Positions 1 through 64,000 of a stretch of 64,000 nucleotides of DNA are shown piece after piece. The DNA is from Natronorubrum halophilum. Its GTDB lineage: Archaea > Halobacteriota > Halobacteria > Halobacteriales > Natrialbaceae. Below the pieces are notes generated by a model, which was not told the DNA's origin, made no database searches, and was given only the letters and a program-made list of their open reading frames with translations. Within the stretch, counting starts at the first letter, position 1, and every line of letters begins with the position of its first letter. Location of the stretch: contig NZ_QQTY01000003.1 in NCBI RefSeq assembly GCF_003670115.1, positions 124,001 to 188,000 of the forward strand, written 5' to 3'. The position numbers and the translations under genes are program-made.

Positions 1-173
1 CACACCGCTCAGTAGTATAAAACCCCTCTCGTCGGCGTATCAGTTGTCGTTTCGACGAGGGTCGGTGTTCGACGGTCGAGCGAACCCGAAACGAACGTTC
101 CTCGAACCAACTCCACGACGGACGCACCGAGAGATACCAAAGAATCTCGCGGTTCCGGTACGTATACTGTCGT

Positions 174-641
174 ATGAACGCCCAGCGACTCAAGCGGTTC
201 CTCGAGTTCTTCGTCATCGGCATCGTTTTCGGCGTCACCGAGGACGTTCTCGCCGTCGTAATCGCGACGGACGCAGCGGTCACGCCGGACGTGATTGGTA
301 TCGTTGTACTAATTGCGATCCCGTTTGCCGTCCTTTCGGAACTCGTCGTGGATCACCCGAAGTTCCTCCACTTCGATCAACTGGCGCTTCGCATTCGGGG
401 CGGTCTCTCGAGGGGCGGATCGACCGACGAGACGCTCCCGCCTCGGATCCACCGTGACGGACAGCGAGATCACCTCTTCTCTCCCTCCCATCACCACCAT
501 CGGTGCAACATCTGCGGAGACGACTACGAGACGGGTGCGCTTCTGCGCGAACACGTCGAACGCAGTCATCCGTCGGTGGACGTTATCTGGTGGATCATCG
601 CAGAATCGCCGGAGGCCGTTCCTCGGTTTTCTCAGGACTAG
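174..641 (+). CDS. Membrane protein with C-terminal C2H2 zinc finger
   Basis: A 155-residue protein. Residues about 10-60 form two hydrophobic segments separated by a short polar stretch, followed by a basic linker and a His run near residue 103. A C2H2 pattern (CNIC, 12 residues, then H-x4-H) lies at about residues 109-130, and a Trp-rich patch follows. The finger shows metal binding is likely; whether it binds nucleic acid or protein cannot be told. Haloarchaea carry many small uncharacterised proteins that combine a membrane anchor with a zinc finger. The ATG at 174 follows a TATA-like stretch (about 158-166). The function is unknown. It stands alone upstream of the stress-protein array. 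Confidence 0.6.
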   Translation: MNAQRLKRFLEFFVIGIVFGVTEDVLAVVIATDAAVTPDVIGIVVLIAIPFAVLSELVVDHPKFLHFDQLALRIRGGLSRGGSTDETLPPRIHRDGQRDHLFSPSHHHHRCNICGDDYETGALLREHVERSHPSVDVIWWIIAESPEAVPRFSQD

Positions 642-977
642 GGGCGTCTCGAACGTACCGTCAGCGACTACCGAACCCGCTGCGGACCGGGTCAATTAGC
701 GACGGACCGCCCTACCGATTCGGTTGTTTCATCCGTTTCGTTCGGTCCGCGAGATGGTTCGAACCTCGAGGATGCGCCGTTTTCGCCCACTGTTCGACGG
801 CGGGTGGGCGTCGGACGACTCTCGAGCGACGCCGGCACCGCGTAGCCGATAGAACACGCAGCAAACAGTGGACTCGAAGTCGTTCATCGAGCAAAAACCG
901 AGTAGAACCGACCCGATCATAACATAACTGACATCTGTAAAGTATATGTCCGATCCGAGTGTGATAGAATTACGCCT
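642..977. other. Intergenic region with Usp promoter
   Basis: I see no convincing gene here; the open frames on both strands have shadow-type codon use. A TATA-like element (AAAGTATATG, about 936-945) lies some 32-40 nt before the ATG at 978 and probably drives the first Usp gene. Confidence 0.45.
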
Positions 978-1388
978 ATGTACGATACGATCCTCGTGGC
1001 GACGGACGGAAGCGACGCCGCAAACCGTGCAATCGATCACGCGACCGATCTCGCCTCGTCGTTCGACGCTGATCTGCACGCGATCTACGTCGTCGACACG
1101 ACGCGGTACGGACGATCGGTGCTGTCCGAAGCGGGCGGCGTCCTCGAAGAACTCGAGGGACGTGGAGCGGAGGTTCTCGAAGACGTCGCCGCGAGGACAG
1201 ACGTCGACCTCACGGCCGAAATACGAAGCGGACGTCCGGACGAAGAGATCGACTCCTACGCCTCGGCTATCGAGGCCGACCTCGTCGTTCTCGGCAATCG
1301 GGGACTCGGATCCGGCCCTGACGAACAGCTCGGAAGCGTCGCCGAACGGGTCGTTCGAACCGCGGGTCGGCCGGTGATCACGGCTTGA
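978..1388 (+). CDS. UspA family universal stress protein
   Basis: A 136-residue single-domain universal stress protein. It opens with the strand motif MYDTILVATDGSD and ends with the nucleotide-binding motif GNRG, nine residues, then GSVAERV, followed by the closing strand RPVITA. The small-residue pattern G-2x-G-9x-G-S is that of the ATP-binding Usp subgroup, so a nucleotide-binding stress role is expected; no client or signal can be inferred. It is the first of six intact Usp genes within 6.5 kb. The next copy starts 82 nt downstream with its own TATA-like element, so the two are probably separate transcripts. Confidence 0.9.
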   Translation: MYDTILVATDGSDAANRAIDHATDLASSFDADLHAIYVVDTTRYGRSVLSEAGGVLEELEGRGAEVLEDVAARTDVDLTAEIRSGRPDEEIDSYASAIEADLVVLGNRGLGSGPDEQLGSVAERVVRTAGRPVITA

Positions 1389-1470
1389 TCGGAGGACGAC
1401 CCGCCCGGAACGTGTCAAACGTCGCGATGAAAGGTATATGCCTCGGTTCGGTGTGCCACCGAGTGGTTCA

Positions 1471-1890
1471 ATGTACGACACGATTCTCGTTCCGACCGAC
1501 GGAAGCGATCCGGCGAACCGCGCCGTCGAACACGCGCTGGCGCTCGCAGAGCAGTACGACGCTCGCGTTCACGCGTTGTACTGCGTGGAGACGTACCGGT
1601 ACGGAGAACCTGCATTGAGTAGTACTGCGATCGTCCTCAACCAGCTCGAGGAACAGGGGCAAGCGATGCTCAAGGAGTTAGGCGATCGCGCGGACAACGC
1701 CGGTATCGAGTGTACGTGGGATGTCTGTCACGGTCGTCCCTGGGAGGAGGCCCTCGACGCAGCTGACGAGATCGATGCCGATCTCGTCGTGATCGGCTAC
1801 CAGGGCCAGAGTCACGCTCGAGCCGGCAAAATCGGCAGTGTCGCCGAACGCATCGTCCGCTCGGCGGATCGGCCGGTGTTGACTGCGTGA
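1471..1890 (+). CDS. UspA family universal stress protein
   Basis: A 139-residue Usp-domain protein. I chose the ATG at 1471 because it begins the conserved first strand (MYDTILVPTDGSD); an in-frame upstream extension to 1438 has no Usp character. The nucleotide-binding loop reads GYQGQSHARAGKIGSVAERI, so the usual GSHGR is replaced by GYQGQ while the distal GSVAERI is kept. A TATA-like element (AAGGTATATG, about 1428-1437) lies 33-42 nt before the start. It is closely related to the gene just upstream, which suggests local duplication followed by divergence. Confidence 0.88.
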   Translation: MYDTILVPTDGSDPANRAVEHALALAEQYDARVHALYCVETYRYGEPALSSTAIVLNQLEEQGQAMLKELGDRADNAGIECTWDVCHGRPWEEALDAADEIDADLVVIGYQGQSHARAGKIGSVAERIVRSADRPVLTA

Positions 1891-2076
1891 CCCACGGCGG
1901 TAGTTTCCCTTCACTCCAAGTTCGACCGCCCGATCGGGAGAATATCCATTCATCGATCGCCGCGAGCAAGCGTGGCGGAACGCGATAGGCAGTCGAAACC
2001 GACGAAAACCGAATCGAAGAGATGGTCCTGGCAGCTGTTCGTCACCTCCCATTATCTGTTAGTCTTCGAGTGCGGG

Positions 2077-2256
2077 CTACCAGAGGTGCCATCTGCCCTC
2101 GGCTCGATGGTGTCCGAGCGTTCCGTCTTCGACCATCTTGGAGAATCGTTCGAGTAGCACGTCGGCCGAGACGTCACACTCATCAGCAAGATTCGGAGTA
2201 TTCACGACGGGAACGGGTGTGGGACGGATCGGCTCGATGGTCTCCGCAGTCGACAC
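2077..2256 (-). CDS. Small winged-helix-like protein
   Basis: A short frame of about 59 residues from a GTG at 2256. The C-terminal half (LADECDVSADVLLERFSKM, then VEDGTLGHHRAEGRWHLW) resembles the recognition helix and wing of a MarR/ArsR-type winged-helix domain, ending in a Trp-rich wing. The N-terminal half is Pro-rich and has no recognisable fold. An alternative TTG start at 2280 is possible. It lies between Usp genes on the opposite strand and could regulate a neighbour, but that is inference. It may instead be a fragment. Confidence 0.42.
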   Translation of the reverse strand: MSTAETIEPIRPTPVPVVNTPNLADECDVSADVLLERFSKMVEDGTLGHHRAEGRWHLW

Positions 2257-2409
2257 GTGAACCGTGACGATTTGGATCAATTCTCGAGAGACCGATACGT
2301 CGATTCCACAGGATAGTCACCGGTTGCCAGGCGCCGACTCCTTGCCAACGCGAACGTCACGATCGGGGCGGGTGAGAATTATAACGGAGTCTGTGGTACG
2401 GTGACTGCC

Positions 2410-2613
2410 ATGACAGCAGTCAAAGTCATTCGAGTTATGGGAACGTCAGAAGAATCATGGGAAGACGCCGCTCACGAAGCGTTCCGTGAAGCGAGCCAGA
2501 CGGTTGACGACATCTCCGGTGTTCACGTCGAACATTGGACAGCAGATGTCGAAGACGGCGAGATCGTTCAGTACAAAGCGACGACCGAAATCGCGTTTCC
2601 GGTCGAGCACTGA
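2410..2613 (+). CDS. Dodecin-like small protein (calcium-dodecin type)
   Basis: A 67-residue protein matching dodecin along its full length: GTSEES loop, helix, then the strands ending EIAFPVEH. Dodecins form hollow dodecamers that store flavin or flavin catabolites. By eye against Halobacterium salinarum dodecin, the flavin-sandwiching Trp36 aligns with Gly37 here and Gln55 with Lys56, so classic flavin stacking is not expected. It fits better with the SecE2/calcium-dodecin subgroup, which lacks these residues. The ATG at 2410 is preferred over a GTG at 2401. It sits inside the Usp cluster, consistent with a stress-associated role. Confidence 0.8.
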   Translation: MTAVKVIRVMGTSEESWEDAAHEAFREASQTVDDISGVHVEHWTADVEDGEIVQYKATTEIAFPVEH

Positions 2614-2861
2614 CCGTTCAGCAGCACGACTTCGGCAATAGTCGACTAGAATACAGCCGGTACGATCATCGAAGGGGCCACGGGTTCTCGATTCGGTATC
2701 TGTGCTACTGTACAAAGCGATCTCGCCTCGATCGACTCGCTCTCGGGAGCGGCGCCCAACAGGTCATCGGCTCGGCACCGGTGTCCGTCTTGACGGGATA
2801 CCCGTTGCTCGTACGGTTCGACCCGGGTGCGTTTCTTGTACTCCCGCGATGTTGATCAGGT

Positions 2862-3302
2862 ATGGGAGCACACGTACTCGTGCCACTTGACGGCTCACCG
2901 CAATCGTGGGCAGCGTTCGACCATGCGGTCGCGAATTACGACGGCGAGACGATCACAGCGTTACACGTCGTTGATCCGATGGAAGGCGTGTACAGCGATT
3001 CTGGAGGCGGCGGTTACTACGATGCACAGGCCCACGAACGGGCCATCGAACGCGGTAAGGAACTTGGCGAACAGGCACGCGACCGAGCAGACGACGCAGG
3101 TATTCTCGACACGACAGTCCTCGAGACCGCAGTCGAAACGGGGCGGCCTGCTCGAACGATTCTCAAATACGCTGATGAGAACGACGTCGACCACATCGTT
3201 ATAGGCAGCCACGGTCGATCCGGTGTCGCCCGAATTTTGCTCGGAAGCGTCGCCGAAACCGTAACGCGGCGAGCATCGGTTCCGGTGACGATCGTCCGAT
3301 AA
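2862..3302 (+). CDS. UspA family universal stress protein
   Basis: A 146-residue Usp protein. The first strand is MGAHVLVPLDGSPQS and the nucleotide loop is GSHGRSGVARILLGSVAETV, the full ATP-binding consensus, followed by SVPVTIVR. Between the first and second strands is a Gly-rich insert (SGGGGYYD) near residue 50, shared in position with the insert in the Usp gene at 3720, so these two form a subfamily distinct from the 978/1471 pair. A 400-nt gap separates it from the next copy. Confidence 0.9.
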   Translation: MGAHVLVPLDGSPQSWAAFDHAVANYDGETITALHVVDPMEGVYSDSGGGGYYDAQAHERAIERGKELGEQARDRADDAGILDTTVLETAVETGRPARTILKYADENDVDHIVIGSHGRSGVARILLGSVAETVTRRASVPVTIVR

Positions 3303-3719
3303 CGAAACGGATCGGCGGCGGACCGGGACGGGTAGGAGGGAGGCGCGTTCGTAGTCATCCGTTCGACGTTCACCATCCCCGACGTCGTAGCTCGATTCGC
3401 GGCGACCTCGAGAACGGACGCAGACATTCGTCGCGGAATTCCGCGGGAACGTAACGATTTCGCAGTACTGAGCCTGAACGTTCGAGGACGGCCTGCTTCC
3501 GGCGCTGCTGTCGTTGCTCGACGAGGGCATTGCCCTCGCGTTCGCGGACGCCGTCAAGTAGCTGCCGCGGGTACTGTCCCGTCGCGGGACGGAGTTTAAA
3601 GACGAACCAGACCTGGCCCGGACGCTCCGCAGTCGACCGCCTTTCTGGTCACTCTCGCAGTACTATATGTCCTTGCCCCGTAACTGGAATACTTATCCGC
3701 GGTCGTGGATCGAGAACGT
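3303..3719. other. Intergenic region between Usp genes
   Basis: No gene is supported. A 26-codon stretch at about 3480-3560 with good codon use ends in TAG, but an in-frame TGA precedes it and it has no start, so it may be the 3' remnant of a lost gene. The promoter for the next Usp gene occupies the right end. Confidence 0.4.
3689..3696 (+). promoter_or_regulatory. TATA element of leaderless Usp gene
   Basis: ATACTTAT centred about 27 nt before the ATG at 3720, the spacing expected for a haloarchaeal transcript starting at the initiator codon. This supports ATG 3720 over an in-frame GTG at 3705. Confidence 0.55.
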
Positions 3720-4172
3720 ATGACGGCCACGATCCTAGTCGCGTTCGACGAATCACCGCAGTCGATCGCCGCGTTGCGCCACGCAGTCCTGACGTACGAT
3801 GACGCGACGATCCGCGTCCTCTACGTGAACGACCCTTGGGAATGGGCTGGCGCAGACGGGATCGACGGTGTCTTCTACCCGGAAGAAGCCTTCGAACGAT
3901 CCCAAGAGGCCGCTGAGGAAGTGATCGCTGAAGCTAAAGCGTTCGCACGCGAGTACGAGAGGGAGGTCACGACTGAAACGGAAATTGGAGCGGCGTCCGA
4001 AACGATCATCTCCTACGCCGAGGAGCACGGTGTCGACCACATCGTCCTCGGAAGTCATGGTCGACGCGGTCTCAAACGGTTCTTACTGGGAAGCGTCGCC
4101 GAACGGGTCGCCAGGCGATCGCCCGGCTCGGTGACGATCATTCGGGATGAGAAACTGAACGAAGAGGAGTAG
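3720..4172 (+). CDS. UspA family universal stress protein
   Basis: A 150-residue Usp protein beginning MTATILVAFDESPQS. Nucleotide loop: GSHGRRGLKRFLLGSVAERV, complete. An acidic insert around residues 40-60 (DPWEWAGADG) and a charged helix rich in Glu/Ala follow the second strand. The C-terminus ends with an extra charged tail (RDEKLNEEE). The start is fixed by the TATA spacing. The region just downstream is a decayed relative of this gene, so this copy probably arose from, or gave rise to, a tandem duplication. Confidence 0.9.
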   Translation: MTATILVAFDESPQSIAALRHAVLTYDDATIRVLYVNDPWEWAGADGIDGVFYPEEAFERSQEAAEEVIAEAKAFAREYEREVTTETEIGAASETIISYAEEHGVDHIVLGSHGRRGLKRFLLGSVAERVARRSPGSVTIIRDEKLNEEE

Positions 4173-4189
4173 TACCTCGCCGAATATCG

Positions 4190-4500
4190 GTGCTACACAT
4201 CCGAGGTCGAAAGCACGGTTCGGAGAGCGATCGTTCGGAACCCCCTGACGAGCAGGCCGAACGGACTCGCGAACCCCAGCTCGAGTTCGCGATCACGGCG
4301 GAGTCGACCGCGAGACCGAAGCGACCACCGAGACGGGAAGCCCGCATCACGTGGTCGTCGAGTACGGTATCGACCACGTCGTGATCAGGAATCACGGCCT
4401 TAGAACGATTCGTCGAAACGGAGATCGAACGGGGCAACGCAGTCCTCGATTCGGCGCTCCCAATAACGTTGGTCGAAGGGCGACTCAACGTTTGTGACCC
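4190..4500 (+). pseudogene. Decayed UspA gene
   Basis: Three reading frames together reconstruct the second half of a Usp domain. One frame around 4215-4300 gives a helix like that of the upstream gene (DEQAERTREPQLEF). A second around 4300-4400 gives TETGSPHHVVVEYGIDHVV followed by IRNHGL, matching the strand and GSHGR region. A third around 4400-4500 gives LERFVETEIERGN then PITLVEG, matching the final helix and strand. At least two frameshifts are needed and the glycine loop has degenerated (GSHG to RNHG, GSVAE lost). The N-terminal half is missing. I infer a dead tandem duplicate of the gene at 3720. Confidence 0.65.
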
Positions 4501-4533
4501 CGTCACGATCCGGAACGCTTCAGACGGCACGTA

Positions 4534-4877
4534 CTATTCCCTTGCTACCGTCTGGCCAGGGCCGCTACTGAGATGCCCCGGAACGTCCTCTAAGGCGACT
4601 TCGATCTCGTTGGTTCGCATAAACGGCGGCGTCCACGGATCGTTGTACTGGAGCAGCGATGGTTCGTCCATCCCCTCGAGATCTCGTCGGGTGAGTTGCT
4701 CGAGTAGCCGCTCCCGTTTTCGATCGACTCGCACGTCCGTCGCGTACCACGAGACTCGGCGCACCGCGACCGTCCACGAGGGTTCGACGACGAGACGAAC
4801 GTCGGCGTCGGTCGGCGTCGGGCAGTTTCCGACGTGTACGTCGACGGGAGGTAAAGTTTCACAGGGTATCTTCGAGG
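4534..4877 (-). pseudogene. SOUL haem-binding protein relic
   Basis: The frame encodes the C-terminal part of a SOUL/HBP-family haem-binding protein, recognised by VRRVSWYATD and the terminal block YNDPWTPPFMRTNEIEVAL. An in-frame stop at about 4878 precedes it, and no start codon gives a full-length protein; the only usable starts lie inside the domain (GTG at 4764). The N-terminal half of the family is absent on all frames. The upstream part reads openly from about 4875 (ETLPPVDVHVGNCPTP), showing that the domain once extended further. I call it a 5'-truncated relic. A short product from 4764 cannot be excluded. Confidence 0.6.
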
Positions 4878-4980
4878 CCTGTTACACCGCTCGTCGATCG
4901 TGCCGACTGCATCGAAGTGACGCTGTGCAACCCGCGCAGAACGACAAGTCGCCAGATACGTGCACGGCTCGAGACGATCG

Positions 4981-5475
4981 CTACGCCGAATCAACCCGCT
5001 CGTAGAACTCGGAGTGGGGTTCGAGGGCCTCGAGCGTAGGCGGTGCCGGATGACGAACGATGAACACGTCGTACGATTTCTCCGCGGCGACGTGAACGCC
5101 GACGCTCGTCAGTGGTGTTACGATACGGCCGACGTTGTCACTACCGAGGAACACGACGCTTGGATCGTGGTTCTGTATCAGTCGCTCGATGTGATCGGCG
5201 AGTTCGGTCTCGGGAGGAAACTCGCGGAGTCGTTCGAATTCGAACGCCGCCGATGGCGCGAGCGTCCGTACCTGTTCGCGAAGACCCGCGACGACTGCAT
5301 CGACATCGTACGGTTCGTTCTCGTCGATCCACCCCTTCTCTCGTGCGTATCGTTTTCGCTCCGGGACGACGACTACGGCCGCGATCTCTTCGTCGAGTGC
5401 AACGCCGTACTCGACGGCCCTGACGAGAGCAGCTTCCGCGAGGTCCGATCCATCGAATGGGACGACGAACGTCAT
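4981..5475 (-). CDS. UspA-like protein, divergent
   Basis: A 164-residue Usp-fold protein starting at the ATG at 5475 (MTFVVPFDGSDLAE); an in-frame extension upstream to 5547 lacks Usp features. The second half has FLGSDNVGRIVTPLTSV in place of the canonical G-2x-G-9x-GS loop, so the nucleotide-binding motif is altered and it probably belongs to the non-ATP-binding type. The C-terminus carries about 20 additional residues. It is transcribed towards the SOUL relic and lies head-to-tail behind the tandem-domain Usp gene at 5569-6426, 93 nt away. Confidence 0.8.
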   Translation of the reverse strand: MTFVVPFDGSDLAEAALVRAVEYGVALDEEIAAVVVVPERKRYAREKGWIDENEPYDVDAVVAGLREQVRTLAPSAAFEFERLREFPPETELADHIERLIQNHDPSVVFLGSDNVGRIVTPLTSVGVHVAAEKSYDVFIVRHPAPPTLEALEPHSEFYERVDSA

Positions 5476-5568
5476 ACGTTCCGTCTCTACACCTCCGGCA
5501 ATAACTCCGGGGGGGTGGGTACGGAATGCCCGGGAGAAAACCCACACCGGTAGCCGTGGACGGATCCG

Positions 5569-6426
5569 TTACGATCCGTCCGTCTCTCTGGCGCGGACGG
5601 TCAGTACGGGTGCCGGTGCAGTGCGAAGGACGCGCTCCGTGACGCTTCCGAGCAACTCTCGATCGGGATCACCGCGACCGTGCGTCCCCATGACCAGCAG
5701 ATCGATATCCTCGGTCTCCGCGTACGCGGAGATCGCTCTGTGGACCGTTCCGACGGTAACGGCCGTGCGGACGTCGACCCCGGAGGCGGCCGCTCTCTTA
5801 GCCGCCGTTTCGAGGACGCGCTTCGTGTTTTCTTCGAGTCGGTCGACCAGTGCATCTGTTTCAGAGTCGGTTCCGTAACGCGTCACGTTTACCACCGACA
5901 AGAGGTGAAGCGTCGCTCCCGTTTCAGCAGCGATTTCCACGCCGCGTTCTAACGCGATGCCCGCGTGCTCGCTTCCGTCTGTGGGTACGAGGACGCGGTC
6001 GAACGGATAGCGAGACTGGATATCGTCGCTCGCACGAACGACGAGCACGGGGACGGAAGCGTCACGAATGACCCCTTCGGTTACGCGGCCCAGAACTACC
6101 GGTTCGGGTTCCCGCCTTCCGTGTGAACCCATAACGACGAGTGTTATCCCCGCAGATTCGACGTACTCGAAGATTCGATCTCGGGGATCGCCCTGTTGTT
6201 CTTCGGTAACGACGGTTTCGACATCGGCGGCCGCGGTCTCTCGTGCGTCGGCGAGTATCTCTTCAGCCGTCCGATCGAGTGCGTCCGTCGAACTGCCGTC
6301 GTGATCGTCATTCGAGACGACCAGCACGTGAATGGTCGCCGTCGACGACGCGATTCGACCGGCCAACTCGAGGGCCGCGTTGGCGGGGCCGCTTCCGTCG
6401 GTCGGGACGAGAAGGTGATCGTACAT
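5569..6426 (-). CDS. Tandem-domain UspA protein
   Basis: A 285-residue protein made of two Usp domains. Domain 1 (about 1-140) opens MYDHLLVPTDGSG and has the loop GSHGRREPEPVVLGRVTEGV. Domain 2 (about 148-280) opens FDRVLVPTDGSEHA and has GTHGRGDPDRELLGSVTERV. Both glycine loops are intact, although GRV replaces GSV in domain 1. The ATG at 6426 is chosen because it directly precedes the first strand. Two-domain Usps form an intramolecular equivalent of the usual dimer. It begins a minus-strand pair with the divergent Usp at 4981-5475. Confidence 0.9.
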   Translation of the reverse strand: MYDHLLVPTDGSGPANAALELAGRIASSTATIHVLVVSNDDHDGSSTDALDRTAEEILADARETAAADVETVVTEEQQGDPRDRIFEYVESAGITLVVMGSHGRREPEPVVLGRVTEGVIRDASVPVLVVRASDDIQSRYPFDRVLVPTDGSEHAGIALERGVEIAAETGATLHLLSVVNVTRYGTDSETDALVDRLEENTKRVLETAAKRAAASGVDVRTAVTVGTVHRAISAYAETEDIDLLVMGTHGRGDPDRELLGSVTERVLRTAPAPVLTVRARETDGS

Positions 6427-6653
6427 ACGGCACGTTCGACTGGCGTGCATTTACAGCTATCCTGGCCGCATCTCGAACTGCTCGAGGGGGTGCTGCGATG
6501 AGATCGATTTCGTTTGCATCGCTCGAGAGACGCCACGAGGAACAACGCGGAACAGCACCAACATCGTTTCGAGTTCAAGGAATTTTATGTAATCCGTGAT
6601 AATTTCCATATTAACTAATATACTATTTATGCTGGAGCGTGATAGGACAGCAT

Positions 6654-6842
6654 ATGGAACCGCGGGCAGAGCGCTGGTGCCATCTTTTGATCGGTATAGC
6701 GTTGGTTCTCCTGACAATCGGTATCGGATACGACGTTATTTTCGGAACGAAGTTAGCGGATTTTATAGTGATAATCACCGGGCTCTTCCTCGGATGGGTA
6801 GCGTTTCTCTACTGCCTGGGGAACGCTTCGTTTTGGGGATAG
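6654..6842 (+). CDS. Small two-helix membrane protein
   Basis: A 62-residue protein starting MEPRAERW with two hydrophobic helices (about 9-28 and 37-55), separated by a short loop with Asp and Lys. A TATA-like element (ACTATTTATG, about 6622-6631) sits 23-32 nt before the ATG at 6654, consistent with a leaderless message and with this start rather than an upstream alternative. No family is recognised. Small two-helix proteins of this kind are common in haloarchaea and usually uncharacterised. Confidence 0.6.
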   Translation: MEPRAERWCHLLIGIALVLLTIGIGYDVIFGTKLADFIVIITGLFLGWVAFLYCLGNASFWG

Positions 6843-7034
6843 CTCGACTATCTCCCGGTTTTCAACGCCAGTGAGGTCGATCCGTCTCAGTCATCGATTC
6901 GCCGGTCTTCGGTCGCGCGACGAGAATACGTACATGAAAATCGCTCTCTCGATCGATTAGAAACGGAGTAGCGTACCAATCGACGAACGGTCGCCTGTGT
7001 TAGAAGCAAGTACTTCGACGTAGTACCCGATGGC

Positions 7035-7802
7035 ATGCCGGACCTACTCGCGGAGCAAACGGCCATAGTGACCGGTGCATCGAGCGGGATCGGTCGATCA
7101 ATCGCGCGGGCGTTCGCCGAAAACGGTGCCGATGTGGTCGTTGCCGACGTACACGAAGCGCCCCATGAAGGTGGGACACCGACTCACGAACTCATCACCA
7201 ACGAAACCGAGGTGACAGCGATGTACGTCGATTACGATGTCTCGAGTGTCGACGATCTCGAGGCGACGCTCGACGAAGCCAAGTAGTTCGGTGGCGTCGA
7301 CGTGTTCGTCAATAACGCGGGTATCTTTCGATCAGAGGAGTTCCTCGAGGTGACCGCCGACCAGTACGAGCAACTCATGAGCGTGAACGTGAAAGGTGCG
7401 TTCTTTGGAACCCAGCTCGCGGCCCAGCGAATGGTCGAAAACGACGGTGGAAGTATCATCAACATCTCGAGTATCGCTGGCTTCCTCGGAAACGGTAGCT
7501 ACGTCGCCTACTGCGTTTCTAAGGGTGCAGTCCGATCGTTGACGTACGCGGCGGCCCATCGCCTCGGGCCCGACGGAATCCGAGTGAACGCGATCCACCC
7601 GGGCGGTATCGAAACCGCGATGATGGAAGACGCACACATGGGGCCCGAAGCGCTCGAGCAATTCGTCCAGACGATTCCGTCGCGACGGATCGGTGATCCA
7701 GAGGATATTGCGGGAACCGCTCTGTTTCTCGCGAGTGACCTCTCGAGTTACGTAAACGGTGAGTCGCTCGTTGTCGACGGCGGGTACACTCATACTGGAT
7801 GA
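7035..7802 (+). pseudogene. SDR-family oxidoreductase interrupted by in-frame TAG
   Basis: The frame encodes a complete short-chain dehydrogenase/reductase apart from one stop codon. Before the stop: cofactor motif TGASSGIG (about residues 13-20) and acidic residue D37. After it: NNAG, catalytic Ser in NISSIAG, Tyr and Lys in YVAYCVSK, and the C-terminal VVDGGY. The TAG at 7284-7286 falls where relatives have a charged residue just before FGGVDV, a one-base change from GAG, AAG or CAG. There are no indels and codon use remains normal, so the mutation is recent, or the stop is a sequencing error. A GTG at 7302 could start a C-terminal fragment lacking the cofactor site. Confidence 0.75.
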
Positions 7803-7963
7803 CCGGAAACGTCCGAAAGATACAGCCGAATTTGCGGTTCAGTAGTCCGTGAGCGTCCGTACGCGCCGGTATTTATGCGGGCGTCCATCGTCGGTCGACC
7901 GGTTTCGGTGTTATAGGCGTTCATTTCTCGGCTTGTCTACGTTTATCGCGTCGCATGCCGGCG

Positions 7964-8413
7964 CTACGAGTCACCCATCACCTCTTTGCGTCCCATTATC
8001 GTCTCGGGATCGAGACTGAAATACCGGAACGTTGTTTCTCTTGGCGGCCGTTCAAAGATGTCGACGAGCGGAATTTGAATCGCCCACATTCCCTGTATTT
8101 CGGCTGACTCGTACGATGCGTCGGAAGTATCCGATAGGTGTCCTGTTGCGACGATACTTCGCCACCCACTGTCGGTCTTGCCGTGCGTAACGAAGGAGAC
8201 GGGTCTATCTACGAGTTCTTCCTTCCTGCTATCCTGGGGGAAGGAGAGTCGATAGTAGAAGCGCTTGACGTCTGCACTGTATCCGTACGAAACAGGTATC
8301 GAGACCGGCGGTTCATCCGGGTCCGTAGCAAACGAAATGACACCCGTTCCGCCTCGGCCGAGGAATTCGTTCATTTCCTCCTCGCTCATTTGAAGCCAGC
8401 GCAATCCCTGCAT
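7964..8413 (-). CDS. Pyridoxamine 5'-phosphate oxidase-like FMN-binding protein
   Basis: About 149 residues with the split-barrel flavin fold of the PPOX family: LGRGGTGVISFATD, then VSIPVSYGY, FYYRLSFP and the long strand SFVTHGKTDSGWRSIVATG. Haloarchaea carry many such single-domain proteins that bind FMN or F420; the substrate is unknown. I prefer the ATG at 8413 over the one at 8425 because an A/T-rich element (about 8434-8444) lies 26 nt upstream, giving a leaderless transcript. The C-terminus has an extra segment after the barrel (ETIMGRKEVMGDS). Confidence 0.8.
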   Translation of the reverse strand: MQGLRWLQMSEEEMNEFLGRGGTGVISFATDPDEPPVSIPVSYGYSADVKRFYYRLSFPQDSRKEELVDRPVSFVTHGKTDSGWRSIVATGHLSDTSDASYESAEIQGMWAIQIPLVDIFERPPRETTFRYFSLDPETIMGRKEVMGDS

Positions 8414-9088
8414 ATCGACCCACATGGGGCCAGAATAAAAAATACCTTCTCACAGCGAACTGTACTTTCAATGTGATGAGAACGGTGCTGATCGTCCGCT
8501 CGTTTGTCGTTGACGGACCACTCTCGAGGACTGGCTAGTCTGAGCCAGACTAGTAGTAGGATTTTCCTCGCTTGTATCCGATCAGTCATCGATAATCGAT
8601 CTGAAAAACTTTGGACTATGCTTAACACCCAGTATGAATTACTTTCAGGTATACAGATAATTCCGCGGAGAGATGACCCTCAACGATGTGACGGATTCCA
8701 ACGGCTCTGTTGATATCCTCAGAAAGTGATAGTTTTAGGACTCTCTACAGTAAGTACAGACGAAGGCGTTACCGGAGCAGATACTTACCTCTCAGATGGA
8801 TGCTAGAAACGACCTGCTGAATATAGAGGATGGGCCTTGTTTTGACGCTCAAACGTTAAGTGTAGAGTCGATCGAACTCGTATCGCTGTACTAGTAGCCC
8901 GGGGGAAATACCAAATCTACTAGGAAGTGAAGCGGGACGGGTTCGCACAGTATCCCGCTATCTATATCTCCACAGGAAGCATAATTATAAATAGTGATGG
9001 AGATGGCAGCCACAACTACAAATGAAAACTCGTCCGATGGACACCGTACATCAACACTGCCCTGTAGAACGCGGCGTTCGAGGCGCAA
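8414..9088. other. Gene-free region with IS debris
   Basis: No gene is supported. The stretch holds a perfect inverted repeat at 8535-8553 (CTAGTCTG, 3 nt, CAGACTAG), an IS6-like end starting at 8703, and a degraded end near 8835-8855 (GGGCCTTGTTTTGACGC) resembling the MITE end at 10717. Base composition falls towards A/T around 8970-9020. Confidence 0.5.
8703..8745 (+). repeat. IS6-like terminal sequence, solo end
   Basis: GGCTCTGTTGATATCCT at 8703 matches the ends of the IS relics at 24121 and 41046 in base order. No partner end lies within 1 kb. An inverted counterpart occurs at 10989, beyond the two-gene unit at 9089-10563. Confidence 0.5.
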
Positions 9089-9565
9089 ATGACCGTGGAG
9101 ACAGTAGCCCGTGACGAAGCGGTACAGGATCTCGCTTGGCCGGAGGGCACCTGTCATGGATGCGGCCCAGCAAATAGTGACGGGTTGCAACTCAAAAGTT
9201 ACCTCTCTGTGACAGGCGACCAGCTTGTGGCGACCTTCGGGCCGGACGCTATCTTCAATTCTGGCGTGCCGAACATCATGTACGGCGGCCTGGTGGCGTC
9301 GTTGATCGACTGCCAGGCGATGTGGACGGCCATCGTGTCCGCTCACCTCGCAGAAGATCGTCCGCTAACCGACGATCTCATTCTGTACGTCACCGGTGAA
9401 CTCAACGTAGGCTACCGGAAACCGACACCACTTGATCAGCCGATTCACCTCCGGTCCTGGGTGGAGGGCAAACCCGGGCGAAAGACCCGAGTCACCTGCG
9501 AACTTGGTCCAGACGACACGGTTACCGCAGTCGGGGACATACTCGCGGTTCGAGTTGATGGATGA
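9089..9565 (+). CDS. PaaI-type hotdog thioesterase
   Basis: A 158-residue protein with the hotdog thioesterase pattern: Cys-rich opening GTCHGCGPANSDGL (about residues 20-34), the Gly-rich active-site helix YGGLVASLIDCQAMWTA with Asp at about residue 73, and the pairing strand LNVGYRKPTPLD. It probably hydrolyses an acyl-CoA or other thioester; the acyl group is unknown. It overlaps the start of the LLM oxidoreductase gene by a few bases, so the two form an operon. The short C-terminal extension after the last strand is ordinary. The ATG at 9089 is the first in frame. Confidence 0.8.
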   Translation: MTVETVARDEAVQDLAWPEGTCHGCGPANSDGLQLKSYLSVTGDQLVATFGPDAIFNSGVPNIMYGGLVASLIDCQAMWTAIVSAHLAEDRPLTDDLILYVTGELNVGYRKPTPLDQPIHLRSWVEGKPGRKTRVTCELGPDDTVTAVGDILAVRVDG

Positions 9566-10563
9566 TGCGGGACCTTTTTCTCCCGATTCCGGCCCAGCCG
9601 AGTATCGAGTCCCTTCTCGAATACGCGGAAGCTGCCGAGAAAGGGGGCTACGACAGAGTATGGCTCGCCGAAACATGGGGACGTGATGCAGTCACCACGC
9701 TTACGACCATCGCTACCCAGACCGACGAAATCGGTCTCGGGACGAGTATCTCCTCGGTCTATTCCCGATCACCAGCCCTGCTCGGACAGACCGCGGCAAC
9801 CCTCCACGAAGTCTCCCGGGGTCGATTTCGTCTCGGTCTCGGGCAAAGCACGCCACAACTCGTCGAGGGGTGGCACGGCGTCCCTCATTCAGAACCACTC
9901 CGGCGACTCCGCGAGAGCGTCGAGATCGTCCGGCAAGTCCTCTCGGGGGACGTCGTTGTGTACGACAGCAACATCTTCGAGATGGAAGGGTTCCGGCTCC
10001 GGTTCGAGCCCCCATCACCGCCCCCTGCTATCGATGTTGCTGCGATGGGGCCGAAATCCATGGAACTCGCAGGTCGATTCGCTGACGGATGTCACACGAC
10101 AATGGCAACTCCGGGCGGACTCGCGGACAGCCTTGATAACCTAGAAACCGGTGCCGATCTCGGCGCACGAAACCCCGAAGATGTACGGGTGACGGTCGAG
10201 TTACCGTGCTGTGCGCTCGATGATGGCAAGCGTGCTCGGGAACTCGTCCGTCACCATATCGCGTTCTACCTCGGTGCAATGGGAGTCGTTTACCGAGACC
10301 ATCTTGCTCGCCAGGGGTACGAAGCCGAGGCAGAGGAAATCGCTCGATTCTGGAATGATGGCCAGCAGGACGCAGCGATGGCAGTGATCTCTGATGACCT
10401 ACTCGACAGTCTCGGGGTTGCGGGAACACCAGAGCAGGCTTGCCAGCAGCTCCGGCGGTGGGAAGCACTGGAGTCAGTCGATGTCGTGGCGGTATTGTTC
10501 CCAGTGCACGCCACCCGGGACGATATATTGGCCACCATCGAGACGCTCGCACCAGAGATGTGA
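9562..10563 (+). CDS. LLM-class F420-dependent oxidoreductase
   Basis: A 333-residue luciferase-like TIM-barrel protein (332 from the ATG at 9565). Recognisable pieces: GYDRVWLAETWGRDAVT (substrate and F420 face), IGLGTSISSVYSRSP, LGLGQSTPQL, IDVAAMGPKSMELAGRFADG, and the C-terminal GTPEQACQQLRRWE. The closest general type is the F420-dependent reductase branch related to methylene-tetrahydromethanopterin reductase. Its partner thioesterase suggests oxidation or reduction of an acyl or carbonyl compound; the pathway is not known. Translational coupling is indicated by the ATGATG overlapping the previous TGA. Confidence 0.83.
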   Translation: MMRDLFLPIPAQPSIESLLEYAEAAEKGGYDRVWLAETWGRDAVTTLTTIATQTDEIGLGTSISSVYSRSPALLGQTAATLHEVSRGRFRLGLGQSTPQLVEGWHGVPHSEPLRRLRESVEIVRQVLSGDVVVYDSNIFEMEGFRLRFEPPSPPPAIDVAAMGPKSMELAGRFADGCHTTMATPGGLADSLDNLETGADLGARNPEDVRVTVELPCCALDDGKRARELVRHHIAFYLGAMGVVYRDHLARQGYEAEAEEIARFWNDGQQDAAMAVISDDLLDSLGVAGTPEQACQQLRRWEALESVDVVAVLFPVHATRDDILATIETLAPEM

Positions 10564-10716
10564 CTACGCCATCACTCGCCTGAGATCCAGGTAGAGGGTG
10601 AGACGCATAGGGTCGCCCTCCAGTACGTATATCTGAAATCATAATTCATATTGATGCCACGTACGACGAAACCAATGGCCGACTCGCCTAATCAAGACCG
10701 TGTGAATATGCGCCAG

Positions 10717-10858
10717 GGGCTTTGTTTAGACGCTCCCGAATGGGCGGATCAGGAGTCATTTCGGCTGAGTAGAACGCGGTAGAGAGCACTTCACGGTACG
10801 GATTTACACATTGAGAACGACGCGGTAGAGCCGGTTTCTGCTGCGTCTAAACAAGGCC
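10717..10858. mobile_element. 142-bp MITE with 8-bp target duplication
   Basis: Terminal inverted repeats: left GGGCTTTGTTTAGACGC at 10717, right (reverse complement) GGCCTTGTTTAGACGC ending at 10858. Both ends are flanked by TGCGCCAG (10709-10716 and 10859-10866), an exact 8-bp direct repeat. The interior has no reading frame. Related single ends occur near 8835 and at 33267-33282. It is presumably moved by a full-length IS elsewhere in the genome. Confidence 0.82.
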
Positions 10859-10939
10859 TGCGCCAGGTATCCAGCACGACGCGATTAACTTCAGGACATC
10901 TGATAAACGCATTGGTGTTCAGTTCGCACGCCTACCTAA

Positions 10940-10989
10940 CGACTGTTTCACCACAGATAGTGTCTAACTAATAGGATTTCGACAGAGTC
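10940..10989 (-). repeat. IS6-like terminal sequence, solo end
   Basis: Read on the minus strand from 10989: GACTCTGTCGAAATCCTAT, then a run resembling the sub-terminal part of the 41046 end. It is inverted relative to the end at 8703. Flanking 8-mers do not match, so there is no simple target duplication between the two. Confidence 0.45.
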
Positions 10990-11057
10990 ACCCAGTTCTT
11001 AACGCGAGTAAGCCCATCGACGCCGTATTTTCAAACTGGTTTGCGTCCGGCGGTGAG

Positions 11058-11321
11058 TCACGTTTCCGGCGTCGTCACGCGGAGTTCGTCGCCGACTTCG
11101 TAGAAGTAGCCTCGCTCGAGCAACCGAGTGAGTACGTAGTCCGCGTCCTCCGGTTCGAGGGCCAGGTCATCGCTCGTACGAAGAATCTCGAGGGCCTGCG
11201 CTCGAGGGATCGACTGCAAATCGGTATGATCATCCGAGCTGTGGCTGTGAGTACACAGGACATCGTAGGCGTCCAGAATCCACTCCGGAAGCGGCGGTCG
11301 TGGATCGGTGATGTCGGTCAT
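11058..11321 (-). CDS. Small haloarchaeal protein, winged-helix-like
   Basis: An 87-residue acidic protein beginning MTDITDPRPPLPEW. The C-terminal two thirds (IPRAQALEILRTSDDLAL, then a helix and YVLTRLLERGYFYEVGDE) reads as a winged-helix domain with the wing at LRVTTPE. It is similar in style to conserved haloarchaeal short proteins of unknown function. It is monocistronic, with about 190 nt to its upstream neighbour on the same strand. A regulatory or adaptor role is a guess based on fold only. Confidence 0.65.
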   Translation of the reverse strand: MTDITDPRPPLPEWILDAYDVLCTHSHSSDDHTDLQSIPRAQALEILRTSDDLALEPEDADYVLTRLLERGYFYEVGDELRVTTPET

Positions 11322-11515
11322 TTCGACTTTCTAAGAGGATTCTACAGTACCGAGTCGCTTAAGAATATCCCACGGACGATACCGTCGATCGTCTCGAACG
11401 TAGGGAGATTACACAGTCGAACTGACTGTGCCGTACACTGTGTGGTCGGGATGCCATCGAAGTGCCCGACGACGACCGAACACCGACATCCTAAATCTTG
11501 AAGGACGGCATCTCA

Positions 11516-11935
11516 TCACGACGGGGACGCGATCAGTCGTCGGTGTTCGGGTTTCATACATCGGTCCTGAATGACGCTGACTCCGGCTGCTTCCGCTCGA
11601 GCAACGGCTTCGTCGTCGTGAACGCCGAGTTGCAGCCAAACGACTTCGACGTCGTCGCGTGCAAGAGCTTCGTCGACGATCCCTGCGACTTCGGCGCTCG
11701 GACGGAAGACGTCGACAATTTCGACCGTTTCTTCTACGTCCGAGAGCGAGTCGTAGGCAGGTCGTCCGAGAACTTCCTCGGCGTTAGGGTTGACCGGGAC
11801 GATTTCGTAGCCCTGGGTCTGGAGGTACCGCGGAATCTCGTGGGCGTCCTTTCCGGGCGTCGACGAGCATCCGACGACAGCGATCACGTCCTTCTCGAGA
11901 ATCTTTCGAACGTCGGCGTCAGTCTCAACGGGCAT
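11516..11935 (-). CDS. CoA-binding protein (YccU/YdbC type)
   Basis: A 139-residue single Rossmann-type domain of the CoA_binding family: IAVVGCSSTPGKDAHEIPRY, then VPVNPNAEEVLGRPAYDSL, a strand VEIVDVFRP and VVWLQLGVHDDEA, ending VIQDRCMKPEH. This is the usual length for stand-alone members, which resemble the N-terminal CoA-binding domain of succinyl-CoA synthetase. The conserved Cys in QDRCMK is present. No partner enzyme is adjacent, and the cellular role of this family is not settled. Confidence 0.85.
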   Translation of the reverse strand: MPVETDADVRKILEKDVIAVVGCSSTPGKDAHEIPRYLQTQGYEIVPVNPNAEEVLGRPAYDSLSDVEETVEIVDVFRPSAEVAGIVDEALARDDVEVVWLQLGVHDDEAVARAEAAGVSVIQDRCMKPEHRRLIASPS

Positions 11936-12059
11936 ACAATTCGTAGGTTCTCGGTGACGAAAAGGCCACGGGCGTCTCGGGCACTGATCGACCGGTGTGC
12001 CAGCCCGAACGAATGAGTAACCGTTCTACTCGACGCAACAACTCATCCGACGTATCACG

Positions 12060-12194
12060 ATGGAACGCCTGACAGGCGTGCGTGAACGCCTACGAAACGT
12101 CGGGAACGAATGGATTGTATCGATAGACAACGAGGAGCACACGAACCCGCAAGTCGCCTCCGTGATCGTTCGAGACGACGAAGCCGTCTCGTGA
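12060..12194 (+). CDS. Possible 44-residue small protein
   Basis: An ATG at 12060 opens 44 codons ending in TGA, with haloarchaeal codon use and an amphipathic, acidic product (MERLTGVRERLRN, then WIVSIDNEEH and ASVIVRDDEAVS). An in-frame TAA at 12013 limits the 5' end. No family is recognised and no clear TATA element is seen. It is transcribed convergently with the M23 peptidase gene. Translation is plausible but unproven. Confidence 0.35.
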   Translation: MERLTGVRERLRNVGNEWIVSIDNEEHTNPQVASVIVRDDEAVS

Positions 12195-12300
12195 TGACGA
12201 GAGAGTTTGCTCTCTCGAACCGACTCGGCGTAGCCGAGACTCCTAGCGCGAGGAACCAGCATAAACGGCGAGGGGGATGTCATTGCGGCAGACCGCGAGT

Positions 12301-13044
12301 TCAGATGCCGGAGTAGTCTTTCGGAATTCTGGTTCCTGCCGTGACGGTTTCGCCGTCGGCTCCTGGAATCGAGAGGTGGTTGCCGTTCCGTTCGATAGTG
12401 AAGTGCAGGTGAGGACCGGTCGAGTTGCCGGTGTCACCCATGCCGCCGATTTTCTGGCCGCGCGTGACGCTCTCACCCTGTACCACGTCGAAGCTGTTCA
12501 GGTGGCAGTACATCGTCTGGTAGCCATTTCCGTGGCCGAGTTTCAGGTAGTTACCGCAGCCACCCGATTCGTAGCTTCGGATGTCCACGACGCCGTCGTG
12601 GGCCGCGTAAATCGGCTCGCCGATGTTGCCGTTCGCGCCGAAGTCCACCGCGTAGTGGCCAGGGCGAGCGCCGTACGGCGACGTGATATACCCCGTAATC
12701 GGCCAGTCGAAGTCCGAACCGCCGCCGGACGTGGACTGGAGATACTGCTCGACCGACCAGCCCCATACGTTTCGGTCGAGCCAGTGGACGCCCCACCATC
12801 TGTAGCCGTCTTTATCGGTCGGCCCGTTCATGATCTCGCCGACCTCGCCGTTGTTTAGCGTGGCGACGACGGGCGAGTCGGTGCCGGGCTGTTCCCGTGT
12901 GTTCAGTGCGCTTGCGGTAACTTCGACTTGCTCACCGTCGCTAAACGCGCTCGCCGAACCGCTCAGTGCTACGGTTCCGGTGATTCCTGTCGCGGCAATT
13001 CCGAGTGATTTAACGACCGACCGCCTGCTGAATTTTCTTGGCAT
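12301..13044 (-). CDS. Tat-exported SH3b-M23 peptidase
   Basis: A 247-residue secreted protein. A twin-arginine signal (SRRSVVKSLG, hydrophobic core, ASA cleavage region near residue 33) is followed by an SH3b-like domain (about 38-103) and a LytM/M23 metallopeptidase domain (about 112-245). Zinc ligands are H130 and D134 (GHYAVDFG) and H214 (GPHLHF); the catalytic His is H181 (MYCHL). All active residues are present. M23 enzymes cut peptidoglycan cross-bridges, which haloarchaea do not have, so the likely target is bacterial wall or a host glycoprotein. The ATG at 13044 is preferred over an in-frame TTG at 13056. Confidence 0.88.
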   Translation of the reverse strand: MPRKFSRRSVVKSLGIAATGITGTVALSGSASAFSDGEQVEVTASALNTREQPGTDSPVVATLNNGEVGEIMNGPTDKDGYRWWGVHWLDRNVWGWSVEQYLQSTSGGGSDFDWPITGYITSPYGARPGHYAVDFGANGNIGEPIYAAHDGVVDIRSYESGGCGNYLKLGHGNGYQTMYCHLNSFDVVQGESVTRGQKIGGMGDTGNSTGPHLHFTIERNGNHLSIPGADGETVTAGTRIPKDYSGI

Positions 13045-13301
13045 ATCCGAATACAAAATACATTCACAAATGATTAAAAGTTACGGTTGTTTCTATATTG
13101 ATTATATAAATATGCTGTCGAGATACAGTCATCTACTGGACAAATTTTGGATTCTATTGACATGAATTTTCAAGAACCGTTCGCCGTGACTCTCGAGTCC
13201 GGTCCGCTTCACAGACAGCAGTTCCGATCTGAAAGGAATCAGTAGTTGATCACGCACGCCCGTGGATTAGTTGCACGGCCATCGTACAAGGGCGGGTTTC
13301 C

Positions 13302-14108
13302 TCACCAGCCCATCCCCGGATCGTCGGCGGCTTGCCGCACCCAGGAAGCGACCTGCTCCTCGTCCAGCGTGTCCGTCTTCTTCAGATCCAGGGCTTGTCT
13401 ATCCGGACCCGTCCCACTGGGCGGCTTTGGCTCAAGGTACGATTCGCACACGAACGCCAATTTCACGTGTTTCGAGAACGCACTGAACGACGCGAACCAT
13501 CCCTGGTCCTCGACGCCGTAGAACGGTTGGTGATACTTCACGGCACGGCGCACCTGCGGCACTTCGTCTCGAATGATCTCGTCGAATTGCGTCGCAACCT
13601 CGCGTTTCCATCCCGGCAGCGCTGTGATGTGCGCCTCCACCGCTGTCGATCCGTCGGTATCATCTTTCCTCCGTGCCGCCTGGTACCGTCGGCTCCGTTC
13701 CTCCCATTCTTCTTCCGTCGGAACCTGGTCCGACAGCTCGATTTCCCCAAAATCATCGTCTACGATGGTTTCCTCCCCCTCTCGGCCCGATATCGAAGTC
13801 ACGACCAAGACCGGGTCTGACTCTTCGGATCCGGAAAACAGATCGAAGTCCAGCCGCAACGTCCCTCCCCGCCAGTGGCGAGCAAAGCCCACCCAGCCGT
13901 CGGAATGGTCGTCTCGGGGGTCCTGCTCAACCCGGAAAAGACCCAACAAGGCTGGAACGGCGTCGACACCCCATTGGAGTCCCCGTTCCAGATCCGTGAA
14001 ACGAACCCCATCGTCGTGGTCTTTACTGTAGTAGGATGCTCTGATCGCCCGGTTCGCCATCACGAGTTCGGAGACCCGCTGGGTCGTAAGTGGGTCGGAC
14101 ACACTCAT
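13302..14108 (-). CDS. DUF1801-domain protein with unknown N-terminal domain
   Basis: A 268-residue protein. The C-terminal third (from about residue 165) is a DUF1801/YdhG-type domain: EVPQVRRAVKYHQPFYGV, then GWFASFSAFSKHVKLAFV, a fold related to frataxin-like and iron-binding small proteins. The N-terminal part (about 1-150), containing a Trp-rich stretch (WVGFARHWRGGTLRLDF), is not recognised. DUF1801 proteins usually stand alone at about 120 residues, so this is an unusual fusion. It is transcribed divergently from the ArsR operon across a 160-nt gap. Confidence 0.65.
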   Translation of the reverse strand: MSVSDPLTTQRVSELVMANRAIRASYYSKDHDDGVRFTDLERGLQWGVDAVPALLGLFRVEQDPRDDHSDGWVGFARHWRGGTLRLDFDLFSGSEESDPVLVVTSISGREGEETIVDDDFGEIELSDQVPTEEEWEERSRRYQAARRKDDTDGSTAVEAHITALPGWKREVATQFDEIIRDEVPQVRRAVKYHQPFYGVEDQGWFASFSAFSKHVKLAFVCESYLEPKPPSGTGPDRQALDLKKTDTLDEEQVASWVRQAADDPGMGW

Positions 14109-14224
14109 AATCGCTTACCAAGACGTGGTATTGGCTTATCAATATTCCCCGATTCTCGGGAGAGCGGCAAGCCGGGTTCCTCCTATGTGGACATGGGATC
14201 TGGGCGTCACAACGCTTCGAACGG

Positions 14225-14248
14225 CTATTTAACTAGAGAGTTAAATAG
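14225..14248. promoter_or_regulatory. Palindromic operator overlapping ArsR-operon promoter
   Basis: A perfect inverted repeat, CTATTTAACT, 4 nt, AGTTAAATAG. Its A/T-rich arms also provide the TATA element, since TTAAAT at 14241-14246 lies 26-31 nt before the ATG at 14272. A bound dimer would therefore block promoter recognition. The downstream ArsR-type protein is the obvious candidate ligand. Confidence 0.65.
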
Positions 14249-14271
14249 TGGGAGAGCGTATACTAAACAGG

Positions 14272-14610
14272 ATGGTTGAACGGAAGCCGGACGACTTGGA
14301 CCTCGATGCAGTCTTCCAGGCGCTCTCTCACCCGATACGTCGATCGATCCTCGAACAGTTGACCGACGGCCCGGAGAGTGTGGGCGACCTGGCCGAACCC
14401 CACGACGTTTCCCTGCCGGCCGTATCCAAGCATCTGCGCGTGCTGGAGGACGCTGGGTTAATCGACGTCGAGAAGGACGGTCTCGTTCGCCGCTGCCACC
14501 TCGACGCCGTACCGCTTTCCGCGGCATTCGGGTGGCTGACCCAGTACCGCGTCTTCTGGGAGGACCGGTTAGATGCGCTGGCCAACCATCTGGAGAACGA
14601 AGACCAATGA
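14272..14610 (+). CDS. ArsR-family transcriptional regulator
   Basis: A 112-residue winged-helix regulator: ALSHPIRRSILEQL, SVGDLAEPHDVSLPAVSKHL (helix-turn-helix, about 45-65), then RVLEDAGLIDVEKDG wing. No clustered Cys residues for metal binding, so it fits the non-metal branch that commonly accompanies SRPBCC/AHSA1 genes. The ATG at 14272 is chosen over an in-frame GTG at 14248, which would lie within the operator. The stop overlaps the start of the next gene (ATGA). Probably autoregulated through the palindrome upstream. Confidence 0.85.
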   Translation: MVERKPDDLDLDAVFQALSHPIRRSILEQLTDGPESVGDLAEPHDVSLPAVSKHLRVLEDAGLIDVEKDGLVRRCHLDAVPLSAAFGWLTQYRVFWEDRLDALANHLENEDQ

Positions 14611-15098
14611 CAGACGACCCCAACGGAGACGATGCAGCAATGACAGAGAACACGGCGGACGAAGAGCGGAGTATAACCATGAGTCGCGTGATCGAAGCGC
14701 CATCCGAGCGCGTTTACGAAGCGTTCCTCACTCCCGAGGACATCGCGGTGTGGGCTCCCCCAGACGGATTCCGCGCTGACGTTCAGGAGGTCGAGTCCGA
14801 AGAGGGCGGGTCCTTCCGAGTCGAGAACAATGCAGAGACCGAAGAGATGGAACAATACTCCCACACGTTCCAGGGCACCTACCAGGAGCTGAAACCCGAC
14901 GAGAAGATCGTCTGGACCGAGGACACCGGGGAGGGTGATGACCACAGTACGGTAACGGTGACGTTGGATACGGTCGCTGACGGGACCGAAGTCACCCTCC
15001 GCTTAGACGGTATCTCCAAGGATGTCGCCGAGGAATACGGGGTTGCAGAAGCCTGGGAAGGCACCCTCGAAAAACTCGCCGGTCAGGTGGAGGACTGA
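14607..15098 (+). CDS. SRPBCC (AHSA1-like) protein
   Basis: A 163-residue protein starting MTDDPNGDDAAM. After an acidic leader the START-like fold begins at ITMSRVIEAPSERVYEAF, followed by EDIAVWAPPDGFRADV, a strand FQGTYQELKPDEKIVWT, and the C-terminal helix AEAWEGTLEKLAGQV. SRPBCC proteins of this subgroup bind small hydrophobic ligands, and pairing with ArsR regulators is a recurrent arrangement across bacteria and archaea. Ligand unknown. It overlaps the ArsR stop by 4 nt and is followed after 2 nt by a membrane protein gene, indicating one operon. Confidence 0.85.
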   Translation: MTDDPNGDDAAMTENTADEERSITMSRVIEAPSERVYEAFLTPEDIAVWAPPDGFRADVQEVESEEGGSFRVENNAETEEMEQYSHTFQGTYQELKPDEKIVWTEDTGEGDDHSTVTVTLDTVADGTEVTLRLDGISKDVAEEYGVAEAWEGTLEKLAGQVED

Positions 15099-15100
15099 CC

Positions 15101-15328
15101 ATGTCAGCTGACACCACCAGCGGAGCAGTACCCACAGAATCAACGACGGACGAAGACGCAGAATGGGGAAAGATCGGCCTCGCCGTTCTCATCTCGATTG
15201 TTCTGGCTACTGGGGCACACTACCTGTTGCTGGCCAACCTTGATACGCATCCATCGCTGCATGCGCTCATCGGCATACTCCTCTTCTTCGTCACTGGATT
15301 TGTCGTGTTCCAAATCGTGATGGGCTAA
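15101..15328 (+). CDS. Small two-helix membrane protein of ArsR-SRPBCC operon
   Basis: A 75-residue protein with an acidic Ser/Thr-rich head (about 1-22) and two transmembrane helices (about 25-43 and 52-72) joined by a short loop containing DTHPSLH. It starts 2 nt after the previous stop. No family is recognised. Operon membership implies a shared function with the SRPBCC protein, perhaps anchoring or exchanging its ligand at the membrane; this is inference. Confidence 0.7.
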   Translation: MSADTTSGAVPTESTTDEDAEWGKIGLAVLISIVLATGAHYLLLANLDTHPSLHALIGILLFFVTGFVVFQIVMG

Positions 15329-15647
15329 CCGACATCCCAAGGTCCAGGCATTCATCAACACCACTTATAGTATTCATTCTGGTGATTTCCGCCTTAAGAT
15401 TCTCATACCGCGCTACAAGTTCGATTTTCAGAGATAGCTCGAGACAGTGGGGAGTTCTGTTGCATACGCTTTCTAGACCCGAGGATGACCGAAAGGGTCT
15501 GGTTTGCCTCACGGGTTGCTCCCTGCCTTTTTGCCGGCGCTCCACAGAGAGTTTGGGCGACATCTGCGAAGCAATGCTCGGAAAAGTGACCGAACCCACG
15601 TTACGACTAACAGAACCGGTGGTACAGGGGCGTACCGTCAGTCACGG
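15329..15647. other. Convergent intergenic region
   Basis: No gene is seen between the operon end and the convergent permease gene. A short match to IS6-like ends (GTTCTGTTGCAT near 15455) is too weak to call. Confidence 0.4.
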
Positions 15648-16739
15648 TCACTCTCCACGGATATCACTACCGAGTGTGGGGAAGATCATGTGCGCGAAAT
15701 GGACCGCGAGGACGACGACGATCGGGCCAAGGAAGAGTCCGTACCAGCCGAAAGCGAGAGTTCCGAGGAAGTATCCGAGGAGAACTAGTCCCATGTGGAC
15801 GCCGCTTCGCGCCGACAGGTACGACCGCGCGAAGAAATCGGGGATCGTGTCGATGACGACAAACGTGAGAACGAAGAACGCGATCGGGTGCCAAAACGGC
15901 GTCGACGTCGTCACTGCGAGTCCAAACAGAACCAATCCGTACGGGATGTAGACGATTTTCATTCCGACGGCCGGTATCAGTGTCCCGATTCCGATGAGCA
16001 GCGAGAGTAATACCGGCGTCGCAACGACGGTCCCACCCGATGCGAGGTAGTTGAGACCGATGTACGTTGTGGCAGCGGTCACGGCTGCGACCACAATGAC
16101 TGCGAGATTACTGAGAAAAACCGTCTCAAGGTCGTCATCGACCGATTCGATATAGGAGACGATCTCGTCGTCGTGGTCGATGCTGTCGTAAAACCACCGT
16201 CGTAACTTCTGATCGTCACGCAAGAGGTAGAAGAGAAAAGTGAGCATGAGAAAAAATCGAGCAAGGATCGAGAAGACGAATCCGGCGACCGACTGCAGTC
16301 GTCCCAGGGTTCTCGGCACACCCTGAAGAGCGACGCCCGCGATCGAGCCGCCGGAGCCGGCCGTGAGTGCGTCCCGGAGTCTGTCGACGTTGCCCTCCTT
16401 GATCAATCGCAAATACGGTTGGAGGACCGATCGATACGCCTCGAGCTCACTCGAGGCGAGAAATTGATCCAGTTCCTGTAGTGCGACGACGCCCGCGTAG
16501 GCGACGACGCCAGCCATGGGGACGACAACGAATAGTATCGTGACCGTTGCCGTCACGTTCGGGTGGTCGATGACGCGATCGAGTTGGCGATACAGTGGAC
16601 GCGTCGCGTAGTAGACGAATATCGCGAAGAATAATGTTCCCACGTATCTGAAAAGGGCAATTCCAATCAGTGCTGTAATGATCAACCCGAATCCAATCCA
16701 GAGGAGACGTTTGCCGTCCCATCTGTCGAAAACGGCCAT
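15648..16739 (-). CDS. AI-2E family transporter
   Basis: About 363 residues with eight predicted membrane helices arranged as in AI-2E/PerM proteins: two N-terminal pairs, a long amphipathic loop (about 95-160, QELDQFLASSELEAYRSV), then five C-terminal helices with the family loops GIGTLIPAVGMKIVYIPYG and LFLGPIVVVLAVHF. Members export small molecules or act as Na+/H+ antiporters; the autoinducer-2 role is not general, and archaeal substrates are unknown. The ATG at 16739 is preferred to an upstream in-frame start at 16757. It stands alone on its strand. Confidence 0.82.
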   Translation of the reverse strand: MAVFDRWDGKRLLWIGFGLIITALIGIALFRYVGTLFFAIFVYYATRPLYRQLDRVIDHPNVTATVTILFVVVPMAGVVAYAGVVALQELDQFLASSELEAYRSVLQPYLRLIKEGNVDRLRDALTAGSGGSIAGVALQGVPRTLGRLQSVAGFVFSILARFFLMLTFLFYLLRDDQKLRRWFYDSIDHDDEIVSYIESVDDDLETVFLSNLAVIVVAAVTAATTYIGLNYLASGGTVVATPVLLSLLIGIGTLIPAVGMKIVYIPYGLVLFGLAVTTSTPFWHPIAFFVLTFVVIDTIPDFFARSYLSARSGVHMGLVLLGYFLGTLAFGWYGLFLGPIVVVLAVHFAHMIFPTLGSDIRGE

Positions 16740-17241
16740 GGTCAACCACACGGGCACGAACCAGAAGAATGTCTGTTTCGAAAGAGAAGACTGTAATCCT
16801 CGCGTGATCGTCGCAGAAGCGAGTAATCCATGTGCAAAACAATCAGTGCTCCTTCGAGCAGTAGTCGGCGCGGCACTCGAGGAGTACTGGACTAAAGTTG
16901 AGGAGTGGCGAACGAAAATTATCGTTACCAGCGCCAGTCCCGACGGTAAAAAGAAGACGGGTCCTCAAGCACGTTATTTCAGCCTCGTATCGCCATGCAG
17001 GCATCGACAACGGAGTCCATATCCTTGAGACGGATGAGGCCATTCAATGCGTCCGTTATTTTTACTTCGGGTTCCCGTTCCCTCTGAATGTGTACCTCAT
17101 CAGTGGGTTCGTTCTTCTCAGAAACCGAGAACGAACCTCTTGACGAGAGCCCCATCGGTTTGTTGGTTACGCACTTCCACCCCTTTGAACAGCCCCAAAT
17201 TCGGTTGCGGGTTTTAGTGTTCTCGAATCCAATGGCACTCT
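16740..17241. other. Intergenic region
   Basis: No gene is supported. Frames on both strands are short and lack haloarchaeal codon use. An A/T-rich patch near 17050-17080 may hold promoter elements, but spacing to the GTG at 17242 does not single one out. Confidence 0.4.
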
Positions 17242-17829
17242 GTGACGCTCAAGGAACTCGTCCGCGACGAGCGGACGAACGCCATTATCGGATGGTCGTT
17301 GACAGGCATCGTGGCGCTGGCTGCCATCGAGAGTTTTTTCGCAGGCGCTTTGCTCTGGGGCGGGTTCGAACTGATCATCGTAGCTACAGTATCAGCGCCG
17401 GCGTTGAGGTCCCGTGATTGGACAGCAATTGTTTCCTGGCCGCTCCTGGCGGTTGCTACGTTCTCTGTCGGTGCCGGCACGACCGGGTTTCCGTTCGAGA
17501 CTGCAGTGTATCTCGCCGTTGCAACGCTCGCGCTCATCGTCGTCATCGAACTCGAGACATTCACGACGGTCGAATTGAGTCGTCGGTTCGCCGTCGGCTT
17601 CGCGATGATGATGACAATGGCGCTACAGGCGCTCTGGACCGTCGCGCAGTTCTACTCGGATCAGTGGCTGGGGACTGAGTACCTGCGTTCGCAGGCCGAA
17701 CTTCAGTGGGACTTCGTCGTTGTCACCGTCGTAGGACTCGCACTCGGGGGGCTCTTCCAGTGGTACGCCAGCCGATTCGAGCCGGCCGGTGCCCTCGCTC
17801 GGGCCACGAACGGATCGGAACCACCATGA
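17242..17829 (+). CDS. Integral membrane protein
   Basis: A 195-residue protein with about six hydrophobic helices (starting about 15, 38, 60, 88, 118, 150). It starts at a GTG with MTLKELVRDERTNAI. No catalytic motif is seen. Its stop overlaps the start of the next membrane protein gene (ATGA at 17826-17829), so the two are co-translated and may form a complex. I do not recognise the family; a few haloarchaeal genomes are expected to carry the same pair. Confidence 0.65.
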   Translation: MTLKELVRDERTNAIIGWSLTGIVALAAIESFFAGALLWGGFELIIVATVSAPALRSRDWTAIVSWPLLAVATFSVGAGTTGFPFETAVYLAVATLALIVVIELETFTTVELSRRFAVGFAMMMTMALQALWTVAQFYSDQWLGTEYLRSQAELQWDFVVVTVVGLALGGLFQWYASRFEPAGALARATNGSEPP

Positions 17830-18443
17830 CGCTCGGAGACACGCTGGGACTGACGGATTCTCAGGAGCTCCGTATCGTTCGGGGCCTGCAACTCGTGCTC
17901 GTTGCGCTCCTCGGATATGGAATAGCGACGTTTCAGTTCGGGATTTCCGGAAGGGCAGGATTGGCTCTCGGAATAACACTTCTGCCGGCATGGTTGCGCT
18001 GGGAGTACGGATACTCGATGGACGCCGGGCTCGTTCTCTGGATCACTGCCGCCGTGATCCTCCATACGATGGGATCGTTATGGCTCTATGAACAGTATCA
18101 ATGGTACGACGAAATCGCACACACCGTCTCAGCGTCAGTCATCGCGGGGCTGGGGTATGCGGCCTTCCGGGCGTTCGAACTCCACTCCAACGAGATGAAC
18201 GTTCCGGCGACGTTTCGATCCGTGTTTATTGTGATCTTCGTCCTCGCGATCGGCGTCGTCTGGGAAGTACTGGAGTTCGCCCTCGGCGGGGAGGTGGTCA
18301 CTGTCTATGGAATCGACGATATCGTTACCGACTTCGTGTTCAACGCAGTTGGCGCAGTGATCGTCGCAATCTGGGGGATTGGCTACGTCAGTGAATTCGT
18401 CAGATTCTTCGGGCGACGATTTCGGTCTACTTCCAATAATTAA
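17826..18443 (+). CDS. DUF2238-like membrane protein
   Basis: A 205-residue protein with six or seven membrane helices. The central block (MGSLWLYEQYQWYDEIAHTV then SASVIAGLGYAAF) carries the Tyr/Asp/His arrangement typical of the DUF2238/YjdF family, and the later GVVWEVLEFALGGEV places conserved Trp and Glu residues in a membrane helix, as in phosphatase-like membrane families. Function unknown. It overlaps the upstream membrane gene by 4 nt and ends 117 nt before the next gene. Confidence 0.6.
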   Translation: MTLGDTLGLTDSQELRIVRGLQLVLVALLGYGIATFQFGISGRAGLALGITLLPAWLRWEYGYSMDAGLVLWITAAVILHTMGSLWLYEQYQWYDEIAHTVSASVIAGLGYAAFRAFELHSNEMNVPATFRSVFIVIFVLAIGVVWEVLEFALGGEVVTVYGIDDIVTDFVFNAVGAVIVAIWGIGYVSEFVRFFGRRFRSTSNN

Positions 18444-18560
18444 CTCTCAAGACTCTTGTGATGACGATCGATGGTACTGCCAACGGCTGCAAAAGCCAGC
18501 ATGAGGATTATCCGAAGAAGGAGTGAACGCCCGACTGTCCGAGAAGGACACCGATTTACC

Positions 18561-19379
18561 ATGACTGATCACCGAAGCCAGAAATCACGACGGTGGTTCG
18601 TGAAAGCAGGGTCGGTCACCTCGGCCGCACTGGGACTCGGTGTAACCGGGAGTGTGGGAGCACAGGAAACGCCGACCGAAAGCGACGGCGATGGCGGTGA
18701 CGGACAGTTTCAAGAGGCGATCACGACCGGCGAAACGTACTTTTCGGGCGCGGTCTTCCGCGTCGTCTCGCCAGCACTGCAGGATGCCCCCGTTGTGGAC
18801 AACCCAGACGTCCTGCAGAACCACAGCGTACGTGTCATCGAACACTTCAACACGAACGAGGAGGGGTATCTCTTCGTGCCCCCAGATGCACAGATCGAAG
18901 AAGGAGAGCAGTACGTGTTCGACGACCGGTTATCGTCGCCGACCGAAGACGAGTTAGCAATTTCCGATCTCGTCCGCGTTCAGTACCGACCGCTCACTGA
19001 AGAAGATCTCCCCTTCGATCTGGAGACTGTGGAGGACTTCGAGATTCTGGATGATAGCGGCGGTGAAGCTGCCGTCCGTCCTGATAACTTCTTCTCGGGT
19101 GCGCCGTTCGAGATCACTTCGGGACCGCAGGGCTGGGTTCCACAGGATATCGAGCAAAGCGGCCTGTTTACGGATTACAATACCGTCCATGCTGAATACT
19201 TCGGCACGAACAATCGGTTTCTCTTCTTCCCACAAGAGGAAGCAGAAATGGAACAGGGAGAACTCTACGTAATGCGCGACGAGTCCGAGATATTCGACCC
19301 GGTGGGTAATCTCGTGGCCGCCGAGTTCGCTGTCGTCGACGAAGAATCCGTTACTATCGACGACGATTCTCTTCGGTAG
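18561..19379 (+). CDS. Tat-exported protein with two tandem repeats
   Basis: A 272-residue secreted protein starting MTDHRSQKSRRWFVKAG: the SRRWFVK motif and following hydrophobic core form a twin-arginine signal with cleavage near VGAQE (about residue 35). The mature part contains two homologous units of about 95 residues, each opening YFSGAVF or FFSGAPF, then a VIEHFNTNEEGYLFVPP or AEYFGTNNRFLFFPQ block, an EEGEQYV or EQGELYV turn, and a final strand. No cysteines or catalytic motif are evident. The repeat structure suggests a binding or surface role. An upstream extension to 18471 is unlikely because it precedes the signal. Confidence 0.7.
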   Translation: MTDHRSQKSRRWFVKAGSVTSAALGLGVTGSVGAQETPTESDGDGGDGQFQEAITTGETYFSGAVFRVVSPALQDAPVVDNPDVLQNHSVRVIEHFNTNEEGYLFVPPDAQIEEGEQYVFDDRLSSPTEDELAISDLVRVQYRPLTEEDLPFDLETVEDFEILDDSGGEAAVRPDNFFSGAPFEITSGPQGWVPQDIEQSGLFTDYNTVHAEYFGTNNRFLFFPQEEAEMEQGELYVMRDESEIFDPVGNLVAAEFAVVDEESVTIDDDSLR

Positions 19380-19872
19380 CCGGTCGTTCCTAGCGATCCA
19401 ATATTCGATCTATACCTTCGACATCGCTAATGAGAACAGAACACATCGATGTGATGATCAGTACAGGTCGAGCAGGTAATAGAGCGATAGTCGGATTTGC
19501 AAATAACCGTCACGTTCCTCGTGCTGAACCAGGTAGCGATCAACAAAAGATATAAGATCTATCCCCGTTTTTGTCTATCAAATGGTATCGTTGTAGCTGG
19601 AACTGGACTTTTTTTCGTTCGTACTGCTCTGCGTAGAACACGCAGTGTAGTGGGAGCGCCAGCTACATGCCCGTTATGCTGCACTTTGTGTAGTAACAAC
19701 AAACATGATGAGAACATATTCAATAGATGTCATCAGCCGACAAACACCGTACGCATCCCAAGCAGACCGTCTCCATATGGTCTACTACCTGTGAGTTAGA
19801 CGACGGTTCAATAGCGTTAATTAGTGGAATCGAACTCGAGAAAAACCGAATTCAACCCAGCGAGACTTGCCG
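19380..19872. other. A/T-rich intergenic region before ABC exporter
   Basis: No gene is supported. Composition becomes more A/T-rich than upstream (from about 19540), marking the boundary of the lower-GC exporter unit. Confidence 0.45.
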
Positions 19873-20886
19873 ATGAGTCCAGATCGTTCTCCAGAGACGG
19901 CCGTAGATCCAATCATCTCTGTTCGGGACCTGACGAAGTCCTATGGACGGGGAGAAAATAGTGTTCAAGCGGTAGATGATATCAGTTTTGACATTAATTC
20001 TGGCACCGTTGTTGGAATCTTAGGTCAAAATGGTGCCGGGAAGACGTCAACAATAAAAATGATGCTCGGGCTGGTAACGCCGACATCTGGGGAAATCCAA
20101 ATCGCAGGCTCAGATGTGTTGGCAGAAACACACGAGGTCTATCAGGACGTGGGTGCGATGCTCGAAGGGGCACGGAACACGTACTGGAGACTGACAGTCC
20201 GTGAGAATCTTGACTTCTTTGCGAGTCTCAACGGAATCGATCCGAAGAATGTGCGAAGCCACCATGAGGCGCTCATAGAAAGATACGGGCTTAAGGAGAA
20301 GGCAAATGTCCCGATCAGAGATTTGTCAAGAGGAATGAAACAAAAGGTCTCCCTGATCTGTACCTTAGCACGACAGACGGGTGTTGTTTTTCTCGACGAA
20401 CCAACACTTGGGCTTGATGTCGAAACGTCACTTGACCTTCAACAGGAGATACGGCACTTAGCCGAAGAAGAGTCGATGACAATTCTGCTTAGTAGTCACA
20501 ATATGGATATGGTAGAAGCGGTCTGTGATCGTATCATTATCCTTCACGAGGGTCACGTCATTGCGGATAATCGTATCGAAAATCTCGTCGAGGTCTTCCA
20601 AACTCAAATGTACCAAATCACTGTTGAGCCTCCCGTCTCGGAACCGTTGAAAGATCGTCTCGGAAAAAGATACAGTACAAAGAGCTGGTGCAAAATTGGC
20701 GGGAAAGTTCAATTCGAGGTGCTACCTTCGTCGGGGGATGACTTCTATAACTTCGTGAACGAGTTGCAGCAAGAAGATATCGAACTTGTCTCAATTCGTT
20801 CGCTTGAACCCGATCTCGAAAATATCTTCCTTGAAATGACGAATAAGACATCGCTGACGGAAAACCAAAACGGGGGCCAGCAATGA
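19873..20886 (+). CDS. ABC exporter ATP-binding protein
   Basis: A 337-residue ABC-2 type ATPase. Walker A is GQNGAGKT, the Q-loop follows near VYQDVGAML, the signature is LSRGM (instead of LSGG) and Walker B is VVFLDEPTLGLD, with the switch His in LLSSHNMDMV. A C-terminal domain of about 100 residues follows, as in drug and polysaccharide exporters. The ATG at 19873 is used rather than a TTG six bases upstream. Its stop overlaps the start of the permease gene (ATGA). Codon choice is noticeably more A/T-rich than in neighbouring genes, consistent with acquisition. Confidence 0.88.
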   Translation: MSPDRSPETAVDPIISVRDLTKSYGRGENSVQAVDDISFDINSGTVVGILGQNGAGKTSTIKMMLGLVTPTSGEIQIAGSDVLAETHEVYQDVGAMLEGARNTYWRLTVRENLDFFASLNGIDPKNVRSHHEALIERYGLKEKANVPIRDLSRGMKQKVSLICTLARQTGVVFLDEPTLGLDVETSLDLQQEIRHLAEEESMTILLSSHNMDMVEAVCDRIIILHEGHVIADNRIENLVEVFQTQMYQITVEPPVSEPLKDRLGKRYSTKSWCKIGGKVQFEVLPSSGDDFYNFVNELQQEDIELVSIRSLEPDLENIFLEMTNKTSLTENQNGGQQ

Positions 20887-21656
20887 GTTCGTTGCCAACG
20901 TTGGTTCGTGCGATCGCGCGTAAGGAGATCATCCTTATGATCCGATATCCAGTTAACACTTTCTCAAATCTACTGCTGACCTATCTGTTCTTTCTACTGA
21001 TATTCTTTGGTGGACAGGCGGTAGCAGGGCCGGCTCTTACAGAGTCACTTGATGGGATTATTGTGGGTTTCTTTCTCTGGACCATGTCATCCCTGTCCTT
21101 TGGCTATCTCGCATATTCAGTTTCAGCAGAAGCTCAGTGGGGCACGTTAGAACAGTTGTATATGACACCTTTTGGCATTCGAACCATCATGGTAGTCAAA
21201 GCAGTTGTCGGAACAATTATTAATTTCGGCTGGGGCGTCGTCATGCTACTGCTTATGTTAGTGACCTCTGGCCAGACATTACAGATAGATATCGTGACTG
21301 TCCTCTCACTTGGAATGCTAACGCTCGCCTCTGCTCTCGGAATTGGGTTTTTGTTTGCGGGGCTTGCGCTTCTGTACAAGAGGATCGAGGACTTGTTGAG
21401 TCTGGTTAACTTCCTGATTGTCGGGTTTATTGCTGTCCCGGTTGGCTCGTATAGTTTGCTCAAGGCGCTCCCTCTCGCACAGGGTAGTTATCTCCTCCGG
21501 CAAACAATGGAAGATGGGATTTTAGTTTGGGAGCTTCCCGCGGTGGAACTCCTCATCTTGGTCGCCACTGCGGTTGCATATGTAGGCGTAGGATACTACG
21601 TATTCTGGTGGTCACAGCGCCGTGCGCGTCGCAAAGGGATTCTTGGCCACTATTGA
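20883..21656 (+). CDS. ABC-2 type exporter permease
   Basis: A 257-residue integral membrane protein with six helices. An N-terminal amphipathic stretch (RAIARKEIILMIRYP) precedes the first helix, and the conserved loop EAQWGTLEQLYMTPFG between helices 2 and 3 is the ABC-2 hallmark that contacts the ATPase. It is translated with the ATPase gene by a 4-nt overlap. The substrate cannot be inferred; lantibiotic- or drug-type export is usual for this architecture. It shares the lower GC of its partner. Confidence 0.85.
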   Translation: MSSLPTLVRAIARKEIILMIRYPVNTFSNLLLTYLFFLLIFFGGQAVAGPALTESLDGIIVGFFLWTMSSLSFGYLAYSVSAEAQWGTLEQLYMTPFGIRTIMVVKAVVGTIINFGWGVVMLLLMLVTSGQTLQIDIVTVLSLGMLTLASALGIGFLFAGLALLYKRIEDLLSLVNFLIVGFIAVPVGSYSLLKALPLAQGSYLLRQTMEDGILVWELPAVELLILVATAVAYVGVGYYVFWWSQRRARRKGILGHY

Positions 21657-21751
21657 TTCGCATTGTGTGGTCAGTACGCCAATAATTTGATTCCCTTTCT
21701 TTCGTCTGTTCTTGGAATCCTTATTCGTCGATACACAGAGAACCCGATACG

Positions 21752-21905
21752 TGCGATTTGACTGGTTTCCAGCGAATCTCGCTATATACGATTATCGAGT
21801 AAGACGAACCAGACGGACTCACGATCAAGGACTAACTCGAGGAGTACTACGAGAAAGAGATGCATCACGAGCGACTCTATCCGAACCTCGACGAGTTCGC
21901 CATCG
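21752..21905 (+). pseudogene. Decayed PadR-family regulator
   Basis: Two frames reproduce the PadR domain intact at 22826. One at about 21758-21800 reads LTGFQRISLYTIIE followed by a stop, equivalent to DDLTGFQRDLLFVIAG. Another at about 21834-21895 reads LEEYYEKEMHHERLYPNLDEF, equivalent to the recognition helix. A frameshift and an in-frame stop separate them, and the C-terminal wing is missing. It was probably the original regulator of the exporter just upstream. Confidence 0.72.
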
Positions 21906-21995
21906 TTCATAGAGAAATGATTATATCCCACATATACTTACTAACATAAATTCACAAAACAGATATGCGCGTTCGTTCTGTTATTTCAAGTAAGT

Positions 21996-22667
21996 ATGGA
22001 ACATCCCGTCACGTTATTCCGGGAGAACAAGCCCCTCCGAACCGTTGTCGGCACAGTCGGCGTACTCGCCGTACTTGTGGTTTTTACCGAGATGACGCTG
22101 CGAACAATTGTTCCGATAACGGTTATCTTTGGTGCAGTGATGGCACACGATCTCGTAGATGAGATCTATGGCCTTCCTGAGGGAGCAAACTGGCTCGCCT
22201 ATGGGGCAGCTATCTTCGTTGTCGGAGTCGCTTTTGTGGTCATTCACCCGACTCCGTGGGGAGGTAGTCTCTTTGCCCTCGTCGGTCTCTGGTTCGTCTT
22301 CGATGGTGTGACGACCATTCGGTACGGACCATCTCGGACGACACACGAGTACGTATCCGCCCTCGAAGAGGACCAGATGGGGGAAATGATGCTCCGAATG
22401 CAAACGTTGAACGTCGTGTATCAGGGCCTTAGAGACGCCCCTGAGCCGCAGACAGTCCCAGAGCTTGCTACCGATCTTGATCTCACCGAATCGCGCGTCG
22501 AAAGTGTCCTCGAGTTTCTGGAAAGCAAAGGCCGTGTTGAACAGGAGGGGAATCGATACCGTGTGGAACCCTCCCGGTGGGGTCGATTAACTCCCGTCGT
22601 CAAATTCCTTATCTGGGTTCCGCGTCGGGTTGTTCGCCCGTTCCGTCGGATAGCTACTAACGTATAG
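21996..22667 (+). CDS. Membrane protein with C-terminal winged helix
   Basis: A 223-residue protein. The N-terminal half has three or four hydrophobic helices (about 13-32, 38-55, 65-80, 85-102). The C-terminal part contains a winged-helix domain (TVPELATDLDLTESRVESVL, then a wing at GRVEQEGNRYRVEP). This arrangement resembles membrane-anchored one-component regulators. It lies between the decayed and intact PadR genes and could sense something at the membrane linked to the exporter. I do not recognise a named family; DNA binding is inferred from fold only. Confidence 0.6.
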   Translation: MEHPVTLFRENKPLRTVVGTVGVLAVLVVFTEMTLRTIVPITVIFGAVMAHDLVDEIYGLPEGANWLAYGAAIFVVGVAFVVIHPTPWGGSLFALVGLWFVFDGVTTIRYGPSRTTHEYVSALEEDQMGEMMLRMQTLNVVYQGLRDAPEPQTVPELATDLDLTESRVESVLEFLESKGRVEQEGNRYRVEPSRWGRLTPVVKFLIWVPRRVVRPFRRIATNV

Positions 22668-22825
22668 TCCTGTACGTACCGTCACGGAAGCCCCCTCTCA
22701 CCCATGGCGAGTTTCAACGGGGCCGGTTGATTCCTGATCTGTAATAAAGAGAGAGCTAGTTGCGTCGGCATACGATCGTGTACGGGTGAAATTACAATCC
22801 CCGAAATAATCGAACTGTCTCAACT

Positions 22826-23098
22826 ATGGACGACCTCACAGGGTTTCAACGAGACCTGCTATTCGTGATCGCTGGCGCCGACCAACCATCCGGACAGGAT
22901 GTCAAAGAAGAGATTGAGCAGTACTACAGTACCGAGATCAATCATGGACGACTGTACCCGAATCTCGACACCATCGTCAACAAAGACTTGGTCGAAAAGG
23001 GACAACTCGATAGGCGGACGAACTATTACGCGATCACAGACGACGGAGAACAAGCGATTGAAGACCGGCAGGAGTGGGTCTCACAGTATCTCGGTTAG
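22826..23098 (+). CDS. PadR-family transcriptional regulator
   Basis: A 90-residue single-domain PadR protein: DDLTGFQRDLLFVIAG, recognition helix region EIEQYYSTEINHGRLYPNLD, and the wing GQLDRRTNYYAITDDGEQA. The C-terminal dimerisation helix of longer PadR members is reduced. Single-domain PadR proteins are abundant in haloarchaea and often repress adjacent exporters. It is probably the surviving paralogue of the pseudogene at 21752. Confidence 0.85.
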   Translation: MDDLTGFQRDLLFVIAGADQPSGQDVKEEIEQYYSTEINHGRLYPNLDTIVNKDLVEKGQLDRRTNYYAITDDGEQAIEDRQEWVSQYLG

Positions 23099-23575
23099 CT
23101 CTCTGAACTGTCGCACCCCCATCCTTTTGTGCAGTCATCGCAAGATCGGTAATCGAGAGAGCGGTCGTACAAGCGACATGTGATAACTGAGAGTCGCTTC
23201 CGGAAAGTTGCTGGAAGAGATGCGGTGCGTCTCACTCGCTCACAGCGTCCGTGAGGTCGTCAGCGGGGTCCTCGACTACACCAGGCCTTTCGATCCGCCC
23301 ATGTGGCCCCCTGACAGTCATCGAGGAAGGCGACGAGACAGAGCCCGGAGTTCGATCCGAAGAGGCGATCAAATCTGCTCTCCAGTACGTTTCAGAGGGA
23401 TTTTTCGGCGAAGTCCCGCAAACACTTCACGAAAAGCAGTTCACCTGATGCGATTACTTAGCGGTGCGGTGCCGTGGGATACCTCCGCCTTTAGGCGGAG
23501 GGGGATGCCAATGTTCTTCGTATGGGTAATTGCATTGTCGAAGGATGGATACCGCTGGACTAACTTTGTCAGCAT
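23099..23575. other. Intergenic region with possible gene 3' remnant
   Basis: Between 23315 and 23448 one frame has good codon use (LTVIEEGDETEPGVRSEEA, then ALQYVSEGFFGEVP) and ends in TGA. Upstream of about 23300 the frame loses coding character and no start is convincing, so it looks like the 3' part of a lost gene. I do not recognise it. Confidence 0.35.
23482..23501. repeat. Perfect hairpin like an IS200/IS605 end
   Basis: CCTCCGCC, TTTA loop, GGCGGAGG. The flanks (GGGATA before, GGGATGCC after) and loop resemble the sub-terminal hairpins of the IS200/IS605 element at 35.9-37.8 kb. No transposase gene is adjacent, so it is probably an isolated end or palindrome-associated element. It could also act as a transcription terminator. 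Confidence 0.5.
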
Positions 23576-24052
23576 ATGCGACGACGAACGGTACTTTTGA
23601 GAGCCGGTGTGATCGGTGGAACGCTCTCCCTGAGCGGTTGTCTCTCAAATAACGGACTCTTCGGATCATCGGAAGGAATCGACAGGCGCGGGGAAATCAC
23701 AATTACGGTAAACGGTGAATCGATCGAGACGAAACCACAGTTCCAGTCCGAAAATGTCGACAACGAGTCCATCGATTTCCACCTTCACGACTCGGACGGC
23801 CGCTGGTATATGGAGGGTGAAGAACCCGTGACGGTTGCAGAAGGGATCAGCCTGCTTCCGTCGTTCGAATACGAAACAGTCTCTGGATCACCTGTGGTAA
23901 CGATCGAGGGAACAGAGTACGATGCGAACGAATCGGGAACGGAAATCTCGTTTATCCTCGACGGGGAAGAAATCGATCCAACCGAACACGAACCTGCCGA
24001 TGACGAGCAGATCGTCCTCGAGATTTCGACTGAGACAGCGGATGATACCTGA
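23576..24052 (+). CDS. Tat lipoprotein of unknown function
   Basis: A 158-residue lipoprotein. It begins MRRRTVLLRAGVIGG with a hydrophobic core and lipobox LSGC (Cys about residue 22), so it is exported and lipid-anchored. The mature part is acidic and beta-rich (EITITVNGESIET, then VTVAEGISLLPSFEYE, VVTIEGTEYDA), with repeated short strands. Haloarchaea encode large families of such lipoproteins. It is monocistronic, and an IS relic begins 68 nt downstream. Confidence 0.7.
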   Translation: MRRRTVLLRAGVIGGTLSLSGCLSNNGLFGSSEGIDRRGEITITVNGESIETKPQFQSENVDNESIDFHLHDSDGRWYMEGEEPVTVAEGISLLPSFEYETVSGSPVVTIEGTEYDANESGTEISFILDGEEIDPTEHEPADDEQIVLEISTETADDT

Positions 24053-24120
24053 GACGGGTCTGATAACGAAAAAACCGAGAAGAGCTGCATATACTCTTGT
24101 ATCACGATCTCTGGCGTAGT

Positions 24121-24532
24121 GGTTCTGTTGAAATCTTATTTTTTCACGTGTTTTAGCGTGAAACACGCGAATACTACACGTGCATATAGAACGCGCGCCA
24201 ACCACACCACATTCTCGGGTTCGATGTTACAGACAGAAGATATTTGGACGAACGCTCTCAAATATATAATATGGCATATAGACAGTTCAAATAATTATTG
24301 GGGTATCAATGGTGGGAATAGGACTATTGCAGGCCTCTCTTTTTATGATGCAAAGTGAAAGGATACCTGTCGGATTAGGTATATTCTACTCAGTGCTCGG
24401 AATCGTTTATCTCTGGGCTGAAGTATACTCTACTAGGTAGTCATGTTTACGAGGTCTCCCTGCTGAATAGACCACCTATACTTACCGCAGAGGGTTTTGA
24501 ACCAGTCACTGCCTTAGGGTTTCAACAGAGTC
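24121..24532. mobile_element. 412-bp IS6-like relic or non-autonomous element
   Basis: Left end GGTTCTGTTGAAATC at 24121; right end, read on the minus strand from 24532, GACTCTGTTGAAACC. Flanking 8-mers are GGCGTAGT (24113-24120) and GGCGTCGT (24533-24540), a direct repeat with one mismatch. Eight-bp duplications and the xxTCTGTTG start fit the IS6 family. The first 70 bases match the solo end at 41046 (minus strand), including GCGTGAAACAC and CTACACGTGC. No transposase remains; a 43-codon membrane frame lies inside. Confidence 0.65.
24309..24440 (+). CDS. Small membrane protein, 43 residues
   Basis: An ATG at 24309 opens a 43-residue frame with two hydrophobic stretches (MVGIGLLQASLFMM and GLGIFYSVLGIVYLWAEVY). 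A TATA-like run (AATATATAATATGG, 24261-24274) lies 35-48 nt upstream. The in-frame TAG just upstream limits the start. It sits inside the IS-relic boundaries and might be a passenger, or the boundaries may be coincidental. Function unknown. Confidence 0.42.
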   Translation: MVGIGLLQASLFMMQSERIPVGLGIFYSVLGIVYLWAEVYSTR

Positions 24533-24745
24533 GGCGTCGTCAATGGCGAGATAGTAGACCAGTATCTCTCAAGGAACGTGTGTTGGACTGTCAAAATATG
24601 TATCTCCTGAGGATAGCGTATCTCGAGGAATCGCTATCGTTAAACTAATCTGGACAGTTATTTCGACAACCACACCATAAGAAATAGAATTGTCTCTTCG
24701 AATATACTGACCTGTGGGCTCCCGCTATCGGCCCATTGATACAGC

Positions 24746-25234
24746 ATGACTGGAACTAGCGACTGCGGACCGAATCGTATCGACCGCCGAACATTTCTCA
24801 AAGCCAGCGGTGGGACGGTCGCAGGAATCGGTGCTATTTCTATCGGGAGCGGAACAGTAGCCGCCCATTTTCCGGCGGAACTGGACATCGATATCAAACC
24901 TGGATGCGATAAGAACCCGGTGAATCCGAGTAGCCGCGGTGTAATCCCTGTCGCAGTCCACCAGACTGAAGACTTTGATCCGACGACTGAAGGAGTCCGG
25001 TATCGCTTTGGCGCTCCGGATACCGTGGAGGATGGCGGTGGAGCACGTCCGTCCCACGACGGCCACAGAGAGGATGTGAACGGAGACGGTACTACGGACC
25101 TCGTGCTTCATTTCCCGGTGGAGGAGACAGGATTCGATTCCGAGGATTCTGAGGGGAAACTCCTCTGGGAGCGTGACGAAGCCGGTGAACACGGTCTTTC
25201 GGGAACCGACGAAGTTACTATCGTCGGTCGCTGA
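24746..25234 (+). CDS. Tat-exported protein with IDIKPG/EDVNGDG domain
   Basis: A 162-residue secreted protein. The signal is twin-arginine (RIDRRTFLKASGG, core, AAHF cleavage near residue 42). The mature part matches a short domain widespread in bacterial and archaeal surface proteins: LDIDIKPGCDKNPVNPSSRG, then GVIPVAVHQTEDFDP, RFGAPDTV, and the calcium-binding-like HREDVNGDGTTDLVLHF. The Asp/Asn-rich DVNGDG loop suggests Ca2+ binding. The usual PEP-CTERM or sorting tail is absent, so the protein is probably free or held by other means. Confidence 0.75.
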   Translation: MTGTSDCGPNRIDRRTFLKASGGTVAGIGAISIGSGTVAAHFPAELDIDIKPGCDKNPVNPSSRGVIPVAVHQTEDFDPTTEGVRYRFGAPDTVEDGGGARPSHDGHREDVNGDGTTDLVLHFPVEETGFDSEDSEGKLLWERDEAGEHGLSGTDEVTIVGR

Positions 25235-25349
25235 TCAACGACGCAAATTACCTTTCTATTTCGGCGGCCGTATCTAGTTCGATCGAGCACTCACGGCAGC
25301 GCTTATACCATTTATCCGGTGGATTACTCGTCTCTCGCGGATGGCCAGA

Positions 25350-25583
25350 CTACTTGTTCACCTGGTCGGCGTCGTCCTGACGGTGTCGCTCGAGTAGCTG
25401 TTGAACCCCGGCCCGAAGCGCTTCGCTCCGGGTGTAGTAGACGTCGTCGTCGACGAGCGACTCGAGGGCAGCGAGTTGCTCGTCGGTGGCCCGGAACGTC
25501 ACACGCTCGAGCGTCTGACCGTTCTCCAGCCGGGAGCGGTTGGGTTCGATCACGACGTCGTTGGACGGCGAACGACCCGTCAT
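25350..25583 (-). CDS. CopG-type ribbon-helix-helix protein
   Basis: A 77-residue protein. After an unstructured, Asn-rich head (about 1-24), the ribbon-helix-helix reads LERVTFRATDEQLAALESL, with a YYTRSEALRAGVQQLL helix. The domain is typical of small haloarchaeal CopG-like DNA-binding proteins; no antitoxin partner is adjacent. It may act as an autonomous regulator. The next gene runs in the opposite direction after 310 nt. Confidence 0.75.
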   Translation of the reverse strand: MTGRSPSNDVVIEPNRSRLENGQTLERVTFRATDEQLAALESLVDDDVYYTRSEALRAGVQQLLERHRQDDADQVNK

Positions 25584-25892
25584 CTCCGATCACCTCGCTC
25601 CGGTCGCGATTTTGCGCTCGTCTCGGCTCTCGTCCCTCTGAGTCCCGTTCTACTTTTCACTAGGACCATGTGACGGGGAGGGGACGACCGGTAAAAAGGG
25701 CTCGCGTAGCGTGGTGAAAGTGAAATGGGACGATTCTGGGGCGAGCGGATGGGAAGTCGCCGGTTCCGATCGTCGCTGAATGCCGTCCGACTAATCGACA
25801 AAAAGCGAGCCGGATCACACGAGTTCGGCCCGATGGACAGCGTTATTCTCGTTCGGCCCCTGAACGTGATGCGGGCAACCGCAGGACAAACC
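25584..25892. other. Divergent promoter region
   Basis: No gene is seen. It lies between the CopG-type gene and the DUF5806 gene; an in-frame leader before 25893 has poor codon use and is unlikely to be translated. Confidence 0.4.
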
Positions 25893-26450
25893 ATGCCCGA
25901 AGATACGCAACCATCCTCCCGGAGCAACGCATCCGAGCACTACCGCTTCAGGCGACTCGAGAGCGCCGAATACGACCGCGTCAGCGAGTTCCTTCGCGAT
26001 CGCGTCGCCTTCACGGCCCGCGAGTGGGCGATCGCTCGCCTCTGTGCCGACTTTCGGACCGGAACGGGTATTGAGATGACGATCATCGGGGAGAACCTCC
26101 CCGACCTCGTTCCCTTCATGGACGACCAGTACACGCGCCAAGCCGTCTACCAGTCGCGCAAATCCTTCGAGGAGAAGGTTCGAAAATCGGGTGCGACGTT
26201 CCTCTACGGCGCTTACTCCGATTTCTTCACGGCCGACGAACTCGACGACATCGCCTACGAGGCGACGGAGGTAGCGCGGTTTCTGATCGAAGTCGAAGGA
26301 GCCTCCCTCTCCTACGAGAGCGAACTGAACGCGGAAGAACGGATCGAAGCGGCGATGAAGGACGTCCATCGGGCGAGCCTCGAACTCCGCTACGATCGCT
26401 GTCCGAACTGCGGCGAGCGACTCGGTGAGGACGCGGGCGGATCCGAGTGA
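25893..26450 (+). CDS. DUF5806 family protein
   Basis: A 185-residue protein starting MPEDTQPSSRS. Core: FTAREWAIARLCADFRT, GENLPDLVPFMDD, QAVYQSRKSFEEKVRKSG, ATFLYGAYSDFFTADELDD and EVEGASLSYESELN, which is the conserved haloarchaeal DUF5806 pattern. A CxxC pair in the tail (RCPNCGERLG) suggests zinc binding. Alpha-helical; function unknown. In-frame starts further upstream (25725) extend into non-coding sequence and are rejected. Confidence 0.8.
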   Translation: MPEDTQPSSRSNASEHYRFRRLESAEYDRVSEFLRDRVAFTAREWAIARLCADFRTGTGIEMTIIGENLPDLVPFMDDQYTRQAVYQSRKSFEEKVRKSGATFLYGAYSDFFTADELDDIAYEATEVARFLIEVEGASLSYESELNAEERIEAAMKDVHRASLELRYDRCPNCGERLGEDAGGSE

Positions 26451-26517
26451 AACGCTCCCAAGGAGCGGCGATCGTATCGCGACCGCCAAGATCGATACCG
26501 ATCTCGAGCGACGAATC

Positions 26518-26805
26518 GAAGCGACGAGGTAACAAGGGATACGGCGATCAGCAGATTCGAGCAACGGCCCGCGAGAACGATATGCGTCCACTCGTCAAAC
26601 ACCGTGCGTTCTCCTCACTGCAGAACGCGTGGAGCGCTCGGCTGGATACCGACCTCTACGCCCAACGAAACCGGAGTGAGACGGTGAACTCTCGACTCGA
26701 GCGAAAATACGGTGCGTTCGTTCGGTCACGGCGCTGATGGAAGCAGTTTCGTAAACTCGCTCGTGCGTGCCTCGTCCACAATCTCGACCGAACCCGATCA
26801 GTACA
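26518..26805 (+). pseudogene. IS5/IS4-type transposase C-terminal relic
   Basis: The frame gives the end of a haloarchaeal DDE transposase: GYGDQQIRATARENDMRPLV, HRAFSSLQNAWSARLD, QRNRSETVNSRLERKYGAF, then VRSRR followed by an in-frame TGA where relatives have Trp, and WKQFRKLARACLVHNLDR. The Glu of the DDE triad would be in RSETVN. The N-terminal part is absent. A truncated, nonsense-mutated relic. Confidence 0.72.
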
Positions 26806-26888
26806 GAGGATGAGTCCAGCGCGGTGAGAGCTATCTGTTCAAAAGTGTATAGCTGAGTAATCCTCCAGGATCTCGCTTCTAACACGAA

Positions 26889-27014
26889 TCATGTGAGGTA
26901 AAACAGGACTAGCAACCCGAGAAATAGGAGAAGTAGTATAACGATTATCCAGGGACTATCCGCACCCTTACTCGATTCGTCGAGGGGAATGACTGGTCCG
27001 CTACTTCCGCTCAT
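26889..27014 (-). CDS. 41-residue single-helix membrane protein
   Basis: An ATG at 27014 opens a 41-residue frame ending in TGA: a polar head (MSGSSGPVIPLDESSKGADS), then one transmembrane helix of about 18 residues (WIIVILLLLFLGLLVLFYL). A TATA-like element (ACATATTA, about 27038-27045 on the minus strand) lies 26 nt before the start, a leaderless arrangement. Similar single-helix small proteins are widespread in haloarchaea. Function unknown. Confidence 0.62.
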   Translation of the reverse strand: MSGSSGPVIPLDESSKGADSPWIIVILLLLFLGLLVLFYLT

Positions 27015-27176
27015 GCGGAATGATATCATGAAGGACAGTAATATGTTTTGGTAGTTTCGGTCTATCGTGACGGGAAGTCCTCTAGGAGGTGTACTCTCTA
27101 CGGAAGATACGCAGGTGTAGTCTTCACTCTGAATGGTTCGGCCGAGACAGATCGTAAATTCCTAAATGAGATCCGG

Positions 27177-27638
27177 TCAGTCAGTTCTTCGCTCGGACCC
27201 GTAGCGTGCTGCCCACGCGTAGAGGAACTGGAACGCAGGATCTAGCTCTCGTGCCTTCGTCGTGGGTTCGTACTCGACGCGCGGCGGAATCTCGTCGTAC
27301 GATCGTCGAGAGACGAGACCGGCGTCGGTGAGCTCCGCCAGCCGTTGGGAGAGTACTTTCGGCGTGACATCGATGGCGCCCTCGAGTTCGGAGAACCGCA
27401 GGGGCCGCTTCTCGCAGAAGAGGTGGTAGAAAACCGCCAGTGCGTGCGCGTTGGTCATGAGGTCGAGGAGGTCTCCTACCGTCTCGTTTAACTCCTTCGG
27501 GGTGTCGTCGATGTATGGGACGTCGTCGAGTAGATACTGGTACTCCTCGACCACGACCCGGGGATCGTCTGCTCGCGAGGACGGCACTGACTCGTCGGTC
27601 TGTGACAAGGGTGGTTCATCCGGTTCGGGCAGTACCAT
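27177..27638 (-). CDS. HxlR-type winged-helix regulator
   Basis: A 153-residue protein with an acidic N-terminal extension of about 55 residues before the domain. The HxlR core reads LTDLMTN-like helix ALAVFYHLFCEKRPLRFSEL, then VTPKVLSQRLAELTDAGLV and the wing RRSYDEIPPRVEYEPT. HxlR proteins often sense thiols or quinones and control divergent oxidoreductases. Here it is divergent from an NmrA-like SDR and a DUF1772 protein, its probable targets, with an A/T-rich inverted repeat between them. Confidence 0.83.
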   Translation of the reverse strand: MVLPEPDEPPLSQTDESVPSSRADDPRVVVEEYQYLLDDVPYIDDTPKELNETVGDLLDLMTNAHALAVFYHLFCEKRPLRFSELEGAIDVTPKVLSQRLAELTDAGLVSRRSYDEIPPRVEYEPTTKARELDPAFQFLYAWAARYGSERRTD

Positions 27639-27714
27639 ACGTCAACAAGGGCAACCAGCGGCAAATAGCTGCCTTCAAGGTAACTGGCGGGTTGCTTTCT
27701 GCCGAGATAGTTAC

Positions 27715-27728
27715 TTTCTTTTAAGAAA
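27715..27728. promoter_or_regulatory. Candidate HxlR operator
   Basis: Inverted repeat TTTCTT, 2 nt, AAGAAA in the divergent promoter between the HxlR gene and the NmrA-like gene. Short but well placed, about 45 nt before the ATG at 27773. Confidence 0.4.
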
Positions 27729-27772
27729 CTCGACACTATATCACCACAGTCGGTGTAGAAGACGTGAGAACC

Positions 27773-28528
27773 ATGAACCACCCACACACGTCGACGGTGC
27801 TGGTTGCCGGGGCGACCGGTCGAACCGGCAGTGAACTTCTCCGAAAACTGGACGACACGTCGCTGCACGTCAGAGCGATGACCCGTTCGGCAGCAAATCA
27901 CGAGTCGCTCGTCACAAACGGAGCCGACGAGGTTATGGTCGGCGACTTGCTGGATCCGGCGGCCGCGCGGGTAGCCGTCGAGAACTGCGATGCGGTTCTG
28001 TTCGCTGCGGGATCGAATCTGGCGACGGGGTTGCTTCGTCCCGGGCGCGTCGTCGACGGAACGGGCGTGATCAACCTCGTCGAGGCCGCGACCGCGGAAG
28101 GCGTTCGCACGTTCGTCCTCCAGAGTACGATCGGCGTCGGCGACTCCCGTCCGGGGATGCCACTGTGGGCCCGGTCGGTCGTGCTCCGATGGACGGTACG
28201 CGAAAAAGCGCGCGCCGAACGAGCCCTCCGCGAGTCGGGCCTCGAGCACGTCGTATTCCGCCCCGGATGGCTGACCGACGAGTCGGCGACGCACGACGTA
28301 CTCATCGCCGAAGGCGGTGGCAACATGACCGGTTCCATCCCGCGGGCGGACGTCGCCCGTCTCATGGTAGCGGCGTTGTTCACGCCGACTGTAGCTAACC
28401 GAAGCCTCGAGGTCGTTGCGAAAGACGACGTGGCGAACGCGAACCCGCGCAGTCTCATCACCGTCGAGTGGGACCGAGCCGGCGCGGCATCCGTCGAGGG
28501 GAACGTCGATCCGAACAGGGGAACTTGA
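27773..28528 (+). CDS. NAD(P)H-binding NmrA-like oxidoreductase
   Basis: A 251-residue atypical SDR. Cofactor motif GATGRTGSELL (about 11-21) followed by AMTRSAAN, a basic position favouring NADP(H). NLVEAATAEGVRTFVLQST and the later GSIPRADVARLMVAAL are typical of the NmrA/HSCARG group. The usual catalytic YxxxK is not obvious, so it may be a redox sensor or quinone reductase. The ATG at 27773 is used instead of a GTG at 27764. The next gene starts 4 nt after the stop, so the two are an operon. Confidence 0.83.
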   Translation: MNHPHTSTVLVAGATGRTGSELLRKLDDTSLHVRAMTRSAANHESLVTNGADEVMVGDLLDPAAARVAVENCDAVLFAAGSNLATGLLRPGRVVDGTGVINLVEAATAEGVRTFVLQSTIGVGDSRPGMPLWARSVVLRWTVREKARAERALRESGLEHVVFRPGWLTDESATHDVLIAEGGGNMTGSIPRADVARLMVAALFTPTVANRSLEVVAKDDVANANPRSLITVEWDRAGAASVEGNVDPNRGT

Positions 28529-28532
28529 GACC

Positions 28533-29039
28533 GTGAGTCCGAACGTCCTTCCCGGAGACCTCGTCATGTTCCTGTTCGCGACATCGGCGATCCTCGGCGG
28601 AATTATGGCCGGGTTCTTCTTCGCCTACTCGGCGAGCGTGGTACTCGCTCTCGAGACGCTTTCGGCGGACGCGTACACCACCGTAATGCGCCCCATCAAC
28701 GAATCCGTTCGAAACCCGGCGTTCGGCGTCGCGTTCTTCGGTGCGATCGCGGTTCCGGTGGTCGGTGCGGCAATCGTGCTTCTCCGCGGGTACTGGACGT
28801 CGCAGTACGGGCAGTTGTTTCTCGCGGGGGTTACCGTCTATCTGATAGGAACGATCGCCGTGACGGTGATGGTCCACTTTCCGATGAACGACGACATCGC
28901 GACGTGGTCCGTCGAGTCGCCGCCGGACGATTGGGCTGCGGTTCGTGCGCGGTGGGCGCTGTGGAATCACGTCCGAACGACGGCGGCGATCGTTTCGTTC
29001 GCTCTGTACATCGGGGCGCTGGTAACGCTTGGTGTGTAG
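28533..29039 (+). CDS. DUF1772 (anthrone oxygenase-like) membrane protein
   Basis: A 168-residue protein with four membrane helices. It matches the DUF1772 family: GIMAGFFFAYSASVVLALE in the first helix, the NESVRNPAF loop, and the C-terminal WALWNHVRTTAAIVSF, whose Asn/His/Arg set is conserved in anthrone oxygenase-like proteins. The GTG at 28533 is chosen as it lies 4 nt after the preceding stop. With the NmrA-like enzyme it may act on a quinone-type compound; this is inference from context. Confidence 0.78.
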   Translation: MSPNVLPGDLVMFLFATSAILGGIMAGFFFAYSASVVLALETLSADAYTTVMRPINESVRNPAFGVAFFGAIAVPVVGAAIVLLRGYWTSQYGQLFLAGVTVYLIGTIAVTVMVHFPMNDDIATWSVESPPDDWAAVRARWALWNHVRTTAAIVSFALYIGALVTLGV

Positions 29040-29271
29040 CTCTCCGATTCGGGTCGCCGTGCTCGAGGGGCCATGATTAATCGATTGCACACGACCGTAT
29101 TTATCGATCAATACAGTGGTCTGCCGAGACGATGGTAGAACGGGTACGGGTTGACTGTGCGTGAGTTCGTCTCGATGACCTGCCAGTAGTTCGCAGACGA
29201 AGGATCTCCGTGTATCTGGACCTTCGGTACATAAACACCATTATAAGAGCCTGCAACTCATCAAGCCGATA

Positions 29272-30813
29272 ATGAGCCGCTGGAAGTCGCTTGTAGACAC
29301 CTTCGGCGGGAGACCTGCCATTCTCGTCCTCGGTGGGCTCTACGTCAGTTCGACTATCGGAGTGTACAATGCGGAAGTCGCAAGTGGCACGCCCGTTTCG
29401 AACGCTCTCTTTCTCGCGTTTTTCGTCTTTATTCCAGGGATGATCCTCCTCGCCGGTGGATACTGGCTGCCACGAACGACCATCAACCCGAAATTCTACC
29501 CAACGGTTACCGCCTGGTCACTAAGCGCGATCGCACTATTGAGCGGTTTGCTCGCGTTGTATCATCTCTCTCCAAACGCCAGTATCGACAACCCCGTCCA
29601 GACGATTCTCATCATAACGGGATTCGTCATCGTCCCGGCGTTCGTCGGTGGAATTTCCGGAGCGAGATCGAAAACGAGAGCGTTCGATCTCGAACAACGT
29701 AACCGGGAAATTCGAGAGATACACACCGAGTTGAAAGACCGTGAGTCCGAACTCCAGCGCGTTCAAGAACGGATGGAGTTCGCACTAATTAATACTGAGG
29801 GCGCGGTGTGGGAGTGGGACATCGAAAACGATCGGACATCGTACTACCCCTCTGAGGAGCCCTTGTTCGGCACCAGCATCGAAAACTGGGAAGACTTCGC
29901 CGCCGTAATCCATCCAGAGGACCGAGACGCGGTCCAACGAGCAATCGATGAGTCTCTCGAAACCGGCGAGCCAAAGCACGAGGAGGTCCGCATCGTCCGA
30001 AATGGTGAGGTCCGGTGGATCGAAGCCCCAGGTCAGCCGGTAACCGTCGGCGATGGGGCGACACACATGATCGGCGTGGTACGCGACATAACTGACCGCA
30101 AAACGTTTGAACAGCAGCTGCAGTCCTCGAACGAGCGGCTTGAACAGTTCGCCTACGTCGCATCGCACGACCTCCAGGAGCCCCTCCGAATGATCATAAG
30201 CTATCTCAATCTGCTCGAAGACCGCTATAGCGACGAACTCGACGATGAAGCTCACGAATTCATCGAGTACGCCGTCGATGGCTCGGAGCGAATGCAGGAG
30301 ATGATCCGAGGTCTCTTGGCGTACTCCCGGCTCGATACTGATGCCGAGCCGCTTGGACCCACGGCTGCCGAGGCGGTTGTCGACGATGTCCTCGAGAACC
30401 TCAAACTCCAAATCGAAGAGGCCGATGCCGACATCACCGTCGGGGAGCTGCCGACAGTGGAAGCTGACGATAACCAGCTCAAACAGGTGTTCCAAAACCT
30501 CGTCTCAAACGCTATCAAGTATCGAGGCGACGAGAAGCCGCGGATCGAGATTAGCGCCTCACGAAATGACGGGATGTGCCGATTCAGAGTCGCCGACAAT
30601 GGCATTGGGATGGACCCGGCGTACACGGACCAGATCTTCGAAGTGTTCAACCGGCTCCACAATACTCAAGAGTACTCCGGAACAGGGATCGGTCTGGCTC
30701 TCTGTAAAAGGATCGTCGAGCGACACGGTGGCGAGATATGGGTGGAATCAGAACCCGGGGAAGGCTCGACGTTCTCCTTTACCATTCCGCTCGTCGACCA
30801 ATCGGTCGATTGA
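29272..30813 (+). CDS. Membrane sensor histidine kinase with PAS domain
   Basis: A 513-residue kinase. Four transmembrane helices (about 15-125), a short coiled coil (about 137-168), one PAS domain (about 170-275, ending VVRDITDRKTFEQQL), HisKA with phospho-acceptor H299 (FAYVASHDLQEPL), and HATPase_c with N-box QNLVSNAIKY, G1 box DNGIGMD and G2 box GTGIGLALCKRIVE. It is an orphan: no response regulator gene follows. The TATA-like element lies near 29245. The membrane input domain suggests it senses a membrane-linked or extracellular signal. Confidence 0.9.
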   Translation: MSRWKSLVDTFGGRPAILVLGGLYVSSTIGVYNAEVASGTPVSNALFLAFFVFIPGMILLAGGYWLPRTTINPKFYPTVTAWSLSAIALLSGLLALYHLSPNASIDNPVQTILIITGFVIVPAFVGGISGARSKTRAFDLEQRNREIREIHTELKDRESELQRVQERMEFALINTEGAVWEWDIENDRTSYYPSEEPLFGTSIENWEDFAAVIHPEDRDAVQRAIDESLETGEPKHEEVRIVRNGEVRWIEAPGQPVTVGDGATHMIGVVRDITDRKTFEQQLQSSNERLEQFAYVASHDLQEPLRMIISYLNLLEDRYSDELDDEAHEFIEYAVDGSERMQEMIRGLLAYSRLDTDAEPLGPTAAEAVVDDVLENLKLQIEEADADITVGELPTVEADDNQLKQVFQNLVSNAIKYRGDEKPRIEISASRNDGMCRFRVADNGIGMDPAYTDQIFEVFNRLHNTQEYSGTGIGLALCKRIVERHGGEIWVESEPGEGSTFSFTIPLVDQSVD

Positions 30814-30861
30814 GCGAAGGACCTCGTGATACTCGTCGCCGCCGGTCACATCGAGATCTGC

Positions 30862-31019
30862 CTACTCGAGGACGTTCATCAGCATCTCCTCGAGCTCGCG
30901 GCGACACTGCTCAAAATCGAGTGCATCCTTCCGGTTCTAGTGATCGAGGTCTGGAACGGGATTTCGGGTTTGCGGTGCCAGCCGAACTGATCGGGATTGT
31001 AGTTGCCGGGGTTGTGCAT
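30862..31019 (-). pseudogene. Frameshifted small gene beside IS relic
   Basis: From an ATG at 31019 one frame gives MHNPGNYNPDQFGWHRKPEI. A one-base shift at about 30950 then gives DLDH, an in-frame TAG, and NRKDALDFEQCRRELEEML ending in TAG at 30862. Both parts have strong coding character, and together make about 52 residues. I do not recognise the family. It abuts the IS relic at 31024-31204. Confidence 0.42.
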
Positions 31020-31023
31020 GTAG

Positions 31024-31204
31024 AACTCTGTTAAAATCGTTAGGAGGAGACATCTTTGGTACCAGCCCGACAGCGAGGCCAACGGCCGAGCTGTCGATGA
31101 ACCGTACTCGCTTCGCTCGTCCGGATACTTGCGTTCTACTCGCAGGTGTAATGAGTGGTGATTCCACGATAATTGCTGTGTGAAAAACGGGCTTCAACAG
31201 AGCC
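31024..31204. mobile_element. 181-bp IS6-like non-autonomous relic
   Basis: Left end AACTCTGTTAAAATC; right end on the minus strand GGCTCTGTTGAAGCC followed by GTTTTTCACAC. Flanks: GCATGTAG (31016-31023) and GCATGTCG (31205-31212), an 8-bp repeat with one mismatch. The right half matches the left 75 bases of the 24121 element, and the left end matches that element's right end. No coding sequence inside. Confidence 0.66.
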
Positions 31205-31234
31205 GCATGTCGTATCTCGAGACGGTCGATGAAC

Positions 31235-31870
31235 TCAAAACACCGTCGAGAGACTGCCGAAGAACCCGACGGTAACGAGGAGTCGACCGAGACTTCCAAG
31301 AAACGTCGCTATCGCGAATCTAACGTAATTCTGCTCGAGGACAGCAAAGGCGTAGATCGAGATCGTATCGGGAAAGAACGGAACGGAGAGGGCCATCGCG
31401 AGTCCACCATAGCCGTACTGCTGTGCGAGCTGGACGGATCGTTTCTCCGACCACTCCAAGACGTCCCATCTCGATTGTCGTAACCAGCGTGTGATCGGTC
31501 CCGACCGTTTGACTTCTTGACCGATGTGGAACGCGAATACGCTCCCGGCGGCCTTTCCGATCGCACTCACGAATATGATACTCGAGAGGTTCGCCCACGA
31601 CGGGAGACCAAGATCAAGCGGTGCGACCAGGACGATCTCGCTCGGACCAGGGAGCGCGAAGGCGATCAAAAACGAGTATATGAAAATAATGCCCATTCCG
31701 GGCCAGCCCGTCGCCGACTCGACGACTGCCTCGAGGCCGCCCGCATCGATAATAGCTGGCGACTTCAGCACGAGTAGCGGGATTTCGGTTACCATGTGTT
31801 GAGTGAATCTGAATAGCTCTCGTCTCATTCTCCCTGTGTTCATCACGCGTCGAATATGTATCGATGACAT
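31235..31870 (-). CDS. DedA/SNARE-associated family membrane protein
   Basis: A 211-residue membrane protein. Two re-entrant-type regions and four helices. ALPGPSEIVLVAPLDLGLPSW corresponds to the first conserved segment and FVSAIGKAAGSVFAFHIGQ to the following helix; the Arg/Gly segment LSVPFFPDTISIYAFAVLEQ is near the second. DedA-like proteins flip polyprenyl or phospholipids and maintain membrane energetics. Starts at 31870 or 31843 are possible; I use the first. It ends 31 nt from the IS relic. Confidence 0.8.
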   Translation of the reverse strand: MSSIHIRRVMNTGRMRRELFRFTQHMVTEIPLLVLKSPAIIDAGGLEAVVESATGWPGMGIIFIYSFLIAFALPGPSEIVLVAPLDLGLPSWANLSSIIFVSAIGKAAGSVFAFHIGQEVKRSGPITRWLRQSRWDVLEWSEKRSVQLAQQYGYGGLAMALSVPFFPDTISIYAFAVLEQNYVRFAIATFLGSLGRLLVTVGFFGSLSTVF

Positions 31871-31889
31871 TCTCCCCGCGTAAACGGAG

Positions 31890-32215
31890 AAGGGGCTTTG
31901 TTTCTCACGCAGTCGGTCGTAGCCCGACGACGGCAGGGCTTCCCGACCTGCAGAGGGGACATTTGCTGTCTACGGTCGGACATTCCGAAGAAACGCCTGT
32001 GGAGACTGCGCTCACTGTGGATACACCTGTGTCCGCAAAGCGCGTTTGTCGAGGTTCTCTCGACAGGCTATCAGACTGAGTCTAGCAACGTCGTAGAAGC
32101 AGGAAGCCCCATCTGCTCACGGCGGCTTCGCCGCCGTTCGCATGGTCCGTGAGACCTCTGATCTCACGCGACCCTCAAGGAGCGAACGGCGTCAGCCGTG
32201 AGCGAGTTGGATAGG
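31890..32215 (+). pseudogene. TnpB (IS1341-type) 3' relic
   Basis: The frame from about 31895 gives the typical haloarchaeal TnpB tail: VGHSEETPVETALTVDTPVS then AKRV, followed after an insertion by VVEAGSP (about 32091) and later LKERTASAVSELD (about 32174). The intervening DNA contains a hairpin (GGCGGCTTCGCCGCC region near 32120) and breaks the frame. The RuvC core is absent. The 3' part, which in complete elements encodes the guide-RNA scaffold, is partly present. Confidence 0.62.
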
Positions 32216-32222
32216 GTAGTGG

Positions 32223-33080
32223 CTAGGAACGGGAGGAGCGCTGAATCTCGTAGTCGTAATCAAGATCGTCATGCAGTTGGCGGAATGCGGCAAATACCTT
32301 TTCTCCCGCTTCTCCAGCGGGAATATCGACTTGCGTCGGTGGAGCGGCAGTCTCCGAATCGAGGATCCGCCACATCGTTCGACGAAGAAATGATTCCTCG
32401 GAGTTCGACCGCCAATCAAGACGCAAGCAGTTCTCAGGACATAGCGCAGTGACCTGCTCTAGTCGCTCCACGTCGTATGAAACGCTGTTCTCTTCGAAGG
32501 AGCGATACAGAGAGTCCCATCGCAACTCATACTTGATGCCGCCCACCGTCCACGAGGCAAGCCCATCGAACGGAACCACGGCTGTACCTCGCAGTTGGGC
32601 CATCATTTCATCCAATTCCTCGATCAGTCCCTCATGCTCCGATGCGTTGATTTCCCGGATATGTGGTTCGTGCGGCACCGATCGATATACCCACGATTGC
32701 TCGGCAAGAATTGCAAATTCATCAACGTAGAACGTCCGGTCAGTCCACGCATCAGTATCGTCACTCGAAATCTCCAACAGCGACTCCACGAGAGCACGGT
32801 TCTCCGGAAGCGATGCTCGGAACTCTCGACCAGAACCGACAAAGATACGCTCTGAGCTTTCGACTCGTGTTAGCTCGCTCCGGACAGTGTCGAACTGGTT
32901 GTGCTTGGGGTCAAGTTGCAGATGGACAGCGGTTCCGTAGTCCATCAAAATACCCGTAGCTTGGTTCTCAACGGTCACCCATCCAGTCTCGTCCCAATCT
33001 TTGACATCGGGTAGATTCCGGGTAACGAGTTTGTGCGTTGGCTCCGCAGCATCGACCTTCTCTGTGAACGCCATCGCCAT
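32223..33080 (-). CDS. Conserved hypothetical, unknown function
   Basis: A 285-residue acidic, soluble protein starting MAMAFTEKVDAAEP. No signal, no membrane helix and no recognised motif. It has two regular beta-alpha regions (about 15-75 and 150-200) and a Trp-rich segment (FDGLASWTVGGIKYELRWDS). Codon use is normal for the organism. Its 3' end lies against the TnpB relic, and an IS end lies about 190 nt upstream, so it sits in a mobile-rich interval. It could be a defence or host-interaction protein but nothing in the sequence shows this. Confidence 0.6.
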   Translation of the reverse strand: MAMAFTEKVDAAEPTHKLVTRNLPDVKDWDETGWVTVENQATGILMDYGTAVHLQLDPKHNQFDTVRSELTRVESSERIFVGSGREFRASLPENRALVESLLEISSDDTDAWTDRTFYVDEFAILAEQSWVYRSVPHEPHIREINASEHEGLIEELDEMMAQLRGTAVVPFDGLASWTVGGIKYELRWDSLYRSFEENSVSYDVERLEQVTALCPENCLRLDWRSNSEESFLRRTMWRILDSETAAPPTQVDIPAGEAGEKVFAAFRQLHDDLDYDYEIQRSSRS

Positions 33081-33266
33081 TAGCCCGCTGTCCTCCGCTT
33101 TACTGGGCTGAATTCGTTTCTTTGGAGGGTGTACATACGGTGGATTGTTCTACGGCGACTCTATCAATAAGGTTTCAGGTTAGCTATACAGTCACGTGAT
33201 ACATACGCAGCCCTACTGTCCACGTGATTCCCAACGCCGTTAGTGAAAGAAAATCGCTCTCGTCCC

Positions 33267-33282
33267 GCGTCTAAACAAAGCC
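33267..33282 (-). repeat. Solo end of TTTAGACGC-type MITE/IS
   Basis: Read on the minus strand: GGCTTTGTTTAGACGC, identical over 16 bases to the left end of the MITE at 10717. No partner lies within 300 bp. Confidence 0.55.
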
Positions 33283-33346
33283 AAGAACTGTAACCAATAC
33301 CAGACATGTCTTTCCCCCATGCATTTGTATCCTACACTGTTATGAG

Positions 33347-34423
33347 ATGGTGATGGGACCTCTCGAGATTAGCGGGCGAGTACTGGCCGGAATCCTTCTC
33401 ATCGCATTGAACGCGTTTTTCGTTGCGACCGAGTTCGGCCTCACTCGCGCTCGGCAGTATCCGAAGTCGGAGTTCGATACCCCCTCACTTGAACTTGCCT
33501 GGGAGATGACCGAGGACCTTGAGTTCTATCTCACCTCGTGTCAGATCTGGATCTCCGGGACGAGTATCGCGCTGGGAATCGTGGCAGAGCCAGGCTTAGC
33601 AGCGTTATTCGAGCCACTATTCGAAAATACGGTGCTCGCATCAGTCGGCGCCGGCTCAATGCTTGGGTTCTTGCTCATTAATCTGATCCATCTGACTCAT
33701 GGCGAACAAACACCGACATACCTCGGCGTCGAACGGTCGAAACAGGTCTGTAAGTACGGAGCGCGGCCGCTGTACTGGTTTGCCAAGGTGCTCGCTCCGG
33801 CGATTTGGTTCGGCGATTGGATCGCAAAAAAGACGCTGGGTCTATTCGGTATCGAGATGACAGGCGCTTGGCGCGAGACCGAACAGGACGTCATCAAGTC
33901 CCGAGCCGACCTTCGGAATCAGCTTGGCTCAGTCCTTGACGAAGGAAACCTCTCGGACGAACGTCGCGAGGAAGTGATGAATGCCTTCCAGATCGGTGAC
34001 CAGCCTATTAGGGAGTTGATGGTACCCCCCGAGGAGTTCGTCGTACTGTCTATCGAAGACGATCCCGAAGAGAACTTCAAAAAGATGGAAGACCGTCCGC
34101 AGACTCGCTACCCGCTGATCGGCGAGGAGCTAACCGACTTTCAGGGCATCATCTATACGCCGATCCTGGTTCGGCATCGTGAGGAGTTGGCGGAGGGCGA
34201 CATCGACTTCGCCGAACTGGCAGCGCCACCGATGACGCTCTCCCCCGACGTAGACGTCAGCGACGCGATCGATCAGTTCCAGGCGGAAAATCAGGAACTC
34301 GCGCTCGTGATCGAAGACGGCGACGTCGTTGGACTAGTGACTGTAACAGACCTGCTCGAGGCAGTTATGGGAGATATCGAAGATCCGCTTGACCAGGAGA
34401 CAGGTAAACTACGAGGTGGATGA
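33347..34423 (+). CDS. CNNM-type (CorC/HlyC) protein with CBS domains
   Basis: A 358-residue protein. A CNNM/DUF21 transmembrane domain (about 10-160: four helices, with NAFFVATEFGLTRAR and TSIALGIVAEP) is followed by an acidic helix and a CBS pair (about 210-345: IRELMVPPEEFVVL and ALVIEDGDVVGLVTVTDLLE). The C-terminal CorC_HlyC transporter-associated domain found in longer members is absent. Such proteins mediate or regulate Mg2+ or other divalent cation and Na+ transport, with ATP or AMP binding to CBS. It is monocistronic. Confidence 0.83.
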   Translation: MVMGPLEISGRVLAGILLIALNAFFVATEFGLTRARQYPKSEFDTPSLELAWEMTEDLEFYLTSCQIWISGTSIALGIVAEPGLAALFEPLFENTVLASVGAGSMLGFLLINLIHLTHGEQTPTYLGVERSKQVCKYGARPLYWFAKVLAPAIWFGDWIAKKTLGLFGIEMTGAWRETEQDVIKSRADLRNQLGSVLDEGNLSDERREEVMNAFQIGDQPIRELMVPPEEFVVLSIEDDPEENFKKMEDRPQTRYPLIGEELTDFQGIIYTPILVRHREELAEGDIDFAELAAPPMTLSPDVDVSDAIDQFQAENQELALVIEDGDVVGLVTVTDLLEAVMGDIEDPLDQETGKLRGG

Positions 34424-34704
34424 CCCACGGAACTCGCGCCGAATCCTGTGGATCACTCGACGAATAACTGTGCGACATACGAACTGTTGTCCCAACTCCG
34501 ACGAGAACTGATCGCGGTGATGAGCGTCTGTGCTTCCTCGTGAGTTCTCCGTGTTCACATTGGCACTGGACCTCGAGCGAGAGTACCAACTTGCAACTCG
34601 TTACACGCGGATCACACAGTCAGCGTGCGATCAGGTGCGCAGTGACGCAGCGGCCACGATAGAGCAAGACTTAGAGGGGTCTGAATGTAATACTACTGGC
34701 ACAC
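34424..34704. other. Intergenic region
   Basis: No gene is evident. The A/T-rich GTAATACTAC near 34687 may contribute to the promoter of the RNA ligase gene. Confidence 0.35.
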
Positions 34705-35544
34705 TTGAAGAAATATCCCTCAATTCCGCGCGTGAAGGACGCTCCAAGCCGTCTTTTCGACGAGGGACATTTATGGCTTCTCGAGAAGGTTGACGGGGCA
34801 AACTTCCGTTTCCAACTGCAGCAATCGGGACTAATCCAGTTCGGTGACCGGAGCCGGTGGTTTGCGGATCCAGGGGCGGTTCCCGAACCCTACCAACACG
34901 CTGTTCGACACATTCAGGAACATCTCGATCGAAACGCGCTTCGACACGCCGTCACCGATGTAGAGGATGTGGTCTTCTTCGGTGAGGCGATGCACCAGCA
35001 CACGGTTGAGTACGAATGGGATCGTGTCCCGTCTTTTCTCGGCTTCGATATCTGGTCCGCTGAAACGACCGAGTTCTACCCACCCGATACTGTCGAACAA
35101 ATCTTCGAACAGCTTGGGCTCCATCCTGTGAACGTGATCGAACGAGAACGACGTGCAAGAGATTTCGATCCGGAAGCGTATGCGGTGCCGCAATCAGCGT
35201 GGTACGACGGACCCGCTGAAGGAGTTGTGATCCGAAATAAACGGGGAGGACGGGCAAAACTCCTCCATCCAGCGTTTCAAGACGTCGACGAGGCGGTGCC
35301 GGTTGCTGTATCGGCCCCGAAATTAGCCGCGGAGTTCGCCACGGAACGACGGATGGAGAAGCTCGCGGTCAAAATCGAAAATCGAGAGCAGCCCGTTACC
35401 GTCGAGACGCTCTACGAGCGCGTTCTCGAGGATATCGTCCGCGAAGAGCACAAGCGATTGTATCACAGCGGTGAAAGCGTCGATATGGGTACATTCCGAT
35501 CAGAAGTCGGACGGTTGGTGCGCCAATTCCTCGAGACCCGATAA
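34705..35544 (+). CDS. Rnl2-like RNA ligase
   Basis: A 279-residue nucleotidyltransferase of the RNA_ligase superfamily. The AMP-accepting Lys is K28 in motif I (EKVDGANFRF); motif III is FFGEAM, motif IV EGVVIRNK and motif V AKLLHP. All catalytic motifs are present. The C-terminal helical part (about 200-279) is not the OB-fold of DNA ligases. It probably seals nicks in RNA or repairs damaged tRNA; the physiological substrate is unknown. The start appears to be TTG at 34705 because no ATG or GTG gives the conserved N-terminus. Confidence 0.82.
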   Translation: MKKYPSIPRVKDAPSRLFDEGHLWLLEKVDGANFRFQLQQSGLIQFGDRSRWFADPGAVPEPYQHAVRHIQEHLDRNALRHAVTDVEDVVFFGEAMHQHTVEYEWDRVPSFLGFDIWSAETTEFYPPDTVEQIFEQLGLHPVNVIERERRARDFDPEAYAVPQSAWYDGPAEGVVIRNKRGGRAKLLHPAFQDVDEAVPVAVSAPKLAAEFATERRMEKLAVKIENREQPVTVETLYERVLEDIVREEHKRLYHSGESVDMGTFRSEVGRLVRQFLETR

Positions 35545-35576
35545 AACTGACGTGTTGAATAGATCCGGAGTCACAG

Positions 35577-35850
35577 TTACAGTGGCTCACAAAGCGATTC
35601 TATATTACCGTGGGCGAACATCAGGATACTCTTCCGGAACTGACGGTACCAACCCAGTGGTCGTACGGCACCGCTGAGCGAGTGCTTCGTTGTCGAATAC
35701 GAAGTTTCGGCTATCCAGCGCTGAGAGTAGCCTTTTGCCCGAATGAATGCACTATCCAGCAACAGTGAACTCATCGGCAGAGATCGGTGTGGATGCCTGG
35801 AGATACTCCGTGAACGCTTCCTCGGCCCGCGCATGCACGTTCTCATTTTG
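35577..35850 (-). pseudogene. Transposase C-terminal relic
   Basis: The minus-strand frame contains the end of a DDE transposase: RWIAETSYSTTKHSLSGAV, then PLGWYRQFRKSILMFAHGN and IESLCEPL. The catalytic Glu would be in AETSYS. Upstream in another frame, ARAEEAFTEYLQAS has coding character, so at least one frameshift is present. The remaining gene is missing. Confidence 0.58.
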
Positions 35851-35948
35851 ACTCCAACGTATGCTTGAGGGACGTTCTGGTCATCACTGAGGCAACTCGC
35901 CAGCAACTACTGGCTTACTGCTCACTAATCTCTGGTTTCTTGACCTCC

Positions 35949-36014
35949 TCCCGCACCTAAAGTCGCGGGAATCCCACCATGGGATTTCAGGCCGGTCGAT
36001 TCGACCTTAAGGTT
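35949..36014 (-). ncRNA. Putative TnpB guide-RNA scaffold region
   Basis: In IS605 elements the right end downstream of tnpB encodes the scaffold of the TnpB guide RNA. Here the region between the tnpB stop and the right-end hairpins is 66 nt and contains both hairpins; the scaffold probably extends into the tnpB 3' end. The guide would be the DNA beyond about 35945 (minus-strand direction). Inferred from position and structure only. Confidence 0.4.
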
Positions 36015-37250
36015 TCAAGACGCATACGATCCACGCGTCAATTGCTGGGCTTCAGCATCGGCTTGGCTGTCTTGTGGGCCGGTCAAACGGCCCCCTTCCT
36101 CAGCCGAGTCATCGCCATTCGTGTGTTCTCTTGAATGGCTCTCTCCGCTGAGGTAGCGGTCTGCGATATTGAGCGCGGCGTTAACATCTGCTTGGTACTC
36201 CGAGACCAAACACTCCGAGTTGGAACACTTGAACGTCGCTTGATCGGGACGGTAGCCCGTCTCTCCACAACAGTGACACGACTTCGAAGTATACACGGGA
36301 TTCACCGTCTCCACACGAATCCCTTTCTCAGCCGCTTTGTAGCGGAGTTGGGCGTGCATCTTTGCGAAGCCCCATCCGTGCAACCGGCGGTTCATGAACG
36401 AACCGTAGTCCATGTTCTCACGGATGTGCGTCAAGTCTTCTAAAACCAATACGGGGTTCTCGAATTGGTCGGCGTAGGCGACGACCTCCGATGTGACCGT
36501 GTGGAGGATGTCGTCAATCCGTTGCCAGAGCGAATCCCCGTACGACTCGGCGATGCGTTCGCTTCCGCGTTGTTGAAGGCGTCGAGTCGCCGTAAAGTAC
36601 GTTTCACGGAGTTGCCGAACTCGCTTACCTTCGTCGTTCCAGAGGTTGGGTGTAGCCGGGGAGCCACGCTCGTCACGGTGACACACCGTTACTAAAGAGG
36701 CTTCCCCGATGTCTACCCCAATCGGCGTCTCCGCCGAACTGGTTTCTCGTTCCTCGACGTCTCGCGTGGCGACGATGTGGAAGTACCATTCATCGTCACG
36801 GTCGAATAGCCGACACTCACCCATCTTTGCGTCCCCTGCGTGCAACGCTTCCAACCACTCCCGCTGTTCGGGATTCGGCTGGGCGGGAAGCCAGAGGTGG
36901 TAGTCGTCGTGGTGGGGGATTTTGACGTACCACTCAATAGCGTTCTGTTGCTTGTGGTCGAGCTTTGGGCCTTCGTTCGTAAACCGAACAGGGTGGTCGT
37001 CGTGAAGCTCTTTCGCATCGTAACATCCACCACAGAGTTGCGGGACGTACTTTTTGAGGGCGTTCTTCGCGTACCCGCTCAGGTCGTAGTTGACCACCAC
37101 GTCGTTGGCCGCCGACTGTGTGGTACAGTTGGCGTTGAACGCGGCTTCGAGTGCGTCTTGGTACGCCTGTTTCGTCTCGCAGAGTTTTCGATGTTTGTGA
37201 GCGTTCGGTTCCACAAACTTCAGTTCCAGCGTCTCGGTGAGTTCGGTCAC
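36015..37250 (-). CDS. tnpB: TnpB RNA-guided nuclease
   Basis: A 411-residue TnpB. RuvC-like catalytic residues are D180 (GVDIGEASL), E271 (LVLEDLTHI) and D355 (EYQADVNAALNIA). A zinc ribbon lies at C325, C328, C342 and C347 (KSCHCCGETGY, CSNSEC). All catalytic residues are intact, so it may be an active RNA-guided DNA nuclease that protects the element by cutting the donor site after excision. It overlaps tnpA by 4 nt. The C-terminal tail is acidic and Ser-rich (DSAEEGGRL). Confidence 0.88.
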   Translation of the reverse strand: MTELTETLELKFVEPNAHKHRKLCETKQAYQDALEAAFNANCTTQSAANDVVVNYDLSGYAKNALKKYVPQLCGGCYDAKELHDDHPVRFTNEGPKLDHKQQNAIEWYVKIPHHDDYHLWLPAQPNPEQREWLEALHAGDAKMGECRLFDRDDEWYFHIVATRDVEERETSSAETPIGVDIGEASLVTVCHRDERGSPATPNLWNDEGKRVRQLRETYFTATRRLQQRGSERIAESYGDSLWQRIDDILHTVTSEVVAYADQFENPVLVLEDLTHIRENMDYGSFMNRRLHGWGFAKMHAQLRYKAAEKGIRVETVNPVYTSKSCHCCGETGYRPDQATFKCSNSECLVSEYQADVNAALNIADRYLSGESHSREHTNGDDSAEEGGRLTGPQDSQADAEAQQLTRGSYAS

Positions 37251-37636
37251 TGTTCGTCCTCCTCGTGACGCTGGATGTACTTCTCGACAGTCTCACTGGA
37301 GACGTGCCCTGCTGTCCCCGCGTAGTAGCCGCGAGCCCACTTGATTTTCTCGCCGTCGTGGTCGGCGTATCGGTGATTGTACTTCCGTGAACTGATGCCC
37401 TTGAACCAATTGGCGAGAAGCGACGGTGCGTGCTTCGGTGGACCGCTTACAAACAGGTGAACGTGGTCGGATTGGACGGTGAGGTCGATAATCTCCAATC
37501 CTTTCTCGCCGGCGATTTCGTGGAGGATTCGACGCACACGATCTTCGGCCTCGTTACCCAGTACCGAGTTGCGGTACTTGGGCAACCACACTATATGGTA
37601 GTTGAGGTTGTACGTGGCGTGCCGTGTGGTCTTCAT
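37247..37636 (-). CDS. tnpA: IS200-type Y1 transposase
   Basis: A 129-residue HUH enzyme. Metal-binding His pair H58 and H60 (QSDHVHLFVS) and nucleophile Y120 (VEKYIQRH) are present, as is the GYYAGTAGHVSSE segment preceding the active helix. This is the full length of the family. It cuts and joins single-stranded DNA at the element's ends. Together with intact tnpB and both hairpins, this indicates a potentially mobile copy. Confidence 0.9.
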   Translation of the reverse strand: MKTTRHATYNLNYHIVWLPKYRNSVLGNEAEDRVRRILHEIAGEKGLEIIDLTVQSDHVHLFVSGPPKHAPSLLANWFKGISSRKYNHRYADHDGEKIKWARGYYAGTAGHVSSETVEKYIQRHEEDEQ

Positions 37637-37730
37637 CCGTGCTGTATACTATGGTTCAGCCGAACGTTAAAACTACCGAATATGTATGAAATTCAATGGT
37701 TCGGAGCAACGTGGTTCGGACGAACTATGC

Positions 37731-38186
37731 CTACCGCTCGACCCGCGCCTGAAGACGCGGGTATGCGCTCGCACTATGTATCACATCAACGGGAACAACC
37801 GTGTATTCGACTGAGACTGACTCATCCGCTCCTCGAACGGTTCCAATAAACCGCAAGATGTCGTCGTACGCAGCTTCGATGACGAACGTCTCAACACAGC
37901 CTGCGTTGCCGTCGAGGCAGTTGTGTGAGTTCGACCGGATCGATGTTTCGAATTCGTGGCGAATACCCATCATCTGGCGTTCGATCTCCGGTTCATCGTA
38001 TCCGAAAACGGCGGTAACGGTTGCCAATACCCGTCGGCCCTCATACTCGGTCACTTGGTACTCCTCGAGTAGTGATTGGCACGCTTCGCGAATCACCTCA
38101 CTTCGTCCGCTGTAGCCGTGTTCTTTCGCAAACGTATCGAGATCGTCCCGGAGTCGCTCGGTCATCGAAGAACTCACAATAGGCAT
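37731..38186 (-). CDS. NikR-like ribbon-helix-helix regulator with IS-derived C-terminus
   Basis: A 151-residue protein. The ribbon-helix-helix is at about 1-45 (SSSMTERLRDDLDTFAKEHG, SGRSEVIREACQSLL) and a NikR-type ACT-like domain at about 55-135. By-eye alignment with NikR places a His (MGIRHEF), then SHNC and GC: the Ni ligands His76, His87 and Cys95 have equivalents, whereas His89 is Cys. The final 12 or so residues (SAYPRLQARVER) are encoded by the left-end hairpin of the adjacent IS200/IS605 element. Whether it still senses nickel or another metal is open. Confidence 0.75.
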   Translation of the reverse strand: MPIVSSSMTERLRDDLDTFAKEHGYSGRSEVIREACQSLLEEYQVTEYEGRRVLATVTAVFGYDEPEIERQMMGIRHEFETSIRSNSHNCLDGNAGCVETFVIEAAYDDILRFIGTVRGADESVSVEYTVVPVDVIHSASAYPRLQARVER

Positions 38187-38388
38187 GTGTTAAAAATTGA
38201 GTGGAAGATAATAGAGATGGTGATTGTGACTTCGGTATTTAATACCGGATTCGAATGTGAATATTGGCATTTAGACTATTCTCAACGTCAAATTCTCCGT
38301 AGAAAACTAAAGATCACATTCAATAGCATCATCGCACCCTCAAAGTGCTTTAACAATTTTTATTATTCTTCGCCCTCATCTTACTATC

Positions 38389-39342
38389 ATGGAGAGGGGA
38401 GAGACCAATACGAGGGAAACGGAACCGGATTACGATGTGATCATCGTCGGTGCTGGACCTGCGGGTCTGAGTGCTGCACTCCAGTTGGGACGCTCGCTTC
38501 GGAGTGTTTTGATCTGCGACAACGACGAGCCCCGCAACGGTCCAGCAGCCGAAGCTCACGGGTATCTGACGCGAGATGGCATCTCCCCACAGGAACTCCG
38601 CCGCCTCGGTCGTGAGGAGGTGTCGACATACGGCGGCGAGTTCCGAGATGCGCAGGTGACGAATATCTCCAGAGACGATGACGGATTTACGAGTACGCTC
38701 AAGACCGGCGAGACGGTCACGAGTCGGAAGGTCGTTCTGGCGACTGGTATTAGTGACGTACTCCCCGATACTGATGGGTTCGAGGAGCTATGGGGGAACG
38801 GGGTGCATCACTGTCCCTACTGCCACGGCTACGAAGTTCGGAATGAACCGCTTGGGGTCCTCGTCAGGACCTCAGAGGTGGTGGAGTACGCGAAGCTCAT
38901 CTACAATCTGAGTGAGGACCTCGTGGTGTTCACCGACGGACAGGACGTCTTCGATGAGGAAATACGGTCGGCGTTCGTCGAGCAAGAGATCGAGATCGAA
39001 GACGAACCGATTACCGCACTCAACGGCTCCGACGGGCTTGAAAGCGTCTCGCTCTCGGATGGTCGCGATATAGCCCGCCACGCCCTCTTCTACCCGCCAC
39101 CGATGAAGCAACACAGCGAGCTTTCTGAACAGCTTGGCCTCCAAGTGAACCAGGTTGGGCTCGTCGAAACGGAGCGGTCACAACACGGTGCAGGATTTAC
39201 GTCAGTCGACGGATTATTCGTCGCTGGCGACGCCTCGAGCGGCTTGGCTCCCTCGATTCCGTCCGCCGTTGCCGATGGGTCCGAGGTCGGTGCGACCGTT
39301 AATATGGAACTCTCCGGTGAGGCGTTCGAGGGGAAGAAGTGA
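38389..39342 (+). CDS. Thioredoxin reductase-like FAD/NAD(P) oxidoreductase
   Basis: A 317-residue two-dinucleotide-binding flavoprotein. FAD motif GAGPAGLSAAL (about 21-31), the ATGI motif at about 118, redox-type dithiol CPYC in HHCPYCHGYE (about 143-150), and C-terminal FAD contact GLFVAGDAS. The NAD(P) GxGxxA/G motif in the central domain is degenerate (GVLVRTSEVVEYA), which suggests weak or altered pyridine nucleotide use, as in ferredoxin-dependent or FFTR-type relatives. TATA-like TTTTTATTATT at about 38355-38366 supports the ATG at 38389. Confidence 0.82.
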   Translation: MERGETNTRETEPDYDVIIVGAGPAGLSAALQLGRSLRSVLICDNDEPRNGPAAEAHGYLTRDGISPQELRRLGREEVSTYGGEFRDAQVTNISRDDDGFTSTLKTGETVTSRKVVLATGISDVLPDTDGFEELWGNGVHHCPYCHGYEVRNEPLGVLVRTSEVVEYAKLIYNLSEDLVVFTDGQDVFDEEIRSAFVEQEIEIEDEPITALNGSDGLESVSLSDGRDIARHALFYPPPMKQHSELSEQLGLQVNQVGLVETERSQHGAGFTSVDGLFVAGDASSGLAPSIPSAVADGSEVGATVNMELSGEAFEGKK

Positions 39343-39520
39343 CTGAGACTGGCAACCACGGAGGCTACGTTCCCAATTCCGAGCCCTGATCAACACTGAA
39401 AGAGAACACGCAGCGAACCCATTTACTGGAGGTTCGTCATAGACTAGTGTTATCCGGGACCCGAGTTCAGTTCTAATTCTCGCAACGTGATCGGCGAAGA
39501 CTAGTGCAGCTGTGTCAGCG

Positions 39521-39985
39521 CTATTCGTCCTCCGGAACGTCTAGCTCGAATTGCTCGTTTTCGGTAACGGCGTTGAGGACGACGCTCGTATTCGAGGCCG
39601 AGATATCAGGATCCGAGAGGATGGACTTGATCTGATCGTTCATCCCGTCCGTGTCTTTGAATTTCCCGATCGCGATAATATCGTGGTCGCCCGTCACTTC
39701 GTAGACGGATATCATCTGGCGGTGTTCCCGGAGTGCTTCGGTGACTTCGGGAAGAGCGTGGCCCTCGACTCTGAGCTGAATGATGGCAGTGACGTCGTAC
39801 CCGCACTCATCGTAGTTTATTTTCGGAGTATATCCCTCGATCACACCTTCATCCTCGAGAGCAGAGAGGTGATTCGAAATAGTCGTCACTGACACATCCA
39901 ACTCCTCAGCGAGGCTTCGAAGGCTTGCTCGTCCGTCGCCGAGGAGTGCGTTCACCATCTTTTGATCAAGGTGTTCGTGTACCAT
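39521..39985 (-). CDS. Lrp/AsnC family regulator
   Basis: A 154-residue regulator: N-terminal helix-turn-helix ([39 protein letters not shown]) and the RAM/ACT-like effector domain (about 65-145: [32 protein letters not shown]). The C-terminus is acidic (LDVPEDE). This is the standard haloarchaeal length. Effector and targets unknown; it faces away from the VOC gene and ends 178 nt from the flavoprotein gene. Confidence 0.88.
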
Positions 39986-40431
39986 CGCATATAGAAAGCC
40001 ACCACACGCATTAGAATTTTACGAATGGCAGATTTGCAGGCTGTAGAACTCGATTTCAGTAAGCGGTTTGGATCAGTGACTCAAAGTTAGATCGGAGAAC
40101 GGGACCCAGATATTTGATGGTCAAATGTCTGGGTGAGAATTATCGCTCGGCAATTGTTATCATGGTAACTATCTGCCAACTCTTCGTGGAACGCTGTAAG
40201 ATCTATCTGACGCTGTTAAAACCCTCAGGTCGAGATAGGTCCAGTACCCCCTGTGATCAGTACAGTTCAAGGGCACATCGACGCCCAGACCCGAGTGGGC
40301 GTAAGGAGAACCTGGGAGCAGCCCCGCCTGCCTCAGTGGACGGGGGCGATCCGAGGTCCGACGAAGCTCCCAACCACGCTCCCCCGCCAGCGAAGTCCTT
40401 TTTTGCACCCCTTACCTAGTTTACTTGGATC
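39986..40431. other. Intergenic region
   Basis: No gene is supported across 446 nt. The CTTTTTTGC at about 40396-40405 may be the promoter of the VOC gene. Confidence 0.4.
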
Positions 40432-40878
40432 ATGGCCATCAAGCGACTGGACAACGTCCTCATCGTGGTCGAAGACCTCGAAGCTGCGAAGGCGTTCTTC
40501 TCGGAACTCGGTATGCAGCTAGAGGGGGAGACGCGTGTCGAAGGAGAGTGGGTAGACCGCGTCGTGGGGCTCAAGAACGTCCAGAACGACATCGCCATGA
40601 TGCGGACCCCCGACGGCCACGGCCGCATCGAGCTCGCGAAATTCATCACGCCCGAGGCCACCCGCGACGGATCCGAGGAACCGGCGGTGAACACACTGGG
40701 GATCCGCCGTATCATGTTCACCGTCGACGACATCGACGAAGTCCTCGACCGCCTCCGCTCCCACGGAGCCGAACTCGTGGACGAAATCGCCCAGTACGAA
40801 GACGAGTACCGCCTCTGCTATGTGCGTGGTCCCGAAGGCATTATCGTCGGGTTGGCTGAGGAGCTCGACGGAGCCTAG
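40432..40878 (+). CDS. VOC-family metalloenzyme
   Basis: A 148-residue two-module vicinal-oxygen-chelate protein related to glyoxalase I and dioxygenase-like proteins: MAIKRLDNVLIVVEDLEAAK and HGRIELAKF in the first module, then LGIRRIMFTVDDIDEVLDRL and GPEGIIVGLAEEL in the second. Likely metal ligands are at DN (about 7-8), E in RIELAKF and E in PEGIIVGLAEE. The reaction is not predictable. It is monocistronic. Confidence 0.8.
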   Translation: MAIKRLDNVLIVVEDLEAAKAFFSELGMQLEGETRVEGEWVDRVVGLKNVQNDIAMMRTPDGHGRIELAKFITPEATRDGSEEPAVNTLGIRRIMFTVDDIDEVLDRLRSHGAELVDEIAQYEDEYRLCYVRGPEGIIVGLAEELDGA

Positions 40879-40981
40879 CGAGTCGCCCCCATGCTCTCGG
40901 CGGTCACCGTTTTGCGCCCGGGAACCCCGGGAATCAGGACCAGCCGGAAACAGAGCGGTTAGTCGCACCTGGCGGTAACTA

Positions 40982-41046
40982 CGCACGTGTAGTGAGCGTG
41001 TGTTTCACGCCAAAATGCAGCTGAAGAATAGGATCTCAACAGAGCC
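40982..41046 (-). repeat. IS6-like terminal sequence, solo end
   Basis: Read on the minus strand from 41046: GGCTCTGTTGAGATCCTATT, then the GCGTGAAACACACG and CTACACGTGC blocks also found inside the left end of the element at 24121. No partner or transposase adjacent. Confidence 0.6.
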
Positions 41047-41239
41047 ATCCATCTCTTTCGTCGCGAGGATCACAAGTAAATGCCCTGCTCGCTTCGCTCG
41101 CTGAGGAAGGGCGCTTAGCCCTCGGTTCGGCTGAAGACAACCGATCACCGAGAATCCGCTGCGATTTGCCTGGCTTCTAGCTGTTCGCTGCCGTTAGCCG
41201 CCGAATTGAACATTCAGGACTAGCGAACCGCTGGGAAGT
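41047..41239. other. Intergenic region
   Basis: No gene is seen; the sequence lies between an IS end and the 3' end of the FNT gene. Confidence 0.35.
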
Positions 41240-42043
41240 CTATCGATCGTCACTATGCTTCGACGGTGCGTAATCGCTCCCGACGTACTTACCGAAGAGC
41301 AGTTCTCGCATCGAGAGCTGGTAATTCTGGGCCTGATACTTGCGTTCGACCGCCTGGAAGTAGTTGACGACAGTCACGAGCAACACGCCACCGATCGTGT
41401 TTCCGAGCAAAACGGGGAGAACGAAGTCGAACGCGCCGGTCGCGAGCGCCAGTTGGCCACGAGAGATGAGGAACATCGCTTCGGTGGCGGAGACCACGAC
41501 GTGAAAGAGATTTCCGAGCGGAATCGCGAGAAACGCGAGGTACACCATCACCAGGCGTGAGGTCGTATCTTGTGCCGCGTAGTCGAGCCAGACGACGCCC
41601 GCAACGATCAGTCCCGCGAAGACACCTTTGAAGAAGAGGTCCCACCACGGAGTTGCGACACCGCTCTCGGACATGTGAACCGCGACCGCCATCGCATCCG
41701 ACGAGAAGACGCCCGTCGATGCCAGGACGTACGCACCCAGTCCGCAGCCGATCAGGTTCCCGATCAGAACGATCGTCCAAACGGTAAGCAGCGCTGGTAT
41801 GCTCGCCAACCGCTCGAGAACGAGTGCAACCGGCGGGAGCGTGTTCCCGGTGTGCAACTGATAATCACCGAGGATGATATAGATGAATCCGAGCGGGTAG
41901 AGGAGCGTGCTCGCAATCGGGGCACCGCCGGTTGCTTCGGTCAACGACACATAGAGCATGAACGTTAGCGTGATCGCAAAGCCCGCAGCTAAAATCAGTA
42001 TATCTCGGAAAGGGAACGGTAGATACCGATAGTATAGACGTGA
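41240..42043 (-). pseudogene. Formate/nitrite transporter lacking its N-terminus
   Basis: The frame encodes the FNT fold from the end of the first helix onward: ILILAAGFAITLTFMLYVSL, LLYPLGFIYIILGDYQL, TVWTIVLIGNLIGCGLGAYV, GVVWLDYAAQDTTSRLV, LAIPLGNLFHVVVSATE and VLPVLLGNTIGGVLLVTVVN. FNT proteins are usually about 280 residues; here the first 50-60 are missing and an in-frame TGA precedes the open region at about 42044. The only ATG (41959) lies within helix 1. I infer a 5'-truncated gene, probably non-functional. Its truncated edge overlaps the orphan frame at 42040. Confidence 0.65.
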
Positions 42044-42546
42044 TCAAACAGGGCGAAAAATTCGTTGCGGATATATGGCGTCGTGCCCGTGGCACTTCTA
42101 GCCAGGTAGGCAGCTATGGAGTGAGGGCTTCTCCTAGTCCCGGTTCTAGTCATGAGGTGTCTGAATATAGCGTTCTCAATGTCCACCACTATCACCACTA
42201 TGATGATGGTGAACTATGGCTTGATCCCGAATACAGAAATCTCGGGATTGGGAAGAATAAGAATTCAGGCACAGAAGACGTAGATATCTACGAGTACGTG
42301 GACCAAGAACTGGGCATCGGCAGGAATAGCTACAAAGGTCCATATTATAAGGGATTGAATATTGGGTTTAAAGAGTGGCAAAAATATCACCAAGTACTGG
42401 TCATCGCGACAGTGGGTGCCGCGGCAGTCGATGAGAGTGAGATGGAGACAGACTTCTTCGTCGAATTTTCTGACGGAAAATACGCGATATTCGAAGACGT
42501 AAAACCAATCGTCTACAGCCCACCTCACCACGGCGCTCCGCTTTAG
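42040..42546 (+). CDS. Orphan hypothetical protein, A/T-rich
   Basis: A 168-residue frame from a GTG at 42040. It is not recognised. The product has a His/Tyr-rich segment (VLNVHHYHHYDDGELW), two short repeats of LGIGKN and LGIGRN, and no signal or membrane helix. Codon use is more A/T-rich than that of neighbouring genes, especially after 42200, which suggests recent acquisition. Its 5' end abuts the truncated end of the FNT gene, so the same insertion may have caused that truncation. The true start is uncertain. Confidence 0.45.
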   Translation: MIKQGEKFVADIWRRARGTSSQVGSYGVRASPSPGSSHEVSEYSVLNVHHYHHYDDGELWLDPEYRNLGIGKNKNSGTEDVDIYEYVDQELGIGRNSYKGPYYKGLNIGFKEWQKYHQVLVIATVGAAAVDESEMETDFFVEFSDGKYAIFEDVKPIVYSPPHHGAPL

Positions 42547-42835
42547 GCAGACTATCACAGAACCTCGTCTACAGGTGGACCAGGCTGAGTTCCTCGAGGT
42601 CCACCGCGGAGCACTCGCTGAGCAGGTCTGCGAGATTTATACCAAATTAACTCTACAACCTGCTCGTTTCTCAAACTGACCTAACTAGACACTGCCTTTT
42701 GAATCTACTTTCACCATGTTTCCACAGTTAGTGAGAACGGCCATACTAATTGTGGCCCGGACGCAGATTCTATCTTTTACTCTGGGTGAAAAATATTGTC
42801 AACTGTTGCTAGAGAATCCTGTTGAGCGATAGATT

Positions 42836-43783
42836 TCACTCGGTCTCCGGGTCATCACCTAATGAGCCGTCGTATTTGTTCTGCTCATCATCAGGAAGAT
42901 ACTGTCGCTCCCACTCAACGACTTCAGGGAATCCGGCAAACTCGTGGAGACTTCCGACCGGTTGTTCGTTGAACTCGTCGTCGATATCTCGCATCGCTGC
43001 CACTGGATCCTCAGCGAAAGCGCTTAGATCGGCGTGGACGTTTGCGATGGTCGATAGCGTTGCGGCAATAGGAAATATGACGAGGTCGAACCCCCACTCC
43101 TCGAGCGACGAGAGATCAACGTACGGTGAAGAGCCGAGATCGCCTACGAAGTTGTAGACAATTGGTCCGTCGACTTCACGGCCGATGCGCTCGAGTTCTG
43201 ATTCGTCGGTCGGCCCCTCGACGAACGCAATATCAGCGCCGACCTCGAGGAAATCGTTCACACGACCGATCGCCTCGTCGAGCGAGCCATCACCGGTGCC
43301 ACGGGCATCAGTCCGGGCAATGAGAACGAAGTCTTCAGCACGGTCGTCTCGGACGTCGGCGGCAGCTTCGATCTTTCCAACTGCTTCCTCTCGTGGGATG
43401 ACCTGTCGTCCTTTTGTATGCCCACACCGCTTCGGGAACGTCTGGTCTTCGATATGGATGGCGCCAACGCCAGCTTTGATGTACTCCCGAACGGTCCGGA
43501 CAACGTTCGTCGCGTTGCCGTACCCGTTGTCTGAATCTGCGATAAGCGGGACATCGATCCGCTCCTGAATGTTCGCGGCGTTGTTGATCATCTCTGGCAT
43601 CGTGATAAAACCGGCATCGGGATAGCCGGTTTTCGAGAGTGATGTCCCATACCCGGTCATGTAGATGGCGTCGAAGCCTATGGCGTCGGCGACGCCAGCC
43701 GTGAGCGGGTCGTGGACACCGGGACAGGTCAATAGTTCGTCACGCTCGAGGCGCTCTCGCAGTGTTGCACCGGCGTCAGTCAT
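42836..43783 (-). CDS. Isocitrate lyase/PEP mutase superfamily enzyme
   Basis: A 315-residue TIM-barrel of the ICL/PEPM superfamily: CPGVHDPLTAGVADAIGFDA, VPLIADSDNGYGNATNVVR (Mg2+-binding Asp), IHIEDQTFPKRCGH (catalytic Cys loop), and VLIARTDARGTGDGS. The KRCGH loop is the lyase type rather than PEP mutase. Possible reactions include cleavage of 2-methylisocitrate, dimethylmalate or oxaloacetate-type substrates. It is the last of four minus-strand genes; the gap to the amidohydrolase gene is 63 nt. Confidence 0.85.
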   Translation of the reverse strand: MTDAGATLRERLERDELLTCPGVHDPLTAGVADAIGFDAIYMTGYGTSLSKTGYPDAGFITMPEMINNAANIQERIDVPLIADSDNGYGNATNVVRTVREYIKAGVGAIHIEDQTFPKRCGHTKGRQVIPREEAVGKIEAAADVRDDRAEDFVLIARTDARGTGDGSLDEAIGRVNDFLEVGADIAFVEGPTDESELERIGREVDGPIVYNFVGDLGSSPYVDLSSLEEWGFDLVIFPIAATLSTIANVHADLSAFAEDPVAAMRDIDDEFNEQPVGSLHEFAGFPEVVEWERQYLPDDEQNKYDGSLGDDPETE

Positions 43784-43846
43784 AGCGGATCACTTGGCGC
43801 AGTTGTGGAAGTCGGTGTCGATGGAGATCGGTCGTTGTCGGCGTGG

Positions 43847-44482
43847 TTATACATTGGTTGAGAGGTATTCGAGTACGCTATCAGTTGTAACGACGTCGCC
43901 GTATTTCGCGTCGATATCGTAGAGATTCGCCAGGTGTGGTCCGTCAGCGCGGTCACCGACCGCGTCAGCCGGAACGATGGTTCGGTAGCCGTGCTGAAGA
44001 CTATCGACAGCCGTTGCTCGGACACAGCCACTCGTCGTAACGCCAGCGAGAACGAGCGTGTCCACACCCTGTGTCGTTAGCTCCGTTTGCAGATCCGTTC
44101 CGAAGAATGCACTTGCATACTTTTTCAGGATGACTCGCTCGTCACCTACGGGTGCAACTCGATCGTCCACTTCGACCGCTTCGGTTCCGAGTTGCAATTC
44201 TCGTAATGCGGGTACTTTCTCGATGAATCGTCCGGCATCGCCGTAAGACTCTTCGAACGCCACGGCCGTGAAATATCGGGGCAGATCGTGTTCCCGGAAG
44301 CGCTCGAGCAGGCGGTCAGTCTGTTCGAGCACGCCGGTAACATCCGATCCGAGACTGGTATCGGGGTCGGTGAAGGCGTTTATCAGATCGATGACTAGTA
44401 GTGCGGGCCGGTCGCCGAGGCCGACGCTCGTGCCGAAGTCGTCCTCGTCGTAGCCGGCGTCAATATCGGTTGGCCAATCCAT
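43847..44482 (-). CDS. Isochorismatase-fold amidohydrolase
   Basis: A 211-residue cysteine hydrolase. Catalytic triad: D32 (LLVIDLINAF), Lys near 121 (VILKKYASAFFGTD) and C153 (VTTSGCVRATAVDS), with the cis-peptide before GVTTSG. Family members include N-carbamoylsarcosine amidohydrolase, nicotinamidase and maleamate amidase. Position directly after hydantoinase genes fits N-carbamoylsarcosine or another N-carbamoyl amino acid as substrate. It starts 33 nt downstream of the hydantoinase B stop. Confidence 0.85.
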   Translation of the reverse strand: MDWPTDIDAGYDEDDFGTSVGLGDRPALLVIDLINAFTDPDTSLGSDVTGVLEQTDRLLERFREHDLPRYFTAVAFEESYGDAGRFIEKVPALRELQLGTEAVEVDDRVAPVGDERVILKKYASAFFGTDLQTELTTQGVDTLVLAGVTTSGCVRATAVDSLQHGYRTIVPADAVGDRADGPHLANLYDIDAKYGDVVTTDSVLEYLSTNV

Positions 44483-44514
44483 GATGTGGTAGGTTGATCG
44501 TATTCGTCCGTTGC

Positions 44515-46371
44515 TCAGTTGTTTCGATTCTCGAACGTCCGGCGCTCGTCGGCGATACGTGCTTCTAGCGTTTCGTCGTCCGGTAACGGACCGTAATCGA
44601 ACTTCTGGAGACCGTCACGGTTCGCCCGAATCTCATCGCGTTGGTCGTCAGTGACTGCCTCATCGACGGTACCGTTCTCGGTGAGGACAACGCCGAAGTC
44701 CGATCGGGCAGCCGTTTCGGTGAGAAGTCCGCGTTCGACTTCTTCGGCGACGACGGCGGCCTCACGCTCGAGCGGATCTCCGAGTCCACCGCCACCAGCA
44801 GTGCTGAAGACGAGTTTGTCACGTGCCTCTACGGCCACGTTTTCGACTTTCGATGGGAGTTCCGCTTCGGTCCCATCGGCCCGAATCAGTTTCTTCTCGC
44901 TTGTTTGGGCGTGCTTGCCGCCATCGACGCCCCACGGATACGTGTGTGCACGGTCGTCTTGGAACGTGATTGCACCGTCTTCCTCGAAAGTGTATATCTT
45001 TGTAATCCCGTGACCGCCGCGGAACTCGCCGGCACCGCCAGTATCAGCACGGGTGCTGTACTCGTCGATCGTTAGCGGGTAGTAGGCTTCCTGATACTCG
45101 GCGGGGACCGTCCGAAATAGCGGCCACCAGGAGTGACCGTCGAGTCCGTCACCGCCCGGCCGGGCCGGAATACCGCCGTAGAGAATTTCGAGCATCTGGA
45201 ATTCGTTTCCGTCCGAGTCCGTTCCTGCGTAGACGAGATTCGGCGACGTCCCGTAGCTGCCCGCCACGGAGAACCCGTCGATGAGCTTCGAGAAGGTCGC
45301 CTGCAGGACGTCGAACTGCCGGGCCATGAGTGGCAGGCGATTCCCCAGCGATGCTGGGAACTCCGGCTGAATGACCGATCCTTCGGGCAGAGTCACTTCG
45401 AAGAGGTCGTAGTAGCCGTCGTTGAACGTGAGCAACGGGTCAAATGCCATGATGAGGAAGACTCCGGTGAACATTTTGAACATCTTCTCATTCAGCAGGA
45501 AGTTCACCGTACCCGGCACCTGCTCGTCCGTACCGGTCCAGTCGAGATAGACCGTCTCGCCCTCCCGGTAAATTTCGAGGTGGAGTTTGATGGGACCGTT
45601 GCCCATCCCATCGTCGTCGACGTAATCTTCGAAGGTGTAGCGTTCACCCTCAGGAATGAACTCGTGAATAAGGTCGACCATCCCGTTCCGGGTGCGGTCG
45701 AGGATGGCATCACAGGCTTCCACATACGTCTCCTTGCCGAAACGATCACAGAGCTCGTGAACGCGAGTTTCTGCCGCCTTCGTCCCTGCAGCTAGCGCTT
45801 TGATGTCGGCTTCTGCGTGCTCAGGGAGCCGCGTGTTGTGGGCGAACGAGCGGAGCAGTTCGCTGTCGATCTCACCTTGCTTGTAGAGTTTGACCGGCGG
45901 CAGTCGCATCCCCTCTTCGAAGATCGTACTCGCCTGCACGGGCATACTGCCGGGGGTCTTGCCACCGACATCCATCAGGTTGCCCCACTGGCTCGAAAAG
46001 CCCACGAGGTCGTCCTCGTAGAAGATTGGGCGCAACAGGAGCATGTCTGGCGTGTGCGAGACGGCACCGGCACACATGTAGGGATCGTTAGTTGCGATCA
46101 CGTCACCGTCCTCGAGGTCCTCGCGCTCGAACGGCGAGTTCGCGAGGATGGTGTCAATCGCTGAACCGAACTGCCCCATGACCATTCGTCCCTCCGCATC
46201 TGCGATGAGCGGGAACTGGTCGGACTGTTCGCGGATGACTGGACTGATTGCCGTCGTTTCGACGACCCGATCCATCTCGTCGCGGGTATTCGAAAGCGTA
46301 CTCTCGATAATATCGAGCGTCGTCTGATCGATATCGTGTTCGCCGACGAACGCTGGTGTTGAACTGCTCAT
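44515..46371 (-). CDS. hyuB: Hydantoinase B/oxoprolinase subunit
   Basis: A 618-residue protein of the HyuB/5-oxoprolinase B family. Family blocks: ATNDPYMCAGAVSHTPDMLL, GFSSQWGNLMDVGGKTPGSM, FPASLGNRLPLMARQFDVL and GAGEFRGGHGITKIYTFEE, and the C-terminal SGGG-type loop (FSTAGGGGLGDPLERE). It works with HyuA in ATP-dependent cleavage of a hydantoin or lactam ring. It overlaps the 3' end of hyuA by 4 nt, so the two subunits are translationally coupled. Confidence 0.9.
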   Translation of the reverse strand: MSSSTPAFVGEHDIDQTTLDIIESTLSNTRDEMDRVVETTAISPVIREQSDQFPLIADAEGRMVMGQFGSAIDTILANSPFEREDLEDGDVIATNDPYMCAGAVSHTPDMLLLRPIFYEDDLVGFSSQWGNLMDVGGKTPGSMPVQASTIFEEGMRLPPVKLYKQGEIDSELLRSFAHNTRLPEHAEADIKALAAGTKAAETRVHELCDRFGKETYVEACDAILDRTRNGMVDLIHEFIPEGERYTFEDYVDDDGMGNGPIKLHLEIYREGETVYLDWTGTDEQVPGTVNFLLNEKMFKMFTGVFLIMAFDPLLTFNDGYYDLFEVTLPEGSVIQPEFPASLGNRLPLMARQFDVLQATFSKLIDGFSVAGSYGTSPNLVYAGTDSDGNEFQMLEILYGGIPARPGGDGLDGHSWWPLFRTVPAEYQEAYYPLTIDEYSTRADTGGAGEFRGGHGITKIYTFEEDGAITFQDDRAHTYPWGVDGGKHAQTSEKKLIRADGTEAELPSKVENVAVEARDKLVFSTAGGGGLGDPLEREAAVVAEEVERGLLTETAARSDFGVVLTENGTVDEAVTDDQRDEIRANRDGLQKFDYGPLPDDETLEARIADERRTFENRNN

Positions 46372-48431
46372 TGACCCTCACCTCTGTTAATCTCGATGTT
46401 TCCGTAGCGGTCGATAGTCGCACTGTGATCCGGCTGCAAGACAACTGTCGAATCGTCGTCGGTGACGATCGCTGGCCCGTCGATCTCGTTGCCCGGACGC
46501 AACTTGGTACGGTCGTAGATCGGCGTCTCGTAGGTGTCACCGCTGAAGTATACGTCATTGTCATCGATCTCAGCGGCACTCGGATCGGCATCTGTCAGTT
46601 CCTGTTCCTCGATGGTAACACCCTGCAGCGTTCCTTTGCCGATGACACGGAGATTCGCGATTTCGAGCGGTGCATCGAGCGAGAACCCGAATTGGCGGTC
46701 GTGACGGCTCTCGAAATCGCCTTTGATTTCTGCGAGCCCTGTCTCACCACGGAGGTTCTCAATCGTCACTGGTATCGACATCTGGATGTCCTGGCGGAAG
46801 TAGCGACACTCGGCGAAGTATTCGAACTCGTGGTCGGTTTCGTCGACACCTTCGGAGACGAGCCAGTCAGTCGCTTCGGCCTCGAGATCCTGAAGTTTCT
46901 CGTAGACATCCCTGCCGTCGACATCTTCCTCGGTCTCCAGATACGTCTCCGAGAACTCGTTTTGGATGTCGGAGGTCAGGAAACCAAACGCTGACATAAC
47001 GCCCGGTCCTGGCGGGATAATCAGAGGGTAGGCGTCCATGATATCTGCAAGCGCGTTAGCGTGCATCGGTCCGGCACCGCCGAAGGCAACGAGCCCGAAC
47101 TCTCGTGGATCGTAGCCCTGTTCGACGGACACGACGCGGAGTGCGCTGTGCATGTTCTCGTTAACGATGTCGAGGATCGCTTGGGCGGCCTCCTCGACTG
47201 AAGTCCCACGCTCGTCGGCGACTGTCGCCACAGCATCGTGGGCTGCCTCTCTATCGAGTTCCATCCGGCCGCCGAGTTGGACACCCGGCGGAATCCGACC
47301 GAGGACGACGTTCGCATCCGTAACAGTCGGTTCGTCTCCGCCTAGGCCATAACACGCCGGCCCGGGGTCGGCACCGGAACTCTCCGGGCCAACCTGTAAC
47401 GATCCGCTCAGTTGCACGCGGGCGATCGAGCCACCGCCGGCTCCAACCGTGTTCACATCGACCGATCGCGATTTGAATTCTCGATAACCGACCTTCGTCT
47501 GGCGGGTCGTCTCAGGGGTTCCGTCTTCGACGAGTGACACGTCAGTCGACGTCCCACCCATATCGAGCGTCAATACGTCGGGGACGCCCTTCTTCGACGC
47601 GATGGTCGCCGCACCGACGACGCCACCACTGGGTCCCGACAGCGCGAGTTCGACCGGCCGCTCTTTGGCGGCTTTTGAACTCATGAGTCCACCATCGGAC
47701 CGAACGACGTTCATCGTGGCCGTCGAATCAGCGTCTGCGAGCGAGTCGTCGAGGTCCTCGAGATACTCGATAACCGTTGGCCGTGCGTAATCATTGATGA
47801 CGGTCGTCAGTGTCCGTTCGTACTCGCCGTACTCCGGGACGATCTCGGAGGAAATCGATACCGGAAGCTCCGGTGCCTCTTCGGCGATAATTTTGCGGAC
47901 GCGTTCTTCGTGTTCGGGATTGAGGTACGCGTTCAACAACGCGACTGTCAGAGACTCGACACCGGCTGCCTCGAGTTCCCTAACGGCATCTCTGATTTCC
48001 CCTTCGTCGAGTGATTCGGTCTCTTTCCCATCTGGTGAACTGATCGTACCAGCTATACCATGGGTATCCACGAGGTCAGCGAGCGGATCCGGCTTTTCCA
48101 TGTCCATCCATCCATAGAGTGGACCGGGCGTCCACGCTCGTGCCAAGTGGAGGATATCTTCGTGCCCAGCAGTCGTAATGAGTCCGACACGCGACCCCGT
48201 CTCCTCCAAGAGCATGTTCGTCACGACTGTCGTGCCGTGAAACAAGAGGTCGAGTTCGGATACCGATGTGTTCGCTTTTACCGTTGCCTCCTCGATCCCA
48301 TGAACCACGCCCTCCGATGGATTACTGGGCGTCGAAAGAACCTTGTCTATCGTGATTTCATGGGTCGTTTCGTCGAAGACGATAACGTCTGTAAACGTAC
48401 CACCCACGTCAACACCGAGGTTATGTGTCAT
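46368..48431 (-). CDS. hyuA: Hydantoinase A/oxoprolinase subunit
   Basis: A 687-residue HyuA-type subunit with the ASKHA nucleotide-binding fold: LGVDVGGTFTDVIVFDE (phosphate 1), LTLDMGGTSTDVSLVEDG (phosphate 2), GAGGGSIARV, and the conserved VVAFGGAGPMHA-like LVAFGGAGPMHANALAD. A C-terminal beta domain (about 560-687) is present. HyuA binds ATP and primes the amide for ring opening. It is first in the operon and divergent from a Bat-type regulator (151 nt gap). Confidence 0.9.
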   Translation of the reverse strand: MTHNLGVDVGGTFTDVIVFDETTHEITIDKVLSTPSNPSEGVVHGIEEATVKANTSVSELDLLFHGTTVVTNMLLEETGSRVGLITTAGHEDILHLARAWTPGPLYGWMDMEKPDPLADLVDTHGIAGTISSPDGKETESLDEGEIRDAVRELEAAGVESLTVALLNAYLNPEHEERVRKIIAEEAPELPVSISSEIVPEYGEYERTLTTVINDYARPTVIEYLEDLDDSLADADSTATMNVVRSDGGLMSSKAAKERPVELALSGPSGGVVGAATIASKKGVPDVLTLDMGGTSTDVSLVEDGTPETTRQTKVGYREFKSRSVDVNTVGAGGGSIARVQLSGSLQVGPESSGADPGPACYGLGGDEPTVTDANVVLGRIPPGVQLGGRMELDREAAHDAVATVADERGTSVEEAAQAILDIVNENMHSALRVVSVEQGYDPREFGLVAFGGAGPMHANALADIMDAYPLIIPPGPGVMSAFGFLTSDIQNEFSETYLETEEDVDGRDVYEKLQDLEAEATDWLVSEGVDETDHEFEYFAECRYFRQDIQMSIPVTIENLRGETGLAEIKGDFESRHDRQFGFSLDAPLEIANLRVIGKGTLQGVTIEEQELTDADPSAAEIDDNDVYFSGDTYETPIYDRTKLRPGNEIDGPAIVTDDDSTVVLQPDHSATIDRYGNIEINRGEGQ

Positions 48432-48582
48432 ATGTTATCGTACAGTGTGGTAGACACCGTGTTGGGGAGTAAGAATTCCCCCAACAGCTGTTGGCTGATT
48501 AAATACTGGCTAGCCATTCACGGACTGCTGATCTCGTCGAGTGCTTTTTCACCTTGGGCAGTATTGGCACAGTAGCGAAGCG

Positions 48583-49245
48583 ATGTTTACCGCCACACTC
48601 CACTTCACACAGCACCGAGAGTGCATTCTCAGAGAACTTACGGCGGATATCGATGCGCCAATTCCGATCGAAATTGAGGAGATCCAAAACGGATCCGTCA
48701 CCTTCGTTCTTCATGCCGGCCCTCATGCAGATTCCTTTCAATCGGACCTCGAGCGTGCAGATCACGTTAATCATGTCAAGCGTCTCGATGATGAGAATCT
48801 ACTCATAACCAAACCCTCATGTGGTGCGTATTCGGCTATCTATCAGAACCACGGCACACTACGCCGGTCAAACACGGTTTCGGGCCGTCAACGCGAGTAC
48901 AACGTTCTCGTATTCCAGCGTGAAGATCTCAAAAACATTATTGACGATTTAGAGGGGTTCGGAACGGTCACACTCGGCAAACTCGAGGAGTTCAGAGCGA
49001 CCACCGACTCGCCATTAACTGAGCGACAGCGAGAAGTTGTCACTGAAGCGCTCGCACGAGGGTATTACGATTGGCCCCGAAAGATTACGAACGAAGACCT
49101 CGCGATAGAGTTAGAAATCAGCCGAGCAACACTGCACGAGCATCTCCGAAAAGCAGAACGTACCTTGTTGTCGTCAGCGTTAGCAGATAGTCACAAACGA
49201 ACTGGAAGAGGCCAATTTGAGCGTATCGAACTTGGACAAGAATGA
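48583..49245 (+). CDS. Bat-type HTH_10 transcription regulator
   Basis: A 220-residue protein with an N-terminal beta-rich domain (about 1-145) of the bacterio-opsin activator type and a C-terminal HTH_10 domain (TDSPLTERQREVVTEALARG, YYDWPRK, LAIELEISRATLHEHLRKAE). The ATG at 48583 is preferred over an in-frame start at 48541. Its divergent placement beside hyuA makes it the likely activator of the operon, responding to the substrate or an intermediate; this is inference. Confidence 0.85.
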   Translation: MFTATLHFTQHRECILRELTADIDAPIPIEIEEIQNGSVTFVLHAGPHADSFQSDLERADHVNHVKRLDDENLLITKPSCGAYSAIYQNHGTLRRSNTVSGRQREYNVLVFQREDLKNIIDDLEGFGTVTLGKLEEFRATTDSPLTERQREVVTEALARGYYDWPRKITNEDLAIELEISRATLHEHLRKAERTLLSSALADSHKRTGRGQFERIELGQE

Positions 49246-49540
49246 TCTGAAATTAACGGGATTCCAAATCCTTCAGGGATGGACCTGCGCTAGTATCGAG
49301 GCCGACTGGCAGCTGGTGCTGTGTCTGGATTCCCGTCTGGAACGTTGGACGATCTCGGTTTGGTGCTCCGGACACGCCATCGGGATGATAGCCCGTCTTG
49401 GACTGGACTATTGGAGTCTGTGCGCTATCCGGGTCGCCCTGCCGTTGAAAGTCGATCCGGTTCGCATAATAACGGGGCTATGCGAGTCGGCTTTGCCCAA
49501 GGGGCAAACTCGCGGGTTTTTATATAGGAAGCGACCATCA
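49246..49540. other. Intergenic region
   Basis: No gene is recognised; several frames are open but do not resemble known proteins. A TATA-like run (TTTTTATATAGG, 49516-49527) precedes the macro-domain relic. Confidence 0.35.
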
Positions 49541-49893
49541 GTTGTGACTGAACGGGCCGAAATCACGGCCGTCGGCGATTTCGGGGGATCGAGAGTCGTC
49601 TGAACGGACTTCCAATCAGAGCGGACTCTCACGGCGACGGCCGTGCAACGAGCGAAAGCGTTCGTACCGCGACGCGGAAATCGCTCGAGAAGGCGGATAC
49701 ACTCGGCTGTGAGTCCGTCGTTCTCCCGGTGCTTGGAACCGGAGCCGCTGGATTCGACTTCCGGGAGGGAGCCCGATACGTCTGCGAAATGATCCGGGAC
49801 TACGAACCGTCATCGGTGACCAATACTCGAGTGATCGCCTATTCGAAACGGGAGTACGACGAACTCGAAACGATCGGCGAAGCGGTACGATAA
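49541..49893 (+). pseudogene. Macro-domain (ADP-ribose-binding) relic
   Basis: From about 49625 one frame gives the second half of a macro domain: SHGDGRATSESVRTATRKSL, EKADTLGCESVVLPVLGTGA, AGFDFREGARYVCEMI and RVIAYSKREYDEL, ending in TAA at 49893. The GTGAAGFD loop is the ADP-ribose phosphate-binding loop. The first half, including the Asn-containing NAA loop, is missing. A TATA element and GTG at 49541 start a short frame (MTERAEITAVGDF) in a different frame that could be the original N-terminus, so an internal deletion with frameshift is likely. Confidence 0.6.
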
Positions 49894-49925
49894 CGCGATC
49901 TCGGCCGTCTGCCCGAGCGGAGGCC

Positions 49926-51827
49926 TCAGGGGAAGCGGAACGTCTCCAGATTCTTCGGTTGGTGCGTCCTGATGTCGTGTTTCTGATAGAGGGCCGAAGA
50001 GAGTTGATCCGTCGCCTGATCGTCGCCGTGAACGCAGAGAATCGTATCCGGCCGCGGATTCATCTCTTCGACGTACTGTTCGAGCCCCCTTCGGTCTGCG
50101 TGCCCCGAAAACCCGCTGACGGACTCGATTCGGCAGTGGAGCGTGATCCGGTTTGTGCCCCCCTCGAGCGCGACCTCGGTACGACCGCTTTTGATCCTGC
50201 GACCCAACGTCCCCTCCGCCTGATAGCCGACGAAAAGTAACGTGTTATCGGACTCCGGACCGAGCAACTCGAGCCAGGACATGATCGGTCCGCCAGTCAC
50301 CATCCCCGACGTCGAGAGGATAACGCTCGGTTCGTCGCTGGCGATCTCTTCGCGCATCGGTTGCCCGCCGTCGACCTGTTGGAACTGCTCGGCCATGAAC
50401 GGGTTCTCGTCCTCGTGGAGGATTCGCCGGCGAAGTCCGTCGCGAAGATACTCCGGGTACGCCGTGTGAATCGCGGTCGCTTCCCGAATCATCCCGTCGA
50501 GATAGATCGGCATCGTCGGGATCTCGCCCTCTCGCATCGCCTCCTCGAGGACCAGCATCAACTCCTGTGACCGGCCGACGGCGAACGCCGGGATGACGAC
50601 CGTACCTCCCTGCTCGTGCGTTTCCCGAATGATCTCACGGACCCGTGCTTCGCTCTGTTCCGTGTCCGCCTGGAAGTCGTTTTCGCGCCCGTACGTCGAT
50701 TCCATGATCATCGTTTCGGCTCGAGGGAAGTCGTTGACAGCGCCGTTGAACAGCCGCGTCGGTTCGTAGTGAACGTCGCCGGAAAAGACGATATTGTGGA
50801 ATCCCTTCCCCACGTGAAGGTGGGCCGTTGCACTTCCCAGAATATGACCCGCGTTGTGCATCGTCAGTTTGATGTCCGGAGCGATATCGGTGACGTTGCC
50901 GTACGCGACCGGAATCGTGTGTTTGATCGCTTGACGGACCTGTTCGCTCGAATAGGGCGGTGTTCGGCCTTCTTTCGAGGCGACGTTGAGATAATCGAGT
51001 TGTAGCAACCCCATCAGATCCCGCGTGGGCTCCGTCGTATAAATCGGTCCGTCGTAACCGTATTTGAACAACAGCGGGAGCAACGCACTGTGGTCCAGAT
51101 GAGCGTGCGTCAAAATGACGGCATCGAGCTCCGTAAGCGGCATCGCTTCCGGGGCGTGGAGATACGGAACCTCGCCGTTGGAACCGGGTTTGTCCCCGCA
51201 ATCGACGAGAATCTTCGTGTTCGGCGTGTGAAGGACGAAACTCGCGCGGCCGACTTCACGACAGCAGCCGAGTGTCGTGATTCGAACCCAGTCAACGTCG
51301 TTATCAGGAGAGCCGTGAATTTGCGCTCCGACGTCCGCGAGGAAATCACGCCGTTCCGCCCGTTCCTGCGTGAGGTAACTCCTGACGTTGTCCACCGTCG
51401 ACGACTCCATCGGCGGCGTCCGAACCACTTCGGGATTCCATCCCACCTCCGACGTGATTTCGCGGATCGTACTTCCGCGCTGGCCGATCACTAACCCCGG
51501 TTTTTCGGCTTCGATGAACACCTCGCCAGTCGTCGGGTGGAACTCGAGGTCTTGGACGTTCGCCTTGTCGGGCACAACGTCGTAAATCACGGTTTCGGCT
51601 TCCGATGGGGACGATTGCGTTCCCGACACCGGTCGAATGGTTACGCGTTTCCGAAGCGCGTGAGCAAGCGTACCGAGAATGTCGCTATCCTCCGCGAACT
51701 TCTGGGGCGTTTCAGTGTAAATAACGAGATCCGGTCCTTCGTACTGAACGTCGCTGACGTCCAGATACGATGGCACTTCGTCTCTAACGCGTTCGTACAG
51801 GTCTGAATGAGTTGTGTCGTCGCTCAT
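49926..51827 (-). CDS. aCPSF1/FttA-type KH-beta-CASP nuclease
   Basis: A 633-residue metallo-beta-lactamase ribonuclease. Two N-terminal KH-like domains (about 1-150; EKPGLVIGQRGSTIREI), then MBL motif 2 HAHLDH (ILTHAHLDHSALLPLL), motif 3 HILGSA, motif 4 GDVHYE, beta-CASP motifs and the final GFSGHAD. This is the archaeal transcription termination factor aCPSF1/FttA and processing-nuclease family, with normal length. Its sequence differs noticeably from what I recall of the housekeeping haloarchaeal protein and it lies among mobile relics, so it may be a second copy. Confidence 0.85.
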   Translation of the reverse strand: MSDDTTHSDLYERVRDEVPSYLDVSDVQYEGPDLVIYTETPQKFAEDSDILGTLAHALRKRVTIRPVSGTQSSPSEAETVIYDVVPDKANVQDLEFHPTTGEVFIEAEKPGLVIGQRGSTIREITSEVGWNPEVVRTPPMESSTVDNVRSYLTQERAERRDFLADVGAQIHGSPDNDVDWVRITTLGCCREVGRASFVLHTPNTKILVDCGDKPGSNGEVPYLHAPEAMPLTELDAVILTHAHLDHSALLPLLFKYGYDGPIYTTEPTRDLMGLLQLDYLNVASKEGRTPPYSSEQVRQAIKHTIPVAYGNVTDIAPDIKLTMHNAGHILGSATAHLHVGKGFHNIVFSGDVHYEPTRLFNGAVNDFPRAETMIMESTYGRENDFQADTEQSEARVREIIRETHEQGGTVVIPAFAVGRSQELMLVLEEAMREGEIPTMPIYLDGMIREATAIHTAYPEYLRDGLRRRILHEDENPFMAEQFQQVDGGQPMREEIASDEPSVILSTSGMVTGGPIMSWLELLGPESDNTLLFVGYQAEGTLGRRIKSGRTEVALEGGTNRITLHCRIESVSGFSGHADRRGLEQYVEEMNPRPDTILCVHGDDQATDQLSSALYQKHDIRTHQPKNLETFRFP

Positions 51828-52169
51828 AGTGAGTTCGCCGTCTCATCGTCTCGTCTCCGGTGATCTCGTGACCCTCGCTACAGACTGCGTACCCAGAATC
51901 CCGCCGGGATGCGCAGCCAATCGATCAAATATGCGGAGAGGGACTGATGAACTGCTACTGTTATCTTCGTGACGAAGAATAAAAGACTTCGTACTACGGC
52001 GTACGAATCGTGCTCCGGAACGAGGAATACGAGCAGGAGCAACGAGACATCCCGACGGCTCGTATACGCCGATAGTCGAAGTGCACGGATCTGGATCGGA
52101 GAACAGGTTCCAACGGTGGCCGAATCGGTATTTCTGAAACGGACTTTGATCAGACAGATAGGCTATTTT
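51828..52169. other. Intergenic region
   Basis: No gene is recognised. Open frames are short with poor codon use. Confidence 0.35.
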
Positions 52170-52668
52170 GTGATATGGGAAACATGATTGCCAGCGGTTC
52201 GACGTCTCCGCTTTTCGTATCGATATCGAGTCTCATATCGACGGGGTGTAATCTGAAGATGTGTCGTTCCGCGAGGAAAACGCAGTATCTCGAGGTCGCG
52301 TTTCTCGGAGAGTTCTCGAAGAAATTGTTCTGTCAAGGCGGTTGTAGTGGTCGAATACAGTCGTATAGCGGGAATTCGTTCGTTTCTGGACCGACGGCAG
52401 TGTACAGCCGATAGCGATGGTCGTCACGTTGAACCACCGCTTCGTCGAGCGTGACGTAATCCGAATGTGCATCAACAGTCCGTTGTAGACCGCGTTTGCG
52501 AACCAACGTAGACTGCTTTTCAGCTCCGTTCGGTACCGAACTTCTCGAGTTCACGAATAGTAAATTAGAATGGTAGTTTAACAAGGTGAGAGCGGATACC
52601 GAGTTCCACCAACTGACGCGGTGCCCGCTCGTGCTCTTACAAGCCAGTTGGAATCTATCGTGAAGCAC
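52170..52668 (-). pseudogene. IS6-like transposase relic
   Basis: Minus-strand frames reconstruct parts of an IS6-type transposase: DYVTLDEAVVQRDDHRYRLY then TAVGPETNEFPLY (region of the first catalytic Asp, at DEA), then after a frameshift FLRELSEKRDLEILRFL and THLQITPRRYETRYRYEKR. At least one shift and internal gaps are needed. It could be the source family for the solo ends at 8703, 10989, 24121, 31024 and 41046, but that link is not proven. Confidence 0.6.
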
Positions 52669-52752
52669 TCGCTGAAGGAGTCCGCGAATAGCACGTCAAA
52701 CTAGCGCTACGAGCCGCGTGTTTTCAAACCGACCGTAGCCACCGCCCGTAGT

Positions 52753-52772
52753 TTACATCCATATGGATGTAA
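52753..52772. promoter_or_regulatory. Perfect 20-bp palindrome upstream of IclR gene
   Basis: TTACATCCATATGGATGTAA, perfectly self-complementary. It lies 244 nt upstream of the IclR start and 31 nt from a related but imperfect palindrome. A probable dimer-binding operator, perhaps for the IclR protein itself. Confidence 0.55.
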
Positions 52773-52803
52773 TGAGTTCTACGCACCGCCTCTCCGAAAT
52801 TGT

Positions 52804-52823
52804 TTACAAACGTATGCCTGTAA
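52804..52823. promoter_or_regulatory. Second, imperfect palindrome upstream of IclR gene
   Basis: TTACAAACGTATGCCTGTAA shares the outer TTACA...TGTAA arms and TATG core with the palindrome at 52753. Start-to-start spacing is 51 bp, about five helical turns, which would allow cooperative binding on one DNA face. Confidence 0.5.
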
Positions 52824-53015
52824 TGTGAACTCGGTCGTTCCGAACCCTCCGATCTGGGTTTCACAACGCGTCGATGTCGTCCCGATAATCGAATATCCTA
52901 ATGGTCACACACTCCGTCCGGATTAGTGGTAACGAATAGCACACTGTATCCAGTCATGATGGAAAGAATAATGAATTCAGATAGATTTTTCAACATCGAT
53001 GACGATAGCCGTCGT

Positions 53016-53786
53016 ATGAAAAGCGATAACGCGGGATCGTCGGGGCAACGGATCAATGCACTGATAAAATGTTTCAACATCATTGAAGAGTTGAAAGAGC
53101 GAGGGAGTGTGGGCGTCTCTGATCTCGCCGCGGCGCTCGACATGCCGACGAGTACAGTCTACGTGTACCTACAGACGCTAGAAGAGCTGGAATACGTGAT
53201 CGCCGACCAGGGCGAGTATCGCCTGAGCTTGCGGTTTCTAGATATCGGCTGTCGGGTTCGGAATCGATTGGACGTGTTTTCGGCGGCACGCCACGAGATG
53301 ATCGACCTCTCGCAAGAGACCGGCGAGACGGTCGGCATCGGTGTCGTTGAGAACGGGAAGCGGGTTGAGCTGTGGCAGATCGAGGGTGAGGACGCCATCA
53401 ACGACAAGATACACGTCGGAGAACACACGTACCTGCACTGGACGTCACTCGGGAAGACGTTGCTCGCGAGCCTCTCTGACGAAGAGATCGATCGCATCGT
53501 CGATCGTCAGGGGCTCCCGAAGGCGACCGAGAACACGATCACCGACCGAGCGGAACTCCTCGAGGAGGTCGAGCAGATCCGCCGACAGGGGTTCACGATC
53601 GAGGACGAGGAGCGAAAAGTCGGTATCCGGAGCGTGTCGGTTCCGCTCAGCGACGTTGACGGAAACACGGTCGCCGCACTCGGTATCAACGCCCCGAAGA
53701 ACAAGATGGTTCCCCAGCGGTGTGACGAGTACGTCTCCCGACTGAAGCGGAAAGCGAACGTCATCTCGATCCGCTACAACTACTGA
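53016..53786 (+). CDS. IclR-family regulator
   Basis: A 256-residue regulator. The winged helix is near the N-terminus (INALIKCFNIIEELKERG, VSDLAAALDMPTSTVYVYL) and the IclR effector domain is at about 85-250 (VGIGVVENGKRVELWQIEG, YLHWTSLGKTLLASL, GFTIEDEERKVGIRSVSVPL). The ATG at 53016 follows a TATA-like GATTTTTC run 28 nt upstream, so it is preferred over upstream starts. It heads the catabolic island and is its most likely regulator; IclR proteins typically control sugar-acid or aromatic catabolism. Confidence 0.87.
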   Translation: MKSDNAGSSGQRINALIKCFNIIEELKERGSVGVSDLAAALDMPTSTVYVYLQTLEELEYVIADQGEYRLSLRFLDIGCRVRNRLDVFSAARHEMIDLSQETGETVGIGVVENGKRVELWQIEGEDAINDKIHVGEHTYLHWTSLGKTLLASLSDEEIDRIVDRQGLPKATENTITDRAELLEEVEQIRRQGFTIEDEERKVGIRSVSVPLSDVDGNTVAALGINAPKNKMVPQRCDEYVSRLKRKANVISIRYNY

Positions 53787-54039
53787 TCAGGTTTCCAATA
53801 TCGTTGTAATCGAGTTGGGCTCCCGATCGGCCGCTCGGGGATGAACTTCCGTACAGCCGGTCTCCCGAAAACGGAGCCGATTCGGCAACTGCCACGCGAT
53901 AGTCCGTGTGAATGCACCCGTCGTGTATGGGACGAACGCGTTCGTGCCGTCCCCCTCGACGGGTTGGCGCTGTTCACCAGCGCGTCCAAATGCTCGGCTT
54001 GGGGGAATCTTTTTACGGTCTAGCGAGCACTTCATACAT

Positions 54040-54843
54040 ATGTCGTTCAAAGGCGCAGCAGCGAACAGCGTGTCTTGGGGGAACCATACAGCCGACGAAA
54101 TCGGCGAAATCGGCGACCGAAACGGCTCGATACTCGTTGTCCCGGTCGGGAGCGTCGAACAGCACGGTAACCACCTTCCCGTAGCAACGGATAGTATCCT
54201 CGTCGAAGCCGTCGCAGTCCTCGGCGCGGAGCGAGTGACCGACGACGTTCCGATCCTCACGCTGCCGACGTTCTGGAGCGGCTTTTCGCCACACCACCTC
54301 CACTTCGGCGGGACGGTGTCGCTCGAGTTCGAACACATGCTAGGGGCGATCGAAGACGTCGCCGACACGGCGCTCGAGAACGGATTCGACGCCCTGGTGC
54401 TGCTGAACGGCCACGGAGGGAACATGTCGCTGATCGACAGTGCCGTCAGTACGATCGGGGTCGACCACGACGACGTCGAGGTGCTCGGGCTCACGTACTT
54501 CCAGCTCGCGAGCGGTTTTATCGACGAGATCCGGGAGAGCGATATCGGCGGAATGGCTCACGGCGGCGAGTTCGAGACCTCGCTGATGTTACACCTGCGC
54601 GAAGAACTCGTCGACGTCGATCGACTCGACGGTACGTACATGGACGAGCCCTACGACCTCGGGACGAAAGATTTGGTGGAAGGCGGCCCGCTCGCGGTCT
54701 ACCGTGGATTCGAAGAGTACTCCGCGAGCGGGGCGATCGGCGATCCCGGACTGGCGTCCGTCGGGAAGGGCGAGCAGATTTTCGAACTGCTCGGCGACGA
54801 ACTGGAATCGCTACTGCGGGACGTTCATGATCGGAACCGGTAG
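54040..54843 (+). CDS. Creatininase-family amidohydrolase
   Basis: A 267-residue protein. Metal-binding motifs of the creatininase family are present: VPVGSVEQHGNHLPVATDS (Glu and His ligands plus Asp), FSPHHLHFGGTVSLEF, LLNGHGGN and HGGEFETSLMLHL. Family members cleave creatinine, N-formyl intermediates or lactam/amide bonds. TATA-like CTTTTTACGG (about 54008-54017) supports the ATG at 54040 and a leaderless message. It lies just downstream of the IclR gene. Confidence 0.86.
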   Translation: MSFKGAAANSVSWGNHTADEIGEIGDRNGSILVVPVGSVEQHGNHLPVATDSILVEAVAVLGAERVTDDVPILTLPTFWSGFSPHHLHFGGTVSLEFEHMLGAIEDVADTALENGFDALVLLNGHGGNMSLIDSAVSTIGVDHDDVEVLGLTYFQLASGFIDEIRESDIGGMAHGGEFETSLMLHLREELVDVDRLDGTYMDEPYDLGTKDLVEGGPLAVYRGFEEYSASGAIGDPGLASVGKGEQIFELLGDELESLLRDVHDRNR

Positions 54844-54857
54844 AACGACGTCGTCGC

Positions 54858-55232
54858 TTACGCGGTCGCGATCACTTCGATCTCGACGCCGATGTCGATC
54901 GGCAGGTCCTTGACCTGCACGGCGCTGCGCGCCGGATACGGTTCGCCCATGTACTCACCGTACACCTCGTTGATCGCGTCGTAGTCGTCCATGTCCTGGA
55001 CGAATACGGTCGCTTTCACGATATCGTCGAGCGACGACCCCGCGGCATCCAGTATCGCGCCGACGTTCTCGAGCGTCCGCGCCGTCTCCTCCCCGATATC
55101 GTCGCCGACGATGTTTCCGCTCTCGGGGTCGATCGGTCCCTGGCCGGAGACGTAGATTCGGTTGCCGTCACGAATCGCTTGCGAGAAGGGCCCGATACTC
55201 TCCGGAGCCTCGTCCGTGGTGATTTCTTCCAT
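54858..55232 (-). CDS. RidA family protein
   Basis: A 124-residue member of the RidA/YjgF/UK114 family: APESIGPFSQAIRDGNRIYV, SGQGPIDPESG, VKATVFVQDMDDYDAINEVY and the C-terminal Arg in YPARSAVQVKDLP. RidA enzymes hydrolyse reactive enamine/imine intermediates released by PLP-dependent enzymes. That matches a nearby PLP enzyme (56532-57668). A TATA-like TTTTATTA (about 55258-55265, minus strand) lies about 29 nt before the ATG at 55232. Confidence 0.9.
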   Translation of the reverse strand: MEEITTDEAPESIGPFSQAIRDGNRIYVSGQGPIDPESGNIVGDDIGEETARTLENVGAILDAAGSSLDDIVKATVFVQDMDDYDAINEVYGEYMGEPYPARSAVQVKDLPIDIGVEIEVIATA

Positions 55233-55401
55233 CGCAGTTCCGGCTTCGCACAGAGTCGTAATAAAACTGATCCGACGGCGCGAGCCACGATCGGTCGGGA
55301 GCGCCGTTCGCCGTCGACTGCGTCCGCGGGCGGATTCGACATCTCCTGCTACCCGGGTGCGATTCGAACCGGCGCACTCGAGTCGTCGGTTCAGGGTCGT
55401 C

Positions 55402-56376
55402 TCAGTCGAGGTCGAAGGCGTCGCGCAACCGGCTGGCCATGGTCTCGTACGCTTTCGGCGTCCGGCCGAGTTTCTCGCGAAGGAAGACCGCACTGATGAC
55501 GTTGTGGGGCATGTCCGGATAGTGATCGAGCGTCACATCGACGCCGGCGGCGTCGAGTCGCTCGTAGTACGCGATCCCCTCGTCGCGGAGCGGATCCCAG
55601 CCGGCCGTGATGACCGTTCCCGGCGGCAGACCGGACAGGTCCCGAGCGCGAAGCGGGGCGACGTAGGGGTTCGCCTCGTCGAGATCGTTCTCCAGATAGT
55701 GATCCCAGTAGAAGCGCATATCCTCGCGGTACAGCCCGTATCCCTCCGCGTTTTCGTCGTAGGATTCGGTGTCGATTGCGGTATCGGTCACCGGCACGCC
55801 GAGCAGCTGATAGGCGACGTCGGGACCGCCGCGCTCGCGCGCCAGCAGCGATACCGCCGCCGCGAGGTTCCCACCGGCGCTCGCTCCCCCGACCGCGGTC
55901 CGATCGGGGTCGGCGAGAGAGACCGCAGGGTGCTCGGCCACCCACTCGGTCGCGGCGTAACAGTCCTCGAGTCCCGCCGGAAACGGATGCTCGGGAGCGA
56001 GCCGGTACTCGACGGAGACGACGCTACATCCGGTGCGATTGACCAGCGCCCTGCAGACCCCATCGGCAGCGTCGATACTCCCGCGAACCCAGCCGCCGCC
56101 GTGGAACCAGAGGAGTACGGGATGTCTGCCGCGGTCGTCCGGCGTGTACACGCGAACGGGAAGGTCGCCGTCCGGCCCGTCGATGAGGTAATCGACCACG
56201 TCGCCGTCGACCGGTTCCGGATCGGAAAGCAAGCCGGCCTCCTCGATCGCTCGGTCGGTGAGCTGTCGGGCACCCGTCGGAGACACGTGGTGCGCCGTCG
56301 GTCTGCCCGTCGTCTGTGCTTCTTCGAGCATCTCTTCGACCTCGGGATGGAGATCGGTCCGTAACGGCTCCGTCAT
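55402..56376 (-). CDS. HSL-type alpha/beta hydrolase
   Basis: A 324-residue esterase of the hormone-sensitive-lipase group. Oxyanion-hole motif HGGGW (about 92-96), nucleophile Ser166 in GASAGG, acid Asp in GWDPLRDEG and His in MPHNV. All are present. It probably cleaves an ester or lactone in the pathway. The ATG at 56376 follows the earlier in-frame start at 56394 but is better placed relative to an A/T-rich element at 56407-56416. Confidence 0.86.
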   Translation of the reverse strand: MTEPLRTDLHPEVEEMLEEAQTTGRPTAHHVSPTGARQLTDRAIEEAGLLSDPEPVDGDVVDYLIDGPDGDLPVRVYTPDDRGRHPVLLWFHGGGWVRGSIDAADGVCRALVNRTGCSVVSVEYRLAPEHPFPAGLEDCYAATEWVAEHPAVSLADPDRTAVGGASAGGNLAAAVSLLARERGGPDVAYQLLGVPVTDTAIDTESYDENAEGYGLYREDMRFYWDHYLENDLDEANPYVAPLRARDLSGLPPGTVITAGWDPLRDEGIAYYERLDAAGVDVTLDHYPDMPHNVISAVFLREKLGRTPKAYETMASRLRDAFDLD

Positions 56377-56531
56377 GGGGAAACACGTGGTCAATCGGCG
56401 GCGCGTGTCAAATAACTACTGCCCTGCTCCGCCGTCCCGTGGCAAATGGGGTCGGTCGTGACCGATACGCTCACCGGCGGCCGCCTGAGCAGCCAGCTTT
56501 ATGGTGGTAAGTCGGGTCTTGAAAGGTGGAT

Positions 56532-57668
56532 ATGCCGACGCCGACGCTAACCGACAGCACGCCGTGCCTGGACCAGTCTCGATATGACCTGGAGACGCCC
56601 GCGGTCGTCGTCGACCTCGACACGATGGAGGCCAACATGCGGGAGTTCGCCGAATTCGCACAGCGCCACGACGTGGCGTTGCGATCGCACGTCAAGACGC
56701 ACAAAATCCCGGACATCGCCCATCGGCAAGAGGAGCTATCGGGCGGCGATGGGATCCTCTGTCAGACGCTGAGCGAGGCCGAAGTGATGGCTCAAAACGG
56801 GATTTCGGACATCTACCTCTCGTACATGGTCGTCGAGGAGTCGAAGCTGGACCGCCTCGTGCGGCTCTCCGAGCGACTCGAGTCGTTCGCGACGACCGTC
56901 GACTGCCCGGGTAACATCGACCCGCTGCAGGCGGCGGCCGACCGACGCGGCGCGACCGTCGACGCGGTCCTGGAGATTGACGTCGGCCTCGGCCGCACGG
57001 GCGTCCCACCCGGCGAGCCAGCCCTGGAGATGGCAGCGCGGATCGTCGACGCCGAAAACCTGTCGTTCGCCGGACTCATGGGCTTCGAGGGGCACGTTAA
57101 CGCCGAAGCCGAGTCCGAGGCCGACTACGAACGGCTCTGTGAGGCAGCGATGGACGAACTCCAGGGGACGGCCGAACTGTTGGAGTCGGACGGAGTTCCG
57201 GTCGACGACGTGAGGGTCGGCTCGACCGGCACGGCCCGCCACAGCGGCAAACACCCCGTCGTCACCGAGATCAACCCCGGGATGTACCCGTTCAACGACG
57301 CCAACGTCGTCTCCTGGGCTGGCCCGATCGGGCCGGCGGACTGCGCGCTGACGGTCCTGACGACGGTCATCTCGAAACCGGCCGACGACAGGGTGATCGT
57401 CGACGCCGGCAGCAAGACGATGTCGTTCGATGTCGACCGTCAGCCCATCCCAAACGAGCGCGACGACATCGAATACGTCACCGCCTCCGAGGAGCACGGG
57501 TGGATCGACTCGAGCGACGCCGACGAGCCGATCGAGGTCGGGGATCGACTAGAGTTTATCGTCCCGCACGTCTGTACGACCATCAACCTCCACGACACGC
57601 TGATCGGCACTCGAGACGATCGCGTCGAGGAAGTCTGGAACGTACAGGCCCGCGGGAAAGAGAAGTAG
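56532..57668 (+). CDS. D-threonine aldolase-like PLP enzyme
   Basis: A 378-residue fold-type III PLP enzyme of the DSD1/D-threonine aldolase family. The PLP Lys is K55 (RSHVKTHKIPDIA), with VDVGLGRTGV-like EIDVGLGRTGV, GFEGHVN, VGSTGTARHSGKH and EINPGMYPFNDAN. The C-terminal metal-binding His and Cys (VPHVCTTINLHD) are present. It would cleave or deaminate a beta-hydroxy D-amino acid. The ATG at 56532 is preferred over GTG 56526; TTTATGG about 30 nt upstream fits. Confidence 0.85.
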   Translation: MPTPTLTDSTPCLDQSRYDLETPAVVVDLDTMEANMREFAEFAQRHDVALRSHVKTHKIPDIAHRQEELSGGDGILCQTLSEAEVMAQNGISDIYLSYMVVEESKLDRLVRLSERLESFATTVDCPGNIDPLQAAADRRGATVDAVLEIDVGLGRTGVPPGEPALEMAARIVDAENLSFAGLMGFEGHVNAEAESEADYERLCEAAMDELQGTAELLESDGVPVDDVRVGSTGTARHSGKHPVVTEINPGMYPFNDANVVSWAGPIGPADCALTVLTTVISKPADDRVIVDAGSKTMSFDVDRQPIPNERDDIEYVTASEEHGWIDSSDADEPIEVGDRLEFIVPHVCTTINLHDTLIGTRDDRVEEVWNVQARGKEK

Positions 57669-57746
57669 CGCGGAGATCGATCGGCGGTTCGATTCGTCGC
57701 TGGCCGAGTGATCCGAGCTCAGGGGGCTACTCGGCATTGACCGTAC

Positions 57747-58904
57747 TCAGCCGTCGATCCGGTACTCGGCGACCCTGTCCTCGTCGACGGTGATCCCGAG
57801 ACCCGGCTCGTCGGGAACGGCGATCGCCCCGTTATCGATCTCGAACGGCTCCTCGATCACGTCGTCTTCCCAGGCGTAGTAGACGGTGTCCGGCGGAAGC
57901 GTGAACCCGGGGATGCCGCTAACGGCGTGCAGTATCGCGGCGGTTCGGATTCCGAGGTCGAACGCGCAGTGGTGCGCCATCGGGATGCCGGCGTCCTCGG
58001 CGATCGCCGCGAGCTGCCGGAGCCCGGAGATGCCGCCGGCTGGCGTCATGTCGACGACGGCGACGTCGAGCGCGCCGTGCTCGATCAGTTCGCGCAGATT
58101 GTGGGCGATGTAGGTGTCTTCGTTCGGGGCGATCGGTTGCGGGGTCCGCTGGCGCAGGCGCGCCAGCGACCGGTGGCTGTCGACCTGAATCGGCTGTTCG
58201 AGGTACTGGAGGTAGACGCCGGCATCGGCCAGCGCCGCGCCGACGCGGACCGCCTCGTCGAGTCGCCATCCCTGATTCGGGTCGAGACGGAACTCGAGCC
58301 GTCCGTCGACCTCGTCGTCCATCGCGACGATCCGTTCGACGTCCCGCTTCCAGTCGCGCCCCGCCTTCGTCTTTAGCACGTCGAACCCCTCGTCGAGCGC
58401 GGTCGCGGCGTGGGCCCGAGATTCCTCGAGCGGGAGGATACCGAGACAGTAGGCCGTGTCGACGGTGTTCGTCTGGTCGTACTCGGTGTCCATTCGCCGC
58501 GTCGTCGTCCCCGGCGCAGTCCATCCGCCGAGCAGTTCGTAGATCGGCTTCTCCAGGTCTTTCCCGACGATATCCCAGCAGGCCATCTCGACCGCTGAAA
58601 AGAACATATCGACGTTCGTATACTCGATGAACAGTAGCCGTCGCAGGCTCTCGACCTCGAACGGCGAGTGCCCCTCGATGATCGGTGCAACGCCGTCTTC
58701 CAGCGTCGTGACCGTCGTCTTCGGCGAGAGGAACACCCGCATCTCGCCCCATCCGGAGATTCCTTCGTCGGTGTCTACCCGGACCAGCACTCGATCGACG
58801 TCCTCGACGGCGCCGTGGTTCGTCACGTACGGCGAGAGCCCTCCGTCCTCCAGGTCGACGACGTTCATATTTACAGCAAACGCTTCTACGCCAGTGATTT
58901 CCAT
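57747..58904 (-). CDS. Mandelate racemase/muconate-lactonizing-family enzyme
   Basis: A 385-residue enolase-superfamily protein. Catalytic Lys pair K178/K180 (LKTKAG), Mg2+ ligands D208 (RLDPNQGW), E236 (LEQPIQ) and E262 (PNEDTY), and a likely acid/base in AHHCAFDLG. Typical of sugar-acid dehydratases (gluconate, galactonate, fuconate type) or racemases. A TATA-like CTATTAAAAC (58928-58937) lies about 28 nt before the ATG at 58904, supporting it over upstream starts. Confidence 0.87.
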   Translation of the reverse strand: MEITGVEAFAVNMNVVDLEDGGLSPYVTNHGAVEDVDRVLVRVDTDEGISGWGEMRVFLSPKTTVTTLEDGVAPIIEGHSPFEVESLRRLLFIEYTNVDMFFSAVEMACWDIVGKDLEKPIYELLGGWTAPGTTTRRMDTEYDQTNTVDTAYCLGILPLEESRAHAATALDEGFDVLKTKAGRDWKRDVERIVAMDDEVDGRLEFRLDPNQGWRLDEAVRVGAALADAGVYLQYLEQPIQVDSHRSLARLRQRTPQPIAPNEDTYIAHNLRELIEHGALDVAVVDMTPAGGISGLRQLAAIAEDAGIPMAHHCAFDLGIRTAAILHAVSGIPGFTLPPDTVYYAWEDDVIEEPFEIDNGAIAVPDEPGLGITVDEDRVAEYRIDG

Positions 58905-58927
58905 ACACGATGGGGTACGCGACCGAT

Positions 58928-58937
58928 CTATTAAAAC
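58928..58937 (-). promoter_or_regulatory. TATA element of enolase-superfamily gene
   Basis: TTTTAATAG on the minus strand, about 24-33 nt before the ATG at 58904; fixes this start. Confidence 0.5.
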
Positions 58938-59030
58938 CTCGGATGCGTGCAATCGGGACGAGCTCTCACGGACGTGAGCGGAACTGCGCTCCACCGGACC
59001 AAACCGCGCCGCAAACGGGTACGTCGCCCG

Positions 59031-60029
59031 TCATTCGAAGTGCGGGATGACGTGCTCCTCGAAGGCCTCGATCGTCTCGTAGGGGTCGCCACACTTCGAT
59101 CCGACGAGCACCCGCGAGACGCCGGCGTCCTCGAGCGCTTCGAGCTCCGCGACGATGTCGTCCGGGTCGTCGGTGATGTTGTTCTCCTCGATCAGCTCCG
59201 CGTCGGAGAGGTCCTCGAGGCGCCGATCCGCGACGCGCTGGATCGAGCGCGGGTCGGGGTTGTCGAGTTCGGTATCGTCGGGGGTGTACTCGCCCATCTC
59301 GCGGATCTCCGCGGCGAGTTCGTCGGGATCGCCGATGTTCGCGGTGAACTCCGTGGTTACGTCGACGGACTCGAAGTCGCGGTCAGCCTTCTCCAGTCCC
59401 TCCTTGAAGTTCGGGACGATTCGGGAGTCGATCCGGTCAGCCGGCGCGGCCGTCAGGAGGTGGTCCGCGAACCGCCCGGCGAGTTCGACCGACTTCGGTC
59501 CCCAACCGGCCCAGTGGACCGGAATGTCGGACTTCGCCCCGGTGTAGAGTTTGAGCCCCTCGTACTGGAAGTAGTCGCCGTCGTACTCGACGTACCCGTC
59601 CTCGTTCCAGAGGCGCTTCATGACGTCGATCGCTTCGATCAGCATCCGGGCGCGGCGACTCCAGTCGGGCCACTCGGACTCCGTGAAGTGTGCTTCGTTG
59701 AGCGCCTCTCCGACGCCGACGCCGAGGTTCACTCGACCCGGGTACATGTTGTCGAGCGTCGCGAACGCCTGGGCGACCAGCGGCGGTCGGTACCGAAAGA
59801 TCGGACAGGTCACGGAGGTCCCGACGGGGACGTCGGGCACTTCGCTCATCAGCGATCCGAACCAGGGGAACACGTGGTGCGTGTACGGTCGCGAGTCGAT
59901 CCACGGCAGGAAGTGGTCGCCGATCCAGATGCCCTCGAATCCGGCGTCGACCGCGGACTTTGCGAGGGTGATATCCGAGCGCGGATCCCGGAAACAGCCG
60001 TAGACGTTGTAGTGAATCTCTACTGCCAT
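59031..60029 (-). CDS. LLM-class F420-dependent oxidoreductase
   Basis: A 332-residue luciferase-like TIM barrel: EGIWIGDHFLPWIDSRPYTH, VTCPIFRYRPPLVAQAFATL, MYPGRVNLGVGVGEALNE, and IPVHWAGWGPKSVELAGRFA. It belongs to the F420-dependent glucose-6-phosphate dehydrogenase-like branch. It may oxidise a sugar or alcohol intermediate. The ATG at 60029 lies about 26 nt after TTATATTAG (60051-60059, minus strand), which supports it. Confidence 0.86.
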   Translation of the reverse strand: MAVEIHYNVYGCFRDPRSDITLAKSAVDAGFEGIWIGDHFLPWIDSRPYTHHVFPWFGSLMSEVPDVPVGTSVTCPIFRYRPPLVAQAFATLDNMYPGRVNLGVGVGEALNEAHFTESEWPDWSRRARMLIEAIDVMKRLWNEDGYVEYDGDYFQYEGLKLYTGAKSDIPVHWAGWGPKSVELAGRFADHLLTAAPADRIDSRIVPNFKEGLEKADRDFESVDVTTEFTANIGDPDELAAEIREMGEYTPDDTELDNPDPRSIQRVADRRLEDLSDAELIEENNITDDPDDIVAELEALEDAGVSRVLVGSKCGDPYETIEAFEEHVIPHFE

Positions 60030-60050
60030 AGTCCAAGCTTGGCACACGCC

Positions 60051-60059
60051 CTAATATAA
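60051..60059 (-). promoter_or_regulatory. TATA element of LLM oxidoreductase gene
   Basis: TTATATTAG on the minus strand, centred 26 nt before the ATG at 60029, consistent with a leaderless transcript. Confidence 0.55.
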
Positions 60060-60246
60060 CTGATGCGTCATCCGGCGGTGGATGAACGGGGTCGCCTCTA
60101 GAGAGCCGCGTCCGTTGGGCGTACGCAACGGACATCTCGAGACCCGCCTACCGGTTCGGGTCGGGGTCTGAGAACTGGTTCCCGCCGAACGGTCTCTCAC
60201 GATCACCGAAATCTATAAGAATGCTAGATGGTGACGTTAGTACAGG

Positions 60247-61413
60247 ATGAGTTCACTGAGGCTAGAGAGCATACGGAAGGTTTTCGACGATCCGAACGAA
60301 GGTGAGATCGTCGCGGTAAACGATGTATCTATGGAGATCGAGGACGGGGAGTTCATGGTGCTCGTCGGACCGTCCGGGAGCGGAAAGTCAACGCTGCTTC
60401 GCTTGATCTCCGGGCTCGAAACGCTGACGAGCGGAGAGCTCTATCTCGGTGGCGAGGAGATCGGACAGACCAAACCGAAAAACCGGGACCTCGCGATGGT
60501 GTTTCAGAACTATGCGCTCTATCCGCATCTCACGGCCCGCGGCAACATGTCGTTCGGGCTGAAGATGCAGCGGGAACTCGACGAAGCGGAGATCGACGAG
60601 CGCGTCGACGAAGCCGCCGACATCATGGACATCGGAGACCTGCTCGACAAGATGCCGAGCGAGCTCTCGGGCGGGCAACAACAGCGCGTCGCGCTCGGCC
60701 GGGCGATCGTCCGCGAACCGGCTGTCTTCCTGATGGACGAACCGCTCTCGAATCTCGACGCCAAGCTCCGCTCGCAGATGCGGACCGAGATTCAGCGCCT
60801 GCAGAGCGAACTCGACGTCACGACGATCTACGTCACGCACGACCAGACCGAGGCGATGACGATGGGCGACCGAATCGCGATCATGAATCAGGGCGAGCTT
60901 CAGCAGGTTGCGACGCCGCTCGAGGCCTACTACGAGCCGGTCAACGTCTTCGTCGCGGGGTTCATCGGATCGCCGAGCATGAACTTCATCTCGATGACCA
61001 CCGACTGGTCCAACGACCGGCTGACGCTCGAAAACGACGCCTTCTCTTACGGCACGTCGAACGTACTCGGCGACGAACTGACCGACGACGGCCGGGAGAT
61101 CCTCCTCGGGATCCGCCCCGAGGACATCGATCTCGTTCGGTCGCCGACGGAGACGTCGGTCACCGTCGAAGTCGACGTCATCGAACCGCTCGGGGAGAAA
61201 CATCTCCTCTACTTCGATATCGGTCGGGAGACCTACATCGCGAGCGTCCCGGGATACTACCAGATCGAGGGCGAAGACAGGATTCACCTCGACATTCCCG
61301 AACAGCGGGTCCACCTGTTCGACGCCGAGTCGCATCGGACGATCAAGAACCGCGAACCAGCCTCGGACGACGATGCCCGTCTGGGCGAACAAATCACGGT
61401 CAACGACCGATGA
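60247..61413 (+). CDS. Sugar-type ABC transporter ATPase (UgpC/MsmK-like)
   Basis: A 388-residue carbohydrate-uptake ATPase. Walker A GPSGSGKST, Q-loop MVFQNYALYPHL, signature LSGGQQQRVALGRA, Walker B VFLMDEPLSNLD and H-loop YVTHDQ. A TOBE/OB regulatory region of about 140 residues follows (GIRPEDIDLV, EPLGEKHLLYF). CUT1-type, for sugars or glycerol phosphates. TATA-like ATCTATAAG (60209-60217) gives a short leader of about 8 nt. The permease start near 63619 probably belongs to the same transporter. Confidence 0.9.
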   Translation: MSSLRLESIRKVFDDPNEGEIVAVNDVSMEIEDGEFMVLVGPSGSGKSTLLRLISGLETLTSGELYLGGEEIGQTKPKNRDLAMVFQNYALYPHLTARGNMSFGLKMQRELDEAEIDERVDEAADIMDIGDLLDKMPSELSGGQQQRVALGRAIVREPAVFLMDEPLSNLDAKLRSQMRTEIQRLQSELDVTTIYVTHDQTEAMTMGDRIAIMNQGELQQVATPLEAYYEPVNVFVAGFIGSPSMNFISMTTDWSNDRLTLENDAFSYGTSNVLGDELTDDGREILLGIRPEDIDLVRSPTETSVTVEVDVIEPLGEKHLLYFDIGRETYIASVPGYYQIEGEDRIHLDIPEQRVHLFDAESHRTIKNREPASDDDARLGEQITVNDR

Positions 61414-61441
61414 GAACAACGGCGGACCGTTTTACTGCTGG

Positions 61442-62266
61442 TTACTCCGATACCGGAGGCGTTTCGATGTCGTACACCGTCCGTTCGAAGCTGTGATCGA
61501 GACCCGCCGTCAGTCCACCGTCGACCGTGAGTTCGGTCCCGGTAACGAACGAGGACATCGGCGAGGCCAGGTAGAGGACCGCGTCGGCGACTTCTTCCGG
61601 CCGGCCGAGTCGGTCGACGGCGTACTGGTCGAGCCACTCCTTTTCGACTTTCGGAGCGTCCTTCCGCGCCATCTCCTCGCGCCGAGTCTCCGTCTGAATC
61701 GTTCCGGGACAGACGACGTTCGACCGGATACCGTGGCAGCCGTACTGCGTCGCGATCACCCTCGAGAGCGCGAACAGCCCGCTTTTGGCCGACGAGTACG
61801 ACGTCAGCGAAATTCCGGTCAGCGCGTTGACCGACGACGTGTGGACCATCCGGCCGCCACCGCTCTCGATCATCGCCGGCAGCGCCGCTTTCGCGCAGAG
61901 GAACGGGCCCGTGAGGTTGATCGCCAGGTTGCGCTCCCAAACGTCCTCGTCGATCTCGTGAAGTTTTCCGTCGCCGAACGACCCGCCAGCGTTGTTGACG
62001 AGCACGTCGAGACTGCCGAACTCCTCGACGGTCGTCTCGACGAGCGCTTCGACCTGAGTAGCGTCGCTCACGTCCGTCGGGACGAACGTTACGTCGCCGG
62101 CCCCTTCCGCCAGTTCGACCTCGACGTCGGTGCCGCTCTCCTCGTCGATATCGGCGATCACGACGTTCGCACCCTCCGCGGCGAATCGAGTCGCGATCGC
62201 GCGCCCAATTCCGGACGCCCCACCGGTAACGATAGCAGTATCTCCCTCCAACAGTTGCTTTTGCAT
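61442..62266 (-). CDS. SDR-family oxidoreductase
   Basis: A 274-residue classical short-chain dehydrogenase. TGGASGIGRAIA at about 15-26, acidic D39 favouring NAD, NNAG, catalytic Ser in VHTSSVNAL, Y and K in YSSAKSGLF, and FVTGTELTVDGGLTAG. All active residues are present. Likely sugar or sugar-acid dehydrogenase by context. Convergent with the ABC ATPase gene (28 nt apart) and divergent from the TIM-barrel gene. Confidence 0.87.
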   Translation of the reverse strand: MQKQLLEGDTAIVTGGASGIGRAIATRFAAEGANVVIADIDEESGTDVEVELAEGAGDVTFVPTDVSDATQVEALVETTVEEFGSLDVLVNNAGGSFGDGKLHEIDEDVWERNLAINLTGPFLCAKAALPAMIESGGGRMVHTSSVNALTGISLTSYSSAKSGLFALSRVIATQYGCHGIRSNVVCPGTIQTETRREEMARKDAPKVEKEWLDQYAVDRLGRPEEVADAVLYLASPMSSFVTGTELTVDGGLTAGLDHSFERTVYDIETPPVSE

Positions 62267-62292
62267 GCCGTTCGTACGGTACGACGCTCACC

Positions 62293-62315
62293 ATTTATCT
62301 CTTACCTAGATTTTT
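62293..62315. promoter_or_regulatory. Divergent promoter of SDR and TIM-barrel genes
   Basis: Two TATA-like elements back to back: AGATAAAT on the minus strand (62293-62300), about 31 nt before the SDR start, and GATTTTT on the plus strand (62309-62315), about 29 nt before the ATG at 62341. Confidence 0.5.
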
Positions 62316-62340
62316 GTCGCTCGACGCTAACGTACAGCGT

Positions 62341-63495
62341 ATGACGTTCGCTACGTGGGCGTACCCGTGGGACCTGCTCGATACGGGCGTCGAGTCGGTC
62401 GCCGAACAGCTCCTCGATCTCGGGATCACCGAGATAAACCTCGCCACCAACTACCACACCGTACAAACGTATCTACCGCACAATCCTGAACGACGGACGT
62501 TCTTCGCCAGGTCGAGTTCGTACTTCCAGCCCGGAGAGATGTACGGCGACCTCGAGCCCGTCCCGAACGAGCGGATGGGCGACGACGACTGGCTCGCGGT
62601 GATCGACCGCGAACTCGCCGATACCGAGGTATCGCTGAACTCCTGGACCGTCGGCTGTCACAACTCGCGGCTCGGGATGTCTCGTCCCGAGTACGCGCTA
62701 CGGAACGCGTTCGGCGATCCGCTCGTGTTCGGCCTCTGTCCGTCCCGGTCCGCCGTACAGGAGTATCTCCTCGCGCTGCTCGCCGACCTCGACGACCGGG
62801 CGGCCTTCGAGCGGATCGAGCTCGAGACGTTCAACTACTTCTACGGCACCGGTTACGGGTGGCACCACGACAAGTTCCACGCGCGCCTCGGTGCGCTCGG
62901 CGAATTCTTGTTCGGCGTGTGCTTTTGCGACGACTGCCGTGCGAACGCGCGGCAAACGGGCGTTGACGCCGACGCGGTTGCGGAGACCGTCAGGTCGACC
63001 GTGGACGCGATCTCCGCCGGCGAGTTCCCCCACGACGTCGATGTCGGCGGGTGGTTTCGGGAGCATCCCGAGGTCGGTGCCTACATCGACGTACGGATCA
63101 ACACGCTGACCGATCTGTACCGTCGGCTCGCGGCCGTCGTCGAGGACGCGGAACTGGGCGCGTACGTGGGCATGAAGGGCGTGGAGAACTCCTGGATGCA
63201 CGGACTGGACCTCCGGGCGCTATCGGACTCGCTCGACTACGTTACGGTCATGGCCTATCGGGAGACTCGAGAAGAGACGGTCGACTGCTTGCAGCTAACT
63301 CGAGAGCTGGTCGATCTTCCGGTGCACGTCGGCGTCCTTCCCGCACATCCCTACGTCCACGACGAGGCGACGGTCGGAGACATCGTGGACGGACTCGTCG
63401 AGAACGATACCGATCGCGTGTCGTTCTACAACTACGGGCTCTTGCCCGAACGCAATCTCGACTGGATCGGATCTTCGCTAGCCACACACCGGTGA
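62341..63495 (+). CDS. TIM-barrel protein, glycoside-hydrolase-like
   Basis: A 384-residue protein starting MTFATWAYPWDLLD. It has TIM-barrel-like periodicity: TEINLATNYHT, then long helical insertions, RIELETFNYFYGTGYGW, a Cys cluster FGVCFCDDCRANARQTG that resembles the CFC..C signature of putative glycoside hydrolases, YVGMKGVENSW and DYVTVMAYRET. Glu/Asp in these strands could be catalytic, but the family is not recognised with certainty. The ATG at 62341 is well placed relative to the promoter. It lies between the SDR and the permease gene, so it is probably part of the carbohydrate system. Confidence 0.65.
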   Translation: MTFATWAYPWDLLDTGVESVAEQLLDLGITEINLATNYHTVQTYLPHNPERRTFFARSSSYFQPGEMYGDLEPVPNERMGDDDWLAVIDRELADTEVSLNSWTVGCHNSRLGMSRPEYALRNAFGDPLVFGLCPSRSAVQEYLLALLADLDDRAAFERIELETFNYFYGTGYGWHHDKFHARLGALGEFLFGVCFCDDCRANARQTGVDADAVAETVRSTVDAISAGEFPHDVDVGGWFREHPEVGAYIDVRINTLTDLYRRLAAVVEDAELGAYVGMKGVENSWMHGLDLRALSDSLDYVTVMAYRETREETVDCLQLTRELVDLPVHVGVLPAHPYVHDEATVGDIVDGLVENDTDRVSFYNYGLLPERNLDWIGSSLATHR

Positions 63496-63618
63496 CGCGG
63501 GCCGGGCAAAGAATTATGAACACCTGTGCGTAACTGGATCACACGTGACACACAGACATGACTGACGTTGAAGCTACTATGAATGAACGGAACTGCTCGC
63601 GGCGGAGGCGTCCGTACC

Positions 63619-64000
63619 ATGAATGAGGAGTCACTGAAGTCACCGGGCACGTGGCGGCGTATCGTAACTAGTGACGCCGACCTGTCGAAAAAGCAGCGCA
63701 ACACGGTGATCGCGTGGGCCGCGCTTGCGCCGGTCCTGCTGTGGCTGTTGGTGTTCAAGTATCTCGCGCTCGGCTGGAACATCGTCCTGACGTTCTTCGA
63801 CCGAAGCTACACCGGCGAAATGTCGTTCGTCGGGTTGGAAAACTGGTCGATGTTGATGCAGGATCCGGTGTTTCCGACGGCGCTACGGAACACCATTATC
63901 CTCTTCGCGACGATCCCCGTCGGCATCGCGCTGGCGCTGTTCATCGCGATCCTGCTCAACCAGAAATTTCCGGGATCGAAGGTATTCCGCTCGGTGTTTT
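63619..64000 (+). CDS. Sugar ABC transporter permease, partial
   Basis: The start of a CUT1/MalF-like permease running off the window. It begins MNEESLKSPGTWRRIVTSD, with helix 1 (about 33-53, WAALAPVLLWLLVFKYL), the periplasmic loop FDRSYTGEMSFVGLENWSML and helix 2 (NTIILFATIPVGIALALF). The EAA loop lies beyond the window. It belongs with the ABC ATPase at 60247. A binding-protein gene is not seen within the window and is expected to its right. Confidence 0.85.
   Translation, partial: MNEESLKSPGTWRRIVTSDADLSKKQRNTVIAWAALAPVLLWLLVFKYLALGWNIVLTFFDRSYTGEMSFVGLENWSMLMQDPVFPTALRNTIILFATIPVGIALALFIAILLNQKFPGSKVFRSVF

Follow-up and report, generated by a model that had tools for sequence, protein, structure and literature searches.

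Haloarchaea do not possess peptidoglycan, and a gene for an exported M23-type peptidase in the haloarchaeon Natronorubrum halophilum raises the question of what its product cleaves and what the cell gains from it. The gene lies in a stretch of 64,000 nucleotides of one contig, which is referred to here as the window. The original prediction described the product as an exported M23 peptidase with an SH3b domain and an intact LytM active site, and considered it a plausible weapon against bacteria, acquired from them. The description of the protein agrees with our results, while its use and its immediate origin are better read in a different way.

Domain organization of the exported protein

The open reading frame occupies positions 12301–13044 of the minus strand, with the ATG at 13044 and the stop codon at 12301–12303, and encodes 247 residues. 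Residues 1–33 (12946–13044, minus strand) read SRRSVVK ... SGSASA followed by Phe, and are predicted from the sequence to form a Tat signal peptide with a twin-arginine motif, a hydrophobic stretch, and an A-S-A cleavage site but no lipobox Cys. The two arginine residues are invariant in 14 relatives. Without the signal peptide, the protein is mildly acidic (pI 4.8).

Residues 36–104 (12733–12939, minus strand) form an SH3b-type, putatively wall-binding domain. The SH3_3 profile matches residues 45–86 with 21.5 bits, which is below the cut-off of 27; the cut-off is exceeded (49.6 bits) by a relative in which this SH3b domain family is present four times. This half of the AlphaFold model is confident (pLDDT of approximately 80–95) and contains seven predicted strands. 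The M23 half is weaker, and the whole model has a mean pLDDT of 65 and a pTM of 0.47.

The M23/LytM metallopeptidase domain covers residues 105–247 (12304–12732, minus strand). The Pfam profile Peptidase_M23 matches residues 130–224 with 100.5 bits against a cut-off of 28.7, and the complete HxxxD / H / HxH active site is present. We presume from the roles in LytM that His130 (12655–12657), Asp134 (12643–12645), and His214 (12403–12405) are the Zn ligands and that His181 (12502–12504) and His212 (12409–12411) are catalytic. The four positions originally named are exact, and His212 of the HxH pair has to be added to them. All five residues are invariant in 14 aligned family members. In structural comparisons, the M23 half matched the solved peptidoglycan hydrolases ShyA (E = 5e-9) and StM23 (9gy1, 38% identity), as well as EnpA, LytM, lysostaphin, and zoocin A. 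LasA and pseudoalterin were also among the fold matches. The SH3b fold did not appear among the best structural hits, which were determined by the M23 half. Taken together, the protein is probably a Tat-secreted, Zn-dependent endopeptidase.

A hairpin-bearing stretch (TGATGACGAGAGAG..CTCTCTCGAAC) lies at approximately 12180–12230, directly past the 3′ end of the gene. It has one short match elsewhere in the genome (44 bases, 84%), and an Rfam search of the stretch gave no match. It may mark one end of a mobile or IS element.

A common SH3b domain on different wall enzymes

In relatives, closely similar SH3b domains are fused to four kinds of enzymes, namely M23, Amidase_2, SLT transglycosylase, and glucosaminidase. 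The SH3b domains of these proteins are 57–100% identical to each other, and their genes are often adjacent. SLT-SH3b, SH3b-M23, and SH3b-Amidase_2 are consecutive genes in Halocatena marina (locus L068), as are SH3b-Amidase_2, SH3b-M23, and glucosaminidase-SH3b in genome G180 (L069), and an Amidase_2-SH3b gene adjoins the SH3b-M23 gene in G205 (L067). Fusions also occur: SLT-SH3b-M23 in L006 and L009, and glucosaminidase-SH3b-SH3b-M23 in L081. Within one genome, SH3b domains attached to different catalytic domains have a mean identity of 82.6%. Between genomes, the mean identity is 75.1% for the same catalytic type and 70.1% for different types.

The genome of the window (G000) encodes two further proteins of this kind, a Tat-Amidase_2-SH3b protein (C1:495897, L162) and a third Tat-SH3b protein (C2:262396, L062:5412-6152). 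The identity between their SH3b domains and the one in the M23 enzyme is just 47–49%. Searches with the second half of the L062 protein gave no match in Pfam, NCBIfam, or plasmids and nothing meaningful in the PDB; by eye only, it resembles SleB-type cell wall hydrolases. No SLT or glucosaminidase protein was found when this genome was searched for them.

Two additional proteins were noted. In an 871-residue protein (L111:3889-6501, L113:3877-6489, and L077:14269-16881), Amidase_2 is combined with an alpha/beta hydrolase-like domain and four copies of SH3b. A second M23-like protein of the window's genome (C1:1257242-1257526; L063:4646-6211, minus strand) is a membrane protein whose relatives are widespread in the family (55–75 bits, dozens of genomes), and it seems to have no relationship to the exported enzymes.

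Since the same SH3b domain is attached to enzymes for muramyl-peptide, glycan, and peptide bonds, peptidoglycan is the only substrate that they have in common. As an argument for peptidoglycan, the shared domain is much stronger than M23 by itself, and peptidoglycan is very likely the substrate of the window enzyme. Some M23 enzymes cleave other proteins, and LasA and pseudoalterin, which matched the fold, would be the models for an action on an archaeal surface protein or an elastin-like protein. However, the occurrence of the same SH3b domain on the amidase, transglycosylase, and glucosaminidase proteins and the fact that the nearest solved relatives are peptidoglycan hydrolases make such a target very unlikely.

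Distribution and origin of the gene

When 392 genomes of the order were searched at the protein level (E up to 1e-15), 57 of them gave matches, and approximately two dozen of these matches are full-length or nearly so, with an identity of at least 60%. No other member of the genus among the genomes searched had a match. Among the named carriers are Haladaptatus, Halocatena, and Halorussus, while the homologues of Halegenticoccus are more distant. All close relatives of the protein are haloarchaeal, in keeping with a haloarchaeal host.

The M23-domain phylogeny proposed with the original prediction was constructed from 94 domains and 125 columns, and its resolution is limited. The window copy was grouped (97/96) with those of G016, G114, G289 (Haladaptatus pallidirubidus), and G205, and this group sits within a larger Haladaptatus/Halocatena set. 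The data are compatible with a single clade of the 43 archaeal domains (p-AU 0.56). The DNA of the closest homologue, that of G016, is similar (90% identity) between 12284 and 13166, which covers the gene and its promoter only, and the flanks are unrelated. The limits of similarity to G114 resemble these. Therefore, the gene and its promoter look like a single-gene transfer unit.

From these comparisons, the immediate source of the gene appears to be another haloarchaeon. A bacterial origin is likely in the ultimate sense, because the archaeal M23 domains fall within a bacterial enzyme family, but the proposed acquisition from bacteria does not describe the recent step, as the gene nests among Haladaptatus copies. 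The simplest reading would be an old bacterial acquisition followed by single-gene transfer among haloarchaea.

Two other sources were considered and rejected. A recent direct transfer from a bacterium is inconsistent with the nesting of the M23 domain in haloarchaeal sequences. For a phage or plasmid origin, tblastn gave no phage homologue above 60% identity, and the sole close plasmid match is a haloarchaeal record (Halocatena salina, 72%). In functional terms, phage M23 families do match the domain, and a virus-derived lysin or tail peptidase might be envisaged on this ground. Such a protein is hardly conceivable here, given the Tat signal, the absence of recognized viral genes among the nearby genes scanned, the identity of phage homologues below 60%, and an archaeal host without peptidoglycan to lyse.

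The gene is missing from the other members of the genus that were searched, and the copy of one relative (G053) contains a stop codon, which could also suggest a transient passenger, left over from gene transfer and inactive or unexpressed. However, the active site is intact in all of the 14 aligned members, and dN/dS values against five homologues are 0.06–0.12, so that the gene is maintained under strong purifying selection. The promoter region is conserved along with the gene; a TATA-like element recognized by eye (13100–13112, minus strand), approximately 60 bp upstream of the ATG, is inside the stretch shared with G016. We consider the passenger explanation highly improbable.

Two putative loci for wall sugars

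In bacteria, NamZ, NagZ, and AnmK take part in peptidoglycan recycling and the utilization of MurNAc, and Bacillus subtilis adds MurQ and a transporter. NamZ, NagZ, AnmK, and transporters are all present in the genome of the window, NamZ in two copies. The AnmK gene (C3:4388-5539) is located on the same 708-kb contig as the M23 gene, and its product matches at the NCBIfam equivalog level (438 bits against a cut-off of 387). The surrounding cluster (L170) encodes a NamZ in which both domains are matched (200 and 141 bits), together with a short-chain dehydrogenase (SDR), a member of the creatininase family, and a HAD phosphatase. It also contains genes for an Opp-type ABC transporter, whose binding protein is a Tat lipoprotein, and for a beta-lactamase-fold hydrolase that most resembles PBP4B (PBP4B/AmpH-like).

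The clustering of haloarchaeal NamZ, NagZ-type GH3, AnmK, beta-lactamase-fold hydrolase, and Opp-type transport genes resembles the recycling genes of bacteria. In contrast to the bacterial systems, it occurs in a peptidoglycan-free archaeon, and the MurQ etherase was not found in the genome, where TIGR00274 gave only partial SIS matches far below the cut-off. An SDR, a creatininase-family hydrolase, and a protein of the type encoded at 62314–63495 (see below) recur instead. As a speculation, a MurQ-free route could involve the recurrent genes for SDR, creatininase-family, and HAD proteins. Searches of an open-access collection of papers retrieved no report of haloarchaeal AnmK, NamZ, or NagZ.

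A second putative wall-sugar locus starts at approximately 52.9 kb in the window and extends past its right end. Its genes were compared with 20 AnmK neighborhoods of order-mates. The left end is an IclR-family regulator (52968–53786, plus strand; Pfam IclR_C, 125.6 bits) with a homologue in 9/20 neighborhoods, followed by a creatininase-family hydrolase (53908–54843, plus strand; 15/20) and an enolase-superfamily (MR/MLE) enzyme (57747–58994, minus strand; 6/20). A MalK-type sugar ABC ATPase (60247–61413, plus strand) is followed by an SDR (61442–62266, minus strand) that is 54% identical to the SDR of the AnmK cluster, and a protein without a Pfam or NCBIfam match (62314–63495, plus strand), which is present in 16/20 neighborhoods and mostly adjoins NamZ there. 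A gene for a sugar ABC permease begins at 63583 (plus strand) and reaches the end of the window at 64000. The locus runs on beyond it (L226, G000:C3:184000-203800) with a second permease, a binding protein, an exported NagZ, GH20, and an exported NamZ. The exported GH3 protein carries the NagZ motif KHFPGHGDTHADSH. NagZ and GH20 could also serve chitin sugars. The creatininase, the SDR, the 62314–63495 protein, and the NamZ of this locus are paralogues of those in the AnmK cluster.

The protein family of 62314–63495 is also found at L170:14306-15466, and it accompanies NamZ in most haloarchaeal AnmK clusters. Beside the wall-sugar genes, positions 56526–57668 encode an enzyme similar to D-serine dehydratase and 3-hydroxy-D-aspartate aldolase, which might handle D-amino acids.

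AnmK was found in 26 of the 392 genomes of the order. In the 20 neighborhoods, NamZ accompanies it in 19, an ABC transporter in 19, NagZ in 17, a beta-lactamase-fold hydrolase in 16, and a creatininase in 15. An SH3b/M23 protein is present in 20/26 AnmK genomes compared with 57/392 overall (Fisher p = 8e-14); common descent within two genera inflates this value. At the genus level, the overlap is 6 to 7 of 11 genera compared with 20/95 overall (p = 0.01–0.001). G111 and G114 both have close copies of the M23 gene but gave no match for AnmK. Therefore, the hydrolase and the catabolic locus are separable, and the former is independent of the latter.

Comparison with known peptidoglycan hydrolases

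Archaeal modular peptidoglycan hydrolases were surveyed by Strock et al. 2025 (PMC12352652). In Halogranum salarium B-1, Woldo consists of an M23 domain and two PG_binding_1 domains, and Danwoldo consists of a glucosaminidase domain and two PG_binding_1 domains; both proteins, when secreted, kill Halalkalibacterium halodurans (PMC12352652). Because of these experiments on close relatives, the core idea that haloarchaeal M23 enzymes kill bacteria is not new. The window enzyme is likewise haloarchaeal and predicted to be Tat-exported, and in both cases one type of binding domain is common to different catalytic domains. Its M23 domain (residues 105–247) is related to NCBIfam NF052336, which we take from its label to be the Woldo family, although the score of 190.7 bits is far below the cut-off of 500.

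The domain order is different. In Woldo, M23 precedes the two PG_binding_1 domains, whereas SH3b is placed ahead of M23 in the window protein. A search for PG_binding_1 in the window protein and its genome found none, and the architecture of M23 with tandem PG_binding_1 is absent from this protein. A catalytic and a putative wall-binding domain are still combined on one exported protein. Because the SH3 domain scores too low for Pfam, the protein may have been missed by a survey that relies on Pfam domains. A Woldo-type protein of G220 (L065:5243-6190) links the two architectures, since its M23 domain is 86% identical to that of the window protein yet is accompanied by PG_binding_1 domains. 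This M23 domain falls within the SH3b-M23 clade, which indicates that binding domains were swapped.

Among bacterial enzymes, lysostaphin, LytM, and zoocin A have in common with the window enzyme both the M23 fold and an active site of the pattern HxxxD ... H ... HxH. The window enzyme differs from the lysostaphin type in that the SH3b domain is N-terminal and SH3_3-like, and in that the producer has no peptidoglycan of its own to protect.

Proposed role in bacterial-wall utilization

We propose, as the probable reading, that the enzyme belongs to a haloarchaeal system for the utilization of bacterial walls, which may be accompanied by the lysis of living bacteria. After export by the Tat pathway, the SH3b domain would bind bacterial peptidoglycan, and the M23 domain would cut peptide cross-links jointly with the Amidase_2 enzyme. 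The M23 enzyme would be one of a wall-degrading set with a common SH3b domain. In the window's genome, this set would consist of the M23 enzyme, the Amidase_2 enzyme, and the third Tat-SH3b protein, and in relatives SLT transglycosylases and glucosaminidases would belong to it as well. Exported NamZ and NagZ would trim the glycan, and ABC transporters would import the wall fragments. In the cytoplasm, NamZ, AnmK, and the PBP4B/AmpH-like hydrolase would process the imported material, so that the walls of live or dead bacteria may become a source of carbon and nitrogen. Several findings count against this assignment. Approximately 40 kb separate the M23 gene from the nearer sugar locus, and 130 kb separate it from the AnmK cluster. 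No MurQ was found in the genome, close copies of the M23 gene occur in G111 and G114, which gave no AnmK match, and chitin sugars are a further possible substrate of NagZ and GH20.

The enzyme could instead be a dedicated antibacterial weapon, secreted to kill competing halophilic bacteria, with any nutrients being incidental. The lethal action of Woldo and Danwoldo, with their M23 and glucosaminidase domains, on H. halodurans is in line with this explanation (PMC12352652). The same is true of the patchy, single-gene distribution of the M23 gene and of its close copies in genomes without AnmK. However, the genome of the window encodes the release, uptake, and catabolism of wall sugars, and AnmK is enriched together with SH3b/M23 enzymes. 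The uptake and catabolic genes point at least as much to feeding as to a weapon, and we regard a dedicated weapon as rather unlikely. As to the original prediction, a peptidoglycan substrate is strongly supported, while a weapon is only one of two live uses. The choice among antagonism, predation, and scavenging was left undecided for the archaeal enzymes in the 2025 paper, in which AnmK, NagZ, and NamZ are not mentioned (PMC12352652).

Utilization of bacterial walls may also be more general. Tentatively, and with a confidence slightly short of even, we suggest that several haloarchaeal lineages have a complete and horizontally mobile wall-eating system, in which secreted enzymes with an interchangeable SH3b domain attack different bonds of peptidoglycan and are combined with a conserved, MurQ-free locus for NamZ, NagZ, AnmK, and ABC transporters. 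Genes for the release, uptake, and catabolism of MurNAc fragments in a peptidoglycan-free archaeon are a concrete reason to expect feeding. If this is true, haloarchaea would consume bacterial biomass in brines, and a MurQ-free MurNAc pathway possibly awaits discovery in them.
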